Assembly: GCA_947504725.1 (NCBI GenBank)
Contig: CANNHN010000004.1
Span: 1 to 64,000 of the forward strand
Source: Bacteroidota bacterium
GTDB taxonomy: Bacteria > Bacteroidota > Bacteroidia > 2-12-FULL-35-15
DNA length: 64,000 bases
Reading direction: 5' to 3'
Shown: piece by piece, positions 1 through 64,000 of the stretch
Layout: every line of letters begins with the position of its first letter
How positions within the stretch are numbered: the first letter of the stretch is position 1
Translations under genes and position numbers: made by a program
The notes under the pieces: generated by a model
Database searches by the model: none
Told to the model about the DNA's origin: nothing
Seen by the model: only the letters and a program-made list of their open reading frames with translations

Positions 1-138
1 AGTTTCAAATTTGGTCTTTGGAAAATTGTAAATGAATAAGCCGAGTGACTCAGTTATTCTTTTTCCGTCCTTGGTAATTTCAAGATTGAGACTTGTTTTT
101 TCAGGACTCGTTAATCGTTTTCTGATTTTTACATTCAT
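1..138 (-). CDS. Tyrosine recombinase (phage-type integrase), N-terminal fragment
   Basis: An open frame reads from ATG at 138 off the left edge, giving 46 residues. It begins MNVKIRKRLTSPEKTSL and continues with an LxLEITKDGKR...ESLGLFIY pattern. This resembles the N-terminal arm-binding domain at the start of many Bacteroidota tyrosine recombinases (basic start, short beta strands, then ESLGL). The core-binding and catalytic R...HxxR...Y domains would lie outside the window and cannot be checked. The start is the only ATG before the intergenic repeats. The gene points away from the att-like site at 400-434, as an integrase lying just inside the end of its own element would. The family call rests on 46 residues only. 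Confidence 0.7.
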   Translation of the reverse strand, partial: MNVKIRKRLTSPEKTSLNLEITKDGKRITESLGLFIYNFPKTKFET

Positions 139-158
139 GGCTTTTAGGTTTAAATTTC

Positions 159-206
159 TGTTACAATCCTGTTACAATTTTTTTCGATTGTAACAAAACT
201 GTGACA
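159..206. promoter_or_regulatory. TGTTACAAT repeat cluster upstream of the integrase
   Basis: TGTTACAAT occurs at 159-167 and again at 170-178 in direct orientation, then as the inverted form ATTGTAACA at 187-195, followed by a degenerate TGTGACA at 200-206. The spacing of about 10-20 bp suggests a protein-binding array. Plausible binders are the integrase itself (arm-type sites) or an element-encoded regulator. The rest of the 315-base gap between the integrase and the next gene holds the element end described separately; no other gene was seen. Confidence 0.45.
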
Positions 207-329
207 AAGATTCACCTATTCCGTGGCAAGTTCACAAAATACTTCCTAACAGAACACCCTTGTAAGCGGTTGAAAAGCAGTTAATTAAACGTAAAAAGTC
301 GTGATGGAGTATAGAGAATTATGCTGGAT

Positions 330-434
330 TAAAACGCGATTATTTGCCGATACAAAATCTATAAAAAATCCTATCCAATAGGTCGTCATTCATTATTCTG
401 GTTTTTCTGAAAGTAAAACTACGATACAACGTAG
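330..434 (+). repeat. Att-like element end, copy 1 (integrase side)
   Basis: The inner arm at 400-423 contains GTTTTTCTGAAAGTAAAAC followed by TACG. The core is CTACG (419-423), ATACAA (424-429), CGTAG (430-434), and the outer side continues CGTAGGT. The stretch 330-423 also matches 43707-43794 over about 75 bp with scattered differences. The 24-bp arm recurs inverted at 32249-32272. The integrase start at 138 lies on the inner side. Interpretation as a tyrosine-recombinase attachment site is inference. Confidence 0.7.
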
Positions 435-453
435 GTTGTTTGAACTTTGGATT

Positions 454-1386
454 TTAAATTCCAAGAATTTTCTCCGCCAATACCCTCGCAATCTTCTCAT
501 TACTCTCCTGCGTCCAACCCGCAATGTGTGGCGATAAAACTACTTTATCCGATTGAATCAAATATTGAAATGCTTCAGGAAGTTGATTCGCATCTAAAGC
601 TTCAAACGAAACCATTTCATATTCCAGAACATCCAAGCAAGTACCAAGTACTTTCCCGGATTTTAAATTTTTAACCAAGTCGGAAGTATTTAAACATTTC
701 CCTCTAGCTGTATTGATGATGTAAATGTTTTTCGAAAAATGATTGATGAAAGTGTCATTGATTAAATAATTTGTTTCATCGGTTAATGGAGTGTGCAAAC
801 TTACTACATCAGCAGTTTTAAAAATATCTTCTAAAGTAGTTTCTTTAATAGAATCGTTCCCGAATCCTTTTTTGTATTTATCGTACACCAATACATTCAC
901 GCCAAATCCTTTTAATCGTTCTGCGAAAGCACTCCCCATATTTCCGTAACCAATAATTCCAATTGTTTTGCCCATCAATTCCACACCACGGTTTCCTTCA
1001 CGAATCCATTTTCCTTCGCGCACTTCTTTGTTGGCTCTGAATAAATTATTAAACAAGCCCAATAACATTCCAATTGCTTGTTCGGCAACTGCATCTTTGT
1101 TTCCTTCGGGTGCATGCAAACATTTTATTCCCTTGCTTTCAGCATAAACCACATCAATGTTTTCCATTCCCGCTCCGGCTCGAGCAATAAATTTTAGCTT
1201 CGCTGCTTTGTCTATAATTTCTTTCGTGATTTTTATTTTACTGCGAATAACAACACCATCGTACAAATGAATGTTGTTTTCAATTTCATCTTTTGTCCAA
1301 GTATAATTCAAGTCACAGGTATGTCCCGCTTTAATCAGCGTTTCGTGTAACAAAGAATGATTGGAGTCGATGAAAAGAATTCTCAT
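454..1386 (-). CDS. D-isomer-specific 2-hydroxyacid dehydrogenase (phosphoglycerate dehydrogenase-like)
   Basis: A 310-aa cytoplasmic NAD-dependent oxidoreductase. The Rossmann motif IGIIGYGNMG lies near residues 140-150. The family's substrate and catalytic landmarks are present: RAGAGMENID near 70, NTARG near 225 and SPHIAGWT near 288. The length fits a SerA core without the C-terminal ACT regulatory domain, so feedback inhibition by serine through ACT is not expected. The substrate could be 3-phosphoglycerate or another 2-hydroxyacid; there is no serC or serB beside it to decide. It is the last gene of a long minus-strand run, separated from the upstream protease gene by a terminator and a palindromic repeat, so it probably has its own promoter. 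Confidence 0.85.
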   Translation of the reverse strand: MRILFIDSNHSLLHETLIKAGHTCDLNYTWTKDEIENNIHLYDGVVIRSKIKITKEIIDKAAKLKFIARAGAGMENIDVVYAESKGIKCLHAPEGNKDAVAEQAIGMLLGLFNNLFRANKEVREGKWIREGNRGVELMGKTIGIIGYGNMGSAFAERLKGFGVNVLVYDKYKKGFGNDSIKETTLEDIFKTADVVSLHTPLTDETNYLINDTFINHFSKNIYIINTARGKCLNTSDLVKNLKSGKVLGTCLDVLEYEMVSFEALDANQLPEAFQYLIQSDKVVLSPHIAGWTQESNEKIARVLAEKILGI

Positions 1387-1415
1387 TGCTATTGATGTTT
1401 CGTAGCATCAAATGT

Positions 1416-1446
1416 AAAAAAAAACAGGGACCTGAGCCCCTGTTTT
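1416..1446 (-). terminator. Rho-independent terminator of the C25 protease gene
   Basis: Read on the minus strand, a stem AAAACAGGG / CCCTGTTTT with a short loop is followed by a run of nine T. It lies downstream of the protease stop codon at 1548 and upstream of the dehydrogenase start at 1386. Confidence 0.75.
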
Positions 1447-1471
1447 AATATATTAATGTTTCCGCTCTAAC

Positions 1472-1534
1472 ACTTCGACTACGCTCAGTGTGACGGAGTG
1501 ATTTCTCTGACGTCATGCTGAGCGTAGTCGAAGC
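1472..1534. repeat. Dispersed palindromic repeat (CTTCGACTACGCTCAG type)
   Basis: The left arm ACTTCGACTACGCTCAGTGT (1472 on) pairs with the right arm ending GAGCGTAGTCGAAGC (1534). This is the common Bacteroidota intergenic palindrome; related arms occur at 6524-6627, 45454-45479, 53236-53401 and 56871-56900. Confidence 0.8.
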
Positions 1535-1547
1535 ATAAGGGCTAAAT

Positions 1548-3809
1548 TTATTTTTGAATAACTACTTGTTTTGTGATAACAGTCGTTTCAGTTTCTAATT
1601 TACAAGAGTAAACTCCTGAAGCTAAATTGCTGATGTTAATTGTTGTAGTAAATGCACCTGCTGAAACTGTGTTGTCAGCAATTACCATTACTTGTTGTCC
1701 AAGTGAATTGTAAAGTGCTAATTTTATTTTCTCCGATGCATTGAAAGTGTAATTCATCGTTAAGCTAGTGTTAGCTGGATTAGGGAAAGTAACAAATGCA
1801 TCAGCATTGCTATTTTCAACAATTCCAACACTACCAGAAACGTTAATTGTTCCAGTATAAGGCATTTTATTAAATGCAGTTGCAGTTACATCAATAACGC
1901 CAGCAGTAGCAGCAGGAATAGTAATTGTTGCTGAAGTTCCGTTAGAAACGCCTGTTCCTAAAATTACTCCTGCTTTTGATAAACAAATAAGTGCATTTAC
2001 AGTATTGTTACTAACAACGATAGAAGTTGTCGCTAAAGCTGTAGCGCTAACATGAGTTGTAACCATTGGAGTTGGAGTGTCAGTGAAAACCATAACTGAA
2101 GGATCTCCGAATAAGTTCCATGTGTCAGTCATTTCATCACCTGCAGTACCATAAGCATCATTCATTTGCATACAACCATTCATTGACAATCCGCCAAATG
2201 TACGTTTGATATTCCCTGCATTGTTTTCTACTAAAATGTCAACCATTGCATCTTGTCCTTCCATCGGAGGATTCCAGCTTTGATTGATTGTAGCCATTAA
2301 TGTTGCTAAAGCACCTTCTGGAGCAGCAGGTGTTCCTGCGCGCAACCAACCTTCAGCAAAACATGTTGCATTAGTAACAAAGTTTCCGTTTACACAAGCA
2401 ACAGACCAAATGAAAGGGTGAGCCGTTGTGTTAGTTAATGTTGTAATGTTTGTTGTAGAATATCCAGAAGTTGCGAAAGAAAAATCACTTCCATGTCCAG
2501 TATAAGTAATGATACCAACACCTGCATTTATTTGAGATCCGATACTTGTAGCAGTTGGATTTCCTGCAAGATCAATTCCACCTTGTGAACCATCAAAATT
2601 TTCAGAAATGTTATTATACGTGAACGACAACAATTCAGTAGCTAAACCTCTTTGGTGCTCATAATCCATTTGACTATCATCACCAGGTCCTTGGTCAGAT
2701 GCAATTGCAATTCCTTTTTTATACCATGTTGCTCCAGCTTGAGGAGTTTGTTCATAGCTCAATGTACGATTTACCATAATTTGTACGTGTGCATTAGTAG
2801 TAGCCGAAAAACGACCTACAAATAATTCAGGATAAGAATCTGTTCCAGCTAAGTAACCATAGCTATTATCAGAATCGCCATACGCAGTAACTGGTGAAGG
2901 AATTTCAGCAGCATCACCAACCAATAAAATATATTTTAAAGTTGGGTGTGTAGAGTAATAGGTTGTGATATAAGATTTGATTGCCGCAGCTGTTGTTCCT
3001 GCAACTGATTTAAGAACCATTTCTGTAGCAATACCTTTTTTGTTTTTCCAGGTAACAAATGACTGCATGTCTGGAGCAAATGAATCGAAACAAATAACAA
3101 GCATTGAACCATTTTCAGAAACTGGTGCATACATCATTCCACGATTTTCTGAAGGATAATTGATAAACTGTCTTTTGTAAATTGCTTCAAATTCATTATC
3201 AATTATGCTTTCTGAGTGGATTCTTTCGAATGCGTTTTCTCCACCAGTAGCAGTTTTTGTACTTACAGATACAACGATATCTGTGTATACACGCAATACT
3301 TTTGTGATAGGATTGTATTGAAATGGACATACACTAATTGTTTGAGCTCTGTAATCTCTTACTATATAAGGAGTATTTAGATTTGCAATGTTTGATGGAT
3401 AGAAACTGTTTGAACCATACATTGCACCATAAGTATATGCAACATTTGCTGGGTCAATGTTTCTTTTCAGGTTTCCTTTTGAAGGAGCAATTTCAATACC
3501 TGTTAAATCATAAAAATTGCTAGAAACAATAGTAACTTCCATTTTCGCAAAATCAGGAATGATTAAGGAAGTGGTAAGTTTTTGTAAATCGGGTGCTCCT
3601 TCAATTAACAAAGGAGTTCCATTATCAATGGATACGATTTGTGAAACACCTGAAGGGGTGGTTACATTTTTAAATATTGGACTGCTTGGAGTAAACTTTA
3701 TAGTAGTTACGCCATTGTCGACATTCAATAATTTAGCACTAGTTGGGGTTCCTGCTATTGTTACACTTGTAGCAACAATTAAAGAAAAGAGGGTAATGAT
3801 TTTTTTCAT
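1548..3809 (-). CDS. Gingipain-like C25 cysteine peptidase with T9SS sorting domain
   Basis: A 753-aa secreted protease-like protein. I start it at the ATG at 3809, where MKKIITLFSLIVATSVTIAG makes a clean signal peptide; a longer in-frame start 27 bases upstream would bury it. The C25 core contains ILLVGDAAEIPSP and a DSYPELFVGRF region. The catalytic pair expected for the family is visible: His in TGHGSDFSF near residue 438 and Cys in SVACVNGNFV near residue 470. After an Ig-like linker, the last 90 residues form a T9SS type A sorting domain (FPNPANTSLTM, GQQVMV, ASGVYSCKL, ending KQVVIQK). It is probably exported by Sec, then released or anchored at the surface by the type IX system. Cleavage specificity (Arg or Lys) cannot be inferred here. 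Confidence 0.88.
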   Translation of the reverse strand: MKKIITLFSLIVATSVTIAGTPTSAKLLNVDNGVTTIKFTPSSPIFKNVTTPSGVSQIVSIDNGTPLLIEGAPDLQKLTTSLIIPDFAKMEVTIVSSNFYDLTGIEIAPSKGNLKRNIDPANVAYTYGAMYGSNSFYPSNIANLNTPYIVRDYRAQTISVCPFQYNPITKVLRVYTDIVVSVSTKTATGGENAFERIHSESIIDNEFEAIYKRQFINYPSENRGMMYAPVSENGSMLVICFDSFAPDMQSFVTWKNKKGIATEMVLKSVAGTTAAAIKSYITTYYSTHPTLKYILLVGDAAEIPSPVTAYGDSDNSYGYLAGTDSYPELFVGRFSATTNAHVQIMVNRTLSYEQTPQAGATWYKKGIAIASDQGPGDDSQMDYEHQRGLATELLSFTYNNISENFDGSQGGIDLAGNPTATSIGSQINAGVGIITYTGHGSDFSFATSGYSTTNITTLTNTTAHPFIWSVACVNGNFVTNATCFAEGWLRAGTPAAPEGALATLMATINQSWNPPMEGQDAMVDILVENNAGNIKRTFGGLSMNGCMQMNDAYGTAGDEMTDTWNLFGDPSVMVFTDTPTPMVTTHVSATALATTSIVVSNNTVNALICLSKAGVILGTGVSNGTSATITIPAATAGVIDVTATAFNKMPYTGTINVSGSVGIVENSNADAFVTFPNPANTSLTMNYTFNASEKIKLALYNSLGQQVMVIADNTVSAGAFTTTINISNLASGVYSCKLETETTVITKQVVIQK

Positions 3810-3913
3810 TGGTCTAATATTAAGTTTAGAGAGCAACTAAATTAGTCCATTAAGGATGAAAAAGCAAACAAAAAACGTGAATTATTTAGTAGTCGAAGGC
3901 TAAAAACGAAAAA

Positions 3914-5305
3914 TTACACTAAAACACTGCTTAAAAGCATTGATGCCACAGAGAAATAGATAATTAATCCAGTTATATCTACTAATGTTGCAACAAATGG
4001 GGCTGAGGATACAGCTGGGTCGAATCCGAAACGCTTTAAAATCAAAGGGAATAAAGAGCCAATGATATTTCCCCACAATACAACGCCCACAAGTGAAGTT
4101 CCAACTGTAAGAGCAATTTCCATCCAGTGTGGACCATAAATTGGGGTGAATTGTGACCAAACAGCCACTCTTAAAAATCCAATAATTCCTAAAATTAATC
4201 CTAAGACTAAACCGACTTTAATTTCTCTTTGAAAAATGGTCCACCAATTACGAATTGTAATTTCACCTAGAGCCAACGCACGAATAACCAAAGTAGATGC
4301 CTGAGAACCTGTGTTACCTCCGCTGGAAATAATCAAAGGAACAAACAAAGAAAGAATAACCACTTTTGCAATTTCATTTTCGAAAAATCCCATTGCAGTG
4401 GCTGTTAATGTTTCTCCTAAAAATAAGATGATTAACCAGCCAGCACGTTTTTTCAGAATTCCCCAAATGGACATGTTCATGTAGGGCTCGTCCAAGGCTT
4501 CCATACCTCCCATTTTCTGAAGGTCTTCCGTTTCTTCTTCTCTTCGTACATCAACAACATCATCCACAGTAATTCTTCCAACCAATCTGCCTAGCGCATC
4601 CACAACAGGCAATACAACTAAGTTATATTTGTCCATAATGTTTGCTACTTCTTCTACATCCGTATTTGTTTTAACAGAAATAATCTTGGGATCATATATG
4701 TCTGCGATTTTCGAATTTGGAGGAGAGATCACTAATTTTTTTAACGAAAGTAATCCAACTAATTTTTCATCATCGTCAACAACATAGATGGCGTAAATGT
4801 TTTCTACAGCATCTGCTTGCGCACGAATTTCACGAACACATTCAATCGAGTTACTGTTAACATGTACACGCACTAACTCGGTAGCCATCAAACCACCAGC
4901 AGTATTTTCATCGTAATTTAAAAGTTCAACAATGTCGCTAGCCTGCTCACTGTCTTCCATGTGCGACAATACTTCCCCTTGAACATCATCTGGTAATTCA
5001 GCGATAACGTCAGCCGCGTCATCCGAATCCATATTATCTATGTGCTCAGCAATTTCTTTTGAAGTAAGTGATGCAAGGAAATCTTCTCGCACATCATCAT
5101 CCAATTCAACCAATACATCGGCAGCAATTTGTTCATCTAACTGCGAATAAACATATTTTGCTTCTTCAATTTCTAGTTCATTAAAGATAACAGCAATATC
5201 AGGCGGATAAAGCTCTTTGAAATGCTCCACGACAAATGATCCGTTTCTAGCATTGATTGCTTCACGGAGTTTTATTAAAAATTCGTCTGTTAATTCAAAT
5301 TGCAT
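3914..5305 (-). CDS. mgtE: MgtE-family magnesium transporter
   Basis: 463 aa, the usual length. Order of parts: an acidic N-terminal MgtE_N superhelical domain (about residues 30-130, repeated DDxxEDxL and DDAADVIAEL patterns), a paired CBS domain (about 140-260), a connecting helix, then a five-helix membrane domain (about 290-463) containing the conserved GGNTGSQAST segment. In characterised homologues the cytosolic domain senses Mg2+ and gates the dimeric channel; I infer the same here from the intact acidic domain. It follows rsmA on the minus strand, an order seen in many Bacteroidota. Confidence 0.93.
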   Translation of the reverse strand: MQFELTDEFLIKLREAINARNGSFVVEHFKELYPPDIAVIFNELEIEEAKYVYSQLDEQIAADVLVELDDDVREDFLASLTSKEIAEHIDNMDSDDAADVIAELPDDVQGEVLSHMEDSEQASDIVELLNYDENTAGGLMATELVRVHVNSNSIECVREIRAQADAVENIYAIYVVDDDEKLVGLLSLKKLVISPPNSKIADIYDPKIISVKTNTDVEEVANIMDKYNLVVLPVVDALGRLVGRITVDDVVDVRREEETEDLQKMGGMEALDEPYMNMSIWGILKKRAGWLIILFLGETLTATAMGFFENEIAKVVILSLFVPLIISSGGNTGSQASTLVIRALALGEITIRNWWTIFQREIKVGLVLGLILGIIGFLRVAVWSQFTPIYGPHWMEIALTVGTSLVGVVLWGNIIGSLFPLILKRFGFDPAVSSAPFVATLVDITGLIIYFSVASMLLSSVLV

Positions 5306-5318
5306 TTTCTTACTTTGT

Positions 5319-5343
5319 CATGCTGAATTTATTTCAGCATCTG
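5319..5343. repeat. Short palindrome TCATGCTGAA...TTTCAGCATC
   Basis: Small inverted repeat (arms ATGCTGAA and TTCAGCAT, loop of four to six bases) between rsmA and mgtE. It belongs to the dispersed palindromes typical of this phylum. It has no strong T run, so I do not call it a terminator. Confidence 0.6.
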
Positions 5344-5399
5344 GTTTTCGGGGGCAAAGGTAAGATTTATCCTTATTGGAGCGTAGGTTTAACGTAAAT

Positions 5400-6179
5400 T
5401 TAAGCTTCCACCATATTAGTGAGTGCAACAAAGTCGGCAACCGATAATTCTTCGGCTCTTTGGGTAAGATATTTATGGTCTAAGAATTCAGGTTTTAACT
5501 TGAATGCTTTTATAGAATTTCGTAATGTTTTTCTGCGTTGATTAAATCCTGCTTTCACAACTTGTTTGAATAGTTTTTCATTGCAATCTAATTGTTGAAC
5601 AGCATTTCTTGTTAAACGAATAACAGCAGATTGAACTCGTGGTGGCGGATTAAAAACGGAAGCGTCCACAGTAAATAAATATTCGATATCATAAAATGCT
5701 TGAAGCAGAACACTTGTAATTCCGTAGGTTTTATTTCTTGGTTTCGATGCAATGCGTTCAGCAACTTCTTTTTGAAACATTCCAACAACTTCAGGAACTT
5801 GATTTTTATGGTCTAATACTTTGAATAAAATTTCAGTAGAAATATTGTAAGGAAAATTTCCAATTACTGCAAAAGGTTCATTGTTAAATAAATTATTAAA
5901 ATCTAATTTTAAAAAATCACCTTCAATAATTTTGTTTTCTAAACTTGGAAAATTTTGTTTTAAATATGCGATGGATTCCCGGTCGATATCAATAATGTGA
6001 GTTTCGTAAGCAGTTTCTTGAATTAGGTATTTAGTAAGAACGCCCATTCCTGGTCCGACTTCAATGGCTTTTTTATATTGAGAAGTATGGATTAAACTTT
6101 TAACAATATTTAGAGCGATGGTTTCATCTTTCAAAAAATGTTGTCCTAAATGTTTCTTTGCTCGTACTTGATCGCTCAT
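5400..6179 (-). CDS. rsmA: 16S rRNA dimethyladenosine transferase RsmA (KsgA)
   Basis: 259 aa when started at the ATG at 6179 (MSDQVRAKKHLGQHFLK). The in-frame ATG five codons upstream gives only an unusual extension. The family hallmarks are all visible: KKHLGQHFL at the N-terminus, SAM motif I EVGPGMGVLT (about residues 36-46) and the catalytic motif IV NFPYNIS (near 110). The C-terminal helical domain contains GFNQRRKTLRNS. The enzyme dimethylates two adjacent adenines of the helix 45 loop in 16S rRNA during 30S maturation. It lies directly downstream of the DUF4286 gene, with a 15-bp gap, suggesting co-transcription. Confidence 0.95.
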   Translation of the reverse strand: MSDQVRAKKHLGQHFLKDETIALNIVKSLIHTSQYKKAIEVGPGMGVLTKYLIQETAYETHIIDIDRESIAYLKQNFPSLENKIIEGDFLKLDFNNLFNNEPFAVIGNFPYNISTEILFKVLDHKNQVPEVVGMFQKEVAERIASKPRNKTYGITSVLLQAFYDIEYLFTVDASVFNPPPRVQSAVIRLTRNAVQQLDCNEKLFKQVVKAGFNQRRKTLRNSIKAFKLKPEFLDHKYLTQRAEELSVADFVALTNMVEA

Positions 6180-6194
6180 ATTTTTTTGAAACAA

Positions 6195-6497
6195 TTATTT
6201 TATCACTTCCAACAATGTTCTAAATGCAACAAATTTGTTTGCATATTTATCTGCTACATCTTTTTGTAAGCGTGGTGCATGAAGGCTTTGGTATTCTTTT
6301 AAGTCTTCCATGTTTTTACAAGTGTATTGAAAAGAGTAGGTGATGCCTTGTTCTTCATCAACCAATACTTTACATAATTTATTTTCAATAAAAAAACCTG
6401 TAGCCATTACGTCTGGAATGTGTTTTGTTTTCATCCATTCAAGCCACTCATCATGCACATCTTTGTCGATGTTTACGGTTACGTTGTAAATTATCAT
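6195..6497 (-). CDS. DUF4286 family protein
   Basis: A 100-aa cytoplasmic protein with the family pattern MIIYNVTVNID, WLEWMKTKHIPDVMATGFF, a central YSFQYTC strand and a C-terminal HAPRLQKDVADKYANKFVAF segment. The fold is probably a ferredoxin-like alpha/beta dimer of the dimeric alpha-beta barrel type; that is inferred from size and pattern. No biochemical function is known to me. It sits immediately upstream of rsmA, a linkage seen across Bacteroidota, so a role tied to translation or ribosome maturation is possible but unproven. Confidence 0.85.
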   Translation of the reverse strand: MIIYNVTVNIDKDVHDEWLEWMKTKHIPDVMATGFFIENKLCKVLVDEEQGITYSFQYTCKNMEDLKEYQSLHAPRLQKDVADKYANKFVAFRTLLEVIK

Positions 6498-6523
6498 TTA
6501 ATAAGTATGCTTTTAGTTTTTAC

Positions 6524-6627
6524 CGTCATTCCGTGCTACGACACGGAATCTGTTTATTAATGCCTTCTGCTTCTATTCATGAGATCCCGCCCTTCGACTC
6601 CGCTCAGGGTGACAGCACGGGATGACG
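6524..6627. repeat. Composite dispersed palindrome
   Basis: The left arm CGTCATTCCGTGCTACGACA pairs with the right arm, which ends CAGCACGGGATGACG. A second repeat type, CCTTCGACTCCGCTCAGGGT, is nested in the right arm at about 6591. It lies between the TPR gene stop (6640) and the DUF4286 start. Confidence 0.75.
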
Positions 6628-6639
6628 TTTTGAATAAAG

Positions 6640-8460
6640 TTAATTTATACTATCCCCTCTCAATCTTCTAAATCTTTTTCTTGCTTCAACAACATATAAA
6701 CTATCAGGATATTTTTCTAATAGTTGTTGGTAAAGTTCTTTTGCTTTTTCAATATTTTTAAATTGATTTTCATTGAGGTCTGCTAATTTAAACATCGCAT
6801 CATCGCCTAAAATATCATCACCATAATTTTTTAAAATTTCTTCATAAAATTCTGCGGCTTTATCGTATTGCATTTTTTTTAATGCGATTTGTGCTTTCTT
6901 AAAAACGATATCATCGGCCAGTGCATGGTTGGGATAAGTTTTGTTTAATGAATCGAAAAGGAGAAGCGCATTGTCGTCCAAATTTCTAAACGCAAACAAA
7001 TCGGCCATCGCAAACAGTGCTAATGGTGCTTCATTTGTATCTATAGCCAAAGCATCGCTTATCGTTAAAGATAATTGTAACGCATCATTTGCAATTAATT
7101 TTGCAGTTGCACCTTTTAATACTTCTAATTGTGCTTGTGCCCATTTAAAATCGGCTGTATAATAAGATATCCTTGCAACTCTAAATTTTGCTTCTTGTCC
7201 GATGGCATCATGCTTAAATGCTTTTTCAACTTGTGAATATCTTAAAGATGCTTCCCAAATATCGCCAGTCATTAATAAAACATCTGCAAGTTCTAATTTG
7301 CATTCTGCTTGTATGTTTGCCGCAAGCTGAGGCATGTTAATCGCTTCTTCCAGAAGCATTTTCGCTTCATCCGTTTTATTTAAATAGAAAGCTTGAAGAT
7401 GTGCAAGATTTTTTAACAATGGAACCGTGCTGGGAGATTTTCCTAATTCAGAGATAGTGGTGAGGTAATTTTTTTCAAGTTCAGTTAAATCCAAAGGCGT
7501 GTAGTTTCCTTTTGATACAACTTTTTGATAATAAACATTTAACAATTCAATTCGAGCGTTTGTATAATAATAAACGTCAGGTCCTTTTGCAATTACATAA
7601 TTGAACGCTTTTATGGCAATATCGTATGCTTCGTTTTGTGCAAATAATTGAGCCAAAGCCATCACACGATTGCCTTCTTCCTTTTTTCTTTTGTCGAGTG
7701 CTTTTCCTTGTACAAATGCGCCTTCCCAATCTTTCATTTGAATTTGCATCCAAATTAACAACTCGGATAAAATTGTTTTGTCCGCATTTTTTGAAATGCG
7801 TTTTAACAGTTCTGTTTTTAATAATTCATTTTGCTTTTGATCGGCATCGTTTCCGAAACTTGTCTGCAATGCATTTTGAACACTTTGAATGTAGGAGTCT
7901 TGTGTCTCTAAAACATCCAAATATTCATTAATCATAGATGTGCGGTCTCCGAGTGTGTTATATACATCCGCCAATTCAAAACTGAAAGGATAATTGTTTT
8001 GTGAAATTTTTCTTCCTCTTAAGTAAGTTGCAATTGCAAAGTTGTGTTGACGAAGAACAGTAAATGCATTGGCAACAGCAAATACTTGTTCGTCATATTT
8101 AATAGCTTTTACAGCCGACTCCCAAGTTGATTTTGCTTTTTCAACATCATCAGTTCTGAAATAAACATTCCCCAAGTCAACAATGTAGTTTGGTGCATCT
8201 GGATTTTGTTTGATTTGTTTTTTTGCAATTTTTTCTGCCTTTTTAAAATCTTTTGTTTCTAACAAACAATTTAAATAAGGAAGGTAAAAAACTTGAGGAG
8301 ATTTTTTATTGTAAAGTTTCTCGTAGTAATCTAAAGCCTTATCAAACTCTTTGTTTTGATAAAACTGCAAAGCAAGTTGCTCATCTGTTCCAGGTTGGGC
8401 AAATGTGAAAATCTGTATAAATACAAATGCGAAAAATAATATGTGTTTAAGGTATTTCAA
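6640..8460 (-). CDS. Secreted or periplasmic TPR-repeat protein
   Basis: 606 aa. A signal peptide (MKYLKHILFFAFVFIQIFTFA) ends just before QPGTDEQLALQFYQ. The rest is almost entirely helical, with many TPR-like units (for example residues 30-130 FYQNKEFDKALDYYEKLY, and the last 150 residues with DDALLLFDSLNKTYP and KAAEFYEEILKNYG). The C-terminal units resemble YbgF/YfgL-type outer membrane TPR scaffolds. It probably works as a periplasmic interaction scaffold; there is no enzymatic motif. It lies first in the TPR-DUF4286-rsmA-mgtE block that is conserved in the phylum. No specific partner can be named. Confidence 0.8.
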   Translation of the reverse strand: MKYLKHILFFAFVFIQIFTFAQPGTDEQLALQFYQNKEFDKALDYYEKLYNKKSPQVFYLPYLNCLLETKDFKKAEKIAKKQIKQNPDAPNYIVDLGNVYFRTDDVEKAKSTWESAVKAIKYDEQVFAVANAFTVLRQHNFAIATYLRGRKISQNNYPFSFELADVYNTLGDRTSMINEYLDVLETQDSYIQSVQNALQTSFGNDADQKQNELLKTELLKRISKNADKTILSELLIWMQIQMKDWEGAFVQGKALDKRKKEEGNRVMALAQLFAQNEAYDIAIKAFNYVIAKGPDVYYYTNARIELLNVYYQKVVSKGNYTPLDLTELEKNYLTTISELGKSPSTVPLLKNLAHLQAFYLNKTDEAKMLLEEAINMPQLAANIQAECKLELADVLLMTGDIWEASLRYSQVEKAFKHDAIGQEAKFRVARISYYTADFKWAQAQLEVLKGATAKLIANDALQLSLTISDALAIDTNEAPLALFAMADLFAFRNLDDNALLLFDSLNKTYPNHALADDIVFKKAQIALKKMQYDKAAEFYEEILKNYGDDILGDDAMFKLADLNENQFKNIEKAKELYQQLLEKYPDSLYVVEARKRFRRLRGDSIN

Positions 8461-8488
8461 TTTAAAATCTAACGTCTAAAATCTAAAA

Positions 8489-8794
8489 TCATTGTTTATA
8501 TCCAATTATTTCCAACACGACAGCTTTCGCCTCAATATCTGTTCCGTTTCGTAAAGTTACTAAACTTCCTTCTCTTAAATGCTCACCAAATCCAACGGGT
8601 GCATAAAACACAGCATTTAAAACGGCTGTTTGGCCTTGTTCTATTGGCTTTTTGTAGAGTTCGATCTGGCATTCCGTTGAATAGCTTTTTGACCCTTTAA
8701 CGTAAGCTTGGGGACGATAAATACCCATTAATTCATATTTGCTCAGATTTTCAACCAGCAATTTTACAATGAGGTATTTTTTGTGGTAAATCAT
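8489..8794 (-). CDS. Conserved hypothetical protein, EF-Tu C-terminal-like beta fold
   Basis: 101 aa, no signal peptide, mostly beta pattern. The middle (TECQIELYKKPIEQGQTAVLNAVFYAPVGFGEHLREGSLVTLRNG) is reminiscent of the beta-barrel third domain of elongation factor Tu, including the RxGxxVTL-like turn; this is a weak resemblance only. It is 28 bp upstream of the TPR gene on the same strand. I do not recognise a defined family and give no function. The start is the first ATG; nothing upstream decides it. Confidence 0.6.
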   Translation of the reverse strand: MIYHKKYLIVKLLVENLSKYELMGIYRPQAYVKGSKSYSTECQIELYKKPIEQGQTAVLNAVFYAPVGFGEHLREGSLVTLRNGTDIEAKAVVLEIIGYKQ

Positions 8795-8853
8795 TTTTAG
8801 AAGTATCGGGTATCAAGGCACAGAAAGAAAGAAATCTTGATAACTAAAACTTG

Positions 8854-10200
8854 CTACTTGATACTGTTTAAAATTGCTTTCTCGACTTCTTCGCTGTCCC
8901 ACTTTTTATCAATATCAGGAATCGCCATAATTTTTTGCATGATGACTTCTTGTTTTTGTCCTTCTTTTAATGCAGTTGAATATCTGATGTGCGGACTGTA
9001 TGTTACCATCGAATAAAGTGGAATCCATTTGTCGGGATGTTTGTTGCTGAAATGTGCTTCAATTTTCTTTTGCAGTAAAAATTTTGGGTCTGCTGTTTTA
9101 TCGCGCATCTCAATAAAGTTAGCAATTGCTAAATCGGCAATGGCATCTCCATCTGGTTTTCGCAATGCTTCATATTCTGGAAATATTTTATTCCAATCTT
9201 CTTTGTGTTTTCCTATTAAATCATTTAAGACTACACAATCTTCGAAACCGCAATTCATTCCTTGTCCGAAGAAAGGTACAATGGCATGAGCAGCATCTCC
9301 AATCAATCCAACTTTATTATCAAAGGTCCATGGGAAACATTTTACAGTCACCAAAGAAGAAACAGGATTGTTCATGTAATCATCAACCAGTGTTGGCATC
9401 AATGGAACAGCATCTGGAAATTCTTCTTCAAAGAATTTCTGCACTTGTTCACGTGTTTTAATTGCTGCAAAAGATTTTTCGCCCTCAAAAGGAAAAAATA
9501 ATGTGCAAGTGAAATTGCCATCCATGTTAGGTAAAGCAATCATCATAAAACTTCCGCGAGGCCAAATGTGTAATGCATTTTTTTCTAATAAAAATTCTCC
9601 ATTTTGTCCGGGAGGAATTATTAATTCTTTATAACCTGCAGAAATATAATGTTGATTGTATTCAAAACGATCGCTTGAAAGCTGCATATTTAATCGTGAT
9701 GCAGCAAATGCTCCATCAGATCCAAAAAGTAAATCACTTTTAGCAGAACTCATTTTTTTTGTTTCTGCATTTTCAAAATTCGCTTCTAAATTTGCTCTGT
9801 CAATAGAAGTGCAACGTTCGTTGAAATGAATTTTTACATTTTCTTGTTGTTCAGCCAAATCCATCAAGCGCATATTTATTTCAGCACGAGAAACAGAATA
9901 GATAGCTTGATTGTCTTTTCCATAGGGTTGATGAACCGTAGTTCCATCTTTGTGATGTATAGCACGAGCATACATTGGAATGGCTATTTTTTTAATTTCA
10001 TCAGCAATACCAACTCCTTCTAATCCTTTCCAGCCTCTATCACTCAATGCAAGGTTGATTGATTTTCCAGCAGAAATATTTGCAGTTCGCATATCTGGTC
10101 TGCGTTCAAACAAATCAATTTTATAGCCACGTTTTGCTAAGTAGATAGATAATAATGACCCAACTAAACCCGCTCCGATAATGTTTACACTTTTACTCAT
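8854..10200 (-). CDS. kmo: Kynurenine 3-monooxygenase
   Basis: 448 aa. It is a class A flavoprotein hydroxylase using FAD and NADPH to convert L-kynurenine to 3-hydroxykynurenine. The N-terminal FAD motif IIGAGLVGSLLSIYLAKRGY leads into FERRPDMR, and the second FAD signature GLIGDAAHAIVPFFGQGMN lies near residue 300. The ISAGKSINLALSDRGWKGLEGVG segment is characteristic of KMO rather than other hydroxylases. The C-terminal region (YSMVTYSPHIRYS) matches the KMO substrate-side tail. It is downstream of kynU on the same strand with a 67-bp gap, so the two probably form an operon for tryptophan catabolism or quinolinate-based NAD synthesis. Confidence 0.93.
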   Translation of the reverse strand: MSKSVNIIGAGLVGSLLSIYLAKRGYKIDLFERRPDMRTANISAGKSINLALSDRGWKGLEGVGIADEIKKIAIPMYARAIHHKDGTTVHQPYGKDNQAIYSVSRAEINMRLMDLAEQQENVKIHFNERCTSIDRANLEANFENAETKKMSSAKSDLLFGSDGAFAASRLNMQLSSDRFEYNQHYISAGYKELIIPPGQNGEFLLEKNALHIWPRGSFMMIALPNMDGNFTCTLFFPFEGEKSFAAIKTREQVQKFFEEEFPDAVPLMPTLVDDYMNNPVSSLVTVKCFPWTFDNKVGLIGDAAHAIVPFFGQGMNCGFEDCVVLNDLIGKHKEDWNKIFPEYEALRKPDGDAIADLAIANFIEMRDKTADPKFLLQKKIEAHFSNKHPDKWIPLYSMVTYSPHIRYSTALKEGQKQEVIMQKIMAIPDIDKKWDSEEVEKAILNSIK

Positions 10201-10267
10201 ATATCTTTTTTATTTCAAATAAACAGATTTGATTATTAATACTGTATGACGAAAGTCAGTTCAGCTA

Positions 10268-11536
10268 TTATAATGCAGCTTTTAATATTTCTCCGAATCT
10301 AAAAACATCTTCAAAAGAATTATACAAGGGAACTGGTGCACAACGAATAACATTTGGTTCGCGCCAATCGGATATAATTCCTGCTTCAGTTAGCTTATTG
10401 AACAATTCTTTTCCTCTTCCGTGTGCGACAATTGAGAGTTGACAACCTCTTTGTTTTTTATCGCGTGGAGTAATAATTTCTAATTTTTTATCCAATGATT
10501 TATTTATGTCGTCAATAATAAATTCCAGGTAGCCTGTTAATTTTTCTGTTTTATCTACCAATGCATCCATTCCCACTTCATTAAAAATATCTACTGATGC
10601 TTTGTGAGCAGCCATAGATAATACCGGAGCATTGCTCATTTGCCAAGCTTCGGCAGTAGCCATAGGAACAAATCCTTTGTTCATTTTAAATCGTGTGTCT
10701 TTGTCGTGTCCCCACCATCCTGCAAAACGAATAATTTCTGGTTTGTTCAAATGGCGTTCGTTAATGTAAACTCCTGCAACGCCACCCGGACCCGAATTCA
10801 AATATTTATAACTGCACCAACAAGCGAAATCGACATTCCAATTGTGCAATTCCAATTTTAAATTTCCTGCAGCATGTGCTAAATCAAAACCAACTGTTGC
10901 TCCGATTTTATGTCCTGCTTCTGTAATGCCTTTCATATCGAACACTTGTCCGTTATAATAGTTTACACCACCAATCATAATTGTTGCAATCGAATCTTTG
11001 TTTTTTTCGATAGCAGCTAAAATATCTTCGTGACGGATACAAACTTCTCCTTCGCGGGGACCAACTTCAATAATTGCATCATCTGGATTCAGCCCATGAA
11101 ATTTTACTTGTGATTCTAATGCATATTGATCGGAAGGAAAAGCTTTTGCTTCGCATAAAATTTTGTAACGTGTTTTTGTAGGACGATAAAAACTCACCAA
11201 TAACATGTGAAGGTTTACAGTCAATTGATTCATTACAACCACCTCTTCAGGTTTTGCACCCACTATTTTCGCAACAGGTTCAGCAAATTGTTCATGATAC
11301 GGCATCCAAGGTTTGCGCGAATGAAAATGTCCTTCCACACCAAAAGTTGCCCAATCTTCCAATTCATTCAAAACATAATCTTGCGTTGCTTTTGGTTGCA
11401 ATCCTAATGAATTTCCCGTAAAATATACAGTTTCGCGTCCATGCATCATAGGAAAATAAAATTTCTCTCTATAACTTTTTAATGGATCAGCTGCATCCTG
11501 TTGTTTGGCAAATTCTAATGTGTTGATATAGTTCAT
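10268..11536 (-). CDS. kynU: Kynureninase
   Basis: 422 aa from the ATG at 11536 (MNYINTLEFAKQQDAADPL). The longer frame would add 19 residues without family similarity. It is a PLP enzyme of the aminotransferase fold that cleaves kynurenine or 3-hydroxykynurenine to (3-hydroxy)anthranilate and alanine. Visible motifs: FTGNSLGLQPK near the N-terminus, GFDLAHAAGN for the PLP-ring region, and the Schiff-base lysine in CWCSYKYLNSGPGG near residue 242. GWWGHD and the C-terminal WREPNVIRCAPVPLYNSFEDV also match the family. It is first in the kynU-kmo pair and divergent from hemL with a 59-bp shared upstream region. Confidence 0.94.
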   Translation of the reverse strand: MNYINTLEFAKQQDAADPLKSYREKFYFPMMHGRETVYFTGNSLGLQPKATQDYVLNELEDWATFGVEGHFHSRKPWMPYHEQFAEPVAKIVGAKPEEVVVMNQLTVNLHMLLVSFYRPTKTRYKILCEAKAFPSDQYALESQVKFHGLNPDDAIIEVGPREGEVCIRHEDILAAIEKNKDSIATIMIGGVNYYNGQVFDMKGITEAGHKIGATVGFDLAHAAGNLKLELHNWNVDFACWCSYKYLNSGPGGVAGVYINERHLNKPEIIRFAGWWGHDKDTRFKMNKGFVPMATAEAWQMSNAPVLSMAAHKASVDIFNEVGMDALVDKTEKLTGYLEFIIDDINKSLDKKLEIITPRDKKQRGCQLSIVAHGRGKELFNKLTEAGIISDWREPNVIRCAPVPLYNSFEDVFRFGEILKAAL

Positions 11537-11568
11537 AATTTCTAATCGTATCTGTAGCTTCAAAGATA

Positions 11569-11576
11569 TATATTTG
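11569..11576 (+). promoter_or_regulatory. Bacteroidota -7 element for hemL
   Basis: TATATTTG matches TAnnTTTG and ends 19 nt before the hemL ATG. I see no clear TTTG at the -33 position, so the call is tentative. Confidence 0.4.
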
Positions 11577-11595
11577 CATCCTAATATTTTCAATT

Positions 11596-12888
11596 ATGAA
11601 GAGAGAAAAATCTGAAGCTTTATTTGAGAAAGCGAAAAAATATTTTCCAGGTGGTGTAAACAGTCCTGTGCGGGCATTTCGTTCGGTTGGAGGAACACCT
11701 TTGTTCATCCAAAAAGGAAAAGGCTCTCACATTTGGGATGCTGATGGGAATGAATTTATAGATTATTGTGGTTCTTGGGGACCATTGATTTTAGGACATG
11801 CGAATGATAAAGTGGTTGATGCGATTAAAAAAACGGTGGAGAACGGGAGTTCGTTCGGTGCGCCAACGGCTTTGGAAAATGACTTAGCAGAATTGATTTT
11901 AAATAACAACAAATACATTCAAAAAATTCGTTTTGTAAGTTCGGGTACGGAAGCGGTGATGAGTGCTATTCGTTTAGCGAGAGGTTATACCAAACGGGAT
12001 AAGATTTTAAAATTTGAAGGGTGTTATCACGGACATAGTGATTCACTTTTAGTAAAAGCAGGTTCAGGATTAGTGACTTTTGGAAACACTTCTTCTGCAG
12101 GTGTCCCAGAAAGTTTTGTGAACGAAACAATTGTTGTTTCTCTAAATAACGAAGCTGCTGTGAAGCAAGCGTTTGCAGAATTTAAAGACCAAATTGCTTG
12201 TGTGATTATTGAGCCGATTCCAGCAAATAACGGTTTGTTATTGCAGCGAAAAGAATATTTACAATTTCTGCGCGATATCTGTACAGAAAACAAAACACTT
12301 TTGATTTTTGATGAAGTGATCAATGGATTCAGAATTGGTTTTGAAGGCGCGGCAGGTTATTATAATATTCAACCAGATATTATTACTTACGGAAAAATTA
12401 TTGGTGGTGGTTTGCCAGTTGGAATGTATGGTGCTTCCGCAGAAATCATGAGTAATATTTCTCCAGAAGGAAATGTGTATCAAGCAGGAACATTAAGCGG
12501 GAATCCAGTTGCGATGGCAGCAGGAATTGCACAATTGACCGAATGTTTGAAACCGAATTTTTATCAAGAGTTGGAAAGAAAAACTCAGTTTTTGATTAAA
12601 GAGATTCGTTCACATCTTCCATCTTCCATTATCCCTTTTAACATTTTCTCTGTTGGCTCTATATTCTGGATTGCATTCACTAATAAAGAGGTCGTGCGTT
12701 CTGCAGAAGAAATAGATGCTGATTCGATGAAGTACTTTAGAGTCTTGCACAAAGAATTATTGGAGAGAGGAATTTATTTAGGTCCTTCTGGTTATGAAGT
12801 AGGTTTTGTTTGTGAAGCACATACAGAAGAAGATTTGATAAAAACTGCAAAAGCATTTGGTGAAGCGTTGGAGATTGCTATGAAATAA
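11596..12888 (+). CDS. hemL: Glutamate-1-semialdehyde 2,1-aminomutase
   Basis: 430 aa, full length. It is a PLP/PMP enzyme that isomerises glutamate-1-semialdehyde to 5-aminolevulinate in the C5 heme pathway, in the cytosol. Motifs: YFPGGVNSPVRAF at the N-terminus, the SSGTEAVMSAIRLARGYT phosphate-binding region (near residue 118), EGCYHGHSD, and IFDEVINGFR with the PLP-contacting Asp. The catalytic lysine is in YGKIIGGGLPVGMYG near residue 266. It is divergent from kynU. The stop overlaps the 3' end of the convergent UbiA-like gene by 11 bp. Confidence 0.95.
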   Translation: MKREKSEALFEKAKKYFPGGVNSPVRAFRSVGGTPLFIQKGKGSHIWDADGNEFIDYCGSWGPLILGHANDKVVDAIKKTVENGSSFGAPTALENDLAELILNNNKYIQKIRFVSSGTEAVMSAIRLARGYTKRDKILKFEGCYHGHSDSLLVKAGSGLVTFGNTSSAGVPESFVNETIVVSLNNEAAVKQAFAEFKDQIACVIIEPIPANNGLLLQRKEYLQFLRDICTENKTLLIFDEVINGFRIGFEGAAGYYNIQPDIITYGKIIGGGLPVGMYGASAEIMSNISPEGNVYQAGTLSGNPVAMAAGIAQLTECLKPNFYQELERKTQFLIKEIRSHLPSSIIPFNIFSVGSIFWIAFTNKEVVRSAEEIDADSMKYFRVLHKELLERGIYLGPSGYEVGFVCEAHTEEDLIKTAKAFGEALEIAMK

Positions 12889-13720
12889 GGAACAGTAGAA
12901 CTCCTTGTAAAATCATTGTTCCATCCAGCAATGCGGTATAGAAATACTCACTCCGTTTCGATGAACTCATAAAGACAATGCTTGCGTTTACAATTGCCGT
13001 TAGCATCAACGCAACAAAAATTTTCATTGAAAATATTTCTAAGAAATATTCTGTGATAATTAGAAAGATGTAAATCAGCATAAATCCAAGTGCAACCCAA
13101 CGTGTTTTATTTTCTCCAAATTTTTGACTAAGGGTAAATATGTTTTCTGCTTTATCTACCTCCATATCGCGAATGTCAAATGGAATACAAATACTTATTA
13201 GAAAAATAAAGCGCGCAAAAAAGTGCAGAATGTTGTTTGTTGAAAGTGGATTCAAATCGCCAAGTAGTATGGGAACAATAGCTGTTACCGTTGTCCAGAC
13301 AATGGCCAATGTCAATAATTTAAACCATGTGTTTTTTCGGAGTTTTATGAATGGTAAAAAATAGGCAATCGATAAAATCAACAAAGGAGATAAGTAAAAA
13401 ACAATTTTGTAATCGGTGTAAAAAAACGAAATCGCCACTCCAACAAATCCAATAGTGCAAAGTGTTTTTATTGAAAATTGATTTTCGAAAATCCATTTTC
13501 TGCGAATAGAATGTAAACTGTTGTCTTTTTGAGGAGAATAAAAAACACGTTGTAAATTGTAAATAAATAGAGTTGCAAAAAAGGTAAGTACAGAGTAGGA
13601 AAGTAAATGATCTGTAATTCCCCGTTGTATGAGCGTGCTTTGTATCAAACAAACAGATGCAATTGCAATGTATATGTTGCCGAAAAGAATAAAATCAAAA
13701 AGGCGTTTTAGAAAAATCAA
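12878..13720 (-). CDS. UbiA-like membrane prenyltransferase family protein
   Basis: 280 aa with about eight or nine hydrophobic helices. The second Asp-rich motif is present around residues 180-190 (DIRDMEVD, matching DxxxD). The first canonical motif (NDxxDxxxD) is replaced by YNLQRVFYSP near residue 55, so the Mg-diphosphate site looks incomplete. The family's usual reaction is transfer of a prenyl chain to an aromatic or heme acceptor. With the altered first motif the substrate, or even the activity, is uncertain. The gene is convergent with hemL, but orientation argues against a shared operon. An alternative is a UbiA-fold protein with another role. Confidence 0.65.
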   Translation of the reverse strand: MIFLKRLFDFILFGNIYIAIASVCLIQSTLIQRGITDHLLSYSVLTFFATLFIYNLQRVFYSPQKDNSLHSIRRKWIFENQFSIKTLCTIGFVGVAISFFYTDYKIVFYLSPLLILSIAYFLPFIKLRKNTWFKLLTLAIVWTTVTAIVPILLGDLNPLSTNNILHFFARFIFLISICIPFDIRDMEVDKAENIFTLSQKFGENKTRWVALGFMLIYIFLIITEYFLEIFSMKIFVALMLTAIVNASIVFMSSSKRSEYFYTALLDGTMILQGVLLFLIS

Positions 13721-13738
13721 TTTTTTAAAGTTGAACGT

Positions 13739-14383
13739 CTAGTCAAAACTAATTGCGTTGTTTGTCTTGTCTAAAATAATGCTTGTTCCGATTCCAACAC
13801 CCAGTCCGATTCCGCCACCAATTAATGAACTTATTTTTCTTTTCTTGCGGGCAACTCTTTCGTATCCCATGATGTAGGTGTCGTGTTTAATGTAATCAAC
13901 ATTGGAAATTGTGTTGCTTTTTACCTTAACGCGTGGCAGACCAGATAAAGCGGTAAATCCAAAAGGAGGAATCAAACTTAAAAAACTTCCTGTTACACCG
14001 CCAGCAGCTCCCAAAAGCATATTACCCCAAAATGCGCCTTTTGCTTTATATCCTTTTTCAGCATCTTGCTCTCCTAAAATAAAATAGCGCATTTCCTCTA
14101 TTGTAAATTCATTTCCAATAATAGTGTCATACATATACATAACACTTTCTCCTCTTGAGTTGGTTATTGAGAATATCCTGTCGTTTTCTATAATGATGTT
14201 TTTTGTACTGTCTTTTGGATTCTTGATAGAAGTAACCCCATTCGTAGTATCAATTACAGTTCCAGTCATTACAGCACCATTTAACAAAAGAATAGTGTCT
14301 TTACCGTTTTGAGCAATTGAGTTATTGGAAGCAAAGATAATCAGAAGCCAAACAATTTTAGTAGATATGTGTTTAAACATCAT
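13739..14383 (-). CDS. Exported hypothetical protein
   Basis: 214 aa with an N-terminal signal sequence (about residues 1-24, cleaved near SIAQNGKD). The first half is a small beta domain: DTILLLNGAVMTGTVID followed by KDSTKNIIIENDRIFSI resembles the short strand repeats of Bacteroidota envelope proteins. Two Gly-rich hydrophobic stretches follow (AFWGNMLLGAAGGVTGSFLSLIPPFGF and SSLIGGGIGLGVGIGTSII), which could insert in a membrane as glycine-zipper helices. No family recognised. It lies 18 bp upstream of the UbiA-like gene on the same strand, so they may be co-transcribed. Confidence 0.6.
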   Translation of the reverse strand: MMFKHISTKIVWLLIIFASNNSIAQNGKDTILLLNGAVMTGTVIDTTNGVTSIKNPKDSTKNIIIENDRIFSITNSRGESVMYMYDTIIGNEFTIEEMRYFILGEQDAEKGYKAKGAFWGNMLLGAAGGVTGSFLSLIPPFGFTALSGLPRVKVKSNTISNVDYIKHDTYIMGYERVARKKRKISSLIGGGIGLGVGIGTSIILDKTNNAISFD

Positions 14384-14482
14384 AAACAGTATAATTTAGT
14401 CAAAGATAACCATTCTGAATTACACCATCATTTTTATTATTTTTTGTTGATAATTATCGTATGATAAAATCTCTTTTCTAAT

Positions 14483-14490
14483 TATATTTG
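14483..14490 (+). promoter_or_regulatory. -7 element for gcvP
   Basis: TATATTTG lies 25 nt before the gcvP ATG. The -33 region is T-rich but lacks a well-placed TTTG. Confidence 0.4.
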
Positions 14491-14514
14491 CATTCCTCAA
14501 AAAATAATTAAACA

Positions 14515-17388
14515 ATGATTACAACCGACAAATTTGTAGACCGTCATAACGGACCTCGTGAAAACGATATAAAATTAATGCTTGCAAAAATTGGAGCTAA
14601 AAGTGTTGATGAGCTGATATACCAAACGATCCCGGCAGCTATTCGCTTAAAAAAGCCGTTGAATTTAGCTACAGGTATGACCGAATATGATTACCATAAA
14701 CACCTAAGAGTAATCGCCTCAAAAAATAAAGTTTTTAAAACCTACATTGGTTTAGGATATAGCAATACGATTATTCCCCCAGTTGTTCAACGAAATGTAT
14801 TGGAAAATCCAGGTTGGTACACAGCCTATACGCCTTACCAAGCAGAAATTGCACAAGGCAGATTAGAAGCGTTGTTGAATTTCCAAACCATGATAATGGA
14901 TTTAACAGGGATGGAAATTGCGAATGCATCTTTGTTGGATGAGTCTACTGCTGCTGCAGAAGCAATGGCAATGTTGTTCAGTAGTCGTAATCGTGACCAA
15001 GTAAAAAATGGAGCGAATAAATTTTTTGTTTCCAACGAATGTTATCCTCAAACGATTGATTTATTGAAAACACGTTCAACTCCAATGGGAATTGAATTGG
15101 TTATCGGTGATTGGAAAACGACTCAGTTAGATGGATCTGTTTATGGTGCGATTTTACAATATCCTACAGTTGATGGAAAAGTAAACGACTATGCAGAATA
15201 TGTAAAAAAGGCAAAAGCACAAGGAATTGCAATTGCAGTAGCGGCAGATATTTTAAGTTTAGTATTGTTAACGCCTCCAGGCGAATGGGGTGCAGATGTG
15301 GTTGTAGGAAACTCACAACGCTTTGGTGTTCCAATGGGTTATGGTGGTCCGCACGCTGCATTTTTTGCTTGTCGCGAAGAATACAAACGTATTATTCCTG
15401 GACGAATCATTGGTGTTTCTGTGGACGCACAAGGCAATCCTGCTTTGCGTATGGCATTGCAGACTCGTGAGCAACATATTCGTAGAGATAAAGCAACTTC
15501 TAATATTTGCACTGCTCAAGCATTGTTGGCGATTATGGCTAGTATGTATGCGGTTTACCACGGTCCAGCTGGTATAAAAGGAATAGCGCAGCAAGTGCAT
15601 TTGTCAGCTGTTACATTGGCTGGCGAATTGAAAAAATTAGGATACACAATTGAAAATGACAATTTTTTCGACACAATTAAAATTACTTCTTCCGATACAT
15701 CGGCAATCAAAAAATTAGCTGAAGCTTCTCAAATTAATTTCAGATATACTTCTACAGGAATTACAATCGCTGTAGATCAAACAACAGCTGCAGATGATTT
15801 AAATGATATCATCGATATCTTCGCAAAAGCAGCAAGCAAAGCAGGTTCTAAAGTTACACAAGAAATTGTTTTTTCTGCAAAACTAGCAATTAGTATTCGT
15901 AAGTCGGAAATTCTATCTCATCCAATTTTTAATTTGTATCACTCCGAATCAGAAATGATGCGTTACATCAAACGATTGGAGAATAAAGATTTGTCGTTAA
16001 CGCATTCTATGATTTCTTTGGGTTCTTGCACAATGAAATTAAATGCAGCTTCTGAATTAATGCCAATCACTTGGCCTGAATTTGCACACATTCATCCGTT
16101 TGTTCCAATAGATCAAGCAGCAGGATATATCGAAATGATTGACGAATTAGATCGTTCACTAAGTGAAATTACAGGTTTTGCAAAAATGAGTTTTCAGCCC
16201 AATTCTGGTGCTCAAGGCGAGTATGCAGGATTGTTAGTTATTCAAGCATATCATCAATCACGTGGAGATGCACATCGTAACATCGCTTTAATTCCAACAT
16301 CAGCACATGGAACAAATCCAGCAAGTGCTGCCATGTGTGGAATGAAAATCGTATTAGTGAAGTGTGATGAAAAAGGAAACATCGATGTAAATGATATGCG
16401 CGAAAAAGCAACATTGCACAAGGATAATTTATCTTGTTTGATGGTTACTTATCCAAGTACGCATGGTGTTTATGAAGAAAGCATTATTGAAATTACAAAC
16501 ATCATCCATGAAAATGGCGGACAAGTTTACATGGATGGAGCCAACATGAATGCACAAGTTGGATTAACTTCTCCAGGAAATATTGGGGCAGATGTTTGTC
16601 ACTTAAATTTACACAAAACATTTGCAATTCCGCATGGTGGAGGTGGTCCAGGTATGGGTCCAATTGGAGTGGCAAAACAACTAGTCCCATTTTTGCCATC
16701 GCACGTTTTAGTAAAAACAGGTGGCGAAAAAGGAATTTCTGCAGTATCAGCAGCACCATTTGGTAGCTCATTAATTTTATTAATTTCTTATGGATATATT
16801 AAAATGTTGGGTGGAGAAGGAGTTACAGAAGCAACTCGAATGGCGATTTTAAATGCGAATTATATTAAGGAAACATTGAATGGCCATTATCCAACTTTAT
16901 ATACTGGAAAAAACGGAAGATGTGCCCATGAAATGATTTTGGATTGTGTGGAATTTAAACGTCAAGCCGGAATTGAAGTAGGAGATATTGCTAAACGTTT
17001 AATGGATTATGGTTACCATGCACCAACAGTTTCTTTTCCTGTTCACGATACATTAATGATTGAACCTACAGAAAGTGAATCAAAAGAAGAGTTGGATCGT
17101 TTTTGCTCAGCTATGATTTCTATAAAAAAGGAAATAGATGAAATTATTTCTGGAAAAGCAGATAAAGAGGACAATGTGATTAAAAATGCGCCACATACAG
17201 CTAAGTCTGTTATTTCTGATGACTGGAAGCATAGCTATTCTCGTGAAAAAGCGGTTTATCCATTAAAATGGGTAAAAGATGCTAAGTTTTGGCCTAGTGT
17301 TGCTCGTGTTGATAACGCACACGGTGATAGAAACTTAATTTGTGCTTGTCCGCCAATTGAAGCTTACGCTGAGCCTGAATTGGCGTAG
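14515..17388 (+). CDS. gcvP: Glycine dehydrogenase (decarboxylating), P-protein
   Basis: 957 aa, the fused single-chain form with both the gcvPA-like and gcvPB-like halves. It decarboxylates glycine with PLP and passes the aminomethyl group to the lipoyl H-protein of the glycine cleavage system. The N-terminus [13 protein letters not shown] is typical. The catalytic lysine sits in [19 protein letters not shown] near residue 700. MYDLTGME-like text ([24 protein letters not shown]) and the C-terminal [16 protein letters not shown] are family signatures. No gcvH or gcvT lies nearby. A -7 promoter element precedes it. Confidence 0.96.
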
Positions 17389-17412
17389 GTTTGGAGCATT
17401 AGTAATATAAAA

Positions 17413-17444
17413 TTTGGTGTTTTGAAGGCTTTTTGTTAAATTTG
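17413..17444 (+). promoter_or_regulatory. Promoter of the first T9SS cargo gene
   Basis: TTTG at 17413-17416 and TAAATTTG at 17437-17444, separated by 20 nt, match the Bacteroidota -33/-7 consensus. The start codon is 47 nt downstream. Confidence 0.7.
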
Positions 17445-17491
17445 TAATCATAATCATAATTAGAATTAAATAATAACTAAAAATTAATAAC

Positions 17492-18505
17492 ATGAAAAAA
17501 ATTTACACACTTATTGCTACTGTAGCGGTTGTTTTTTCAGCAACTGCTCAGAGAACAGTTTCAACTGTTACACCTATTAGTACTGTAGGAGTTCCTACTC
17601 TTTCAAATGATAGAACTGTAACTGATACTTTGGTTGGTTATTCTTGGACAAACGCAGCTGCTACTGGAGCAACTTTTATTGGCTCTGCTAACGGTGGTTA
17701 TGTTGCAGGAAATAACGGGTACGATGACTTTCAAAAAGCACAATCGTTCATTAACACAATTGGTAACATCAATGTAGAAGGTGCTATTATCTGGTTTGGT
17801 GCTAAACAAAGTGATATGGGAAGTTCTGGAACTTCTAAGATCCAAGTTCGTCACCATTCTTTAACTGCTCCTGGAACTACTTCAACTGGAGCTAGTACTT
17901 CAGCTCCTGGAACTGTTAACGCAACAACAGATGTTCTTTTTGCTGCAATTGACACAGGATTTGCTTATGTTGACGGAGCTAACACAATTATGTTCTCTAC
18001 GCCAGTTTTCACAACTGGTGATTTTGCAATCGGAGTTAACTTTCAAACATTAGCTGCTGGAGATACTGTAGGTATGATCCACAGTACTGATGGTGATGCT
18101 GGTGCAACTGATTTATCTTGGGAACAATGGTCTGATAACTCTTGGCACACAATGTTCCAAGCTTGGCCTTTGGACATCGATTTCTTTATCTGGGCTTTAG
18201 TTGATATCAACGTTGGTATTGAAGAGCAAGGATTCCTTAACGGTGCTAGATTAGGACAAAACGTTCCAAATCCTGCAGTTAACAACACTGTTGTTTCTTA
18301 CGAATTGGAAAACAGCACAAATAACGTTTCTATAGTTATTTTTGATGTAACTGGTAAATTGGTTAGAACTTACAATGAAGGAAATAAAGCAGCTGGTAAG
18401 CATTCACTTACTATCGAAACTGCTAACCTTGATGCAGGTGTTTATTACTATGCTTTAACTGCTGGTAAAGGACGCATTGCTCAAAAAATGGTTGTTTCTA
18501 AATAA
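17492..18505 (+). CDS. Secreted protein with T9SS type A sorting domain (1)
   Basis: 337 aa. The signal peptide is MKKIYTLIATVAVVFSATAQ. The middle part (about residues 25-245) is a beta-rich, Thr/Gly/Ala-rich domain with no recognised family. The last 85 residues are a T9SS sorting domain: QNVPNPAVNNTVVSYEL, FDVTGKLVRTYNEG, LDAGVYYYALTAG, ending KMVVSK. It is therefore expected at the cell surface or outside the cell. It has its own promoter and terminator. The sorting domain is closely similar to that of the next gene (both contain DVTGKL and DAGVY), while the passenger parts differ. Function unknown. Confidence 0.82.
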   Translation: MKKIYTLIATVAVVFSATAQRTVSTVTPISTVGVPTLSNDRTVTDTLVGYSWTNAAATGATFIGSANGGYVAGNNGYDDFQKAQSFINTIGNINVEGAIIWFGAKQSDMGSSGTSKIQVRHHSLTAPGTTSTGASTSAPGTVNATTDVLFAAIDTGFAYVDGANTIMFSTPVFTTGDFAIGVNFQTLAAGDTVGMIHSTDGDAGATDLSWEQWSDNSWHTMFQAWPLDIDFFIWALVDINVGIEEQGFLNGARLGQNVPNPAVNNTVVSYELENSTNNVSIVIFDVTGKLVRTYNEGNKAAGKHSLTIETANLDAGVYYYALTAGKGRIAQKMVVSK

Positions 18506-18522
18506 TTAGGTACTCTATTTTT

Positions 18523-18566
18523 AAGAAAGCCATTCTTCGAAAGAAGGATGGCTTTCTTATTTTTAT
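18523..18566 (+). terminator. Rho-independent terminator
   Basis: The stem AAGAAAGCCATtCTTC / GAAGgATGGCTTTCTT is followed by TATTTTTATT, 18 bp after the stop codon of the first T9SS gene. Confidence 0.85.
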
Positions 18567-18652
18567 TAATCGATGAACTATTGTTTTTTATAGTACTATT
18601 TTATATCTTTATCCTCAATTTAAGAAAAACTCAAAATTTAAAACCTGAAAAA

Positions 18653-20545
18653 ATGAAAAAAATTTACCTTTTAACACTTGCTGTAGTTTTGTCTGCTGGA
18701 GCTTGGGCACAAAGAAGTGTTTCAACAAACGCTGCTAATGCAGTGATGACAAAGTCTTCTGACGAAGTAGTGATATCAAATTCTACTTCTGTGAGAGCAC
18801 CTTTTGATGTTCTTTGGTCTGAAGATTTTGGAACAACAACTATCGGAGCTATTCCTGCTACATGGACAGAAGCAGGTGCAGATCTTGGTTGGAAAAAAAC
18901 AATGATTGGTTCAACTGGATGTTTTGGAACATCAACTGCTACGTTAAACTCAACAACGAAGTTGAATGGTGTTTTAATTTATGATGCAGATTCAATAAAT
19001 GAGGCACTTACTGGAGATTGTACGGGCGCTACTTACGCTCAGCGAACTGCTGAAGTTGTGAGTGGAGTAATTAATTTAACAGGGGAACCAAATGTACGTT
19101 TGACATTCCAACAATATTTTAGATTGTGTTGCTCACCAACTACTACTTTTTTAACTGTTTCTGTTAGTCCTGATGGTGGTGGAACTTGGGTTGATTATGA
19201 TGTAAAAGGAACTACTGGAATCAATAGTTATAATACGAATCCTGAATTAGTTTCTATTAACATTAGTGCTGCTGTTGGTGGATCTAGCAATGTGAAAGTG
19301 AAGTTTACTTTTGATAGTGGTTTAGGAGTTTATTTCTGGCAAATTGACGACATTCAAATTATTGAAGGTCCAGCAAATGATGTTAAATTAGAGCGTGCTT
19401 ATGCTGACTTTAGTTATACAGATGGTGGATATTACACACAAACACCTGCAGGTCAAGTTGCGCCAATTACTTTTAGAGGTGCAATTTTGAATGATGGTGG
19501 TATCGCTCAAACAACTGTAAATATGAACGTAAGTGTTACTGGTGCTGGAACATACAGCCAAAATAGTAATACTATTACTTCTATGCCTTTGTTCGCTAGA
19601 GATACATTATTAATTACAACGCCTACTTTCGATCCTTTGGCTGTTGGTACTTATAATATTGTTTATACAGTTGATCAAGTTGAAACAGACGAATTGATTG
19701 CTAACAACAGTATCACTCAAGTAATAAAAGTTTCTGATACTGTTTATGCTCGTGATAATGGTGTTATCGGAGCTGGTATTTCTTCTTCATTAAGTCCATC
19801 TGATTATGTTGGTGGTGATGTTGATGGATCAGTAATCGGTACGTTGTATGAATTTCCTGCTGCAGGTACAATTACTACTGCTTCAGCATTCGTAGCTACG
19901 TCAACTCAAAATGGTGCATCATTTGATTTTGTTTTATACAATATTGATGGTACAGGCGCTTTTGTTGAAGTTGCAAACTCTGATATTTATGTTGTTGCTG
20001 GTACAGCAGATAAAAATAAGTGGGTTACAATGCCATTTATTACACCTGGTGGACCATATCCTGTTCTTGCTGGAGAAACTTATATTATTGGTGTACGAGT
20101 ATATGGTGCTCCTGCTTTTGATTTAGATATCCTTAATGATGTATTATTAGAAGGTACTCAACCAGCGCAAACTACATTTGTGGATGCAGGTGGAACTGGT
20201 GCTTGGGGTTGGATTCAAAAAGCTCCATTCTTGCATTTAAATTTGGAAATACTTAATCTTGGTTTAAACGAAATCGATGCAGCAAATGCTGTATTGCACC
20301 AAAATATTCCTAACCCAGCGGTTGGAAATACTGCAGTGAATTTCGAAATCGTTAAAGCAAATGAAGTTTCTTTAGCACTTTATGATGTAACTGGTAAATT
20401 AATCAAATCGATTAATGCTGGACGTTTAGCTGCTGGAATGCATACAGTTTCAGTTGAAACAGCTGACGTTGATGCTGGTGTATATTTCTATACATTAACT
20501 GTAGGAGAACAAAAATTGACTAAGAAAATGACAATTATGAAATAA
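18653..20545 (+). CDS. Secreted protein with T9SS type A sorting domain (2)
   Basis: 630 aa from the ATG at 18653, where MKKIYLLTLAVVLSAGAWAQ forms a signal peptide; the longer frame from 18548 would start inside the preceding terminator. Residues about 50-240 look like a lectin/jelly-roll or MAM-type beta domain (VLWSEDFGTTTIGAIPATWTEAG ... WQIDDIQIIEGP), a pattern frequent in T9SS cargo. A CARDB-like or Ig-like part follows. The sorting domain occupies the last 80 residues (QNIPNPAVGNTAVNFE, DVTGKLIKSINAG, DAGVYFYTLTVG, KKMTIMK). It is a surface or secreted adhesin-like protein; no enzyme motif was seen. Confidence 0.82.
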   Translation: MKKIYLLTLAVVLSAGAWAQRSVSTNAANAVMTKSSDEVVISNSTSVRAPFDVLWSEDFGTTTIGAIPATWTEAGADLGWKKTMIGSTGCFGTSTATLNSTTKLNGVLIYDADSINEALTGDCTGATYAQRTAEVVSGVINLTGEPNVRLTFQQYFRLCCSPTTTFLTVSVSPDGGGTWVDYDVKGTTGINSYNTNPELVSINISAAVGGSSNVKVKFTFDSGLGVYFWQIDDIQIIEGPANDVKLERAYADFSYTDGGYYTQTPAGQVAPITFRGAILNDGGIAQTTVNMNVSVTGAGTYSQNSNTITSMPLFARDTLLITTPTFDPLAVGTYNIVYTVDQVETDELIANNSITQVIKVSDTVYARDNGVIGAGISSSLSPSDYVGGDVDGSVIGTLYEFPAAGTITTASAFVATSTQNGASFDFVLYNIDGTGAFVEVANSDIYVVAGTADKNKWVTMPFITPGGPYPVLAGETYIIGVRVYGAPAFDLDILNDVLLEGTQPAQTTFVDAGGTGAWGWIQKAPFLHLNLEILNLGLNEIDAANAVLHQNIPNPAVGNTAVNFEIVKANEVSLALYDVTGKLIKSINAGRLAAGMHTVSVETADVDAGVYFYTLTVGEQKLTKKMTIMK

Positions 20546-20558
20546 TCATTGTCTTTTC

Positions 20559-20610
20559 AAATAAATAAAAAGGGCTCTGCAAATATTTGCAGAGCCCTTT
20601 TTATTTATTT
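20559..20610. terminator. Bidirectional terminator, perfect 52-bp palindrome
   Basis: The 26-bp arms (core AAAAAGGGCTCTGCAAAT and its complement) are perfectly complementary without a mismatch. They are A-rich on the left and T-rich on the right, so they can terminate both the T9SS gene (plus) and mlaF (minus). Confidence 0.9.
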
Positions 20611-20630
20611 ACTAATTATAATTTCGTTAA

Positions 20631-21383
20631 TTATAATTTCGTCTTTAATGTTTTCATAAACTTTGTTGCGTAAACAAAATCACAAACTTCTTTATTGTCG
20701 GTTCTTAATATTTCTTCTTTGCTTCCTTGCCACCAATTATCACCTTTATAAATAAACATAATATTATCGCCAATTTCGATAACGGAATTCATATCATGTG
20801 TAATAACGATTGTTGTAATTCCGTATTCATCTGTAATTTCTTTAATCAGATTGTCAATTACAATAGATGTTTTAGGGTCTAATCCAGAATTTGGCTCATC
20901 ACAAAATAAATATTTTGGCTGAACAGCAATGGCTCTTGCAATGGCTACTCGTTTTTTCATTCCGCCACTTAGTTCGGCTGGATATAATTTATTTGCATCT
21001 GGTAAATTTACTCTTTGCAAACAAAAATTAGCTCTGTCTCTTTTTTCACTCTCGCTTAAATCGGTAAACATGGATAATGGAAATACTACATTTTCTTCCA
21101 CTGTTTTAGAGTCAAACAATGCGCCTCCTTGAAACAACATTCCAATTTCTTTGCGGATATCTTTTTTTCCTGTGAAATCTAAGTTGTAAAAATTTCTTCC
21201 ATCAAATAATACTTCACCTTCATCAATCTCATTTAATCCAACCATGCATTTTAGCAAAGTTGTTTTTCCTGAGCCACTTTCTCCAATAATCATATTGGTT
21301 TTTCCTTGCTCAAAAGTGAACGTGATATCGTTCAGCACTTTTCGTTCTGAAAATGATTTTGATATATTGTTAACTTGTATCAA
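20631..21383 (-). CDS. ABC transporter ATP-binding protein, MlaF-type
   Basis: 250 aa, cytoplasmic ATPase. Walker A GESGSGKTTLLK (about residues 34-45), Q-loop region FQGGALFDSKTV, ABC signature LSGGMKKRVAIARA (near 140), Walker B YLFCDEPNSGLD (near 161) and the switch His in VITHDMNS are all intact. GALFDSxTVxENVxFPL is typical of the MlaF/Mkl group that powers phospholipid trafficking between membranes. The start overlaps the end of the permease gene by 4 bp, so translation is probably coupled. No MCE-domain (MlaD) gene is present on either side. Confidence 0.9.
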   Translation of the reverse strand: MIQVNNISKSFSERKVLNDITFTFEQGKTNMIIGESGSGKTTLLKCMVGLNEIDEGEVLFDGRNFYNLDFTGKKDIRKEIGMLFQGGALFDSKTVEENVVFPLSMFTDLSESEKRDRANFCLQRVNLPDANKLYPAELSGGMKKRVAIARAIAVQPKYLFCDEPNSGLDPKTSIVIDNLIKEITDEYGITTIVITHDMNSVIEIGDNIMFIYKGDNWWQGSKEEILRTDNKEVCDFVYATKFMKTLKTKL

Positions 21384-22120
21384 ACTAATAAAACTTGTGT
21401 TAAAATTAAATCGAAAGCAAGAATTAAAACGCTTGTATAAACAACACCTTTGGTACTAGAGCGACCTACTTCCAAAGCGCCACCTTTGGTATAATAACCA
21501 TGGTAGGCAGGAACAGAAGCGATTAGAAAAGCAAAGACACCTGTTTTTATCAACGCATAAATAACGTTAAACGGTCTGAACTGATAAGTGATTCCGAGAA
21601 TGTATTCGAAATCAGTCACCACTCCAGCCATCAAGCCGAAAACGTAACCGCCTAGAATACCTAAGAACATGGAGAATATAATTAAAATGGGGTTGAATAG
21701 AACAGAAGCAATTATTTTAGGGACAATTAAATATCCGGCAGAGTTGATTCCCATGATCTCTAAAGCATCGATCTGCTCCGTAACACGCATTGTCCCTATC
21801 TCGGATGCAATGCTAGAGCCAATTTTACCAGCTAGGATCAAACTTACAATAGCGGGTGAAAACTCCAAAATCATTGTATCACGAACAGCAACACCAACAG
21901 CGTAAGGAGGGATAAGCGGACTTTCAAAGTTAAAGGCCGTTTGAATAGTAATAACGGCACCCATAAAAACGGAGATGATGGCAACAATTCCTAGCGATCC
22001 AACTCCAAGTGAATACATCTCTTCCATTATCCGATGGCGGTAAATGGAAAACTTTTCTGGCTTGCCGAAAGCCCGTTTCATCAGAATATAATATTGACCG
22101 AAGTGAAAAAAGATATTCAT
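21380..22120 (-). CDS. MlaE-type ABC transporter permease
   Basis: 246 aa, five or six transmembrane helices. The MlaE/YrbE pattern is clear: VGVGSLGIVAIISVFMG-like start, FESPLIPPYAVGVAVRDTMILEFSPAIVSLILAGKIGSSIASEIGTMRVTEQIDALEIMG, and a final GYYTKGGALEVGRSSTKGVVYTSV. It forms the membrane part of a lipid transporter with the downstream MlaF-type ATPase. The direction of transport cannot be told from sequence. It is divergent from a small lipoprotein gene with about 106 bp between the starts. Confidence 0.92.
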   Translation of the reverse strand: MNIFFHFGQYYILMKRAFGKPEKFSIYRHRIMEEMYSLGVGSLGIVAIISVFMGAVITIQTAFNFESPLIPPYAVGVAVRDTMILEFSPAIVSLILAGKIGSSIASEIGTMRVTEQIDALEIMGINSAGYLIVPKIIASVLFNPILIIFSMFLGILGGYVFGLMAGVVTDFEYILGITYQFRPFNVIYALIKTGVFAFLIASVPAYHGYYTKGGALEVGRSSTKGVVYTSVLILAFDLILTQVLLV

Positions 22121-22200
22121 TTGTGGCTATGCCAATTTTGAAGTTGAATGCAGGGTAAAAATAAGAATAATTGACCACAAATGATATGTTTTGTTTTTGC

Positions 22201-22208
22201 TATCTTTG
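22201..22208 (+). promoter_or_regulatory. -7 element for the small lipoprotein gene
   Basis: TATCTTTG matches TAnnTTTG and lies 18 nt before the ATG at 22227. The -33 element is not clear. Confidence 0.4.
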
Positions 22209-22226
22209 TATATCAACCTTTCGATC

Positions 22227-22376
22227 ATGCGACACGGTATCCGAACATCTTTAAAACTAATTGCAATCGTACTAGTGATTTCATTAGTCTCTAGTTGCTT
22301 TGCTACTCGTAAGAAAAACCGTTGTGGCGATTGCCCGAAATGGAAAATCGAATTCACTGATTTTCTGATTAAATAA
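22227..22376 (+). CDS. Small lipoprotein with CGDCPKW motif
   Basis: 49 aa. MRHGIRTSLKLIAIVLVISLVSSC is a lipoprotein signal with lipobox VSSC, so the mature protein would be about 26 residues anchored to a membrane by its Cys. The mature part carries a positive patch (RKKNR) and CGDCPKWK. I start at the ATG at 22227 because it directly precedes the signal; a longer frame from 22191 adds nothing typical. Similar tiny lipoproteins with a Cys-x-x-Cys-Pro motif are found in other Bacteroidota, but I know no function. It lies upstream of feoAB, which has its own promoter. Confidence 0.55.
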   Translation: MRHGIRTSLKLIAIVLVISLVSSCFATRKKNRCGDCPKWKIEFTDFLIK

Positions 22377-22417
22377 CGTTCAATTTCGTTTTAAAATACC
22401 ACCTTTTAGGTATCCGT

Positions 22418-22452
22418 TTTGCTCAATAAATGGGTTAAAATGCGTACTTTTG
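22418..22452 (+). promoter_or_regulatory. Promoter of feoAB
   Basis: TTTG at 22418-22421 and TACTTTTG at 22445-22452 are spaced by 23 nt. The -7 element ends only 9 nt before the feoA ATG, so the transcript would be nearly leaderless. No clear Fur box was seen. Confidence 0.6.
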
Positions 22453-22461
22453 CGAGTATAC

Positions 22462-22707
22462 ATGATAAAAGCGTTGAAAAATTTAGCAGAACTAAAAATA
22501 GGACAAAGTGCCATTATCGATTCGTTTACCGATCAAGATATGGCATTGAAACTATTGGAAATGGGCTGCACTCCTGGCGAAGTTGTAAAGCTCGACCGAA
22601 TTGCTCCATTAGGTGACCCGATTGCTATTTCAGTTGCTGGATATTTGCTTAGTTTAAGAAAAGCAGAAGCTTCTACAGTTCTTGTATCTCTCATTCCAGC
22701 CAGCTAA
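22462..22707 (+). CDS. feoA: Ferrous iron transport protein A (FeoA)
   Basis: 81 aa with the SH3-like FeoA fold pattern: AELKIGQSAIIDSF, LKLLEMGCTPGEVVKLDRIAPLGDPIAISVAGYLLSLRKAEASTVLV. The MGCTPG and GDPIAI turns are family signatures. It is a small cytosolic partner that supports FeoB-mediated Fe2+ uptake, probably by contacting FeoB on the inner face. The ATG at 22462 gives a normal N-terminus (MIKALKNLAELK); a TTG four codons earlier lies inside the -7 element and is unlikely. The stop is 11 bp before feoB, so they form an operon. Confidence 0.93.
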   Translation: MIKALKNLAELKIGQSAIIDSFTDQDMALKLLEMGCTPGEVVKLDRIAPLGDPIAISVAGYLLSLRKAEASTVLVSLIPAS

Positions 22708-22718
22708 CCAATTTTGTT

Positions 22719-24860
22719 GTGGAGCCAAACGCATCTTTTGTTAATTTTTCTGATAAATCAACTTTAAAAGTTGCCCTCGTTGGAAATCCTAACAGTGGAA
22801 AATCTACTTTATTTAATGCACTTACTGGCCTTCACCAAAAGACAGGAAATTTTCCAGGTGTTACAGTAGATAAAAAATCAGGATTCGCTAAATTAAGTCC
22901 AACTGTTACTGCCGAATTTATTGATTTGCCTGGAACCTATAGTTTGTATCCAAAATCGCTAGATGAACGTGTAGCCTTTGAAGTGCTTTGCAACCATCAA
23001 AATTCCAATCATCCCGATGTTACCATTATAGTTGCTGATGCCAGTAATTTAAAACGAAATTTATTTCTGGTTTCTCAAATCATTGATTTAAAAATTCCAG
23101 TGATTTTAGTCTTGAACATGATGGATATGGTGGAGAAAGATGGTGATGTGATTGATGCAATTCGGCTTTCAGAAAAACTGGGAGTAAAGGTTGTTGGAAT
23201 AAGTGCAAGAAATAATGAAGGCGTGGAGGTGTTGAAGCAGGCGTTGTTGCAACCTCTCTCTGTTCCTCAATACGATTTCATCGACATAAAAAAAATTGCT
23301 CCTGATGCAATTGAAAAAGTGAAATCTGTGATAAAGGTGAAAAGTGATTTTGCCGCTTTTCAAATTATAAATAATCTTTCTGATATTAATTATTTGCAGA
23401 ATAAAGAAACGCAAATCAAAATTACAGATGCGCTTAATACTTTAATTATTGATACCAATAAGCTTCAATCGCTCGAAAGTGTTGAACGATATAAAGTCAT
23501 CAATCGTATTGTTGAAGAATGCATCACGCATAAATCATCAATTAAAACAGAATCCTTTACTCATAAATTAGATGGTGTGTTAACACACCGCATTTGGGGC
23601 TACGCCATTTTTCTTTTGGTGTTATTTTTTATTTTTCAGACAATCTTTTTTCTAGCAGCCTTTCCAATGGAATGGATTGAAAGTTTGTTTGTTTTTATTT
23701 CTGAAGCAACAGCTAACGTTCTTCCTGCAGGAGAACTTAGCAATTTATTGGTAAACGGAATTATTGCAGGTTTGAGTGGAGTAGTAGTATTTGTTCCGCA
23801 AATTGCATTGTTGTTTGCATTCATTGCCATTTTAGAAGATACAGGTTACATGGCAAGAGTGAGTTTTATCATGGATAAACTGATGCGAAAATTTGGATTA
23901 AACGGCCGTTCGGTTATCCCATTGATAAGCGGAGTTGCCTGTGCCGTTCCCGCAATCATGAGCGCACGCACTATCAGCAGCTGGAAAGAGCGTATCATTA
24001 CTATTTTTGTAACACCGTTGATGAGTTGTTCGGCACGACTACCTGTGTATACCTTGTTGATTTCATTAGTTGTACCTCAAGATAAAAATTCTGGATTTTT
24101 TAATTATCAAGGTTTGATATTGATGGCTTTGTATCTCATTGGATTTATTGCAGCGATTGGAGCTGCATGGGTGATGAAGTGGATTTTGAAAGCAAAGGAA
24201 AAAAGTTATTTCATTATGGAATTGCCGGTATACCGCAGTCCACAATGGCGAACAGTAGGGTTGACTATTTACGATAAAGTAAAAATGTTTTTGTTTGATG
24301 CAGGGAAAATCATTGTTGCGATTTCTATCATACTTTGGTTTTTATCCTCACATGCGCCAGGAAATAAATTTGCGGAGATTGATAAAAAATATGAAGGAAA
24401 TATTTTTTGGAAAGAAACACCTGATGAGATGGGTGCAAAAGTTGAGTCTGAAAAATTAGAAGCTTCGTATGCGGGAATGCTTGGAAAATCAATAGAGCCA
24501 GCAATTAAACCTCTGGGCTTCGATTGGAAAATTGGAATTTCCTTAATCACTTCTTTTGCAGCACGTGAAGTTTTTGTTGGGACAATGGCAACAATTTACA
24601 GTGCAGGAAATACAGATAACACACAAACTATTCGTGAAAAAATGCTAGCAGAAAAAGATCCAGTAACTGGAAAAGCAAAGTATTCAATAGCAGTAGGATT
24701 TTCTTTGATGATTTTTTATGCCTTTGCCATGCAATGCATGAGTACACTTGCAGTTGTTTATCGCGAAACAAAAAGCTGGAAATGGCCAACTGTTCAGTTT
24801 TTCTTCATGGGCGCACTTGCTTATCTTTCTAGTTTTATTACCTACCAGTTATTAAAGTAG
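22719..24860 (+). CDS. feoB: Ferrous iron transporter B (FeoB)
   Basis: 713 aa, inner membrane Fe2+ transporter with an N-terminal G domain. G1 is GNPNSGKSTLFNALTG (about residues 20-35), followed by the switch GNFPGVTVD, G3 DLPGTYSLYP, G4 NMMD, and G5 ISARN. A helical spacer follows, then the membrane part with the two Gate motifs, including RKFGLNGRSVIPLISGVACAVPAIMSARTI and FAAREVFVGTMATIY. The start is GTG, 11 bp after feoA. I do not see a separate feoC. Length is close to the usual 700-750. Confidence 0.96.
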   Translation: MEPNASFVNFSDKSTLKVALVGNPNSGKSTLFNALTGLHQKTGNFPGVTVDKKSGFAKLSPTVTAEFIDLPGTYSLYPKSLDERVAFEVLCNHQNSNHPDVTIIVADASNLKRNLFLVSQIIDLKIPVILVLNMMDMVEKDGDVIDAIRLSEKLGVKVVGISARNNEGVEVLKQALLQPLSVPQYDFIDIKKIAPDAIEKVKSVIKVKSDFAAFQIINNLSDINYLQNKETQIKITDALNTLIIDTNKLQSLESVERYKVINRIVEECITHKSSIKTESFTHKLDGVLTHRIWGYAIFLLVLFFIFQTIFFLAAFPMEWIESLFVFISEATANVLPAGELSNLLVNGIIAGLSGVVVFVPQIALLFAFIAILEDTGYMARVSFIMDKLMRKFGLNGRSVIPLISGVACAVPAIMSARTISSWKERIITIFVTPLMSCSARLPVYTLLISLVVPQDKNSGFFNYQGLILMALYLIGFIAAIGAAWVMKWILKAKEKSYFIMELPVYRSPQWRTVGLTIYDKVKMFLFDAGKIIVAISIILWFLSSHAPGNKFAEIDKKYEGNIFWKETPDEMGAKVESEKLEASYAGMLGKSIEPAIKPLGFDWKIGISLITSFAAREVFVGTMATIYSAGNTDNTQTIREKMLAEKDPVTGKAKYSIAVGFSLMIFYAFAMQCMSTLAVVYRETKSWKWPTVQFFFMGALAYLSSFITYQLLK

Positions 24861-24897
24861 TTCATTGTTTTTTCTTTTTAACAATACTCTCTCGCGA

Positions 24898-24984
24898 ACG
24901 TCATCCCGTGCCCCGACACGGGATCTGCTTATTGTGTGCAGTGCTTCTAACAGGGAGATCCCGTGTCGTGGCACGGGATAACGG
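24898..24984. repeat. Dispersed palindrome (GTCATCCCGTGCC type)
   Basis: The left arm ACGTCATCCCGTGCCCCGAC (from 24898) pairs with the right arm ending CGTGGCACGGGATAACG. It lies between feoB and the SprT-like gene and may act as a transcript 3' hairpin. Confidence 0.75.
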
Positions 24985-25032
24985 TTGATAAAAAAGTAGA
25001 CTTTCAACAAATTAGATTCGTAAATTTGTTTT

Positions 25033-25692
25033 GTGAATCAGCTCGAACGCAATCAATCCATCCTTCATAAATATATTCCTGAAAATGCGGTGCCTGTTAT
25101 TTCCGAGTGGATTTATAAATTCGATTTCAAATTAAAAATTAAAAAAAGTCGTAGTTCAAAGTATGGTGATTATCGTCCTCCGTTTAGAGGAGAAAACCAT
25201 TTGATCACGATTAATTACGATATGAACAAGTATGCATTTCTGATTACACTTGTTCATGAAATTGCTCATTTGTCAACGTATAATAAACACAAAGACAATG
25301 TAAAACCGCATGGAGATGAGTGGAAGTTGCATTATAAATTATTGATGCAACAGTTTTTGATTCCAGATATTTTTCCTGTAGATGTGATAACTGCTTTGCG
25401 GAAATACATGAACAATCCAGCGGCATCCAGTTGCTCGGATACCAACCTTTTACGAATCCTCAAAAACTACGATATTCGTGAAAATACAGTTCTTTTGGAA
25501 GATATTCCAGAAGGAGCAACCTTCTCGTATAATGATAATCGTCACTTCATAAAAGGCCCTCAATCCCGAAAACGCATCAAATGTATAGATGTGAATAGCA
25601 AGGCGACCTACCTGTTTAACCCTATTACCGAAGTATTGGTAATTCATACTCCTTTGTTTGCCGAAAATAAGGCAAAAATCACCAATAATTAA
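25033..25692 (+). CDS. SprT-like zinc metallopeptidase domain protein
   Basis: 219 aa. The zinc-binding HExxH motif is seen as LVHEIAHLSTY near residue 75. It is followed by a second metal-region signature KPHGDEWKLHYKLLMQQFL, the SprT pattern H-G-xx-W. The C-terminal half lacks the four-Cys zinc ribbon of many SprT proteins. The role is inferred: the family includes proteases such as SPRTN that act on DNA-bound proteins, but bacterial members are little characterised. The start is GTG at 25033; a TAAATTTG element at 25021-25028 is so close that the mRNA would be nearly leaderless, or the real start is later. It is followed by an aminotransferase and mannose-1-phosphate guanylyltransferase. 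Confidence 0.8.
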   Translation: MNQLERNQSILHKYIPENAVPVISEWIYKFDFKLKIKKSRSSKYGDYRPPFRGENHLITINYDMNKYAFLITLVHEIAHLSTYNKHKDNVKPHGDEWKLHYKLLMQQFLIPDIFPVDVITALRKYMNNPAASSCSDTNLLRILKNYDIRENTVLLEDIPEGATFSYNDNRHFIKGPQSRKRIKCIDVNSKATYLFNPITEVLVIHTPLFAENKAKITNN

Positions 25693-25725
25693 TCAACAAA
25701 TAAGCACAAGGTATTGGGTTTTTGT

Positions 25726-25733
25726 TAAATTTG
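25726..25733 (+). promoter_or_regulatory. -7 element upstream of the aminotransferase gene
   Basis: TAAATTTG at 25726-25733. A start about 7 nt later would give a 5' leader of about 150 nt beginning inside the hairpin at 25734-25783. Confidence 0.4.
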
Positions 25734-25783
25734 TTTCAGCAAGTAATTGCATTTGTTTTTTAATGCAATTATACTTGCTGAAA
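25734..25783 (+). promoter_or_regulatory. Long hairpin at the head of the aminotransferase leader
   Basis: The arms TTTCAGCAAGTAATTGCATT (25734-25753) and 25762-25783 pair with a short bulge and a T-rich loop. It is either the transcript end of the SprT-like gene or a 5' leader structure; no T run follows the stem, so a classic terminator is less likely. Confidence 0.5.
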
Positions 25784-25888
25784 TGCCGATGCTACATATA
25801 AATAGGCTTATGCAATTAGACTATATTAGATGTGCTTTCGGTATTACAGCAAGATTTACCAATTAATAACGCTTAAAATTTTCAAAAG

Positions 25889-27181
25889 ATGAGTGCAAAT
25901 ACAATGGAAAAAAACATCGATTTAAAAGTATCTAAACTGGCTCAAAATATTATTGGGTCGGAAATTATAAAATTGGCTGCTGAGGTAAATGAAAAAATTA
26001 AGCAAGGTGAAAAAGTATATAATTTTACGATAGGTGATTTTAATCCAAAGTTGTTTCCTATTCCTGCAGAATTAAAAGCTGCAATTATTGCTGCGTATGA
26101 AGATGATCAAACAAATTATCCTGCTGCAGATGGAATGTTGGAATTGCGTCAATCGGTAGCGAAACTTTTGAAAGAACGTGGAGACTTAGATTATAAAACA
26201 GATGAGATCGTAATTGCTGGTGGAGCTCGTCCAGTTATTTATGCGATTTTTAAAGCATTAGTAGATGAGGGAGATACTGTTGTATTTCCTGTTCCTTCTT
26301 GGAACAATAATCACTATACATATTTAAACAATGCTAAGCCAGTGTTGATAGAAACAACTCCTGAAAATAAATTTATGCCAACTGCGGCTGATTTTAAACC
26401 GTATGTTGGAGTAGCAAATTTATTCGCTTTGTGCTCACCTTTAAATCCAACAGGAACAACATTTCGTAAAAAAGATTTAGAAGAAATTTGCGATATGATT
26501 TTGGTTGAAAATGATAAACGTTTAGCAGAGAATAAAAAACCTTTGTATTTGATGTACGATCAAATTTATTGGGAATTAACTTTTGGAGAAACGAAGCATT
26601 ATAATCCTGTTTCTCTTCGTCCAGCAATGAAAAATTATACCGTATTTGTGGATGGAATTTCTAAATCATTATCAGCAACAGGAGTAAGAGTTGGTTGGAG
26701 CATGGGTCCGAAAAAAATTATTGAAAAAATGAAATCCATTTTAACGCATGTTGGAGCTTGGGCTCCTAAGGCAGAACAAATGGCAACTGCAGTCTATCTG
26801 AATGATTTAAAAAACTACGAAGTATTTTTAAGTGATATCAAATCAAAGATCAACGACCGATTAGTTGGAATTTACAAAGGTTTCCAAAGTTTAAAAGCAG
26901 AAGGATTTAAAGTAGATGCTATCGCTCCGGAAGCAGCCATTTATTTAACCGTGCAGTTTGCATTGCATGGACAAACAAAAGCGGATGGAACGGTTTTGAA
27001 AACAACTCAGGATGTTACCAAATATATTTTGGATGAAGCAAAAGTTGCATTGGTACCTTTTTATGCTTTTGGTGCGTCAGATGATTCAAATTGGTATCGT
27101 TTGTCGGTTGGAACTTGCAAAGTAGAAGAAATAGAAGCAGTGATTGAAAGTTTGAGAAGTGCATTAAAAAAATTAAAATAA
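25889..27181 (+). CDS. PLP-dependent aminotransferase, class I/II (aspartate aminotransferase-like)
   Basis: 430 aa, fold-type I. Family marks: NFTIGDFNPKLFPIP near the N-terminus, a glycine-rich cofactor region GGARPVIYAIFKAL near residue 115, the Asn of SPLNPTGT near 193, the YDQIYWELTF strand, and the Schiff-base lysine in GISKSLSATGVRVGW near residue 260. The final Arg that binds the substrate carboxylate is probably in NWYRLSVGT. The natural amino donor is uncertain; aspartate, alanine or aromatic acids all fit. It is 5 bp from the guanylyltransferase gene downstream and likely co-transcribed with it. Confidence 0.88.
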   Translation: MSANTMEKNIDLKVSKLAQNIIGSEIIKLAAEVNEKIKQGEKVYNFTIGDFNPKLFPIPAELKAAIIAAYEDDQTNYPAADGMLELRQSVAKLLKERGDLDYKTDEIVIAGGARPVIYAIFKALVDEGDTVVFPVPSWNNNHYTYLNNAKPVLIETTPENKFMPTAADFKPYVGVANLFALCSPLNPTGTTFRKKDLEEICDMILVENDKRLAENKKPLYLMYDQIYWELTFGETKHYNPVSLRPAMKNYTVFVDGISKSLSATGVRVGWSMGPKKIIEKMKSILTHVGAWAPKAEQMATAVYLNDLKNYEVFLSDIKSKINDRLVGIYKGFQSLKAEGFKVDAIAPEAAIYLTVQFALHGQTKADGTVLKTTQDVTKYILDEAKVALVPFYAFGASDDSNWYRLSVGTCKVEEIEAVIESLRSALKKLK

Positions 27182-27186
27182 AATTT

Positions 27187-28275
27187 GTGAAGAATAATTA
27201 TTGTGTGATAATGGCAGGTGGCGTTGGAAGCCGTTTTTGGCCGATGAGCAAAACATCTCATCCTAAACAGTTCATGGATATTTTAGGAACCGGCAAAACA
27301 CTTTTGCAACAAACCTATAATCGTTTTTTACGTCTTTGTCCGAAAGAAAACATTTACATTGTCACCAACGAAGCATATGTTGATTTGGTAAAAGAGCAAA
27401 TCAAAGGAATTGCTTCTCAGAATATTTTGAGTGAACCGGCTCGTAAAAATACAGCTCCGTGTGTAGCATATGCCTGTTATAAAATTGCACAAATGAATCC
27501 AGATGCATTAACAGTTGTTGCTCCTTCAGATCACTTGATTGTTAAAGAAGAAACGTTTGTAAAAGCAATAAAAGCTTGTTATTTAAAAGCAGCTTCGGAA
27601 GATTGTTTGGTAACTCTTGGAATTCGCCCAAGTCGACCAGATACTGGATACGGTTATATTCAGTTTGTTGAATCTGAATCAAAAGAAAAAGACAAACGAA
27701 TTAAAAAAGTAAAAACATTTACTGAAAAGCCAGATTTAGAAATGGCAAAATTCTTTTTGCAGAGTGGCGATTTTTTATGGAATTCCGGTATTTTTATTTG
27801 GAGTGTAAAAAGTGTCATCAAAGCTTTTGAACAACATTCTCCTGATATGGATGCAATTTTTAAAGAAGGAAATGATGTATATAATACTCCTAAAGAAGCA
27901 GAATTTATTGCTAAGGCATATTCCGGTTGTAAAAATATTTCTATCGATTATGCTATTATGGAAAAAGCAGAAAATGTGTATGTTCGTTCATCCATAATTG
28001 GTTGGAGTGACTTAGGAACATGGGGCTCGTTGTATGATCACATCAAACAAGATGACAATAACAATGCTGTTGTTGGAAAAAATGTGATGTTGTACGATTC
28101 TAAAAATTGTATCGTAAATGTTTCAAAAGATAAATTGGTGGTGATGCAAGGTTTGGAAGATTACATTGTAGTTGAATCGGATGGAATCTTGTTAATCTGT
28201 AAAAAACAAGATGAACAGGAAATCAAAACATTTGTAAACGATGTTAAAGTTCACAAAGGTGATAAGTTTGTTTAA
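27187..28275 (+). CDS. Mannose-1-phosphate guanylyltransferase
   Basis: 362 aa, cytosolic. The nucleotidyltransferase signature VIMAGGVGSRFWPMSKTSHPKQFMDI spans residues 8-33. It transfers GMP from GTP to mannose-1-phosphate to give GDP-mannose for glycans and lipopolysaccharide. Other marks are VVAPSDHLI, GYGYIQF, FTEKPDLEMAKFFLQSGDFLWNSGIF and GWSDLGTWGSLYDH. There is no fused phosphomannose isomerase domain, so this is the short monofunctional form. It starts with GTG, 5 bp after the aminotransferase stop. The pairing with an SprT-like gene is common in Bacteroidota. Confidence 0.93.
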   Translation: MKNNYCVIMAGGVGSRFWPMSKTSHPKQFMDILGTGKTLLQQTYNRFLRLCPKENIYIVTNEAYVDLVKEQIKGIASQNILSEPARKNTAPCVAYACYKIAQMNPDALTVVAPSDHLIVKEETFVKAIKACYLKAASEDCLVTLGIRPSRPDTGYGYIQFVESESKEKDKRIKKVKTFTEKPDLEMAKFFLQSGDFLWNSGIFIWSVKSVIKAFEQHSPDMDAIFKEGNDVYNTPKEAEFIAKAYSGCKNISIDYAIMEKAENVYVRSSIIGWSDLGTWGSLYDHIKQDDNNNAVVGKNVMLYDSKNCIVNVSKDKLVVMQGLEDYIVVESDGILLICKKQDEQEIKTFVNDVKVHKGDKFV

Positions 28276-28952
28276 TCCACAGCCTTTCCATCAGTAAATT
28301 TTTTTCCTCTATACGCTCCTGAAAAATACACAATGAACTTCGCTCCGAAAATAGCTTGTTCTTGATTCAAGTCTGCAAAAAAAGTTAGACCCGCTCCAAC
28401 ATCATAGGTGATTTTTTTTACTGCTTCAATTTGAGCATAAATACCTGGTTTGCTAAACGGTCGAGTATAAACAGTATCACCTACCTTGGCATATCCCGTT
28501 GAATAAGACAATCCAGCGAATCCTGCAAAGTGAATATCTTTGTCTTCATATCGTTTTCCGTATCCTGCATGGAATTGATAGTTGTCGTAAAATCCAAATG
28601 ATTCTCCAGAGATAAAGGTTCCTAACTGAAAATAATGTTGTTTCAGATGAAAGTTGAAATCTAGGCCGCCAGCAAAACCAATTTTTCTTTTATATGTTAA
28701 ATTCTGATTAAACCCACCACCGACAGTTAGCCAATTGTTGTAGTAGCGCAATTTTTTATTTTTTAAAACAAATGTGCTATCAACAGGAGGAAGGCGTTTT
28801 TTCTTTTTCCCAGTTATTGTCGTTTGTGTTTCTGGAGTTTCTTCAACTATTTTATAGCGCTTACCATTTATCACTGTATCGGTTTGCGAAAAAGCAGAAG
28901 TAGCAATAAAATTAATTGCTAAGAATATCAGAAAGTAAAAATGCTTTTTCAA
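28272..28952 (-). CDS. Exported outer membrane beta-barrel-like protein
   Basis: 226 aa. Signal peptide MKKHFYFLIFLAINFIATSAFSQ. A charged linker (ETPETQTTITGKKKKRLPP) leads into a series of short amphipathic strands rich in Tyr, Phe and Gly with alternating pattern (RYYNNWLTVGGGFNQNLTYKRKIGFAGGLDFNFHLKQHYFQLGTFISG and so on), ending with KFIVYFSGAYRGKKFTDG. This is the appearance of an eight-strand outer membrane barrel. No family named. It overlaps the convergent guanylyltransferase gene by 4 bp. Confidence 0.65.
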   Translation of the reverse strand: MKKHFYFLIFLAINFIATSAFSQTDTVINGKRYKIVEETPETQTTITGKKKKRLPPVDSTFVLKNKKLRYYNNWLTVGGGFNQNLTYKRKIGFAGGLDFNFHLKQHYFQLGTFISGESFGFYDNYQFHAGYGKRYEDKDIHFAGFAGLSYSTGYAKVGDTVYTRPFSKPGIYAQIEAVKKITYDVGAGLTFFADLNQEQAIFGAKFIVYFSGAYRGKKFTDGKAVD

Positions 28953-29035
28953 AATCGTAAAAGTAATATTAAAGGGGATGATTATTGTTAACGAAGATTG
29001 TCCTACTTATAGTGTGTTGTTTCTTATTCATGTTA

Positions 29036-29134
29036 GAGATTGCTTCTCTTCGCTCGCAATGGCGTTCTTTAAAAACGTATCATTGTATTGACCGTCATTG
29101 CGAGTCCCGCATTTTCGCGGGATGTGGCAATCTT
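29036..29134. repeat. Dispersed palindrome (CATTGCGAG type)
   Basis: AGATTGCTTCTCTTCGCTCG on the left is complemented by TGCGAGTCCCGC...GCGGGATGTGGCAATCTT on the right, with a smaller CCCGCATTTTCGCGGG hairpin inside. It lies between fumC and the outer membrane protein gene. Confidence 0.7.
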
Positions 29135-29153
29135 CCCCATTAGAAAGAAAATG

Positions 29154-30551
29154 CTACTTCATTGATCCACACATATCTTCCGGTTTCACCCATTCATCAA
29201 ACTGTTCGTTGGTTACATAACCCAATTCAATAGCTGCTTCACGCAACGTTTTATTTGCTTTATGTGCTGTCTTTGCAATTTTCGCTGCTTTCTCGTAACC
29301 AATATGCGTGTTCAACGCTGTTACCAACATCAACGAATTTTCTAAATGTTGTTTTAACATTGGTAAGTTTGGTTCAATTCCTACCGCACAATTATCGTTG
29401 AAAGAAACACAAGCATCACCAATCAAACGTGCCGACTGCAATACGTTTGCAGCAATCACTGGTTTAAAAACGTTCAATTCAAAATGTCCGTTCATTCCAC
29501 CAATAGAAACAGCAACATCATTTCCCATTACCTGAGCACAAACCATTGTCAATGCTTCTGGTTGTGTAGGATTTACTTTTCCAGGCATAATTGAAGAACC
29601 CGGTTCGTTATCTGGAATAATTAATTCTCCAATTCCTGAGCGCGGACCAGAAGACAACATTCTAATATCGTTTGCAATTTTCATTAATGAAACAGCTGTA
29701 CGTTTTAATGCTCCTGATAATTCAACCATAGCATCATGTGCAGCAAGTGCTTCAAATTTATTTGGTGCAGTAACAAACGGTAAGCCTGTTAATTCTGCAA
29801 TTTTTTTCGCAACTAAAACATCGTATCCTTTTGGTGTGTTCAATCCTGTTCCTACAGCTGTTCCGCCCAATGCTAATTCACGAACCATTTCCAAAGCATT
29901 TTTAATTGCACGGATGCCATTCGTTAATTGCTGTGCATATCCTCCAAACTCTTGTCCAAGTGTTAAAGGTGTTGCATCCATAAAGTGAGTACGACCCGTT
30001 TTTACAATATTTTTAAAGTCGTTTGATTTTTTTACTAATGTATCTCTTAGTTTTTCAACTCCAGGAAGTGTAATATCCACAACTTGTTTGTAAGATGCAA
30101 TGTGCATTGCAGTTGGATAGGTATCGTTTGACGATTGTGATTTATTTACATCATCATTTGGATGCAATACTTTTTTCTCGTCTGCTAGTTTCCCACCACT
30201 CATTACATGTGCACGGTAGGCGATTACCTCATTCGCATTCATGTTGGATTGAGTTCCTGAACCCGTTTGCCAAATTACCAATGGAAACTGATCATCTAAT
30301 TTCCCTGCAATAATTTCATCACAAGCTTTTGCAATAAGGTCTTTTTTATCAGCCGATAAAACACCCAATTCACAATTAGCCATTGCAGCCGCTTTTTTCA
30401 GATAACCGAATGCATATATAATTTCCTTCGGCATACTTGCTTCAGGTCCTATTTTAAAATTGTTGCGGGAACGTTCTGTTTGTGCTCCCCAATATTTGTC
30501 GGCAGGTACTTTTACCTCGCCCATTGTGTCTGTTTCGATTCTGTATTCCAT
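29154..30551 (-). CDS. fumC: Fumarate hydratase class II
   Basis: 465 aa, the iron-independent, homotetrameric form that interconverts fumarate and L-malate in the TCA cycle. The signature loop [15 protein letters not shown] lies near residue 317. The N-terminus [32 protein letters not shown] and the active-site helix [22 protein letters not shown] are family hallmarks. The C-terminal [23 protein letters not shown] is intact. It stands alone on the minus strand, flanked by dispersed repeats, so it is probably monocistronic. Confidence 0.96.
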
Positions 30552-30638
30552 AATAGTGATAGAGTGATAAGGTTATAATGTAATAGTGTTGATTAATTTA
30601 GATTCAAATTTAAGGTTTTTTTGATGAGGATTAGTATG

Positions 30639-30867
30639 GGAACGCAGATTTCTTATGATGGTTATGATAAGGTATGATTTTAAGGGGTTTCTTGTAATCA
30701 TAAGATACTCCATTCCCCTCTTGAGAGGAGCTAGGCCTGCCTGCCGGACAGGCAGGGGTGTGTATTGGTTAATTATAATTAAGATAAAATATGTTTATAT
30801 AAATCATAATTTATTTCACTATTGTTTTATCCTTTTAATCATAAAAATCATAAGAAATCTGCGTTCC
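30639..30867. repeat. MITE-like element with 21-bp perfect inverted ends
   Basis: The outer arms contain GAACGCAGATTTCTTATGAT (30639-30659, preceded by one G) and its exact complement at 30847-30867. Inside lie two smaller palindromes: CCCCTCTTGAGAGGAG near 30714 and CCTGCCTGCCGGACAGGCAGG at about 30736-30756. The 229-bp unit has no convincing coding potential. It fills most of the 361-base gap between fumC and the transposase. Similar ATCATAAGAAATCTGCGTTCC ends are frequent in Bacteroidota genomes. Confidence 0.75.
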
Positions 30868-30912
30868 TATTCTCGCTTTCTGCGTATCACTCTCAAACCA
30901 AAACCAAATTTC

Positions 30913-32214
30913 ATGAGACAAAAATATGATAGTTCTGTAGTATTTCTTTATGCTACTGGCAACGAAGCTTTACTTCCAAAAGAATTCAGGCAACAAATAC
31001 CTTACACTACTATTTCTTCCTGGCGAAAGGCGGATTATAGTTCTTACATTGGAAATGAATTTCGGTATTTTTTTGATGAGGCTTTTGAAGGCGCTGAATT
31101 GAAATTTAATTACAGAAAACAAAAACGCGCTTTGATTGCTTTTGCCAGATCTTGGCTTACGCTTTCTGTTTTTCTTAAACCGGTATTGAAAAAGGCTGGA
31201 AAGGATAAAACACTTCGAAAAAAACTTCTTCATGCAATTGAATGCATGAAGGAACATTTAGGAACGGAGAAGACTATTAAATTATTAGGAATCACAAAAT
31301 CCCAATATCGTCAGTGGATTTTGGAAGAACAGTTTTCATGTTTTGATTCTTCAACTGCACTTTGTGTGAAACGTTATCCGCACCAATTGGCAAATAAAGA
31401 AATTCAAAAAATAAAAAAAATGCTTCTTGATCCAGAGTTGGCTCATTGGCCTATTCTGTCCATCGCTGCGTTTGGCTTGCGCGAAGGAAAAATCATTGCG
31501 AGTTTGTACAGTTGGTATAAGTATGCTAAACTTTATGGTGTTACCCGACCGTTTTCCAGAAAGGATCAAAAGAAAATTGGTTTGATTGCAACTTATCCGA
31601 ACGAATATTTACATGCAGACCTCACTGAATTAATTGTTGGTGGAAAGAAAGCTTATATGTCGGTGGTGATGGACAACTATTCGAAAATGATTCTTGGATT
31701 TCATATCGGAAGAAGAAAAACTGCGCATCTCTCATTAGTAGCTTTACGTAAAGCGATTGAAGTGATACTTAAGCATCCAAATCACTCTCATATTTTCTTA
31801 GTAACTGATGGCGGAAAAGAAAACCATAATAAGCTGATGGAAGAATTTATTAGGAAATCCAAGACACATAAACTCACTAAGATAAGAGCGCTGAAGGAAA
31901 TTCAATTTTCGAATTCACCAGTTGAAGCAGTTCATAAGATTATGAAAGGGCGTTATCTCCCAAAACAGATATTCGCTACTATGAAAAGTTTAAAAGAATA
32001 CCTCGATTGGGCCGTGCACGATTATAATGAGCTTCGACCTCACTATCGGCATAGTCCGAGAACTCCTTATGAAGCCTATTTCAATATTCCTTTAAAATTT
32101 GATCTTAAGAAGAGGAGAAGGAATGCGGTGGTAAAAAGAGTTAAAAAAAATTCCTGTTCGAAATGCATTCAGTGTAAATTGGGACCGAGATTAAAAGACT
32201 GTTGTTCAGCATAA
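30913..32214 (+). CDS. DDE integrase-core transposase
   Basis: 433 aa from the ATG at 30913 (MRQKYDSSVVFLY); the open frame continues upstream only through the MITE-like repeat. After a helical DNA-binding half (helix-turn-helix-like TEKTIKLLGITKSQYRQWI near residue 120) comes an rve/RNase H-type core. D1 is in YLHADLTEL near residue 235, D2 in FLVTDGGKENHNKL near 300, and E in SNSPVEAVHKIMK near 338. The tail is Cys-rich (SCSKCIQCKL ... LKDCC), possibly a small metal-binding knuckle. I found no matching terminal repeats immediately flanking the gene. It sits 23 bp outside the att-like site of the island. Confidence 0.8.
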   Translation: MRQKYDSSVVFLYATGNEALLPKEFRQQIPYTTISSWRKADYSSYIGNEFRYFFDEAFEGAELKFNYRKQKRALIAFARSWLTLSVFLKPVLKKAGKDKTLRKKLLHAIECMKEHLGTEKTIKLLGITKSQYRQWILEEQFSCFDSSTALCVKRYPHQLANKEIQKIKKMLLDPELAHWPILSIAAFGLREGKIIASLYSWYKYAKLYGVTRPFSRKDQKKIGLIATYPNEYLHADLTELIVGGKKAYMSVVMDNYSKMILGFHIGRRKTAHLSLVALRKAIEVILKHPNHSHIFLVTDGGKENHNKLMEEFIRKSKTHKLTKIRALKEIQFSNSPVEAVHKIMKGRYLPKQIFATMKSLKEYLDWAVHDYNELRPHYRHSPRTPYEAYFNIPLKFDLKKRRRNAVVKRVKKNSCSKCIQCKLGPRLKDCCSA

Positions 32215-32237
32215 TAGTTTTTTTGACTATCTTAGAC

Positions 32238-32273
32238 CTACGAATGAACGTAGTTTTACTTTCAGAAAAACCC
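32238..32273 (-). repeat. Att-like element end, copy 3 (left end of cargo island)
   Basis: Core CTACG (32238-32242), AATGAA (32243-32248), CGTAG (32249-32253). The inner 24-bp arm 32249-32272 is the exact reverse complement of 43771-43794. The outer side is ACCTACG. No direct target duplication flanks the two island ends. Confidence 0.75.
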
Positions 32274-32299
32274 GAAATGCAGTGGGAAAGGGTGAAAAT

Positions 32300-32324
32300 T
32301 CAGGTTCGATCCCCCTACGGGCTA
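32300..32324 (+). other. tRNA T-arm-like fragment
   Basis: GGTTCGATCCCCCTACGGGC resembles the TTCGATC loop and 3' acceptor side of a tRNA, but the 5' side of the T stem does not pair beyond two bases and no tRNA body lies upstream. It could be a scar of an earlier integration at a tRNA gene. The last codons and stop of the tyrosinase gene fall within it. It may be chance. Confidence 0.3.
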
Positions 32325-32974
32325 CAGTGCTGATTATAATAAGTGGGGCTTTGCCATACAGCCCATTGTCTATCAATATTTGTATGATGAGCCCAAAATA
32401 TCGGATCAAATGCCGCACGCGGCACAGAAGACATTTCACCACGATTTGCACCGCCTGCACCAACCCAAACATGAATGCTTCCGTGAGGTCCTTCTATTGC
32501 ACTATTAAATGATTCATAAGTATTGTTCTTGTATGCCAGTTTAGCAGAATCACTTATACTTTTTAATTGTTCAACTCTCCCAGGAAATCTTTTTGTTTTT
32601 CTGCTTCGATCTTCAATCGGTCCATTATACAAGGAATTTTCCTCAGTTACTCCTGATTGTAAATTGTAAAACTGATCGTTATATCCATCTGGTATACCAG
32701 TCTGCAGGCTTTCCATTGAAGTCCAATCCCAATACGGTAAATTTACAGAGCTGTCAATTTTTTTTAGTTCTGATTCGAATTTGAAAATATAGTATCTGTG
32801 CCATGGTAAAAATAAGAAACTTCCATGTGGACAAAGAGCTTTAGGGATCCCATGGTATCCGGCCATATCAATATAACTGAACTCTCCAATTTTTTCCTGG
32901 AAAGTCTTCATTGCTATTCTCAATTTATTGAGTTCGTCTGAAGTGTAGTTTCTGATATCTTTTCTTATGTTCAT
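32315..32974 (-). CDS. Tyrosinase-family copper protein
   Basis: 219 aa, no signal peptide. The two type-3 copper sites are complete: CuA ligands His41, His50 and His59 (AGYHGIP, CPHGS, LPWHRYY), and CuB ligands His164, His168 and His196 (GPHGSIHVWVG, FDPIFWAHHTNIDRQW). A Cys at 48, two residues before His50, could form a thioether. Tyrosinases hydroxylate phenols and oxidise catechols to quinones. The chain stops soon after CuB (WAVWQSPTYYNQHCSP), shorter than most family members, and the stop codon lies in the tRNA-like fragment, so the C-terminus may be truncated. It is last in the island's gene cluster. With no export signal it may act inside the cell or be carried by a partner. Confidence 0.88.
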   Translation of the reverse strand: MNIRKDIRNYTSDELNKLRIAMKTFQEKIGEFSYIDMAGYHGIPKALCPHGSFLFLPWHRYYIFKFESELKKIDSSVNLPYWDWTSMESLQTGIPDGYNDQFYNLQSGVTEENSLYNGPIEDRSRKTKRFPGRVEQLKSISDSAKLAYKNNTYESFNSAIEGPHGSIHVWVGAGGANRGEMSSVPRAAFDPIFWAHHTNIDRQWAVWQSPTYYNQHCSP

Positions 32975-33093
32975 ATATCTAATTTTGAAATTTCACATTT
33001 TATTTCTTCATTTCTGGTCCAACCAATTCTTAAACAATCAGAATCGATTGGTCCAGAGCAGAATTGCTGAACAGATCAACAGGCCCGTGAAGT

Positions 33094-33813
33094 TTATTTA
33101 TGTTTATCTTTTGAGAAAGAAAAGTCGGGAGATGCCCAATTTAGATCTACATTTCCTGCGATGCCATTAACTGAACCTTTTTCTGACCATTGCCACATAA
33201 GCCATTCAGTCCATCCTACTGGCAATGTTGGTTTTTGAGTTTGATAATGAGCCAACCACAATGGGTAATTCCCAAGCGTGTGGGTTGAAGGTAGATTGTC
33301 ATTTAAAAAAGACGGACCTCCATAAATAATTAGAGGCTCAGTACTATATGTTTCAAACTCTGCTATAAAAGCAAGGATCCATTGTAAATAGTCAGCTTTT
33401 TTTAATGCATCCTTATTTTTTTCCAAATCTAAAACATAAGCTTTTGCCAATGTTGGCTTTGGTAGTTTTCTAAGAGCCGCAATAAAATATTTAGCTTCAG
33501 TAACTGCATCTCCTTCTTTGTTTTCCGGAAATGCAAAGTGATAATAACCAAAAGGTAAGCCGACTCTTTTAGCCTCTTTTGCATTCGTTTCTGCTTTGAG
33601 ATCTGATATTGTCGCACCTTCTGTGGTTTTTATGTAAACAAAACGTATTGGTTCATTCGGAATAACAACTTTACTCACTTTGTCCCAATCTATTGCCCCT
33701 TGATGATGGGAAACATCAATTCCTTTCTTAAAATTGTTTAAATCTATAAATTCAAGCTCTGTTTTAAGTAGTTTGTTTTTTGGTGCTTTGTTTTTTACTG
33801 CTGTTTTTTTCAT
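33094..33813 (-). CDS. Glycoside hydrolase family 25 lysozyme-like protein
   Basis: 239 aa. The GH25 start GIDVSHHQGAIDWDKV places Asp33, and the catalytic pair DxE is seen at Asp129 and Glu131 (AYVLDLEKN). FVYIKTTEGAT and LPFGYYHFAFP are further family strands, and LMWQWSEKG near residue 210 with VDLNWA closes the barrel. GH25 enzymes cleave the N-acetylmuramic acid to N-acetylglucosamine bond of peptidoglycan. There is no signal peptide; the N-terminus is basic (MKKTAVKNKAPKNKLLK). It lies 12 bp after the 1463-aa gene and so is co-transcribed with it. It could be an effector or release enzyme delivered by another route. Confidence 0.88.
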   Translation of the reverse strand: MKKTAVKNKAPKNKLLKTELEFIDLNNFKKGIDVSHHQGAIDWDKVSKVVIPNEPIRFVYIKTTEGATISDLKAETNAKEAKRVGLPFGYYHFAFPENKEGDAVTEAKYFIAALRKLPKPTLAKAYVLDLEKNKDALKKADYLQWILAFIAEFETYSTEPLIIYGGPSFLNDNLPSTHTLGNYPLWLAHYQTQKPTLPVGWTEWLMWQWSEKGSVNGIAGNVDLNWASPDFSFSKDKHK

Positions 33814-33825
33814 ATTATTTAGTTT

Positions 33826-36800
33826 TTAAATTGTGAAAACATTTGAAAGAACAATTCGACTGTTTTTGTTTTCGATTATATTATCATAATTGGTATCATT
33901 ATCATTACCCCAATCCTCTGTTTCAATAATTACAACCTGGTATTCAGTATTTGAATAGTTGATATAGTGTAGTTTTTCATTTTCTGCTCCGGGAAGATTC
34001 GATAGTTTTAAAAAGGCCGACCTATCATTCTCTTTTTCTTTATCTGCAACATCCCATTTTATTGTACCTGATTTTCTATGACGGACAACTGCATAAAATT
34101 TTGAGAGATTTTCTGAAGGATCACCTTTCAAAGTTGTAATGTCGAATTGAAGCTTGGGCTGGATAAACCATTTCCCATAATCTATTGTTATGGTTCTGCT
34201 ACCCATGATATAAGCATACCGTGATTTAAATGTCTCGGAAATTCTGCAATCTTTGGAAATATCGTATTCTCCTTCAATATTATAATTAGATGAGTTCTCC
34301 TGATAATGTACAAGGAAAAATTTCAGGAACGGACTATGCAATTCTTTTCCTGATGCATCATTAATGTCGAGTTGAGCATCCACATACCAAAGGTTAAGTG
34401 ATTTATCAAACTTAGGAAGGTAGGTCATTATACCAAGTTCTTTAACATATTTTGGACTAAAATCTTCAAGATCCCCCAATTTATTACCTGCCATATCTGT
34501 TAAGTCAAACGGATCATTAATGTCGAAGTTAGATCTTGCCAATAATACTCCTTCATTTCTATTCAAGCCGTCATAAGGTTTTACCGTATCTGACAAAACA
34601 TCTCTTCCAACCATTGATACTAGGCCATTCCCAACAAAATAATCATTGTACTTGCTTTCTACTTCATTAACTACAAATCCAATTCTTTCTCCTTGTCCGG
34701 AAGTTAGTCTTCCTCGTTCAAAGAAAAATCTCAACCTGTTCATTGTGATTTTCCGTACATCTGAATTACCTTCTTTCCAATCTTCAATTACAGAAACAAG
34801 TGTAATATTTTTATCTGCAATTATTGGAAGACCAGGTTTTTTGCTGTTTAATATTTTAACATGGAATGGTTCATATGACAACCTGTTAAAGGTTTCTGCT
34901 GATGATTCATAAGACGTTTGGAGTTTTATTTTGTTTTCCTTATTGTCTTCAATTACACCCCATGTTTTAGGATAATAAGCAGTAAACTTTGATTTATTTT
35001 TTATCCAGAATATTTTTTCAACAAATTTTGTTTCTTTGATATCATAATTCAGATTCACGGTTACGGAATAATTTTTTGAATCATTATTATCATCTGCAAT
35101 TTTATGAATGCTGCTTTCCCAAGTGCCGAGTTGCTTTTGAACATCAACGCTAGTTTCAAATATTGCGGGCATTTCGGTATGATCATTCAGGTTTGATTCA
35201 AAATGATCGAGATTAACTTTATTCACAGGGTTGAGAGGTGTCCAGCTATCGTTGACGGTGGTGACATGTTTAGGGTCATCCTTGTACTCTTCCCACTTTG
35301 CATAGATCTCGACATTTCCTGTAGGCATTGTTTCATCAATGAAACGAACAATTCCTGCTTCGTCTTTGTAAATATTTATTTGTTCCAAATGGACCGCGCC
35401 TTCATAAGAGACAATTGTCTTGTCTTTTTGCTTAATACATTTAAGTGTATTCATGAATTTAGGGCGAACCAACGGACGTTGAATGGCATGGATCATACTG
35501 AATTCAAGAGGTGGTGTTAACAGATCATTATTACCATATCTGGTAAAATCATTGTAGTTGCCGTATGTTTCAAATTCAGCCTCGTATTTTTCGTTCAGGA
35601 TCGTTCTTGCAGTAACAAAAATTTCCTGTCCTTTTTCCAGATGGATTACAATTTCCTCTCCGACAGTATTAAAAGTCAGTAATTCTCTGTTAGTATGATC
35701 ATAATCCTTCAAAATAATTTTCCAGGCATTTATGTTAGGATATTTCCCAGTGAAATAAAATTCAAGCTGCTCATACTTTTCATAGTTTTCAGCTTTGATA
35801 GTGCGTTCCTTGTTTTTATAAAATTCAAATCTGAATCCTTTACTTAAAGGATCCGGTAAATAATTTATATTACAATTGCCGGAATAAGCATCTCTCATCC
35901 TTGTAGAACCCTTAATGGATTCTTCCAGATCATACTTCCAATATGTTGGTTCTTCACCAATTTTTTTAGGCTTTTCTTTTGGAACCCAGTTTCCGTTCAT
36001 ATCCGTGAACATAACGACTTCATCTTCGATTGCAGGGAAGTGATATTTCATGTACCAATTATATGATTCAATAAGATCCATCCCTGTTTTTCCGTCTTTC
36101 TTAAAAAGTTTATTATGCCAGAAAGCTTGCTGAAAAGAAATTGCAGGTGGCAAAATGTGTCTTACAGAAGTTTGAGTGGTTTTATATATTTTGTCATTGT
36201 CAGCTCTACTGCAATTGCGAATAACAAGATGAGTCAAGGATTCACCTTCTCTTAAGCATTCAGGCTCTCCTTTTTCATTCACTAGTTTTTCCTGAAGATA
36301 AAGCTCAATGGGTTTAACCGGTTCATTTCTTTTAAAGGTGAAATCATCAACAACAATAAAATTTGATTGTATTTTCGTTAAAAACTTCGGGTCAATAGCA
36401 AAACCATTTTTGTATTCAGGAACAGCCAATATTTGAATGTTTTTTCCAAACAACAATTTTTTATTTTTAATATCAGAAGAAGAATATTCGAATAAAAGTG
36501 GAACAATTTTTTTGTTTGTGTTCAACTTAACAATTGCTTTTTTCTTTTCCGTTTCAGTTAGTGTATTTGTATATTCTACGCCTAACGTTTCATAATCCTC
36601 CATAAAAAATTTGCTCATTGATTCAAGAACAAGTTTAGTCGATGGAGTGGTAGAACCTTCATCAACTATAGCCTCAAAATTTTCCTCTTTTTCCTGGTTT
36701 GAAAAGGCACTTGGCATTCCAATGTTTTCACCTGACCAGGTTAATAACGCCTGGTCTAGGATTACTTTTTTCTTGAGTACTTCTTCTTTGGCACCAGTAG

Positions 36801-38217
36801 GTTTTGTTATTTCCTCTTTTAATATTGCATGACTTCCTGCATCGGTATTGATAGCAAATTCTTGTTTTGTAAATTCCTTTGGCAGCAACGCATTTAATTC
36901 TGCACCTAGGCTGCCTTTTAAAGTAACAGCTCTGGTTCCAAGGGGCAGAAACTGACTTTTTTCGCTTTTTGCAAAAAACCGGTATCCTCTGGTAATTCTG
37001 TAGAGATAGTTGCTTTTCAAATTTCCTGCTTCAACTTGCTCTTCAGCTTTCAGTACTTCCGACAGATTACTATTGTACATGCTCATTCCCGTGGTTAAAG
37101 CGGCTGTATCAACAGATAGTAATTGTTTTATAATGGCATTTCGTTCAGATTCTTTTTTTGAAGGATCTTTTAGTTGTTCAATATAATTTTTGTATTTTTC
37201 TTCAACTGTTTTTAATCCCACCAACTTGCCGCCAATATCATGATTCTTCGCCTGGTATTGTTTTACCACATTTTGGATTGGGGCTGCTTCCTCTACGACC
37301 AAAACATTAAGTTCGCGATAAATTTTCATTGGAGTCTCAAGGTGTTCCCAATTTAAATTTGCTATTTCAGGAATAGATTCAGGAAAATCAAAAACGATTC
37401 CAAACGCATCAATTCCCTCAGGTAAAGAATCCTCTAAAACTTTCTTTGGTATTTCAAAATCAATCGTTTTCCCAGATAATCTTTGCAATAATATATTTGA
37501 ATCCAATACAGACCAGAAGTCCAAAATAGTATCGATGGTATCCAAAATATCCTTTAGTTGCAATTCGTCAGCAAGATGCAATGCTTTATATTCTTGCGTA
37601 TTTGTTTCATCCGAAAAAAGTGTAATTCCATTCAATTTGTCGTTAAACGCATGGATGTCGGTTTTTAAGTCAGCACTGAAAACATTATCTATTTTTGCTG
37701 CACCAACAATTTTTAACTGTTTACTCTTGATTGTGGCGAATGCTTCAATCGCTTTTTTTCGTGGCTGATCAGTATCAGGTAAGCTGTTTTTACCAAACAA
37801 AGATGTTGTTGAATTTGCACTAAGGTCAAAACTTGGGGCAAAATTTTTAATTTTATCGCTGCGTTTATCGGTTCTTTTAGGGAGACTTTTATTTAACTCA
37901 TTCCATACAGTAGGGACTTTATCTGATAAGCTCTGAAAACACAATTGTGAAACACTTATTGCCTTTTGCCCTTGCACTATTTTAACCTTTAAATTTTTTA
38001 TGAGTTTTTCATGAACAGATTTGTTTTCTATTCCGAAAGTCTTAATAAATTCCTGAAGCGCCACTAAGGAAGGAACTAGCAATTTATCGTCTCCTTCTGA
38101 AGGGAAATTAGGGTTAATATCTATGCATAAAGAAAATCTATACCATAAATTGGTTGATTCATCAGTTCTAGTTCCGAAAGGCAAAATGCTTGTGCGGATG
38201 TGTTTAAAATCTTCCAT
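33826..38217 (-). CDS. Giant protein of unknown family (1463 aa)
   Basis: 1463 aa from ATG 38217 (MEDFKHIRTSILPFGTRTDE), one base after the stop of the 1774-aa gene, so translation is probably coupled. No signal peptide or membrane helix is evident. It begins with a mixed helical region (about residues 1-420, with a predicted coiled stretch around EEKYKNYIEQLKDPSKKESERNAI). The remaining 1000 residues are largely beta-strand-like, rich in Asn, Lys, Glu and aromatic residues, with no repeats I can align by eye. No catalytic motif or known family was recognised. It could be a structural, shell or adhesin-like protein acting with the 1774-aa product. That is a guess from size, gene order and tight coupling. 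Confidence 0.7.
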   Translation of the reverse strand: MEDFKHIRTSILPFGTRTDESTNLWYRFSLCIDINPNFPSEGDDKLLVPSLVALQEFIKTFGIENKSVHEKLIKNLKVKIVQGQKAISVSQLCFQSLSDKVPTVWNELNKSLPKRTDKRSDKIKNFAPSFDLSANSTTSLFGKNSLPDTDQPRKKAIEAFATIKSKQLKIVGAAKIDNVFSADLKTDIHAFNDKLNGITLFSDETNTQEYKALHLADELQLKDILDTIDTILDFWSVLDSNILLQRLSGKTIDFEIPKKVLEDSLPEGIDAFGIVFDFPESIPEIANLNWEHLETPMKIYRELNVLVVEEAAPIQNVVKQYQAKNHDIGGKLVGLKTVEEKYKNYIEQLKDPSKKESERNAIIKQLLSVDTAALTTGMSMYNSNLSEVLKAEEQVEAGNLKSNYLYRITRGYRFFAKSEKSQFLPLGTRAVTLKGSLGAELNALLPKEFTKQEFAINTDAGSHAILKEEITKPTGAKEEVLKKKVILDQALLTWSGENIGMPSAFSNQEKEENFEAIVDEGSTTPSTKLVLESMSKFFMEDYETLGVEYTNTLTETEKKKAIVKLNTNKKIVPLLFEYSSSDIKNKKLLFGKNIQILAVPEYKNGFAIDPKFLTKIQSNFIVVDDFTFKRNEPVKPIELYLQEKLVNEKGEPECLREGESLTHLVIRNCSRADNDKIYKTTQTSVRHILPPAISFQQAFWHNKLFKKDGKTGMDLIESYNWYMKYHFPAIEDEVVMFTDMNGNWVPKEKPKKIGEEPTYWKYDLEESIKGSTRMRDAYSGNCNINYLPDPLSKGFRFEFYKNKERTIKAENYEKYEQLEFYFTGKYPNINAWKIILKDYDHTNRELLTFNTVGEEIVIHLEKGQEIFVTARTILNEKYEAEFETYGNYNDFTRYGNNDLLTPPLEFSMIHAIQRPLVRPKFMNTLKCIKQKDKTIVSYEGAVHLEQINIYKDEAGIVRFIDETMPTGNVEIYAKWEEYKDDPKHVTTVNDSWTPLNPVNKVNLDHFESNLNDHTEMPAIFETSVDVQKQLGTWESSIHKIADDNNDSKNYSVTVNLNYDIKETKFVEKIFWIKNKSKFTAYYPKTWGVIEDNKENKIKLQTSYESSAETFNRLSYEPFHVKILNSKKPGLPIIADKNITLVSVIEDWKEGNSDVRKITMNRLRFFFERGRLTSGQGERIGFVVNEVESKYNDYFVGNGLVSMVGRDVLSDTVKPYDGLNRNEGVLLARSNFDINDPFDLTDMAGNKLGDLEDFSPKYVKELGIMTYLPKFDKSLNLWYVDAQLDINDASGKELHSPFLKFFLVHYQENSSNYNIEGEYDISKDCRISETFKSRYAYIMGSRTITIDYGKWFIQPKLQFDITTLKGDPSENLSKFYAVVRHRKSGTIKWDVADKEKENDRSAFLKLSNLPGAENEKLHYINYSNTEYQVVIIETEDWGNDNDTNYDNIIENKNSRIVLSNVFTI

Positions 38218-38218
38218 A

Positions 38219-41200
38219 TTAATCAATATAAGAGTTAATAAAAATTTCCCATTGTAATCGTGTCAGTGGTTTAACTTTTCGTTCAACGGGATTTGTTATT
38301 GTTTTCAAAACAGCACTATATTTTGTTTTGTCATGAACATCCTCGGCCGATAACAGCTTGAGTGTGTTGTATTTTTGAACTGCAAGCAACATACTTCCCG
38401 ACTGGCTATTTCCAGGAGTTGCGCCTGCAAGTTTTTTATAATATGTTGCCGAAAAAGATCTCTTAAAGAATCTGCCCAAGCGTATCTCATAAGAAACGGT
38501 ACATCTGCCTTCCACATATGCGCCCTGACTTCTTACTCCCATATAGAACCTTGCAGTAATCATAATAAACCAGAGCTTCACTCTTCCTTCGCAAAGGAAA
38601 TAGCCTTCTATAACAACTCCCGTTCTATCCTTTTTATAGTACAGTCCTACAACAAGTTTTACTTCGCCTCTTAGTGGGCCTAGATTCAACCCGAAATACC
38701 CTCCGAATTCAATACTTACCTCTATTGTTGTGATTCCCTCTTTTGGATTACCAATAACAATAAAATAAAATAAACCGGTGTAGATACCAACAGATAATTT
38801 CGTTCTGTTTTCAGGTGTGCCAATTCCGACACCTAACTCCATTGGTTTTTTATCGAAATATAAGGTATATACTATTTTAAACAGTATATCTTTAAAACCG
38901 AAGGAAGGTGCCCCTGCATAAGCTATTGGAAGCAAATATTGGATTTCAACATTTTGAGGAGAAATTCTTACAGAGAAATTATCACCGAGCAGTTTTTTAA
39001 ATAATGCTTCAAGTGCCTGCACAAAAGAAAATGCACCAGCAAACTGGACATCCCTGATCTTAACTTCAAATTTTGATTTTTGATTGGTGCCTGCAACAAA
39101 ACTTACCTCATTGAAATTAATTATGATTGCTTTCAAAAGGCTGATTCCGAAATTATTAAGTCTGTTTTCTGCGCTAGACTCAACCTTGCTTATGACGGCA
39201 GGAAATTTATTTGGTTGAAAGAAAATGGTGTTCTTTACTTTAACAGAAAGTGAGGTCTTTGGATTTTCAGATGCTAAAAAACTAACAATACCAAAATCTG
39301 CATTTTTAAAGGAAGAGGTTTGCCAGTTATAATTTATTTCTTTTTTGGATAAAGAGGAAAGAATATTATACAACTCTTTTCCTTTTATTACTGCATCTAT
39401 AAGCGCTTTATTATCAGGGTCATTTAATAATTCATTTTCTTTATCTTTAACTTTCTGAATTACCAATTCTACAATGTTTTTGCCTGCAGCAATCTGATTT
39501 TTTGTGAACTCTTCAAAAATCTTTAATGCCTTGATTTGTTTTTGTATCTCAGCCTTTAGTTCATCCTCCTTTATTCTTATCTGTTCTTTAAAATCTTTAA
39601 ACCCATTTTGTGGGATTTTCATGATTTCTTCAATTCTATCGACACCTATGCTTTTGGTATAGGCGGCAATAGAAGTTTTACTTTCTAAAACAAGAGTGTC
39701 AAAATTGTCTTTTAAAATATCATATTTAAGTTTTTTTAAAGTAGGAGTGATTTGTATCTCTTCTAAATAAAATGCTTCAAGCTTTTTTCTTTCGTTCTGA
39801 ACTGATGCTATAAAGTCTTTATGTTCTACACGATTAATAATAGAATCAATAGCATTGCCTAAAAGAAATTCATTCGGTTTTAATTTAGACTTGAACGTAT
39901 TAATGTCTTTCATAGCCTTATCATACATGTTTATATAATAAGGCAGGTTAATCGTTTCAAGGATTTCAGTTAGTTTAAAAACAGATTTTTGTACGGATAC
40001 AATAGCAGGTTCATATTCTTTTATCAATGCAAAATCTGTCGGGTATTTTTTTAATTCAGTTAATAACTTAAATACGTCTGATTTGGCGGATTGAATTTTT
40101 TCTATCTCCTGGTCATATTTTTCCTTAGAATCAAGTGCAGTTTTTTTAATAGCAAGATATTTATTGTAATTAACTGAGGTTTGTTGCTGAATGTACAAAT
40201 TGTATGCTGTTACCTCCTTACCTATATCCTCCGAATACTTTTTATATAGCGTGTAGAAGCTCGTAACTTTATTGCTTATTGATAAATGAATCTGAGAATA
40301 TTCTCTGATGATCTTATCTTTTGAAGGTGCTGCAAGGTTGATGAGAATCTGATCATCGTTCAAAAAATTCTTTACAAAATTATTGATAAGGGTCTTTGTT
40401 TCAGGACCAAGATTGGGTGTTTTTGCTAGTGTATCGAATGAGTCTTTGGCATCCTTTAAAGCTTGATAATAAGGATAAATAGCTTCTGTACGGCTGATTA
40501 ATTCTGCAGCGAAGTAATTAACAATCTCATTCATCTGCGTGGTGCCAAATGTTACAATCTCATTTTGGACTTGGAGGAATCTTATTTTATGTTTAGAAAC
40601 AGCACTTTCCACCAGTTTCTCAATTTCAGAAGCAAGGTAGCCTATGTTAAATTTGTCTTTATATTCTTTAAGAGTATTTTGATAAGTAGCTATTGTATTA
40701 CTTATAGCTTCAATATCATCCAGATAATTTTTTATAGTATCATTAATAGTACGCAGATCTCCTTCTATTTCAAGGTAGATGGAATTATTAAGAAACTCGT
40801 CTCTGATAGCTTCTATTTTTGAACTGATATTCTTTATCTCATTCAAAGGTGCTTCATAATCAGGGAAAACTTCCTGCAGAATATCTAATAAGCTTATTCC
40901 GTTAAAGATCTCAGGCGCTTGTCTTAAAAGATCTGAAGGATTGAATTCTTTAATTTCGTCAACAATATTTACAGCATTCTCATATTTTTTATTAATATCT
41001 TTTCCAACAGCAATACTTTGTTTGACTAGCCCAATTGATTGAATATCAAAATCAGGGTTAACCATTCCTCCAATTGTTTCTCCTGCACCTCCGAATGCTT
41101 CTTTGATTTTCTTATAACCACTATCTGCTTTTTCCTGCCATTTGCCATTTATATTCTCCAGTACAGTTTCTCCTTTCTTAATAAAACTGTCTGTATGATT

Positions 41201-43543
41201 AAAAATAAGTCTTGCTTTATTATATATGTTTTCTACTGGCTGTCCTTTTTCATTGATCCGGATAAGTGTTTTTCCGCTTTTGTCTCTTACTTTACCTGCG
41301 TAGCCGTAATTAATAAAATCATCATTATATTCAACAATCGAGGCGATAGGTTCCGGAGTATAACTTTGAATATTTTCTACATACAGTTGAGCTTTTTTCG
41401 CTTGAGGATAAAGCGGAAATGCTCTTTCATTAAAAATGGAACTTTGGCCAACAGCAATCTCAGCGTCAGTAGGAATCAGCACCGTTCCAGTTTCGGTCTT
41501 TACAGAACGTGTAGGTTCCAAACAAATACTGAAATAGTATTCCAGGAAATCGGTTTTGGCTATGTTGGTTTTATTTGGTACAGAACCTTTTATTTCAGGG
41601 TCGGTTGGAATAAAGTCAGGAGTAAAGGCTATGCTCTGATCAATGAATCTGATAGCTCTTCTATCGAATTTCTGGTTTATAAAACCAAGTTTACTGTCGC
41701 TGTATAGATTCTCATAGATTTTTTGTTCCCCGGTTTGACATTCAATGATTTTTTTTCTGATAAAAAGAAAAGTGCTTGAAAATTTGATCTCCTTATCATT
41801 CCAATCAAAACCAATAAAATCTAGATAACAGTCATTGTCTGCATCCTTTATCTGATTTTCTTTTACCGGCCAAAAAAAAGTTGCACAATCGCAACCTGGT
41901 GCTGCATAGCTACGGGCCTCCGGATCTGTCGAGTTTATGCGGGGAGTTATAAAAGTTACCGATTTGACTTTTTTAAACGGCCATCGTTTATAATTTGTGT
42001 GCCAGTTTTTTTTCTGATCGGTATAAGGGTGCTCTGGAAGATAATCCTTTATAGCCCATATAACCGAATCTCTGTAAGTATTGTCCGTTTCTTTATCAAG
42101 AAGATCAATGCTATGAATAATTGCATCCGGCTTTGGAGGTTTTCTGTTATCATTATAAGTATAATAAACCGGAGGGTATTTTCTCGCGTGAATATAATTT
42201 TGAGGCTCTTTAGGATTGAGGTCTCCGGGTATAAATAAGTTATTGTCGAAATACGTGAGTTCTTTCTGTATGATCTCAATGTATTCATAGAATTCCATAT
42301 AACTGATCCCGTTCCTGATTTTCCTTTCTCCAATATAAACGTGTAAAGCTTTTTGACCTGTTACGGAAATAACACCGATCCTTGCTACTTTTATATATTC
42401 ATCACGGCCCATTGTTATGTGATGTTCATATTCTGCAAGATCTGTCCCGTCAGGAGGACTGAAATTTTTATAATGAAGTTTTGTTATGGCTCCAAGTCCT
42501 GTAAATGTTAATCCTTTTGTTTCTATGTTCCATTCATTATCTGAATTAAGGTTTCTACCCAGGCTGGTTAAAAAAACAAGTTCGTTCTTATCAAGTAGAG
42601 TAGGAAGATATGTTATCTCTTCAACAGGACATTCGCCATCATCTCTCAGACCCTCCTTGACGCCCCGAGGGAGAAAACCGACAGCCCTCAAAGAAGGACT
42701 TTTGATGCCATCCGCGGTTTCGAAAAACATTTGTGCCGACCAGATTTCTTCAACTGTTCGCGTCACTTTTCTATTTGCATTATTATATAAAAACCTTTTT
42801 TTGGGAATCCTATACGTTTCCATATAGGTTCTTGTGCCTTCTTTGTTATAAGGGGATAATAATAATCCTTCAGGTATTTCAAGAAGGGTCATCGGATAAT
42901 TACCGCCCTTAAATAATTTTTCGCAGATCGATTGGTAGAGCTTAATGATATAGCCTTTGGTTGGTTTTTTGTCGACATCCACAATCCTTGCCTCATCTCC
43001 TTTTTCAAAGTCAGACCACTTCTGTTTTTTAAATTTTATATAATCTGCTTCATTTGGAATTATAAGCTTATAGTATAATGGATTATTCCAGGCTAATAAA
43101 TTTTCTATTTTGCTTAGATCAATGTATGTGATCTTTTTACCTTTAGGGGTGGGTTTAACAGCGGGAGGGAAAAGTTCGAAAGCTAAAAAGGAAAAGCCTG
43201 AGATTTCGGATGTTGTTCTTTTATTTGTATTTAAATATTCAGACTCAAACTTTGCATTTCTCAATAGCAATTCCGAAATATGCTGTTGTGGAAGCTTAAC
43301 TATCATATAGCTTTTTGAATTGATATCAGACTTTACGATACAGTCAACTTTAATTTCCGCATTAATAAAATAGAAATGTAAATTGGTCAGATTGTTATCA
43401 AAATAATGAAAATCAGTTGAGATCATTGCTTCGTCAAGAGCATCCGGCAGAATATTCAAAAGCTTTGATAATGCATCAATAGTTGGAAGGGATGCAAAAG
43501 CAGTAAAAAGCATTTTTTGAGCAAATGAACGTCTTGATTCCAT
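38219..43543 (-). CDS. Giant coiled-coil protein of unknown family (1774 aa), Tat-like N-terminus
   Basis: 1774 aa, first gene of the island's cluster. The N-terminus MESRRSFAQKMLFTAFASLP fits a twin-arginine signal (S-R-R-x-F-x-x-K then a hydrophobic stretch), but there is no obvious cleavage site. Residues about 40-820 are beta-rich and include a Cys cluster (PGCDCATFFWP, NDCYLDFIGFDW). Residues about 830-1400 are a very long helical, coiled-coil region, Lys/Glu-rich and nearly free of proline and cysteine. The last 370 residues return to amphipathic beta strands with Gly and aromatic residues (FGGYFGLNLGPLRGEVKLVVGLYYKK, SFSATYYKKLAG), as in a membrane-inserting or barrel-like module. The head-stalk-tail layout suggests a secreted or structural machine part. 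No known family recognised. Confidence 0.72.
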   Translation of the reverse strand: MESRRSFAQKMLFTAFASLPTIDALSKLLNILPDALDEAMISTDFHYFDNNLTNLHFYFINAEIKVDCIVKSDINSKSYMIVKLPQQHISELLLRNAKFESEYLNTNKRTTSEISGFSFLAFELFPPAVKPTPKGKKITYIDLSKIENLLAWNNPLYYKLIIPNEADYIKFKKQKWSDFEKGDEARIVDVDKKPTKGYIIKLYQSICEKLFKGGNYPMTLLEIPEGLLLSPYNKEGTRTYMETYRIPKKRFLYNNANRKVTRTVEEIWSAQMFFETADGIKSPSLRAVGFLPRGVKEGLRDDGECPVEEITYLPTLLDKNELVFLTSLGRNLNSDNEWNIETKGLTFTGLGAITKLHYKNFSPPDGTDLAEYEHHITMGRDEYIKVARIGVISVTGQKALHVYIGERKIRNGISYMEFYEYIEIIQKELTYFDNNLFIPGDLNPKEPQNYIHARKYPPVYYTYNDNRKPPKPDAIIHSIDLLDKETDNTYRDSVIWAIKDYLPEHPYTDQKKNWHTNYKRWPFKKVKSVTFITPRINSTDPEARSYAAPGCDCATFFWPVKENQIKDADNDCYLDFIGFDWNDKEIKFSSTFLFIRKKIIECQTGEQKIYENLYSDSKLGFINQKFDRRAIRFIDQSIAFTPDFIPTDPEIKGSVPNKTNIAKTDFLEYYFSICLEPTRSVKTETGTVLIPTDAEIAVGQSSIFNERAFPLYPQAKKAQLYVENIQSYTPEPIASIVEYNDDFINYGYAGKVRDKSGKTLIRINEKGQPVENIYNKARLIFNHTDSFIKKGETVLENINGKWQEKADSGYKKIKEAFGGAGETIGGMVNPDFDIQSIGLVKQSIAVGKDINKKYENAVNIVDEIKEFNPSDLLRQAPEIFNGISLLDILQEVFPDYEAPLNEIKNISSKIEAIRDEFLNNSIYLEIEGDLRTINDTIKNYLDDIEAISNTIATYQNTLKEYKDKFNIGYLASEIEKLVESAVSKHKIRFLQVQNEIVTFGTTQMNEIVNYFAAELISRTEAIYPYYQALKDAKDSFDTLAKTPNLGPETKTLINNFVKNFLNDDQILINLAAPSKDKIIREYSQIHLSISNKVTSFYTLYKKYSEDIGKEVTAYNLYIQQQTSVNYNKYLAIKKTALDSKEKYDQEIEKIQSAKSDVFKLLTELKKYPTDFALIKEYEPAIVSVQKSVFKLTEILETINLPYYINMYDKAMKDINTFKSKLKPNEFLLGNAIDSIINRVEHKDFIASVQNERKKLEAFYLEEIQITPTLKKLKYDILKDNFDTLVLESKTSIAAYTKSIGVDRIEEIMKIPQNGFKDFKEQIRIKEDELKAEIQKQIKALKIFEEFTKNQIAAGKNIVELVIQKVKDKENELLNDPDNKALIDAVIKGKELYNILSSLSKKEINYNWQTSSFKNADFGIVSFLASENPKTSLSVKVKNTIFFQPNKFPAVISKVESSAENRLNNFGISLLKAIIINFNEVSFVAGTNQKSKFEVKIRDVQFAGAFSFVQALEALFKKLLGDNFSVRISPQNVEIQYLLPIAYAGAPSFGFKDILFKIVYTLYFDKKPMELGVGIGTPENRTKLSVGIYTGLFYFIVIGNPKEGITTIEVSIEFGGYFGLNLGPLRGEVKLVVGLYYKKDRTGVVIEGYFLCEGRVKLWFIMITARFYMGVRSQGAYVEGRCTVSYEIRLGRFFKRSFSATYYKKLAGATPGNSQSGSMLLAVQKYNTLKLLSAEDVHDKTKYSAVLKTITNPVERKVKPLTRLQWEIFINSYID

Positions 43544-43706
43544 AAATTATTCTCTAAAATTGTTTGTATAAAAATTGTTTTGCTTCTTCAAATAGGGAAT
43601 CATTCAAACTACCCCAATGAAAATACTGATGTTTTCATGCGATTAAAATAATATTTGAGGGAGTAGCTCGGAGCGAAAATATATATTGTTTCAAGAAAAG
43701 CAAAGG

Positions 43707-43805
43707 CTGGTTACTTCCCGATACAAAATCTACAAAATATCCTATACAATAAGTCATCATTCAATATTCCGGTTTTTCTGAAAGTAAAACTACGTTGTAT
43801 CGTAG
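43707..43805 (+). repeat. Att-like element end, copy 2 (right end of cargo island)
   Basis: Inner arm 43771-43794 (GTTTTTCTGAAAGTAAAAC then TACG), core CTACG-TTGTAT-CGTAG at 43790-43805, outer CGTAGGT. The stretch from 43707 matches 330-423 with a 10-base gap and scattered substitutions. The whole 300-base gap 43544-43843 otherwise holds only the AT-rich upstream region of the 1774-aa gene; no promoter of the standard type was evident. Confidence 0.75.
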
Positions 43806-43843
43806 GTGTACCAAATGTAGTGAAATTTAACAGGGGAGGAAAG

Positions 43844-44251
43844 TTATTTCAAAAACTCCAGCACTTTTTCCGGTGGCCTGCCTATAATGGCTTTCTTCCC
43901 TTTAACAACAATAGGGCGCTCAATAAGAATAGGGTTTTGAGCCATAGCTTTTATCCATTGCGCTTCAGTTAAATTCTTTCCTTCATACTTTTCCAAAAAT
44001 ATTGGCTCTTTCTTTCGCACTAAATCTACAGCTTTCAATCCAAGCATTTTTAAAAGCTCTTTTATTTCAGCTTGAGTAAGTGGTGTTTTTAAATATTCAA
44101 CAATCTCGGTTTTAACTTTCTTTTTTTCTAAGATAGTACAAACGTCTCTGCTTTTGGAGCAACGGGTGTTGTGGTATAACCTCACCCCGGCCCTCTCCAA
44201 AGGAGAGAGAGTTGTCTCCGTTTTTGTTTTAGTAGTTTTTGTCTTTATCAT
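43844..44251 (-). CDS. ArsC/Spx-type thioredoxin-fold protein (arsenate reductase-like)
   Basis: 135 aa. After an atypical leader, RLYHNTRCSKSRDVCTIL gives the family's redox motif with Cys31 (CxxS). The family patterns EYLKTPLT, LLKMLGL, and NPILIERPIVVKGKKAIIGRPPEKVLEFL follow. ArsC enzymes reduce arsenate to arsenite using glutaredoxin, but several Bacteroidota members have no arsenic context and may act as Spx-like or unknown reductases; no arsR or arsB is nearby. Residues 1-23 (MIKTKTTKTKTETTLSPLERAGV) are not family sequence: LSPLERAGVR is the translation of the palindromic repeat at 44181-44209. Normal homologues start about at RLYHN. Confidence 0.85.
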   Translation of the reverse strand: MIKTKTTKTKTETTLSPLERAGVRLYHNTRCSKSRDVCTILEKKKVKTEIVEYLKTPLTQAEIKELLKMLGLKAVDLVRKKEPIFLEKYEGKNLTEAQWIKAMAQNPILIERPIVVKGKKAIIGRPPEKVLEFLK

Positions 44252-44311
44252 GTTTTCAATTTTTTGTTTCGGAGTAATCCCCTTTCCTTTGGAGAGGTTT
44301 AGGGGCGAGGT
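44181..44311. repeat. Palindromic repeat with arms CTCACCCCGGCC / GGGGCGAGGT
   Basis: The left arm 44181-44209 (CTCACCCCGGCCCTCTCCAA then AGGAGAGAG) is complementary to the right arm 44279-44311 (CCTTTGGAGAGGTTTAGGGG then CGAGGT), with 70 bp between. It extends from inside the arsC-like 5' end to the base before the prfB stop codon. Confidence 0.7.
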
Positions 44312-45401
44312 CTACGAATTACCATACTCCATCAAATAAGCTTTTATAAAGTCTTTTAAATCGCCATCCATTACGGCTTGAATGTTTGATGTTTCGTGTC
44401 CAGTTCTTACATCTTTAATTAACTTATACGGATGAAAAACATAGTTTCGAATTTGTGAACCCCATTCAATTTTCTTTTTATTTCCTTCAATTACATTTAT
44501 TGCTTCACGTTGTTTTCTTAATTCAATTTCAAACAATTGTGATTTTAATAATTTGATTGCATTTTCTTTATTCTGCAATTGTGAACGTGATTCTTGATTT
44601 TTAATGATGATTCCAGAAGGCTTGTGATACAAGCGCACTGCTGTTTCTACCTTGTTTACATTTTGTCCGCCTGCACCGCCAGCTCTAAATGTTTCAAATT
44701 CTAAATCACCAGGATTCACATCAATTTCAATTGTATCATCAATTAATGGATATGCATAAACAGAAGCAAAAGAAGTATGACGTTTAGCATTTGAATCGAA
44801 AGGAGAAATACGCACCAAACGATGAACTCCGTTTTCACCTTTTAAATATCCGAAAGCATAATCGCCTTCAAATTCTAAAGTAACAGATTTTATTCCTGCT
44901 GCATCACCATCTGTTCTATCTGTTTCTTTTACTTTATAGCCATTTTTACTCCCCCACATCATGTACATACGCATGAGCATTTCTGCCCAATCACAACTTT
45001 CAGTTCCACCAGCTCCGGCATTTATTTGTACAACACAACTTAAAATATCCTCTTTTCCGCTGAGCATATTTTTGAATTCAATTTCTTCCAACAATTGAAT
45101 GGTTGTTTGATATTGTTGTTCAACATCTTGCTCAGTTGCTTCACCTTGCTTAAAATAATCATACAGCAAAGCAAGGTCATCCACATTGCTTTGTGCTTTA
45201 GCAAATGACAGGGTCCAATTCTTTTTTAATTTGGTTTGTTTTAGCAGTTCTTCTGCTTTTTTTGGGTCGTCCCAGAAATTCGGTGCGAGTGCTTTCTCTT
45301 CTTCTTCAGCTATTTCGCGAAGCTTACGATCGATGTCAAAGATGCCCCCTTAACGCACTGGTGCGCTCCCGAAGGTCTTTTAGTTGGTCTGTAGTAATCA
45401 T
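44312..45401 (-). CDS. prfB: Peptide chain release factor 2, with programmed +1 frameshift
   Basis: The gene starts at ATG 45401 ([19 protein letters not shown]). After 21 codons it meets an in-frame TGA at 45338-45336, inside AGGGGGCATCTTTGAC. That is the classic RF2 signal: an internal Shine-Dalgarno-like AGGGGG, the slippery CTT and a TGA with C after it. A +1 shift gives 362 aa. The downstream part has the GGQ motif ([20 protein letters not shown]), needed for peptidyl-tRNA hydrolysis; a tripeptide SPF region ([14 protein letters not shown]) for stop recognition is present. Levels of RF2 are therefore self-regulated by its own ability to read UGA. The stop codon abuts a palindromic repeat. 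Confidence 0.95.
45336..45350 (-). promoter_or_regulatory. prfB frameshift site
   Basis: AGGGGG (45350-45345), CAT, then CTT (45341-45339) and TGA (45338-45336), read on the minus strand. The spacing from the SD-like run to the CTT slippery codon equals that of the Escherichia coli prfB site. Confidence 0.93.
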
Positions 45402-45453
45402 AGTGCGAAGTTAATAAATATTGGGAATTTGAGAGAGAAATAAGAGTATTTTT

Positions 45454-45479
45454 GTACTTCGACTTCGCTCAGTAAGACA
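45454..45479. repeat. Single arm of the CTTCGACTTCGCTCAG repeat
   Basis: GTACTTCGACTTCGCTCAGT matches one arm of the palindrome at 1472-1534, without a partner nearby; probably a decayed copy. Confidence 0.5.
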
Positions 45480-45501
45480 AGCAAGGAATAAAGGATTTTA
45501 T

Positions 45502-45978
45502 ATGAAGCCTACTAAATATTTTAGAACAACAACCGGAGAATATTGCCATATCAGTGATGATACCGTTTTTATATTCAATACTAAAGAACCAACTCGTATT
45601 CCTTTAGAACATGAAGTAAGCGATGCTTGGGGAATTAAGAGTGTGTTGAATTATATTTTCTTTGCTTTTATTCTTTTCTATACCATGTTTTCACTTTCTT
45701 ATTATGGGGTAAATTTCTTTAAGCATATTCTTAATTACGGAGCGTTACTTTTATTAGTCCTTTCGTTTATTCAAATAAAAGAAGCATTTGTGAGTAGTAG
45801 CACACCAACTATTAAAAGAAATAAAATAAAAAATGTACATTTTAAAACTCCCATGTTTTCTTACCCGCGAGTTTTGATTTATTTTGAAGGACCGGAAGGA
45901 AAAATTTTACGAAGAAGCATTTCTGTAAAGTATAAACAGGAGGGGTTGGCGGTTTTGAAAGAAACAGGATTAGATTAA
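45502..45978 (+). CDS. Small membrane protein, unknown
   Basis: 158 aa with two hydrophobic segments (about residues 48-68 and 76-92, LNYIFFAFILFYTMFSLSYYG and NYGALLLLVLSFIQI). Both ends are cytosolic-looking, and a PH-like beta tail follows (KRNKIKNVHFKTPMFSYPRVLIYFEGPEGKILRRSISVKY). No family recognised. It is divergent from prfB and convergent with recX. Confidence 0.6.
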   Translation: MKPTKYFRTTTGEYCHISDDTVFIFNTKEPTRIPLEHEVSDAWGIKSVLNYIFFAFILFYTMFSLSYYGVNFFKHILNYGALLLLVLSFIQIKEAFVSSSTPTIKRNKIKNVHFKTPMFSYPRVLIYFEGPEGKILRRSISVKYKQEGLAVLKETGLD

Positions 45979-46057
45979 AGTTAGAAAGTTCAAAGTTGAA
46001 CTATGCTAATTAACAAACACAGAACTTTCCAACTTTGAACTTCCTAACTTTCTAACT
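45979..46057. repeat. Inverted repeat between convergent genes
   Basis: AGTTAGAAAGTTCAAAGTTG on the left pairs with CAACTTTGAACTTCCTAACT on the right. The right arm supplies the last codons of recX. There is no T run, so it is a structural rather than classic terminator candidate. Confidence 0.6.
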
Positions 46058-46532
46058 GCTTTAGCACGTCCCAAATCAAATCTCCTTCAAATCCTCTTGA
46101 CATTGCATACTGTGCTGCTTTGTAATTCCTTACTTGCTGTTTGCCTTTTGGATTTTCTTTTAATTTCTTTGTAAGAATATCTTTTAGTGTTTTAATATAA
46201 TCGATATCGTCAATTTCCTGCATCGCTTTTTTTATACAATAGTCTGATATTTTTCTCCTTTTTAATTCTATTTTAATTTTTATTCTTCCCCATTTTTTTA
46301 TTCTGAATTTTCCACCAGCATAAGCTTTTGCAAATCGTTCTTCATTTAAAAAATTGTCAGAAATTAAATTGGCGATAATATTTTCGACATCGTTACTATA
46401 TAAACCCCATTCATAGAGTTTGTCTCGCATTTCTTGCTGGCAACGTTCTTGATAAGCACAGGAATTCTGTGCTTTGACCGTTGCCTGGTTGGGTGTGAGT
46501 TTTTTCTTGGGTTTTTTATCGTCCTCGTACAT
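46044..46532 (-). CDS. recX: Regulatory protein RecX
   Basis: 162 aa, three-helix-repeat protein. The RecX pattern appears as NSCAYQERCQQEMRDKLYEWGL, ISDNFLNEERFAKAYAGGKFRIKKWGRIKIKIELKRRKIS and RGFEGDLIWDVLKQL. In characterised systems RecX binds RecA filaments and limits recombinase activity. RecA is not encoded nearby. The C-terminal end overlaps a palindromic repeat arm, so the last few residues may be variable among relatives. Confidence 0.9.
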   Translation of the reverse strand: MYEDDKKPKKKLTPNQATVKAQNSCAYQERCQQEMRDKLYEWGLYSNDVENIIANLISDNFLNEERFAKAYAGGKFRIKKWGRIKIKIELKRRKISDYCIKKAMQEIDDIDYIKTLKDILTKKLKENPKGKQQVRNYKAAQYAMSRGFEGDLIWDVLKQLES

Positions 46533-46569
46533 ATTTACCTAATCACTTTCAAAATCTTGTAGACTTCTG

Positions 46570-46932
46570 TTACTTCAAAAAGATAAGCAACAACGCAACC
46601 AACGGAAGAAACCCTTGAAACATAAATATTTTCTTATCTGCAGTTAGTGCCCCATAAATTCCAGCAACCAAAACGCATCCTAGAAAAAAAATAGAAATAT
46701 TTTCTGACCACATATCATTTTTGATTATCAACGACCAAATTAATCCAGCCGCTAAAAATCCATTGTACAAGCCTTGATTGGCAGCTAATGCTTTAGTTGG
46801 TTCAAATAAGTGTTCTGGAAAATTTTTGAATGTTTTTTTTCCTCTTGTTGTCCATGCAAACATTTCTAACCACAAAATATATATGTGAATGATTGCTACT
46901 AATCCGATTATGATTTTGATTACGATTGTCAT
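46570..46932 (-). CDS. DUF1304 family membrane protein
   Basis: 120 aa, four hydrophobic helices. It matches the DUF1304 pattern: HIYILWLEMFAWTTRGKKTF, NQGLYNGFLAAGLIW, CVLVAGIYGALTADKKIFMFQGFLPLVALLL. Function unknown. It sits 3 bp from the hydrolase gene stop, and the same strand makes co-transcription possible. I offer no substrate. Confidence 0.85.
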   Translation of the reverse strand: MTIVIKIIIGLVAIIHIYILWLEMFAWTTRGKKTFKNFPEHLFEPTKALAANQGLYNGFLAAGLIWSLIIKNDMWSENISIFFLGCVLVAGIYGALTADKKIFMFQGFLPLVALLLIFLK

Positions 46933-46935
46933 TTT

Positions 46936-48825
46936 TTACTTCTTAAGAATCGGCAACAAAATGCTAGATGCATTGGTTGCATCATGATAAATCTTAATAG
47001 TCGATTTAATAAAATCTTTTTCATCACAATGATAGATGTCTAAGAATTGTTGTGGATTTCTATCTACTAGTGGAAACCAAGAGCTTTGTATTTGAATCAT
47101 CAACTTGTGTCCTTTCTGAAATGTATGAGCTACATCGGGCAATTCAAAACTAACTTCTGTTACTTTTCCTGGAACAAAAGGCTCTGGATTTTTCCCAATC
47201 GAATCTCCAGGGATAAAACTATTTCTGAATTTTCCTCTTAATACTTCTCCGCGAACCAACATTTGGTAACCGCCCATTGGATATTTATCGTTTTCCGAAT
47301 ATTTAAAATCATTTGGAAAAACATCAATCAGTTTTACAACAAAATCGGCATCCGTTGTAGAAATGCTAGCTAGTAAGTTTGCTATAACTGGACCTGCCAA
47401 TGTAATATCTTCAGTTAAAATTTCAGTTGAAAAAACCAAAACATCTGTTCTGCGTGCAGCAAAACGTTGGTCGTCTATCATGTATTCACGCGTGCGGTGT
47501 AAATGTACATCTTCTGTATATGGAACTGGTTTCGCAGGATCACTCACATAATCTGTAAAACTATTCGCTGTTGTTGATTTTGTAAACGACAAGCCACCAT
47601 TTTCTTTTAAATAAATAGGTTTTGTTTCCACATTTTTTGGTGGCCATTCCGTAAATGTTGACCATTTATTTTCTCCTGAAATAAATATTGTTGCCTCAGC
47701 AATTTTGCTTGCATCGCCTTCACCTTTTAAATAATAATTAAAAAAAGGCATTTCAATATTTTTATAATAGTATTCTGAATTTCCTTTTCCGAATTGGATG
47801 TTCCCTAAATAACTTCCATCTGTTTTTGCCCATCCACCGTGAACCCAAGGACCCATTACAATTTTGTTATTTGTTTTTGGACTGTTCTTTTCAATTACTT
47901 TATATGTGTTCCAAGCTCCCCAAACGTCTTCTGCATCAAACAGTCCACCCGTTGTTAAAATTGCTGGTTTAATATCTTTTAAATGATAGGTAACAGCTCT
48001 CGCTTTCCAAAATGCATCGTAATTTCCATGATTCATTTCTTCGTTCCAAAATTTCATGGAGTCACCCATGTATAATTTGGTTAAGTTTTTTAATGTTCCA
48101 ACTTTTAAAAAGAAATCATAATTATCAGGAGTAGGATATTTAAAATCAGGACCATCTTTAGTAGTTGGTTTTGGGCGTGGAACACCGAATGAATAGTCGA
48201 AATCAAAATCATCCATTACAAAAAATGCACCTTTGTGGTGAACGTCATCTCCAATGAACCAATCAGTAACAGGGGCTTGCGGCCCTACAGCTTTTAATGC
48301 TGGATGTCCACTTAATGCAGCCATCGTTGAATAAAATCCAGGATAGGAAATTCCACTTACTCCTACATTTCCATTATTAGTAGGAATGTTTTTTATCATC
48401 CAATCAATTGCATCGTACGTATCACTTGCTTCGTCAACATCTTTTTTAGATTTTTTATTTGGGTTGAACGGACGAACATCTTCGTATACACCTTCACTCA
48501 TATACGCACCACGTACATCCTGTAGCACTACAATATAATTCTGCTTAAAATATTCTTTAGTATTTCTTGTCCAGAATGCTCTAAATTTATTTTCTCCATA
48601 AGGGGCACATGAGTATGGTGAGCGCGTCATCATAATCGGATACTTTTTTGAAGCATCTTTTGGAATATAAATAGCAGTAAACAACTTTACTCCGTCACGC
48701 ATTGGGATGCTGCGCTCAATCTTGTAATAGTTGGTCACAATGTATACAGAATCGGGGTTAGTAACTTGTGCGTGGATTGTACTAAATAGAAATAGTACTA
48801 GTATTATTGCGATAGTTTTATTCAT
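46936..48825 (-). CDS. CocE/NonD-family hydrolase (S15-type X-Pro dipeptidyl peptidase-like)
   Basis: 629 aa, started at ATG 48825, where MNKTIAIILVLFLFSTIHAQ is a signal peptide; a longer frame begins at 48864. The catalytic triad of the alpha/beta hydrolase is visible: nucleophile Ser in GVSGISYPG, Asp in GGLFDAEDVWG, and His in PWVHGGWAK. The last 220 residues form the jelly-roll domain typical of the family (DFVVKLIDVFPNDFKYSE ... FQKGHKLMIQIQSSWFPLVDRNPQQF). It is a periplasmic or surface ester or amide hydrolase; glutaryl-7-ACA acylase, cocaine esterase and peptidases share this architecture, so the substrate is not determined. Confidence 0.9.
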   Translation of the reverse strand: MNKTIAIILVLFLFSTIHAQVTNPDSVYIVTNYYKIERSIPMRDGVKLFTAIYIPKDASKKYPIMMTRSPYSCAPYGENKFRAFWTRNTKEYFKQNYIVVLQDVRGAYMSEGVYEDVRPFNPNKKSKKDVDEASDTYDAIDWMIKNIPTNNGNVGVSGISYPGFYSTMAALSGHPALKAVGPQAPVTDWFIGDDVHHKGAFFVMDDFDFDYSFGVPRPKPTTKDGPDFKYPTPDNYDFFLKVGTLKNLTKLYMGDSMKFWNEEMNHGNYDAFWKARAVTYHLKDIKPAILTTGGLFDAEDVWGAWNTYKVIEKNSPKTNNKIVMGPWVHGGWAKTDGSYLGNIQFGKGNSEYYYKNIEMPFFNYYLKGEGDASKIAEATIFISGENKWSTFTEWPPKNVETKPIYLKENGGLSFTKSTTANSFTDYVSDPAKPVPYTEDVHLHRTREYMIDDQRFAARRTDVLVFSTEILTEDITLAGPVIANLLASISTTDADFVVKLIDVFPNDFKYSENDKYPMGGYQMLVRGEVLRGKFRNSFIPGDSIGKNPEPFVPGKVTEVSFELPDVAHTFQKGHKLMIQIQSSWFPLVDRNPQQFLDIYHCDEKDFIKSTIKIYHDATNASSILLPILKK

Positions 48826-48862
48826 TGTGTTTAACTTAATTAATATAAAGTTGACTAAAACC

Positions 48863-48893
48863 AAAAACGCCTCAATTTCTCAAGGCGTTTTTT
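48863..48893 (-). terminator. Terminator of rng
   Basis: Arms AAAAACGCCT (48863-48872) and AGGCGTTTTT (48883-48892) form a hairpin followed by T residues on the minus strand, 11 bp after the rng stop codon. Confidence 0.85.
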
Positions 48894-48903
48894 AGTTTAA
48901 TTT

Positions 48904-50457
48904 CTAAATTTTAATTTCATCCTCATTTTTATTCAGGAAATGGTATTCCATAAAAGTATAAGATGAAACAGCCCGTACTTTGAATTTACGGCCATATTTT
49001 TTCCCCCATTTACCTTTTAACGATGAGAAAAATCCTTTTGTGATAAAAGCTTCAACATAAGGATGTACACAAAGTGTCACATCTTTTTCGTTTTGTTCTT
49101 TTAAAATATAACGCAAATTGTTTTCAATCTGATCTATCAAAATAATGCTAGCTTGAATTTCACCGCTTCCGTTACATGTGGGGCATTTTTCTACAGTTAC
49201 AATATTCATCTCTGGACGAACACGTTGACGAGTAATTTGGATAAGTCCGAATTTACTTGGAGGAAGTATATTGTGCTTCGCTCTGTCTTTCGCCATTTCA
49301 TCACGAATTTTTTCGTAAAGTAATTTGCGATTTTCGGCTGAATGTAAATCGATAAAATCGACTACGATAATTCCGCCCATATCGCGCAAGCGTAACTGAC
49401 GAGCAACTTCAACGGCTGCTTCTAAGTTTACTTCCAGCGCATTTGATTCTTGTGAATTGTCTGATTTTGCACGATTACCGCTGTTTACGTCAATTACGTG
49501 TAAAGCTTCTGTATGTTCTACAATTAAGTAACCACCACTTTTCATGGTCACTGTTTTTCCAAACAGTCCTTTGATTTGTCTATCAACTCCAAAATTATCG
49601 AAGATAGGAGTTGTGCCTTTGTAAAGTTTTAAGATACTTTCTTTATCAGGAGCAATTGCATGTAAATACGTTTTTGTTTCGTCATACAATGCTTGGTCGT
49701 TTACGTGAATGCTGTTGAAACTTGCATTTAGCAAATCGCGCAATATTGCAGATGTTCGATCTAATTCTCCTAATACTTTTTGTGGTGGTTGTGCTGTTTT
49801 TAATGCTTCAAAACAGATGTCCCACTTTTTAACCAAGTCGTTTAAATCCGTATCTAAATCTGCTACACTTTTTCCTTCAGCAACGGTACGGATGATCACA
49901 CCAAAGTTTTTTGGTTTGATGCTCGCGATGAGTTTTTTTAAACGTGTTTTCTCATCGTTGGTTTTAATTTTTTGAGAAACGGATATTTTATCTGAAAATG
50001 GAATCAGAACTAAATAGCGTCCTGCTAAAGAAATTTCGGTAGTGATTCTTGGACCTTTTGTAGAAATAGGTTCCTTGGCAATCTGAATTAAGATTTGCTG
50101 ATTGGAATTAATGATGGTTCCAATTTTGCCATCTTTAGGAATATCATTTTCAAACTTAAAATACATTAAGTTGGAAGTAGTTTGTTTCCCTGTTTGCACC
50201 AATTTGGTGTACTTCCCGAATGATGCGGCCTGAGGCCCCAAATCCAGGTAATGCAAAAATGCATCTTTTTCGTATCCAACATCCACGAAGGCAGCATTTA
50301 AACCAGGCATCACTTTTTTAACGCGTCCTAGGTAAATGTCACCTACTGAAAAGTTATTGTTGCTTTTTTCTCGATTAAGTTCTACTAATCGTTTGTCATT
50401 TAATAATGCAATAACAACTTCTGAGGGTTTGGAATCAATGATTAATTCGCTGTTCAC
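48904..50457 (-). CDS. rng: Ribonuclease G (RNase E/G family)
   Basis: 517 aa, endoribonuclease of rRNA processing and mRNA turnover. An S1 RNA-binding domain (GDIYLGRVKKVMPGLNAAFVDVGYEKDAFLHYLDL) lies at about residues 35-75. The catalytic metal Asp motifs are HVIDVNSG and GGIIVVDFIDL (near residues 330 and 375), followed by the Zn-link CPTCNGSGE. There is no long C-terminal degradosome scaffold, so this is the G form. The gene closes a minus-strand run HU-TPR-mini protein-rng, an arrangement common in the phylum. Confidence 0.94.
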   Translation of the reverse strand: MNSELIIDSKPSEVVIALLNDKRLVELNREKSNNNFSVGDIYLGRVKKVMPGLNAAFVDVGYEKDAFLHYLDLGPQAASFGKYTKLVQTGKQTTSNLMYFKFENDIPKDGKIGTIINSNQQILIQIAKEPISTKGPRITTEISLAGRYLVLIPFSDKISVSQKIKTNDEKTRLKKLIASIKPKNFGVIIRTVAEGKSVADLDTDLNDLVKKWDICFEALKTAQPPQKVLGELDRTSAILRDLLNASFNSIHVNDQALYDETKTYLHAIAPDKESILKLYKGTTPIFDNFGVDRQIKGLFGKTVTMKSGGYLIVEHTEALHVIDVNSGNRAKSDNSQESNALEVNLEAAVEVARQLRLRDMGGIIVVDFIDLHSAENRKLLYEKIRDEMAKDRAKHNILPPSKFGLIQITRQRVRPEMNIVTVEKCPTCNGSGEIQASIILIDQIENNLRYILKEQNEKDVTLCVHPYVEAFITKGFFSSLKGKWGKKYGRKFKVRAVSSYTFMEYHFLNKNEDEIKI

Positions 50458-50650
50458 TCTAAAGTTTTTAAATAATACAATATCCGCAGCACTCCTCTAT
50501 TGGGAGCCTGTGGACTTTTTTAATAAGTTGATTGAGCTTAATTTCTCCCGAATTTATCGGAACGAAAAGAAAACAAACAGACGTGTGCTAATAAACAGAA
50601 TAGAAAATTGAATTTCTATTCTGTAAAATGACGCTGCTAATCACACAATT

Positions 50651-50680
50651 AAAAATAATCCCCCGAGGAGGAATTATTTT
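50651..50680 (-). terminator. Terminator after the mini ribosomal-type gene
   Basis: On the minus strand, AATAATTCC and GGATTATT form a stem with a G/C-rich loop, followed by TTTTT. It starts within the TAA stop codon of the small gene. Confidence 0.75.
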
Positions 50681-50763
50681 TTCTTATGTCTGTTTTTTCT
50701 CAAACGCTTTTTGCGTTTGTGAGTAGCCATTTTATGTCTTTTTCTTTTTTTACCGCTTGGCAT
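50674..50763 (-). CDS. 29-aa basic protein, AURKAIP1/COX24-domain type
   Basis: A 29-residue ORF starts at ATG 50763: MPSGKKRKRHKMATHKRKKR then LRKNRHKKK. Sixteen residues are Lys or Arg. This pattern (KxHKxxTHKRKKRLRKNRHKKK) matches the AURKAIP1/COX24 domain that in mitochondria is the ribosomal protein mS38, and Bacteroidota genomes carry short stand-alone versions. It is probably a ribosome-associated protein, as its high charge suggests binding to rRNA. Too short for most gene finders. It has its own terminator and lies between rng and a TPR gene. Confidence 0.8.
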   Translation of the reverse strand: MPSGKKRKRHKMATHKRKKRLRKNRHKKK

Positions 50764-50797
50764 GACTTAAAAATTTAATGTTTATAAAATCTGTTTA

Positions 50798-51646
50798 CTA
50801 TTTGTGACCAGGAGTTTCCTCAGTGGTTAATTTATTTATATAATCTTGTACTTCTGCTTTGATTGTTACGTCATCTACTAACGAAACATATTTTTTTAAA
50901 CTCTCAATTGCTTTTGCTTTATCCCCCTTTTGTTGATATGCATCCGCTAAATGCAAATAGGCCTCAATAAAATCAGGTTGAATCTTCAACACTTTTTCAA
51001 ATCGTGCAATCGCTTTATCCCATTGTCCTGATCGTTCCGAAAAAAATGCAAAATTCAATTGCAAGTTTATATTGTTCGAATCTGTCTTTTCAATCTCTCT
51101 CAACATTCCAATTCCTTTCATCGGATCTGGACTGCCTTCTACATAACACGAAGCTAAATTAATTTTCGCTTCCACGTTTTTAGGATTCAATTCTAACACA
51201 TGACCAAAACAATCAATTGCTTTGTTGAATAAAAGCGGACGAGCTGCTTCTTCTACAAAACGGGTAGCGGCATAATAACGATTCGCTGCTTCCATCCAAT
51301 TGCTTTCAGTAGGAGAAGCTGCTGCTGCTAGCTCCATATAATAAGCTGCAACCGAAGGGTTTCTCAAACTGTCCCACATGCTAATCATGTTTTCGAAAGC
51401 TAGTTTTTTATCGGGTGAAGATTTGATGGCTTCCTCCAATTTTTGAACTGCTGTTTTTTCGTTAGCTCCCAAACTGTTAATTGCAGCTTGTACCATGTTG
51501 GTAAATTCTGCACTTCCGGAATGGTTGTGTTCTGCTACTGGGGCTTCTTCTTTTTTAGGAAGAAGTTTTGTGTTTGCAAATAATAAAAGAACGATAAGTA
51601 ATAATGCACCTGAAATGACTGCTATTTGAGTTTTATTCAGTTTCAT
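50798..51646 (-). CDS. Membrane-anchored TPR protein
   Basis: 282 aa. An N-terminal helix (VISGALLLIVLLLFANTKLL, residues 10-30) anchors it, with the C-terminal part outside the cytoplasm. TPR units follow from residue 120 (AIDCFGHVLELNPKNVEAKINLASCYV, GQWDKAIARFEKVLKIQPDFIEAYLHLADAYQQKGDKAKAIESLKKYV). The linker contains EHNHSGSAEF. It is a scaffold with unknown partner. It is 70 bp downstream of the HU gene. Confidence 0.8.
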   Translation of the reverse strand: MKLNKTQIAVISGALLLIVLLLFANTKLLPKKEEAPVAEHNHSGSAEFTNMVQAAINSLGANEKTAVQKLEEAIKSSPDKKLAFENMISMWDSLRNPSVAAYYMELAAAASPTESNWMEAANRYYAATRFVEEAARPLLFNKAIDCFGHVLELNPKNVEAKINLASCYVEGSPDPMKGIGMLREIEKTDSNNINLQLNFAFFSERSGQWDKAIARFEKVLKIQPDFIEAYLHLADAYQQKGDKAKAIESLKKYVSLVDDVTIKAEVQDYINKLTTEETPGHK

Positions 51647-51717
51647 TTTTTTATTAATGATTTAGGAATTATGATTTAGGATTTATTATTAATCCTAAAC
51701 CCCGCAATCCTAAATGT

Positions 51718-52017
51718 TTATGCTGGTATTTCTTTTTTAACGTTTTTCTTTACTTTCTCAGCAAAAGTCTTAGCCGGTTTAAATGCCGGAATGTAATGAG
51801 CTGGGATAATAATAGTTGTGTTCTTAGAAATGTTTCTTCCTGTTTTTTCAGCTCGTCTTTTTACGATGAAACTTCCAAATCCTCTCAAATAAACATTTTC
51901 TCCACTCACCATTGAGTTTCTAACCGATTTCATAAATGCTTCTACGCTTGCCTGAACTGCTACTTTTTCAATTCCTGTTTTTTCTGCAATGTCGTTAATG
52001 ATGTCTGCCTTTGTCAT
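51718..52017 (-). CDS. HU/IHF-family DNA-binding protein
   Basis: 99 aa, histone-like nucleoid protein. MTKADIINDIAEKTGIEKVAVQASVEAFMKSVRNSM is the dimerisation half. The arm region GENVYLRGFGSFIVKRRAEKTGRNISKNTTIIIPAHYIPAFKPAKTFAEKVKK is the DNA-contacting beta arm (the usual NPxTGE-like tip is GRNISKNT here, lacking the Pro that intercalates). The C-terminus carries an extra basic tail (VKKNVKKEIPA). It heads a minus-strand run and is divergent from mutY. Confidence 0.92.
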   Translation of the reverse strand: MTKADIINDIAEKTGIEKVAVQASVEAFMKSVRNSMVSGENVYLRGFGSFIVKRRAEKTGRNISKNTTIIIPAHYIPAFKPAKTFAEKVKKNVKKEIPA

Positions 52018-52159
52018 ACTTCTATAAACTATTTATAATCAAACAATTAATACAATAATAATTTTTCGGGAGGCAAAGATAGTATTTTAATATTCAAACA
52101 AAAATTTAAATCGTATTTTCGAGCTACTTTTGATTAAAATCGAGCAGTAAAGCCCTAAA

Positions 52160-53212
52160 ATGAAGCATTTTTCTACAAAAATAATTACTTGGTACAATCA
52201 AAATAAGCGTGATTTACCCTGGCGGAATACAAAAGATGCTTATTTAATATGGCTTTCGGAGATTATTTTGCAACAAACCCGTGTAGAACAAGGAATGGCA
52301 TACTATTTAAAGTTTGCAGAGCATTTTCCTACCGTAAAACATCTGGCTCAGGCTGATAATGATAAGGTGATGAAACTCTGGCAAGGATTAGGTTATTATT
52401 CCCGTGCTCGAAATTTGCATACAACTGCTAAAACCATTTATACTATTTATAAAGGTAAATTTCCTGATTCCCATGAAGAGATTCTTACTCTAAAAGGTGT
52501 TGGAGATTATACCGCAGCAGCAATCGCTTCTTTTGCGTTTAATAAACCACATGCTGTAGTGGATGGAAATGTATATCGTGTGCTTTCAAGAATATTTGGA
52601 ATTGAAACTCCGATTGATAGTTCTGTAGGTAAAAAGGAGTTTTATAAATTAGCCAACGAACTCATCGATATAAAAAATCCTGGTCTTCACAACCAAGCTA
52701 TAATGGAATTTGGTTCCATGCAATGCAAACCCGTGAATCCCGATTGTTCGGTTTGTCCCTTAAACACCAATTGTTACGCTTTCGCGAAGAAGGTGGTTGC
52801 CGATTTGCCGATTAAGGAAAAGAAAACGAAAGTGCGAAACCGTTATTTTAATTATATGGTATTTCGTAACAAAGGAACAATTGCCATTCATAAACGCACA
52901 GCAAAAGACATTTGGATTAATCTCCACGATTTTCCATTGATTGAAACGACTAATGAATTATCCGAAGAGCAATTGATTAAATCGCCTGAATGGAAAAAAA
53001 TGTTGGGCAAAACAAAGTATTCGATCAAATCGATTTCCACTTCTTACAAACATATTTTGAGTCATCAAAAAATTTTTGCGCGATTTATAGAAATTGATTG
53101 CAAAGAATCGCTAAAAACATTTTTACCGAATGACATTCTTATTATAAAGGAAAGTGAAATTCAAAAATATGCTGTTCCGAGGTTGGTGGAGTTGTATTTA
53201 GAAAGATTGTAG
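52160..53212 (+). CDS. mutY: A/G-specific adenine DNA glycosylase
   Basis: 350 aa. It excises adenine mispaired with 8-oxoguanine. The helix-hairpin-helix contains the catalytic Glu in SEIILQQTRVEQG and Asp in VVDGNVYRVLSRIFG (near residue 134). The 4Fe-4S cluster loop has four Cys: CKPVNPDCSVCPLNTNC (about residues 190-206). The C-terminal half is the NUDIX-like recognition domain (NYMVFRNKGTIAIHKR, ISTSYKHILSHQKIFARFIEI). It is divergent from the HU gene, and leads a plus-strand group mutY-ssb-gldE-gldD. Confidence 0.95.
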   Translation: MKHFSTKIITWYNQNKRDLPWRNTKDAYLIWLSEIILQQTRVEQGMAYYLKFAEHFPTVKHLAQADNDKVMKLWQGLGYYSRARNLHTTAKTIYTIYKGKFPDSHEEILTLKGVGDYTAAAIASFAFNKPHAVVDGNVYRVLSRIFGIETPIDSSVGKKEFYKLANELIDIKNPGLHNQAIMEFGSMQCKPVNPDCSVCPLNTNCYAFAKKVVADLPIKEKKTKVRNRYFNYMVFRNKGTIAIHKRTAKDIWINLHDFPLIETTNELSEEQLIKSPEWKKMLGKTKYSIKSISTSYKHILSHQKIFARFIEIDCKESLKTFLPNDILIIKESEIQKYAVPRLVELYLERL

Positions 53213-53235
53213 TATCCAGGATAATTTTTAGAGCT

Positions 53236-53401
53236 GTCATTTCGAGTATCCCTTCCAAATGCTTTTTAGAATATCCTCTCGACCGAAGTGGAGAGAACTA
53301 ACCAATTATAAATTTGACTATAAATAATGTTGGTAAGGTTTCTCGCCCTTCGATAGTGTCTGCTTCAACGCAGAATGCTCAGGGTGACAGCTCGAAATGA
53401 C
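53236..53401. repeat. Palindromic repeat region between mutY and ssb
   Basis: GTCATTTCGAG at 53236-53246 pairs with CTCGAAATGAC at 53391-53401. Two smaller units are nested: CTCTCGACCGAAGTGGAGAG (near 53276) and CCCTTCGATAGTGTCTGC...CTCAGGGTGACAG. It fills most of the 261-bp gap. Confidence 0.7.
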
Positions 53402-53420
53402 TTACTACAATGATTTCGTC

Positions 53421-53452
53421 TTTGGATTTAAAACGATTTTTTCTTATATTTG
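53421..53452 (+). promoter_or_regulatory. Promoter of ssb
   Basis: TTTG at 53421-53424 and TATATTTG at 53445-53452 with 20 nt between, 22 nt before the ssb ATG. Confidence 0.75.
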
Positions 53453-53474
53453 TTAAATAGATAAATTTTCAAAA

Positions 53475-53879
53475 ATGGCAGGCGTTAATAAAGTAATATT
53501 GGTTGGTAATTTGGGTAAAGACCCTGAAGTTCGACACTTAGAAGGTGGTACCGCTGTTGCAAGTTTTTCTATTGCAACTACAGAAGTGTATAAAGATAAA
53601 ACAGGTGCGCGTCAGGAACAAACCGAATGGCATAATATAGTTGTATGGAGAGGGCTTGCAGAAATTGCAGAGAAGTATTTAAAAAAGGGAATGACGATAT
53701 ACATAGAAGGAAAACTGAGAACGCGTTCTTGGGATGATAAAGAAGGTCATAAACGTTATTCGACTGAAGTGGTGGGCGACACGTTTACGATTTTAAGTAA
53801 AAAAGAAAATCAGTCGACTGGAAACAATGAGCAAAGCGACAATTCTGGCCCTAAAACAGCCGATGATTTACCATTTTAA
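53475..53879 (+). CDS. ssb: Single-stranded DNA-binding protein
   Basis: 134 aa. The OB fold is clear: [66 protein letters not shown]. After a short disordered Asn/Ser linker it ends in DDLPF, the conserved acidic tip that recruits partner proteins. It binds single-stranded DNA as a tetramer in replication and repair. It has its own promoter and lies 60 bp upstream of gldE. Confidence 0.95.
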
Positions 53880-53939
53880 TGTGTTTGTTTACAAAGCACT
53901 ATCTTTGCGTTTATATAAGTTTAACTAATACCAAAAATT

Positions 53940-55292
53940 TTGGCCGTCACGAGTACCAGTCTCCTTTTTAATCCTTCGCTTTTAAGCATTGTTGTAAATC
54001 CTTTTTCCTTTAGCATTTTACTGGCAGTTATCATCATGTTTGTTTTATTGCTGATTGTTGCATTGGTTTCTGCTGCCGAATCAGCTTTTTTCTCTCTAAC
54101 TCCAAACGATATGGATGAATTAAAAACATCCGATTCTAAATCCGACCAAAAAATTCTTGAACTTATTGAAGCTCCTAAGCGATTGTTAGCAACGGTTTTA
54201 ATAAGTATTAACTTTATTAATATTGCTATAGTTATAATAAATGCTTCTTTTATTTTTGGTGCCGAAGGGTGGTTTGATTTTCCTGGTAGTCCAACCTTAG
54301 GTTTCCTCATCCAAGTAATTGCTGTTACCTTTTTGATTTTATTGATAGGTGAAGTGACTCCTAAAATTTATGCTACTCAAAATCCATTGAAAGTATCTCG
54401 TAAGCTTATTTATTTTGTACTCGTTTTGCAACGAATTTTTTATCCTATTAGCTCATTTTTAATTTTTACAACTTCTTTGTTGGATAAATTAATTAAACCC
54501 AAATCGCATAATATTTCAGTAGATGAATTGTCTCAAGCTTTGGATTTAACTTCTGATGAGGACATTCCTGTAGAAGATCACAAGATTTTAAAAGGGATTG
54601 TTAAATTTGGAAATACTGATGTGAAACAAATTATGCAATCGCGCACACATGTAACTGCATTTGAATATAAAATTGGTTACACAAAACTGTTGGCAGACAT
54701 AACAGCTTTTGGTTTTTCTCGGGTTCCTATTTATAAAGATACATTGGATAATATAGCAGGTGTGCTTTATACAAAAGATTTGTTGCAATATATTAATGAG
54801 AAGGATAGTTTTAATTGGCAAGCAATTGTTCGTCCACCATTTTTTGTTCCTGAGAATAAAAAGATAGATGATTTATTGCGAGAATTTCAACATGAAAAAA
54901 TTCACCTAGCTGTTGTTGTAGATGAATACGGTGGTACATCTGGAATTGTTACTTTAGAAGATGTAATTGAAGAAATTGTAGGAGAAATTAATGACGAATT
55001 TGATGACGATGATTTGGTTTATTCCAAATTAGACAATAATAATTTCGTATTTGAAGGGAAAGCAGCCTTAAATGATGTTGCCAGAATTTTGGAAATTGAC
55101 CGTGTCGATTTTGAAGAATCAAAAGGGGAGTCGGATAGTTTAGCTGGATTGATTATTGAAGTTGAAAGAAGAATCCCTACTAAAAATGAAAAAATTGTGT
55201 TTAAAAATTTAACCTTTACAATTGAATCGGCTGATAACAGGAAAATAAAACGCGTAAAAATTACAATTGAAAGACCGAACGATGAAGAATAA
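53940..55292 (+). CDS. gldE: Gliding motility-associated protein GldE (CBS/CorC family)
   Basis: 450 aa. The N-terminus has a DUF21/CNNM-type membrane domain (about residues 10-190; ALVSAAESAFFSLTPNDMDELK, LLIGEVTPKIYATQNP), then a CBS pair (about 200-330; VKQIMQSRTHVTAFE, FSRVPIYKDTLDNIAGVLYTKDL, HLAVVVDEYGGTSGIVTLEDVIEEIVGEI), then a CorC_HlyC transporter-associated domain (FVFEGKAALNDVARIL). It begins with TTG 60 bp after ssb. In flavobacteria gldE lies beside gldD and supports gliding and T9SS function; a role in stabilising GldD is proposed. Alternative name: hemolysin/CorC-type transporter. Gene order favours GldE. Confidence 0.88.
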   Translation: MAVTSTSLLFNPSLLSIVVNPFSFSILLAVIIMFVLLLIVALVSAAESAFFSLTPNDMDELKTSDSKSDQKILELIEAPKRLLATVLISINFINIAIVIINASFIFGAEGWFDFPGSPTLGFLIQVIAVTFLILLIGEVTPKIYATQNPLKVSRKLIYFVLVLQRIFYPISSFLIFTTSLLDKLIKPKSHNISVDELSQALDLTSDEDIPVEDHKILKGIVKFGNTDVKQIMQSRTHVTAFEYKIGYTKLLADITAFGFSRVPIYKDTLDNIAGVLYTKDLLQYINEKDSFNWQAIVRPPFFVPENKKIDDLLREFQHEKIHLAVVVDEYGGTSGIVTLEDVIEEIVGEINDEFDDDDLVYSKLDNNNFVFEGKAALNDVARILEIDRVDFEESKGESDSLAGLIIEVERRIPTKNEKIVFKNLTFTIESADNRKIKRVKITIERPNDEE

Positions 55293-55932
55293 AGTATCAA
55301 GTATCAGGTATCAAGTATCAGGCATTTTTGTCTTGATACTTTTGTCTTGCATCTTGTTCCCTGCTTGCGGAGGCGATGATGATGAAACCATTGCTCCGAA
55401 ACCAAGAGCATATTTTCGATTAGCGCTTCCTGAAAAAAAATATATTTCCTACGATTCTGTTTGTCCGTTCACATGTGAAATTCCTGCTTACACAAAAATG
55501 GAAAACGATAAAAATTATCGTGCTGAGCCGTGTTGGTTAAATCTTGAGTTTACTTCTTTGAATGGAACGCTTCACTTAACGTATCATCCATTAAATGGCG
55601 ATATCAATGAATATTTGGATGAAACCAATGAGCTTGCTTCTAAACATCAGATAAAGGCTTCGGGGATAGAAGAGAAGCTAGTTTCAAAAGATTCAAGTAA
55701 AGTTTACGGATTAATTTATGAGATTGGTGGAAATGCCGCTTCATCTATCCAGTTTTTTTTAACAGATAGCACCAACCATTTTTTAAGAGGCGCATTGTAT
55801 TTTAATGTTGCGCCTAATACGGATTCTATCTCGCCTGTAATTGATTTTGTTAGAAAAGATATCTATCACTTGATAGAAACATTTGAATGGAAACAGGCCA
55901 CAAAAACTATTTCCTTACCACCTTCAAAATAA
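55282..55932 (+). CDS. gldD: Gliding motility lipoprotein GldD
   Basis: 216 aa from ATG 55282, which overlaps the gldE stop by 11 bp; a longer frame begins with TTG inside gldE. The signal VLILLSCILFPAC has a lipobox with Cys about residue 29. The mature part shows the GldD pattern: PKPRAYFRLALPEKKYISYDSVCPFTCEIP, WLNLEFTSLNGTLHLTYHPL, SIQFFLTDSTNHFLRGALYFNV and a final SPVIDFVRKDIYHLIETFEW. GldD is needed for gliding and type IX secretion in flavobacteria. The first 13 codons derive from a tandem repeat AGTATCAAGTATCAGG, so the N-terminus is unusual. The 3' end overlaps ctaA by 26 bp. Confidence 0.92.
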   Translation: MKNKVSSIRYQVSGIFVLILLSCILFPACGGDDDETIAPKPRAYFRLALPEKKYISYDSVCPFTCEIPAYTKMENDKNYRAEPCWLNLEFTSLNGTLHLTYHPLNGDINEYLDETNELASKHQIKASGIEEKLVSKDSSKVYGLIYEIGGNAASSIQFFLTDSTNHFLRGALYFNVAPNTDSISPVIDFVRKDIYHLIETFEWKQATKTISLPPSK

Positions 55933-56857
55933 TTAAAAATTGCAAAGCGTAAGCAAAGCATGCCAGCAATAAGTGAATAGGTTGTAATGCTGCGGGCAAT
56001 GCAAAGCGGTTTAAGATAATTCCTGCTAATAATTCTGCAATTAAAATTAGCCCTAAGGTTTTCGATAATTTTTTCAAAGTATCTGTCGCACCACTTTTTA
56101 CAATTTTATAAATCATAAAAAGATTGACCAGCATTATTGCAATAGAAAAACTCCTGTGTACCTTAAAAGAGATCCCAAGGTTTTCAACAATATCGCCCCT
56201 GAAATTGGCGTCAAAATTCTTCAGTAAAACATCTACTTCTTCACGAACTTGTGTGCCCAACATTATTTGAACGATGGTGAAAAAGAAAACAATAGCACTT
56301 AATTGTATGATTACTGGTTGAGCTTTTTTTTCAGAACTAACAGAAATTAATTTTTTAGCACGATAAATAATTGCAACGGCAACAGCTAGTATCAGTAAAG
56401 CCATCACCATATGAATCGTAATTTTCATCGGAGCTAAATTGCTACTAACGACTTTTGCTCCCAACCAACCTTGAAATCCAATCATAAAAAAAGACAATGC
56501 CGACATTACAAAAATGCGATTGTCGTATTTTCTGATTTTTATGGATAATAACAGTTGGATAAAAACAAATACTCCTAAAATTGCGCCTGCTAATCTGTTT
56601 AAATATTCAGTCCATGTATTTAAAGCATTGAATTCTGCAACTGCATGGTGTTCGCCTGCATACAATTCTTTATAGTTGGAAGGTAATTGAGAAACATCGG
56701 TTGGTGGGACCCAAGAACCGAAACATTTTGGCCAATCCGGACAGCCCATTCCGGAGCCCGTAGCACGTACTACTGAACCTGCTATGATTACAATGAAAAT
56801 TAATATCAATGTAATTTGTGCAATCAGAATAAAACGATGTATGCTTTTTGGTTCCAT
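55907..56857 (-). CDS. ctaA: Heme A synthase (COX15/CtaA)
   Basis: 316 aa, eight transmembrane helices. It oxidises the C8 methyl of heme O to make heme A for cytochrome oxidase. Family marks: GSVVRATGSGMGCPDWPKCFG with the paired Cys (near residues 38-46), a Glu in HAVAEFNALNTWTEYLNRLAG, and conserved His residues in KITIHMVMALL, KVHRSFSIA and QPIHLLLACFAY. Convergent with gldD, with a 26-bp overlap of the ends. No ctaB or cta operon is adjacent. Confidence 0.93.
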   Translation of the reverse strand: MEPKSIHRFILIAQITLILIFIVIIAGSVVRATGSGMGCPDWPKCFGSWVPPTDVSQLPSNYKELYAGEHHAVAEFNALNTWTEYLNRLAGAILGVFVFIQLLLSIKIRKYDNRIFVMSALSFFMIGFQGWLGAKVVSSNLAPMKITIHMVMALLILAVAVAIIYRAKKLISVSSEKKAQPVIIQLSAIVFFFTIVQIMLGTQVREEVDVLLKNFDANFRGDIVENLGISFKVHRSFSIAIMLVNLFMIYKIVKSGATDTLKKLSKTLGLILIAELLAGIILNRFALPAALQPIHLLLACFAYALQFLIILKVVRK

Positions 56858-56870
56858 AAAATTTCAAATC

Positions 56871-56900
56871 CATTGTCATCCTGAACGGAGTCGAAGGACA
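56871..56900. repeat. Single repeat arm (GTCATCCTGAACGGAGTCGAAGG type)
   Basis: Matches one arm of the TCGACTCCGCTCAG palindrome family seen at 6591; no partner nearby. Confidence 0.5.
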
Positions 56901-57052
56901 AAATTACTAAATGTTTAGGCTCGCGCTATGATTATTGTCATTAAGTTAGATTAACCTATCATTTAGAATCATTTACCTCTATTCAAAAAGGTTACAACAA
57001 TAATTAAGTAACGCCAATTGTTTTACACCTATAAACTAAAAACAATATCCCC

Positions 57053-57700
57053 ATGAACAAGATAATTCTAATTGCTTTGCTTCTTCCAGTGATGGGCATA
57101 GCGCAAGAACAGCTCGATAAAGAAAGTGGTTATTTTCAATTAGGAGTTAGAAATGTGATGAGTACATTTAGTGAAGACGGAGCCAATGGTTTTGGTATGG
57201 GAGGTCAATTTCGTATCAGAGTGTTGAATAGAATAAATACCGATTGGTATGCCGATTTTATCACTACAGATATCGGTGGATTGGCAAAAAGAGAAGATGT
57301 GCACATAGGTTGGTCGGTTTTAGCTTATCCTTTTAATTACCATACAACAAAAGGAAAAATTACACCCTACATTTTAGCTGGTCATTGTTTTGATTATTCT
57401 AAAGTGACTAGTAATAAAGATGGTTTTTACTTAGATAAATTAAGTAGTGCCGTTCAGTTAGGATTGGGTGCACATTATAACATTACTGATAGAACGGATA
57501 TTTCGTTGACTGCACAATATATGATGCATATGGGAAAAGACATTCATGCACACATTGCAGATCATGACGGTAATAAGCATGTGCACATTGAAAAAACTCA
57601 AGTGCGAGGCATCGAAGGTCATATGCTTATAAATCTTAGTTTAAATGTTCGGTTATTCGATATGTGGGATCAACATCATAAAAGAAAGAAAACTGCTTAA
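57053..57700 (+). CDS. Outer membrane beta-barrel-like protein, His-rich loop
   Basis: 215 aa. Signal peptide MNKIILIALLLPVMGIAQ. The mature part has alternating amphipathic strands (YFQLGVRNVM, GMGGQFRIRVLNRINTDWYADFITTD, ILAGHCFDYSKV, AVQLGLGAHYNITDRTDISLTAQYM, INLSLNVRLFDMW), as in small outer membrane barrels. One loop near residue 165 is dense in His (HMGKDIHAHIADHDGNKHVH), a possible metal-binding feature. No family named. It is followed by a paralogous-looking gene 47 bp later, likely co-transcribed. Confidence 0.7.
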   Translation: MNKIILIALLLPVMGIAQEQLDKESGYFQLGVRNVMSTFSEDGANGFGMGGQFRIRVLNRINTDWYADFITTDIGGLAKREDVHIGWSVLAYPFNYHTTKGKITPYILAGHCFDYSKVTSNKDGFYLDKLSSAVQLGLGAHYNITDRTDISLTAQYMMHMGKDIHAHIADHDGNKHVHIEKTQVRGIEGHMLINLSLNVRLFDMWDQHHKRKKTA

Positions 57701-57747
57701 TTTTTTTCTTAACTCAATTGCTAACGAATTTTTTTAAAATAGAAATT

Positions 57748-58383
57748 ATGAAAACGAAGAATCTAATTTTAGTATTTGTATGTTTTTATAGTGTTGTTTT
57801 TGCTCAGCAAGAAAATACTCAATACATACACAAACATTTGATGCGTGCTACAGCTTCAGTTGTTGCTGGATCTTTATTCAAAGAAGGAATGAAAACTGTT
57901 CATATAGATGGAAGTGCTGAATATTATTTGGATAATAAAATATCTGTACGAGGTTCTGCTAGTTATATGTTAGGGAGTTCTGGAATAACAAAAGACTCAA
58001 TGGGTTTGAAAGATTTTCATTCCATCTATTTAGGAGCTGCGTATCATTTTCCAACAAAAGGACATTTCGATCCGTATTTTATTTTTCAACCAGGATTGGC
58101 TTATACTTCTTCTTATAAAAGTGGCCCTCCTCTGTTGACAGCAGAAGAAGAACAAGTCAGAAAGTTCTATCCAGGAACAGTGAGTCCGATTGCTACAGCG
58201 GGTGTTGGGTTCAATTATTACTTTCAACGATTTGCTCATTTGTTTGTGGAAACTCGATATGTATATGGAATGCATTTGTCTCAAGCTCCTAGTCCTATTT
58301 CTTTGCAAGAGTTGAGAGTTACATTCGGACTTGGCTTCAATTTGTTTATAATAAAAGAAAAGAAAAAAATCCCTACTGCCTAA
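57748..58383 (+). CDS. Outer membrane beta-barrel-like protein
   Basis: 211 aa from ATG 57748 (MKTKNLILVFVCFYSVVFAQ signal); a longer frame starts 30 bases earlier. Beta-strand pattern resembles the preceding gene (SVRGSASYMLGSSG, HSIYLGAAYHFPTKGHFDPYFIFQPGLAYTSSYK, VGFNYYFQRFAHLFVETRYVYGMH), ending in ELRVTFGLGFNLFIIKEKKK. Probably a second barrel protein of the same operon. A strong terminator follows. Confidence 0.68.
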   Translation: MKTKNLILVFVCFYSVVFAQQENTQYIHKHLMRATASVVAGSLFKEGMKTVHIDGSAEYYLDNKISVRGSASYMLGSSGITKDSMGLKDFHSIYLGAAYHFPTKGHFDPYFIFQPGLAYTSSYKSGPPLLTAEEEQVRKFYPGTVSPIATAGVGFNYYFQRFAHLFVETRYVYGMHLSQAPSPISLQELRVTFGLGFNLFIIKEKKKIPTA

Positions 58384-58387
58384 AAAA

Positions 58388-58440
58388 ATCGATTCCGTTT
58401 TTGTGAAAGAACTATCACAGAAACGGAATCGGATTTTTAT
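58388..58440 (+). terminator. Terminator after the barrel protein pair
   Basis: ATCGATTCCGTTTTTGTGA and TCACAGAAACGGAATCGGAT form a long stem with a T run after it. Confidence 0.85.
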
Positions 58441-58449
58441 AAAAATTAA

Positions 58450-59247
58450 TTACTCAAACAAATCGTATTCTTCAATTTCTTTTTTCTTTGCATTGCTCGC
58501 AGCATCTCTTTCTTTGCGGTCGTCAATTTTATTTTGTTTACGGTTCATTTCCCATTTGTATTCTTTTGTAGTGATGACTACAACACCGCCAGTGCAATCG
58601 CCATAAGAAGCTGGAACACCACCTGTTAATATTTCCATTCCTGCAATTCCCATTCCAGGTACATCTGGAACGTCCATCGTTCTGTTTCCATCTACGTAGT
58701 AGATAGTGCTTCCTCTTCTGGAACCTCTAACGTAAATATCTTTTCCATCAGGCGTTGCTAATACGCCAGGAGTAACCATTGTAATTAATCCGATAATATC
58801 AGTTTTGCCAACTGCAGCATTTTCGATTTGATCAATTGAAATTGATGTAAGGGCCGTAAATTCAGGATCAACTACTGGCTGTCTAAATTTTTCTGAAACA
58901 ATAACAGTTCCTAAATTTGTAGCAGACAAAACCATATTTACATTTAAATACGTTGTTTTGTTTGGGCGAATAATTACTTTTTCTCGCAAGTGAATGTTGT
59001 AACTTGTTGCATATACTTTTACGTTGTATTTGCCTGCAGTGATATCTTTAAATGTAAATTCTCCATTTTCATCCGCTTGTTTACTAGCTATCAGTGTTGA
59101 GTCTTGTAAAATAGCTATTTGCGTAAAAGGTAATGGCAAACTTCTTTCATCTAGAACAGTTCCTTTAATTGTTCCTTCGCTTTGTGCGAAAATGTTACCT
59201 GAAAGCATCAATGCACTCAAGATTAAAATTGATTTTAGAGTCTTCAT
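58450..59247 (-). CDS. CarboxypepD_reg-like plus TonB plug domain protein (no barrel)
   Basis: 265 aa from ATG 59247 (MKTLKSILILSALMLSGNIFAQ signal peptide). Residues about 25-105 are a CarboxypepD_reg-like beta sandwich (GTIKGTVLDERSLPLPFTQIAILQDSTLIASKQADENGEFTFKDI). Residues about 125-225 match the TonB receptor plug (IENAAVGKTDIIGLITMVTPGVLATPDGKDIYVRGSRRGSTIYYVDGNRT and GDCTGGVVVITTK). It then stops with a charged tail (NRKQNKIDDRKERDAASNAKKKEIEEYDLFE) instead of the 22-strand barrel. It therefore cannot be an uptake receptor by itself. It is divergent from an ECF sigma factor gene, so a signal-transduction role is possible. Confidence 0.8.
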   Translation of the reverse strand: MKTLKSILILSALMLSGNIFAQSEGTIKGTVLDERSLPLPFTQIAILQDSTLIASKQADENGEFTFKDITAGKYNVKVYATSYNIHLREKVIIRPNKTTYLNVNMVLSATNLGTVIVSEKFRQPVVDPEFTALTSISIDQIENAAVGKTDIIGLITMVTPGVLATPDGKDIYVRGSRRGSTIYYVDGNRTMDVPDVPGMGIAGMEILTGGVPASYGDCTGGVVVITTKEYKWEMNRKQNKIDDRKERDAASNAKKKEIEEYDLFE

Positions 59248-59505
59248 ATGTTTAAGTTTTAAAAGGTTTATGTATTTTGATGTTGCGCTTTTTTGCTCTG
59301 TTTGCTGATAAGACGTATTGCTGATTTGGTTTCCATAAATAATAAATTTAACCATTTAGCGCATTGCCATTTAATCACAAAACCTGCCGTTTACTCATTC
59401 CAACAAACTAATCTTTAAAATGGTGGTTTAACTATATGGAATCTGATACTCCAATACGTCTAACTATCAAGCACCGATTCCGGATCATTTTAAAAACATC
59501 GGATT

Positions 59506-60078
59506 ATGAGTTACTCTACTTCAAATCAAAGCCATTTAACCGATAATGAATTGGTAAAACAGTACAAAATTACTGGGGATAAAATTTATGTGGGAGAATT
59601 GTACAAAAGATATACGCATTTGGTTCTTGGAATGTGTATCAACTATTTTAAAGATAGAGATGTTGCAAAAGATATGACGCTTCAAATTTTCGAAAAATTG
59701 TTTGATGAATTAAAAAAACGGGAAGTGGAAAATTTTAAAGCATGGTTAACATTTGTTGTTCGCAATTATTGCATTTCCGAGTTAAGAAAAATGCAAACAC
59801 AATTAAATCGCGATATACAATATCAATACGAATTAAAATCTCAACAACATGAAGATGATACTGAAAAATCGGTTCAGGAAGAGCAAAAACTGGAGGCTTT
59901 GGAAAAAGCGATGGAAAGTTTAAATCCATTTCAAAAAAAATGCATTGAATTGTTTTACCTGAAAAACATGAGCTACACTCAAATAGTTGAAATGACTGGC
60001 TATTCGGTAAATGAAGTGAAAAGCTATATTCAGAATGGTAAAAGAAATTTAAAAATGATAATCACAAATATTAAATAA
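59506..60078 (+). CDS. ECF RNA polymerase sigma factor
   Basis: 190 aa. Region 2 (YKRYTHLVLGMCINYFKDRDVAKDMTLQIFEKLFDEL) and region 4 (MESLNPFQKKCIELFYLKNMSYTQIVEMTGYSVNEVKSYIQNGKRNLKMII) are present, with a charged linker between. It is an extracytoplasmic-function sigma factor. The next gene (8 bp later) encodes a membrane protein with a zinc-finger-like anti-sigma head. That pairing suggests control by an envelope signal. The target genes cannot be told from sequence. Confidence 0.92.
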   Translation: MSYSTSNQSHLTDNELVKQYKITGDKIYVGELYKRYTHLVLGMCINYFKDRDVAKDMTLQIFEKLFDELKKREVENFKAWLTFVVRNYCISELRKMQTQLNRDIQYQYELKSQQHEDDTEKSVQEEQKLEALEKAMESLNPFQKKCIELFYLKNMSYTQIVEMTGYSVNEVKSYIQNGKRNLKMIITNIK

Positions 60079-60086
60079 CCGTCCCC

Positions 60087-61157
60087 ATGAACACGAACTA
60101 CATCAACTGTTTATCTTTCGAGCAACTTCAATCATACTCGCTTCATAAAAGTGATAAAGAAGAACACGCTCATTTATATATGCACATTTCTACGTGTGAA
60201 TTGTGCGCTTGTGCGGTTAACGGATTTACTGCCATTTCTTTTACTTCTGCTGATGTTGACGCCATCGATCATCAGATTGACATGAAAACAAATGCTATAC
60301 ACGCAAATCCGTTAACCTTTGCACATGTTTTGATTGCTTGTGTTTCTATAGCCACGATTTTTGGATTTTATTTTTTCGCCAATTCTTTTTCAGATAACAA
60401 ATCAACATTAGCTGTTTTAGAAAATGTAAAGCCAATCACATTGCCTTTGGTTGAAGAAATTATAATAGTTGTTGAACCTGAAGTGGTTTCTGTTCCCAAA
60501 GAAAATTTTAAAAATGAAACAGTTGTAGAAAATGAAGTAGTAGAAAAATTAAATATTCTTGTTGAGCCAATGGAAAGTATTACACCTGATTTAATTCACA
60601 ACTCTGTAAAAACTTCCGATGTATTCGTTGAAAATGTTTTTAATGCAAATGTTATTTACATATATGATTTGAAAGTAACCAATTACAATGCACTTTATTT
60701 TAATTATCAGATAAATATATTCGAAATTAAGGGTCACACGCCTCCTAATAAGGAAAATAAAGAAAGTGCGAACACTTTTTTTGAAAAAGATTTTGAACAA
60801 ACTATTGCAGCTGATAAGGTGTTAAAGGCCGGATTAACGCACTTCAATAAAGGGAAATACGAAAAAGCATTAGGAGAGTTTCAAATCTTGTTAGACGCAA
60901 ATCCTAACGATATCAACTCCTTGTTTTACAGCGCGGTTTCTTACTATCACATTGGAAAATATGATCGCAGTATAAAAAATTTAGAAGCAGTTTTAAAATC
61001 GGCTAACAATACGTTTCATCCGGAAGCAAAATGGAATTTAGCTTTGTCTAATCTAAAAATTGGTGAAAAAGCAAAAGCAAAACAATTTTTGATTGAAATT
61101 GTAAATGAAAAAGGATTTTATTCTAAGAGAGCATTAGACAAGTTGAAAGGGCTGTAA
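60087..61157 (+). CDS. Putative anti-sigma factor with TPR domain
   Basis: 356 aa. The N-terminal cytosolic part has a zinc-binding anti-sigma-like pattern, HLYMHISTCELCACAVNG (H-x3-C-x2-C, residues about 26-44). One transmembrane helix follows (about 72-93, LTFAHVLIACVSIATIFGFYFFA). The periplasmic part has a Val/Glu-rich linker and a C-terminal TPR array (LTHFNKGKYEKALGEFQILLDANPNDINSLFYSAVSYYHIGKYDRSIKNLEAVL). Typical arrangement for a Bacteroidota anti-sigma: the head holds the sigma factor and the tail senses. Function inferred from gene order and topology. Confidence 0.78.
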   Translation: MNTNYINCLSFEQLQSYSLHKSDKEEHAHLYMHISTCELCACAVNGFTAISFTSADVDAIDHQIDMKTNAIHANPLTFAHVLIACVSIATIFGFYFFANSFSDNKSTLAVLENVKPITLPLVEEIIIVVEPEVVSVPKENFKNETVVENEVVEKLNILVEPMESITPDLIHNSVKTSDVFVENVFNANVIYIYDLKVTNYNALYFNYQINIFEIKGHTPPNKENKESANTFFEKDFEQTIAADKVLKAGLTHFNKGKYEKALGEFQILLDANPNDINSLFYSAVSYYHIGKYDRSIKNLEAVLKSANNTFHPEAKWNLALSNLKIGEKAKAKQFLIEIVNEKGFYSKRALDKLKGL

Positions 61158-61170
61158 TTATTAAATCAAA

Positions 61171-61299
61171 TGTCACTTCGAGTGATTCTTCGACAAAGGA
61201 GAAGAATTGTATCGAGAAGTATTTGTAAATTAGAATAGGCTTCGCAATCAGTTCTCGATACATTTCTTTCGTTTCACTTTAGAAACACTTGAAGTGACA
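61171..61299. repeat. Palindromic repeat between the anti-sigma and EamA genes
   Basis: TGTCACTTCGAGTG at 61171 and CACTTGAAGTGACA near 61286-61299 are inverted. An internal pair, TGTATCGAGAA and TTCTCGATACA, lies between them. Confidence 0.7.
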
Positions 61300-61337
61300 G
61301 CATTTTTGTATTGTAGCTTTCTAACCAACAATTCTAA

Positions 61338-61345
61338 TATCTTTG
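61338..61345 (+). promoter_or_regulatory. -7 element for the EamA transporter gene
   Basis: TATCTTTG matches TAnnTTTG, 19 nt before the GTG start; TTG at 61311 is a possible -33 part. Confidence 0.4.
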
Positions 61346-61364
61346 TCGCACTAAAATTATAATA

Positions 61365-62255
61365 GTGAACACAAAGGCTATCAACTGGATTATTTTAATT
61401 GCATTAGCACTTACTTGGGGAAGCTCATTTATTCTGATGAAAAGAGGAATGGATGTTTATTCTAGTGAAGAAGTTGCGGCCTTGCGAATATTTATTGCTT
61501 TTCTTTTTTTATCTCCACTTATTTTCAAGTATGTTAAAAAGCCTTTGCTCAAACATTGGAAAGGATTTTTAGGAATGGGCGTGCTTGGCAATTTAATTCC
61601 CGCATTCTTATTTACAAAAGCAGAAACAGGAATCAGTAGTTCGTTAACTGGAATGCTGAATTCACTCACTCCGTTATTTACTTTGTTGTTGGGTGTATTG
61701 TTATTCAAATCAAAAACAAAATGGATAAATGTGGTTGGAATTTTAATAGGATTTGTTGGAGCAATTGGTTTATTATTAGTTGGTAAATCCGAAGACATGA
61801 CTAATAATTTGTTTTTTGGATTTTATGTGGTTTTGGCAACTGTATGTTATGCGTTAAGTGTAAACATCATCAAAAAAGATTTAAACGAAGTTAATTCAAT
61901 TGCAGCTACCGTTTGGGCGATGATGTTTATTGGTCCGTTTGCTGGAATCTACCTCTTTGGGTTCACCGATTTTACAACCAAACTAAGCTCCAATCCAATG
62001 GCATATAGTAGTTTAGGGTATATTGTGATTTTGGCAGTTTTCGGAACAGCCCTTTCGGTAATAATTTTTAATGTTCTTATTCGTAATACAAATGCCTTAT
62101 TTGCCTCATCCGTTACCTACTTAATTCCAATTGTAGCATTAATGTGGGGTATTTTAGATGGAGAATACGTTCAACTTCTTCATTTTGTGTGGATTACAAT
62201 AATTTTGTTGGGGGTTTATTTGGTCAACAAAAAGGCTCCTACCTCCAAAAAATAA
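61365..62255 (+). CDS. EamA/DMT-family transporter
   Basis: 296 aa, ten hydrophobic helices in two homologous five-helix halves (first from ALALTWGSSFILMKRGM, second from FGFYVVLATVCYALSVNIIKK). The EamA pattern LTWGSSFILMKRG and the LTGMLNSLTPLFTLLLGVLLFKSK stretch are typical. It is an inner membrane exporter or importer of small metabolites such as amino acids; the substrate is unknown. The start is GTG. Confidence 0.9.
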   Translation: MNTKAINWIILIALALTWGSSFILMKRGMDVYSSEEVAALRIFIAFLFLSPLIFKYVKKPLLKHWKGFLGMGVLGNLIPAFLFTKAETGISSSLTGMLNSLTPLFTLLLGVLLFKSKTKWINVVGILIGFVGAIGLLLVGKSEDMTNNLFFGFYVVLATVCYALSVNIIKKDLNEVNSIAATVWAMMFIGPFAGIYLFGFTDFTTKLSSNPMAYSSLGYIVILAVFGTALSVIIFNVLIRNTNALFASSVTYLIPIVALMWGILDGEYVQLLHFVWITIILLGVYLVNKKAPTSKK

Positions 62256-62284
62256 GGTTTTTTTAGGAAAATTACCCTAAAACC

Positions 62285-62315
62285 TTTGCCACATTCAAAT
62301 AAATTCTTAATTTCG
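62285..62315 (+). promoter_or_regulatory. Promoter of rplU-rpmA
   Basis: TTTG at 62285-62288 and TAATTTCG at 62308-62315 with 19 nt between. The -7 element deviates by one base (TTCG instead of TTTG). Confidence 0.6.
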
Positions 62316-62367
62316 TGCCCCCAAGAAAATAATGTCTTGGAATTATAAACAAATAAAACCCTATACA

Positions 62368-62850
62368 ATGTATGCAATCGTAGAAATAGCAGGGCAACAA
62401 TTTAAGGTTGAACGTGGAGTTAAAGTTTACGTACACCGCCTAGATGCTAACGAAGGGGCTAAAGTTGAATTCGACAAAGTTTTGTTGGTTGACAATGGCG
62501 GAAAAGTTCAAATTGGAACTCCTTCAATTGATGGTGCAAAAGTGGCTGCAACAGTCCTTTCACACTTAAAAGGTGACAAAGTCATCGTATTTAAAAAGAA
62601 ACGCAGAAAAGGTTACCAAAAATCAAATGGTCACCGTCAGCAATTAACTCAAATTCTTGTACAAGGAATTTTAGGAAAAGGCGAAACGTTGAAAGATGAG
62701 ATTAAGGTAGAGAAAAAAGCGCCAAAAGCAGATGCTCCAGTAGTAGAAGCAAAAAAGGCAGCTCCTAAAAAAGCAGCAGCTAAGTCTGAAGAGGCTCCTG
62801 CAAAAAAGAAAGCAGCTCCTAAAAAAGCAGCTAAGAAAACAGAAGAGTAA
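62368..62850 (+). CDS. rplU: 50S ribosomal protein L21
   Basis: 160 aa from ATG 62368 ([25 protein letters not shown]), the normal L21 start; an earlier ATG gives a 12-residue extension. The core runs to about residue 105 ([29 protein letters not shown]). A C-terminal tail of about 50 residues is Lys/Ala/Pro-rich ([20 protein letters not shown]), absent from the short L21 of other phyla. L21 binds 23S rRNA near the exit side of the large subunit. It is followed by rpmA, as in most bacteria. Confidence 0.95.
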
Positions 62851-62917
62851 TTTTTAATAATATTTTAAAGCCTAGAAGTACTTTAACTTTTAAACTTTAA
62901 ACTTTAAACTTAAAAAA

Positions 62918-63184
62918 ATGGCACATAAAAAAGGTGCGGGTAGTTCTAAGAACGGTCGCGAATCTCATAGCAAACGCCTAGGCGTTAAAATTTTTGGTGG
63001 TCAATTAGCTATCTCTGGTAACATCATTGTTCGCCAAAGAGGTACTAAACACAATCCAGGTGAAAACGTGGGTATTGGTAAAGACCATACTTTATTTGCA
63101 TTGGTAGATGGTACAGTGGAATTCAAAAGAAAACGTAATGATAGATCATATGTTTCGATTGTTCCATTTTCTACTGAAGCATAA
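62918..63184 (+). CDS. rpmA: 50S ribosomal protein L27
   Basis: 88 aa. [29 protein letters not shown] is the canonical L27 N-terminus, whose tail reaches the peptidyl transferase centre. The rest ([36 protein letters not shown]) is fully standard. There is no N-terminal cleavage extension as in Firmicutes. A terminator follows at 63206. Confidence 0.97.
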
Positions 63185-63205
63185 TAGGAAATATAATTTA
63201 TAATT

Positions 63206-63243
63206 ATCTCCCGGCTTCCAACGAGGTTCGGGAGATTTTTATT
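63206..63243 (+). terminator. Terminator after rpmA
   Basis: ATCTCCCGG and TTCGGGAGAT flank a short loop, followed by TTTTTATTT. Confidence 0.85.
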
Positions 63244-63299
63244 TAATTCAAGTGAATATTACATCTTCCATCTAACATCATACATTTTACATCTCATTT

Positions 63300-64000
63300 A
63301 TGTTACAACTTAATTATATCCGTGAAAATAAAGACGAAGCAATTGCTCGTTTAGCAATCAAAAATTTTGACGCAAAAAACATTCTAGAAAATGTTCTAGA
63401 AATGGATGTTACACGCAAAAAAATTCAAAATGAATTGGATGCTATCTTAAATGAAGCAAACGTTCTTGCTAAACAAGTAGGTGATTTATACAAGCAAGGA
63501 AAAAAAGCGGAAGGCGATGATTTAAAAAGTAAAAGCGCACAGCTAAAAGAAAATTCTAAAAAATTAGAAGAGCAGTTAACAATCATTGAAAAAGAGCAAC
63601 ACGATTTATTAGTTCAAGTTCCGAATGCGCCAAGTACAAAAGTTCCAAAAGGAAAAACTCCGGAAGACAATGAGAATGTTTATGAAGAAGGAGAAATTCC
63701 AAAACTATACGATGGAGCAAAACCACATTGGGAACTTACTACAAAATATGATTTGATTGATTTTGAATTGGGAGTTAAATTAACTGGTGCTGGGTTTCCC
63801 GTATACAAAGGAAAAGGAGCTCGTTTACAAAGAGCATTGATTAATTTCTTTTTAGACAGAGCAACTGCTGCTGGATATTTAGAAATTCAACCACCCATTT
63901 TAGTAAACGAAGCATCAGGTTATGCAACAGGACAACTTCCGGATAAGGAAGGACAAATGTATCATTCAACAATTGATAATTTATATTTGATTCCTACTGC
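63300..64000 (+). CDS. serS: Seryl-tRNA synthetase, N-terminal part (cut by window end)
   Basis: 233 complete codons from ATG 63300, no stop before the edge. The N-terminal helical arm that grips tRNA-Ser is visible (MLQLNYIRENKDEAIARLAIKNFD and the Lys/Glu-rich antiparallel helices to about residue 105). The class II core begins with VPNAPSTKVPKGKTPEDNE and KPHWELTTKYDLIDFELGVKLTGAGFPVYKGKGARLQRALINFFLD. The start codon lies 116 bp after the rpmA stop. Motifs 2 and 3 would lie outside the window. Confidence 0.93.
   Translation, partial: MLQLNYIRENKDEAIARLAIKNFDAKNILENVLEMDVTRKKIQNELDAILNEANVLAKQVGDLYKQGKKAEGDDLKSKSAQLKENSKKLEEQLTIIEKEQHDLLVQVPNAPSTKVPKGKTPEDNENVYEEGEIPKLYDGAKPHWELTTKYDLIDFELGVKLTGAGFPVYKGKGARLQRALINFFLDRATAAGYLEIQPPILVNEASGYATGQLPDKEGQMYHSTIDNLYLIPT

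What the first reader, a model, noticed from the sequence alone, without database searches (positions are those of the whole stretch)
330..434. A third copy of the same end lies beside a tyrosine recombinase gene at the left edge
The site at 400-434 has the identical 24-bp arm and core architecture, and the 90 bp inside it resemble the right end of the cargo island. An integrase gene begins about 285 bp inside that end; in the island, the 1774-aa gene begins about 250 bp inside the matching end, where the integrase would be expected. This suggests an autonomous element and a cargo-only relative sharing att ends in the same chromosome.
Basis: partly seen in the sequence, partly recalled or inferred. 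Interest (0 to 1): 0.75.

Follow-up and report, generated by a model that had tools for sequence, protein, structure and literature searches.

The report
Bacteroidia gene cassettes with tRNA-tagged ends
The repeated DNA end next to an integrase fragment is one end of a large insertion whose other end lies on another contig, and it belongs to a Bacteroidia-wide family of cargo-carrying elements whose ends share a palindromic site and often contain a broken-off piece of a tRNA gene.

Summary
In detail: the 24-bp arm and 5-6-5 palindromic core at 400-434 match both island ends exactly, and the 97 bp inside match the island's right end at 87%. The window starts at a contig end, so only 46 aa of the integrase exist (PF17293, above cut-off). 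A fourth copy on contig C16 lies beside lysC; in at least 16 relatives lysC and serA are neighbours. So C16:31070 and C4:434 are the two ends of one insertion of at least 6.5 kb, and its far end does carry the arm. "Autonomous plus cargo-only" is only partly supported: the catalytic domain is missing, no other genus genome has a close integrase, and the ends occur in 10 genera, mostly on cargo-only cassettes. New facts: one end type carries tRNA or tmRNA 3' pieces running into cargo; core half-sites covary; no target duplication is seen; a DDE transposase gene repeatedly ends 18-50 bp outside a site, including at the island; the same locus carries hipBA in a relative. Best reading: cargo cassettes moved by site-specific recombination at the palindrome, enzyme unproven.

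The parts
396..434 (-). R-type end of the lysC-serA element: arm 400-423, core CTACG-ATACAA-CGTAG 419-434; the element lies to the left (lower coordinates)
340..395 (-). Conserved inner part of the R end, shared with the island's right end; two direct copies CCGATACAA (347-355) and CCTATCCAA (370-378), candidate arm-type sites (inference)
   Evidence: (97 nt, 87% identity)
1..138 (-). N-terminal 46 residues of a tyrosine recombinase-type gene, cut by the contig end
   Evidence: PF17293 26.4 bits; single copy in the genome
454..1386 (-). serA-like 2-hydroxyacid dehydrogenase, right flank of the insertion; neighbour of lysC in relatives
30913..32214 (+). IS3-like DDE transposase gene; its stop codon is 24 bp outside the island's left core
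   Evidence: rve and rve_3; homologues in the same position at other sites
32238..32277 (+). L-type end of the island: core CTACG-AATGAA-CGTAG and arm
32303..32324 (+). tRNA 3' piece (T-loop, T-stem 3' strand, acceptor 3' strand) inside the L end
   Evidence: judged by eye and by alignment with other L ends, it does not pass the strict T-arm test
32315..32974 (-). Tyrosinase-type gene whose frame ends inside the tRNA piece, probably truncated
   Evidence: PF00264; comparison with PDB chains
33094..33813 (-). Cargo: GH25 lysozyme-type gene
   Evidence: PF01183
33826..38226 (-). Cargo: 1466-aa protein without Pfam, NCBIfam or PADLOC match
38219..43543 (-). Cargo: 1774-aa protein without Pfam or PADLOC match; full-length relatives at 52% in two Pedobacter genomes
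43711..43807 (-). R-type end of the island: core CTACG-TTGTAT-CGTAG 43790-43805, arm, and inner copies CCGATACAA (43718-43726) and CCTATACAA (43741-43749)
43844..44251 (-). arsC-like gene, right flank of the island; the same gene flanks the hipBA element in G421

Best explanation
The site at 400-434 is the right (R) end of one insertion of at least 6.5 kb between the convergent genes lysC (contig C16) and serA (contig C4); its left (L) end is at C16:31070. This insertion and the 11.5-kb island are two members of a Bacteroidia-wide family of cargo elements. They are bounded by inverted sites made of a 5-bp half-site, a 6-bp spacer, a 5-bp half-site and a conserved inner arm (NTTTNNTTTCAGAAAAASCGGAA). 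Shown: paired inverted ends, insertion relative to relatives, different cargo at one locus, covarying half-sites, no target duplication, tRNA 3' pieces in many ends. Inferred: they move by site-specific recombination at the core, most likely by a tyrosine recombinase acting in trans on the cargo-only members, and the integrase of the lysC-serA element is a candidate for that enzyme in this genome. The tRNA pieces are inferred to mark cargo picked up next to tRNA genes or tRNA-borne islands.
For: Two ends flank lysC and serA, which are adjacent in at least 16 relatives. The end pattern is found in 10 of 36 genus genomes and 15 of 395 class genomes (10 genera) with no reversed-control hit. Short cassettes with paired inverted ends in G397, G399, G543, G677 and G726. 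Half-sites covary: 24 perfect palindromes against 13.1 in shuffles, 21 both-side changes against 10.9. No target duplication in ten elements. Strict T-arms in 11 of 46 inner ends against 13 of 3387 background windows. Same locus, different cargo, in G000 and G421. Tyrosine recombinase gene parts start about 130-285 bp inside three ends.
Against: The integrase is a 46-aa fragment; no close homologue in other genomes that carry the ends; integrase parts at the other two ends are truncated and unrelated to it by BLAST. Spacers at the two ends of an element are no more alike than in shuffled pairs (34 of 60 against 33.9), unlike a simple exchange between identical overlaps. No matching palindrome is seen in the uninterrupted lysC-serA region of relatives. 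A DDE transposase gene, not an integrase, is the recurrent neighbour. In most loci only one end was found.
Confidence: 0.5

Rival explanations
1. The ends belong to the IS3-like DDE transposase: the transposase gene plus the adjacent site form a platform, and cargo between two sites is moved or captured by that enzyme, in the manner of a Pack-MULE or MITE.
For: At six of 46 sites the gene ends 18-50 bp outside the core, always 3' end towards the site, at unrelated loci. In 977 kb of fetched loci of these bacteria, every near-complete copy lies beside a site or 465 bp from one, though those loci were mostly chosen by their sites.
Against: No target duplication; no second transposon end upstream of the gene; 40 of 46 sites lack the gene within that distance; the spacer between half-sites is not a usual feature of DDE ends.
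Confidence: 0.25
2. The integrase fragment is incidental cargo: the lysC-serA element is a cargo-only cassette that happens to carry part of an unrelated integrative element.
For: Other ends carry truncated tyrosine recombinase parts as apparent cargo (G398 131 aa, G395 232 aa); no family-wide link of an integrase to the ends.
Against: The gene sits about 285 bp inside an R end, a plausible place for an element's own integrase; its completeness is unknown because the contig ends there.
Confidence: 0.4
3. The ends are used by the host XerC/XerD, as in dif modules.
For: XerC/D-like recombinases of 302 and 297 aa are present; site layout half-site, 6-bp spacer, half-site; cargo-only units with inverted sites; IS1202-family elements sit beside pdif sites in Acinetobacter (PMC10132070).
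Against: None of 46 cores has the CATAA/TTATG inner half-sites that I recall for dif; the half-sites are CTWCG/CGWAG.
Confidence: 0.1
4. The inverted sites mark invertible segments (phase variation), not mobile cassettes.
For: Sites are inverted and nearly palindromic, segments are often 0.4-1 kb, and an inward TAnnTTTG promoter-like motif lies 6-8 nt outside 7 of 46 cores.
Against: The lysC-serA region is uninterrupted in relatives, one locus carries different cargo in sister species, and the two ends differ in type in G000.
Confidence: 0.07

Closest known systems
Acinetobacter dif (pdif) modules moved by XerCD, with IS1202-family insertions beside the sites (PMC10132070)
   Same: Cargo-only units bounded by inverted two-half sites with a 6-bp spacer; a DDE transposase found at a fixed distance and orientation beside sites
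   Different: Half-sites are not dif-like; long conserved inner arm; tRNA pieces; chromosomal, in Bacteroidia
tRNA-targeting integrative elements and genomic islands (Islander type, PMC4383910)
   Same: tRNA and tmRNA 3' pieces next to cargo and recombinase gene parts
   Different: tRNA piece lies 50-70 nt inside a separate palindromic end; the two ends carry different tRNAs; no intact target tRNA at the junction
Integron platform and gene cassettes
   Same: Cargo-only units that differ at a fixed locus beside a recombinase or transposase gene
   Different: Two inverted sites per cassette instead of one attC; the neighbouring gene is a DDE transposase; no integron integrase seen
Tn916/CTnDOT-type elements (tyrosine recombinase with coupling sequences; from memory)
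   Same: Spacer differs between the two ends; arm-domain integrase near one end
   Different: No conjugation or excision genes seen; cargo-only members; palindromic 5-6-5 core
Pack-MULEs (gene-fragment capture between inverted repeats in plants; from memory)
   Same: Gene fragments between inverted ends; DDE transposase in the neighbourhood
   Different: No target duplication; tRNA pieces at the junctions; bacterial

Membership tests
XerCD dif module | dif-like half-sites (CATAA / TTATG next to a 6-bp spacer; recalled consensus) | tested here: not met
   0 of 46 cores; they read CTWCG-N6-CGWAG
XerCD dif module | Cargo bounded by two inverted sites with a 6-bp spacer | tested here: met
Autonomous tyrosine-recombinase element | Complete integrase with catalytic domain inside the element | tested here: inconclusive
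   Only 46 aa before the contig end; catalytic half not found elsewhere in the genome
Autonomous tyrosine-recombinase element | Both ends carry the same att-type site | tested here: met
   C16:31070 and C4:434 joined by lysC-serA synteny
DDE insertion sequence or its MITE | Short target-site duplication | tested here: not met
   ten elements, no excess over shuffled pairs beyond the 95% level
DDE insertion sequence or its MITE | Transposase gene enclosed by the inverted ends | tested here: not met
   gene lies outside the paired ends, no second end upstream of it
Integron cassette | Integron integrase with adjacent attI, and attC sites | not tested
   No integron integrase was noticed among the genes read; attC models were not run
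tRNA-integrated genomic island | Intact target tRNA at one end and its displaced 3' fragment at the other | tested here: not met
   No intact tRNA beside the ends scanned; the two ends of one cassette carry pieces of different tRNAs

The most novel reading that the evidence does not exclude
A previously undescribed gene-capture system of Bacteroidia: cassettes bounded by inverted palindromic sites in which the join to the cargo is made at the 3' end of a tRNA or tmRNA sequence, with a DDE transposase gene plus site as the fixed platform where cargo is swapped.
Probability: 0.25. Interest if true: 0.85.

Novelty: new variant of a known kind. Interest (0 to 1): 0.6.

Why it matters
The ends give a sequence handle (a 40-bp signature with no hits in reversed controls) for finding cargo elements in Bacteroidia that have no recognisable recombinase, so integrase-based mobile-element searches would be expected to miss them. 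They carry toxin-antitoxin, Rhs, lysozyme and unknown giant genes, and sister species differ in cargo at the same locus. If the tRNA-piece junctions reflect a capture mechanism, they would give a testable route by which bacteria acquire gene fragments.

Tried and rejected
Full tRNA genes in the ends: ARAGORN and Rfam found none there, because only 3' parts are present. An RNA-primed (mature tRNA) origin was considered because a few pieces end in CCA, and not adopted: most pieces lack CCA and the tRNA genes of this group often have a C after the discriminator, so gene-derived DNA explains them. A consistent antisense orientation of cargo was checked by eye and not found. ssDNA folding of whole ends was not clearly better than shuffles in 4 of 5. 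A Leptospira plasmid copy of the transposase has no such site downstream. The transposase has no hit in viral contigs. Literature searches for tRNA-fragment-ended cassettes found no match, in an open-access library only.

Full report
Observation. In the whole genome the 22-bp arm occurs only four times: the three in the window and one on contig C16 at 31081-31102, with no hit for the reversed pattern. The exact palindrome CTACG-N6-CGTAG also occurs only at these four places. The window begins at the first base of contig C4, so the integrase is a 46-residue N-terminal fragment; it passes the Pfam cut-off for Arm-DNA-bind_5.

The far end. The fourth copy lies 53 bp from the stop codon of lysC and its arm points away from that gene. 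At C4 the arm points away from serA. Among 30 loci of the genus read around serA (this genome included), lysC is detected directly beside serA, tail to tail, in 16 relatives. The two copies are therefore the two ends of one insertion between lysC and serA, at least 6.1 kb on C16 plus 0.4 kb on C4 plus an unknown gap. The C16 side carries a SiaC-like gene (below the family cut-off), a response regulator and a hybrid histidine kinase.

Two end types. The R type (C4:434, island right end, and G421:C26 and G421:C3) shares inner sequence. In the two G000 ends it includes two direct copies of CCKATMCAA 23 bp apart, which could be arm-type sites (inference). The L type (C16 and island left end) carries a T-loop, T-stem 3' strand and acceptor 3' strand of a tRNA 50-70 nt inside the core.

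A family, not a pair. The pattern CTNCG-N6-CGNAG-NTTTNNNTTCNGAAAAANCNGAA is found in 10 of 36 genomes of the genus, which is the only genus of its order held here, and in 15 of 395 genomes of the class, 10 of 196 genera, with no reversed-control hit in either search. Small cassettes with paired inverted ends were read in G397 (568 bp), G399 (403 bp), G543 (511 and 1044 bp), G677 (1002 and 966 bp) and G726 (2793 bp). Their cargo includes apparent gene fragments: the C-terminal part of a SpoIIE domain, a Por secretion tail, and a stretch that looks like an endonuclease/exonuclease/phosphatase C-terminus (by eye, no Pfam hit). Larger or unpaired ends lead into hipBA, AbiEii, Rhs, a caspase-like protein and others.

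tRNA pieces. By a strict T-arm test, 11 of 46 ends have one within 150 nt inside the core, against 13 of 3387 background windows. The sites are related, so the p-value (3e-17) is only indicative. By eye more ends have a degenerate piece; the two G000 L ends are of that kind. BLAST against tRNA genes from the same group shows a 28/28 match to tRNA-Ser in G397, 23/23 to tRNA-Ser in G677, a tRNA-Met piece in G399, a reversed tRNA-Asp piece in G677 and a tmRNA 3' end in G543. The two ends of one cassette carry different tRNAs. Cargo starts at or within a few bases of the tRNA 3' end. In the island the tyrosinase reading frame ends inside the piece, and the protein stops just after the second copper-site region, where bacterial tyrosinases of 281-303 aa continue, so it is probably truncated. 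In G395 a truncated tyrosine recombinase catalytic part follows the tRNA piece, and in G398 a truncated Arm-DNA-bind_5 gene. This fits DNA taken from tRNA-borne integrative elements (inference).

The core. Half-sites covary (CTACG/CGTAG, CTTCG/CGAAG, CTACC/GGTAG, CTGCG/CGCAG): 24 perfect palindromes against a shuffled mean of 13.1, and 21 both-side changes against 10.9, with partners slid by one to three columns pairing far less. The sequences are related, so these tests overstate independence. This fits a protein that binds both half-sites, or a hairpin; folding of whole ends gives no clear further support. No target duplication was found, and the spacers of the two ends are not matched.

Same place, different cargo. 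Between fumarase and arsC, G000 has transposase - L end - tyrosinase, GH25, two giant genes - R end. G421 has a transposase remnant, hipBA and an R end. G422 and G411 have neither transposase nor ends. G677:C16 and G726:C56 share the gene beside their right end and the arm, but differ in tRNA piece and cargo.

The transposase. An IS3-like DDE protein (rve; below the NCBIfam IS3 cut-off) ends 18-50 bp outside a site at six of 46 sites, always with its 3' end towards the site, at unrelated loci. It has no detectable second transposon end. IS1202-family insertions that target dif sites in Acinetobacter (PMC10132070) are the nearest analogue; the alternative is that this protein is the enzyme.

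Conclusion. The pairing of an autonomous and a cargo-only element is possible but unproven, because the integrase is a fragment and integrases are not the recurrent partner of these ends. What is well supported is a Bacteroidia-wide family of cargo elements with shared palindromic ends and, in many of them, tRNA-tagged inner ends. The recombination enzyme and the origin of the tRNA pieces are open.

Noticed in passing
window 33826-43543: Two giant genes (1466 and 1774 aa) next to a lysozyme gene, without any Pfam match; the 1774-aa protein has full-length relatives (52%) in two Pedobacter genomes, each followed by a second giant gene of similar size, and in one by an amidase-type gene, with no such ends around.
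   Followed up: partly
outer flanks of 46 sites (e.g. window 43805, L095, L161, L164, L172): A TAnnTTTG motif, like the Bacteroidota -7 promoter element, lies 6-8 nt outside the core pointing inward at 7 of 46 sites; about 0.4 expected.
   Followed up: partly
G543:C1:113070-113170 and 114213-114400, G543:C5:29300-29418 (outer flanks in L163, L164): A structured repeat of about 85 nt (AGGGCCGAACG...GCCAGCTTGCGGGAAAGCAC) lies just outside three of four ends, in tandem at one; its own borders repeat part of the core.
   Followed up: partly
L092 594-2734 (G418:C135): Two sites facing away from each other flank genes that look like an AbiE-type toxin-antitoxin pair, so two elements may lie back to back.
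   Followed up: no
L011 12426-12866 and L160 6296-6706: ORFs next to the tRNA pieces look like C-terminal ends of large serine recombinases (from memory only; no Pfam or NCBIfam match).
   Followed up: partly
L083 1269-8716 (G395:C77): An L-type end opens into an array of ORFs with Rhs-like core starts and different C-termini.
   Followed up: no
window 1464-1542: An inverted repeat with CTACGCTCAG-type sequence between genes, a dispersed intergenic palindrome.
   Followed up: no

What the first reader, a model, noticed from the sequence alone, without database searches (positions are those of the whole stretch)
33826..43543. Two giant coupled proteins without a recognised family
The 1774-aa and 1463-aa genes are separated by one base and form over 80 percent of the island. 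The larger has a Tat-like start, a beta-rich head, about 570 residues of coiled coil, and a beta-rich, glycine- and aromatic-rich tail. The smaller is mostly beta. With a GH25 enzyme and a tyrosinase behind them they look like a multi-part secreted or injected machine, or a surface structure with modifying enzymes. This is the best candidate for an undescribed system in the window.
Basis: partly seen in the sequence, partly recalled or inferred. Interest (0 to 1): 0.8.

Follow-up and report, generated by a model that had tools for sequence, protein, structure and literature searches.

The report
Undescribed giant two-protein bacterial module
Two enormous, back-to-back bacterial genes turn out to be a partner pair that occurs, almost always together and in the same order, in genomes from about eight bacterial phyla, yet no protein-family or structure database describes either one, so this is a real and testable piece of unknown biology.

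Summary
A (1774 aa) and B (1463 aa) are intact, one base apart, and match nothing in Pfam, NCBIfam, PHROGs, PADLOC or PDB sequences. They are not orphans: they are a very divergent copy of a widespread, undescribed two-gene module. A-family genes occur in Pseudomonadota, Actinomycetota, Bacteroidota, Armatimonadota and other phyla. In 81 of 83 loci a B gene follows directly on the same strand. In 395 genomes of the phylum, separate searches find A in 19 and strong B in 18, all 18 shared. The window keeps all 51 invariant residues listed for A and B.

The four-gene reading fails: no GH25 or tyrosinase lies near any of the other loci. The cassette is an insertion; a near relative has a 50-bp empty site. 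Viral, phage-tail and Tc-like readings find no support.

Models of short relatives show A as a beta-rich core, a helical linker of variable length (longest in the window) and a barrel-like C-terminal beta domain; B is a chain of Ig-like beta domains. Neither resembles a solved structure globally. A often has a Tat signal and B does not. My best explanation is a pre-assembled A-B complex exported by Tat to the envelope. The pairing is shown; the function is inferred.

The parts
38219..43543 (-). Gene A, 1774 aa: Tat-like N-terminus, beta-rich conserved core (about 50-830), long helical/coiled-coil linker (about 830-1430), conserved barrel-like beta C-terminal domain (about 1430-1720)
   Evidence: family profile E=1.4e-101 over residues 53-1710; all 25 listed invariant residues of 56 relatives kept; linker composition
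33826..38217 (-). Gene B, 1463 aa: partner of A, no signal peptide, predicted chain of Ig-like beta domains
   Evidence: family profile E=9.7e-53; 4.9e-199 with alignment A4, which contains it; all 26 listed invariant residues kept
33094..33813 (-). GH25 muramidase-like protein, 239 aa, 12 bases downstream of B; local passenger, not part of the conserved module
   Evidence: Pfam PF01183 E=1.1e-43, phage-endolysin-like; no homologue near any other A/B pair
32315..32974 (-). Tyrosinase-domain protein, 219 aa; local passenger
   Evidence: Pfam PF00264 E=1.5e-40; absent near other pairs and from the other 35 genomes of the order
30655..32214 (+). rve-type transposase related to IS3 at the left end of the insertion
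   Evidence: Pfam rve and NCBIfam IS3-like
30552..43845 (.). Whole insertion absent from the nearest relative: flanks 30551 and 43846 are 50 bp apart in G003
   Evidence: L143 14490 to 14541; a second relative, G035, carries a different 3.4-kb filling at the same site
32233..32276 (+). Short repeat left of the cassette, inverted relative to 43767-43810 (44 nt, 89%)
43712..43827 (-). About 117-bp repeat right of the cassette; other copies near window 340-436 and in G035

Best explanation
A and B are the two obligate subunits of one previously undescribed giant protein complex, here acquired as a mobile cassette. Shown: the pair is a conserved two-gene unit across phyla, in fixed order and orientation, with both proteins conserved along most of their length. 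Predicted: A is a beta-rich core joined by a helical linker of lineage-specific length to a barrel-like C-terminal beta domain; B is a rod or scaffold of Ig-like beta domains. Inferred: in Tat-bearing lineages, including the window's, A folds and binds B in the cytoplasm and the pair leaves through the Tat pathway on A's signal alone (the established hitchhiker logic of multi-subunit Tat cargo). It then works in the periplasm or at the cell surface as a binding or structural complex. My estimates: partner complex about 0.9; Tat export of A in Tat-bearing lineages about 0.7; B exported with A about 0.45; envelope or surface function about 0.45.
For: B directly follows A on the same strand in 81 of 83 loci. 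Independent A and B profiles over 395 genomes find the same 18 genomes. Homology runs through A 53-1710 and B 637-1470, with 25 and 26 invariant residues kept in the window. About 30 of 76 full-length A proteins carry a twin-arginine motif followed by a hydrophobic stretch, including most of the Bacteroidota, Armatimonadota and Chlorobiota members. The host has TatC. In Sinorhizobium a tatA gene sits right behind the pair. In 13-15 Kapabacteria/Ignavibacteria-type loci the pair lies beside a secreted beta-propeller protein and a protein with an outer-membrane-barrel-like C-terminal end. Structure models have pLDDT 77 and 82; the A model's weak PDB matches are mostly outer-membrane barrels and lipid carriers, those of B mostly Ig-like chains.
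Against: Most Pseudomonadota and Streptomyces copies have no Tat motif, so export is not universal. B shows no signal that I could see. No assay, complex prediction or direct localisation exists. The N-terminal hydrophobic stretch of the window's A is mediocre. Envelope neighbours occur in one lineage only; elsewhere the pair has no conserved neighbours. The best structural matches have TM-scores below 0.35.
Confidence: 0.45

Rival explanations
1. A-B is a soluble two-subunit giant enzyme or binding complex that works in the cytoplasm in most lineages; the Tat signal is a lineage-specific relocation.
For: Most Pseudomonadota and Streptomyces A proteins have no Tat motif. Both proteins keep many invariant charged residues (A: E113, R260, R346, D347, R373, D464; B: D335, R416, E583, H619, D678, H805), as an active or ligand site would. 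No conserved envelope partner outside one lineage.
Against: No known catalytic fold was matched. The Tat signal recurs in several phyla, and tatA or envelope genes adjoin some pairs.
Confidence: 0.3
2. A binds and moves a lipid or other hydrophobic molecule in its C-terminal barrel-like beta domain; B is the scaffold.
For: Weak structural matches of A include LptD, microsomal triglyceride transfer protein, apolipoprotein B, the TULIP protein P47 and outer-membrane barrels.
Against: Query-normalised TM-scores are at most about 0.12; generic beta curvature can give such lists. Gram-positive members have no outer membrane, so a membrane barrel cannot be the general answer.
Confidence: 0.14
3. The pair is a toxin complex or injection device (Tc/Rhs-like or tail-derived), with GH25 as wall-piercing enzyme.
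For: Giant beta-rich partners, coiled coil, adjacent muramidase in the window; a possible peptidase gene (my reading of the sequence) precedes one very divergent A (L159).
Against: No Pfam, NCBIfam or PHROG toxin, Rhs or tail match; no tail or sheath genes seen nearby; not found on phage or viral contigs; no GH25 near other pairs; C-termini are conserved rather than polymorphic.
Confidence: 0.07

Closest known systems
Tc toxin complexes / Rhs cocoons
   Same: Giant, beta-rich partner proteins encoded side by side, with a coiled-coil element
   Different: No sequence family or fold match; no pore-forming A component, no Rhs repeats, no variable toxin C-terminus; conserved as a two-gene unit without effectors
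Phage tails and contractile injection systems
   Same: Long coiled-coil protein, Ig-like domains, neighbouring muramidase in the window
   Different: No tail, sheath, baseplate or ATPase genes seen; no PHROG match below E=0.06; not found in viral collections
Multi-subunit Tat cargo exported by the hitchhiker mechanism
   Same: Only one of two partners carries the twin-arginine signal, and both are encoded together
   Different: No cofactor enzyme family recognised; unusually large subunits; B export not shown
Giant Ig-like surface adhesins of Gram-negative bacteria (such as SiiE, PMC5466336)
   Same: Chain of Ig-like beta domains in a very large protein (B)
   Different: No type I secretion genes seen nearby, no repeated near-identical domains, length conserved rather than expanding

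Membership tests
Tc toxin / Rhs | Recognisable TcA, TcB/SpvB or Rhs-repeat domains | tested here: not met
   No Pfam or NCBIfam match in the window or in relatives
Tc toxin / Rhs | Structural resemblance to solved Tc or Rhs shells | tested here: not met
   None among the 50 listed PDB matches for either model; caveat: B model lacks its last 116 residues
Phage tail / contractile injection system | Tail, sheath or baseplate genes in the neighbourhood, or viral relatives | tested here: not met
   No tail or sheath genes seen among neighbours; no viral or phage relatives; PHROGs empty or E>0.06
Tat-exported protein (A) | Twin-arginine motif followed by a hydrophobic region near the N-terminus | tested here: inconclusive
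   Present in the window (MESRRSFAQKMLFTAF) and many relatives, absent in most Pseudomonadota and Streptomyces; simple motif test, no dedicated predictor
Tat-exported protein (A) | Tat machinery in the host | tested here: met
   TatC at E=5.1e-66 in the window's genome
Tat-exported protein (A) | Tat-dependent export in vivo | not testable with these tools
   Needs a tatC mutant or reporter fusion
A-B pair family as defined in this report | A with conserved core and C-terminal domain, followed directly by B on the same strand | tested here: met
   Profiles 1e-101 and 1e-52; all listed invariant residues kept; one-base gap

The most novel reading that the evidence does not exclude
A-B is a new class of giant two-subunit complex (about 370 kDa in the window, estimated from length) that assembles in the cytoplasm and is carried whole across the inner membrane by Tat on one signal, with a helical linker whose length is tuned by lineage, then works at the cell surface.
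Probability: 0.3. Interest if true: 0.82.

Novelty: categorically new. Interest (0 to 1): 0.64.

Why it matters
A pair of 1000-3000-residue proteins conserved from Streptomyces to Rhizobium, Cupriavidus and Kapabacteria must do something useful, yet the family, defence, phage and structure libraries searched hold nothing for it. It defines two new protein families and gives a clear experimental question. One pair lies in Cupriavidus metallidurans CH34 (NC_007974.2, A at 1316743-1320900), so a deletion is feasible in a well-studied laboratory strain. If B rides with A through Tat, it would also test the size limit of that pathway.

Tried and rejected
Viral origin: P0001, P0002 and the A alignment found nothing in viral contigs, nor did either protein in phages. 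Defence system: PADLOC empty apart from one chance match. Four-gene system: rejected. Conserved accessory genes: 117 of the nearest neighbours scanned against Pfam; no family occurs more than 4 times. PDB profile matches of A at E about 1e-4 are coiled-coil composition matches confined to the linker. The first broad alignment was too diverse for the collection scan. Literature searches gave no description of the pair; the library holds open-licence papers only, so an earlier description elsewhere is not excluded. A search for a closer subfamily around a divergent A in G286 found none.

Full report
Observation. A (38219-43543, minus) and B (33826-38217, minus) are intact open reading frames of 1774 and 1463 codons separated by a single base. 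GH25 (33094-33813) starts 12 bases after B and a tyrosinase-domain gene (32315-32974) follows at 119 bases; both are recognised by Pfam, A and B by nothing.

The pair is a family. A tblastn of A against plasmids gave weak but consistent matches to its last 270 residues in Rhizobium, Sinorhizobium, Agrobacterium, Cupriavidus, Diaphorobacter, Ruegeria and Streptomyces. A phylum sample gave 17 further genomes. An alignment of that region has 8 invariant columns although the window is only 19-27% identical to the others. A scan of genome contigs with two short peptide patterns found 154 relatives, of which 80 were fetched, a lower bound. Titles name about eight phyla. Some bins are plainly mislabelled (L054 and L055 are near-identical but titled as different phyla; L085 equals a locus from another phylum), but isolates alone give Actinomycetota and Pseudomonadota, and the single-contig Bacteroidota genome G114 adds a third.

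Pairing. In 83 loci with distinct A genes, B is present in 81, always on the same strand and adjacent; L054 and L055, near-copies of each other, lack it (gaps and overlaps of a few bases in most). In 395 genomes of the phylum, separate searches with a B profile and an A profile share 18 genomes. The one A-only genome has its A at a contig end, where B would fall off. The B-only matches are marginal; one of them, in the window's own class (G131), lies in a 1401-aa gene directly behind a 1760-aa gene (hhalign probability 95% for B, nothing significant for its A), so even more divergent pairs probably exist.

Membership of the window. Profiles built from the relatives match the window's A at 1.4e-101 over residues 53-1710 and B at 9.7e-53 over residues 637-1470 of the ORF. 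All 25 and 26 invariant residues listed for the two alignments, which include the window, are kept. The window's A is nevertheless the longest branch of the tree (5.3 changes per column; median 0.31) and its nearest kin cannot be placed.

Insertion. The module is absent from the other 35 species of the window's order and was found in 1 of 395 sampled genomes of its class at this sensitivity. In the closest relative, G003, the sequences flanking 30551 and 43846 lie 50 bp apart, so 13.3 kb including the transposase, tyrosinase, GH25, B and A were inserted here or lost from the relative. In G035 the same site holds a different 3.4-kb filling. Short inverted copies of a repeat flank the cassette.

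Neighbours. No GH25 or tyrosinase homologue occurs in 2.0 Mb of relative loci, 70 of 83 with at least 6 kb beyond A. No neighbour family recurs widely. The exception is a Kapabacteria/Ignavibacteria-type lineage: in 13-15 loci there is a secreted protein with an RCC1-type or other beta-propeller and a roughly 640-aa protein with a signal-peptide-like start and a terminal aromatic residue like outer-membrane barrels (barrel assignment inferred).

Anatomy. AlphaFold2 models of a short relative from Microlunatus parietis (22% identical to the window's A; 18% for B) gave pLDDT 77.4/pTM 0.65 for whole A and 82.5/0.74 for B 1-1200. A has beta-rich N-terminal domains and a long-stranded, barrel-like beta C-terminal domain. 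Between them lies a linker of 120-400 residues in relatives and 628 in the window, the longest of 56, with 5% Pro+Gly. B is a chain of beta domains. Foldseek gives no global match for either (TM below 0.35): weak outer-membrane-barrel and lipid-carrier matches for A, Ig-like chains for B.

Mechanism. What is shown: a conserved pair under strong constraint, mobile, without fixed partners. Twin-arginine starts are found in about 30 of 76 full-length A proteins, chiefly Bacteroidota and related lineages; a tatA gene directly follows the Sinorhizobium pair; the window's host has TatC. B has no visible signal. Tat moves folded proteins and can carry an unsignalled partner with a signalled one (established knowledge), which would explain why A uses Tat and why the genes stay together. 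The conserved C-termini argue against a polymorphic toxin. The lack of Tat motifs in most Pseudomonadota and Streptomyces is the main evidence against a general envelope role.

Verdict. Function is inferred, not shown.

Noticed in passing
L028 21403-28786 (Agrobacterium vitis plasmid): The A-B pair (B apparently split in two) lies next to dpdE-dpdH genes of the 7-deazapurine DNA modification cluster.
   Followed up: no
L023 20653-20820 (Sinorhizobium meliloti plasmid pC): A tatA/tatE-type gene directly follows a pair whose A has 3052 residues.
   Followed up: partly
L159 1-6845 (G286): A very divergent 2115-aa A-like gene cut by the contig end, preceded by a 157-aa gene that reads like an M15-type peptidase; possible parallel to the window's GH25.
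   Followed up: partly
L158 6849-16357 (G131): A 1760-aa and a 1401-aa gene in A-B layout; only the B has detectable homology, so the family may reach further than sequence searches show.
   Followed up: partly
window 43712-43827, 340-436, 32233-32276: Short dispersed repeat, also in G035 at the same insertion site; the site between 30551 and the arsC-like gene looks like an insertion hotspot.
   Followed up: partly
L022, L098, L099: Patatin-like phospholipase genes close to the pair in three Rhizobiales loci.
   Followed up: no
window 32315-32974: The tyrosinase-domain protein is short (219 aa) but by eye keeps histidines in the places expected for both copper sites.
   Followed up: no
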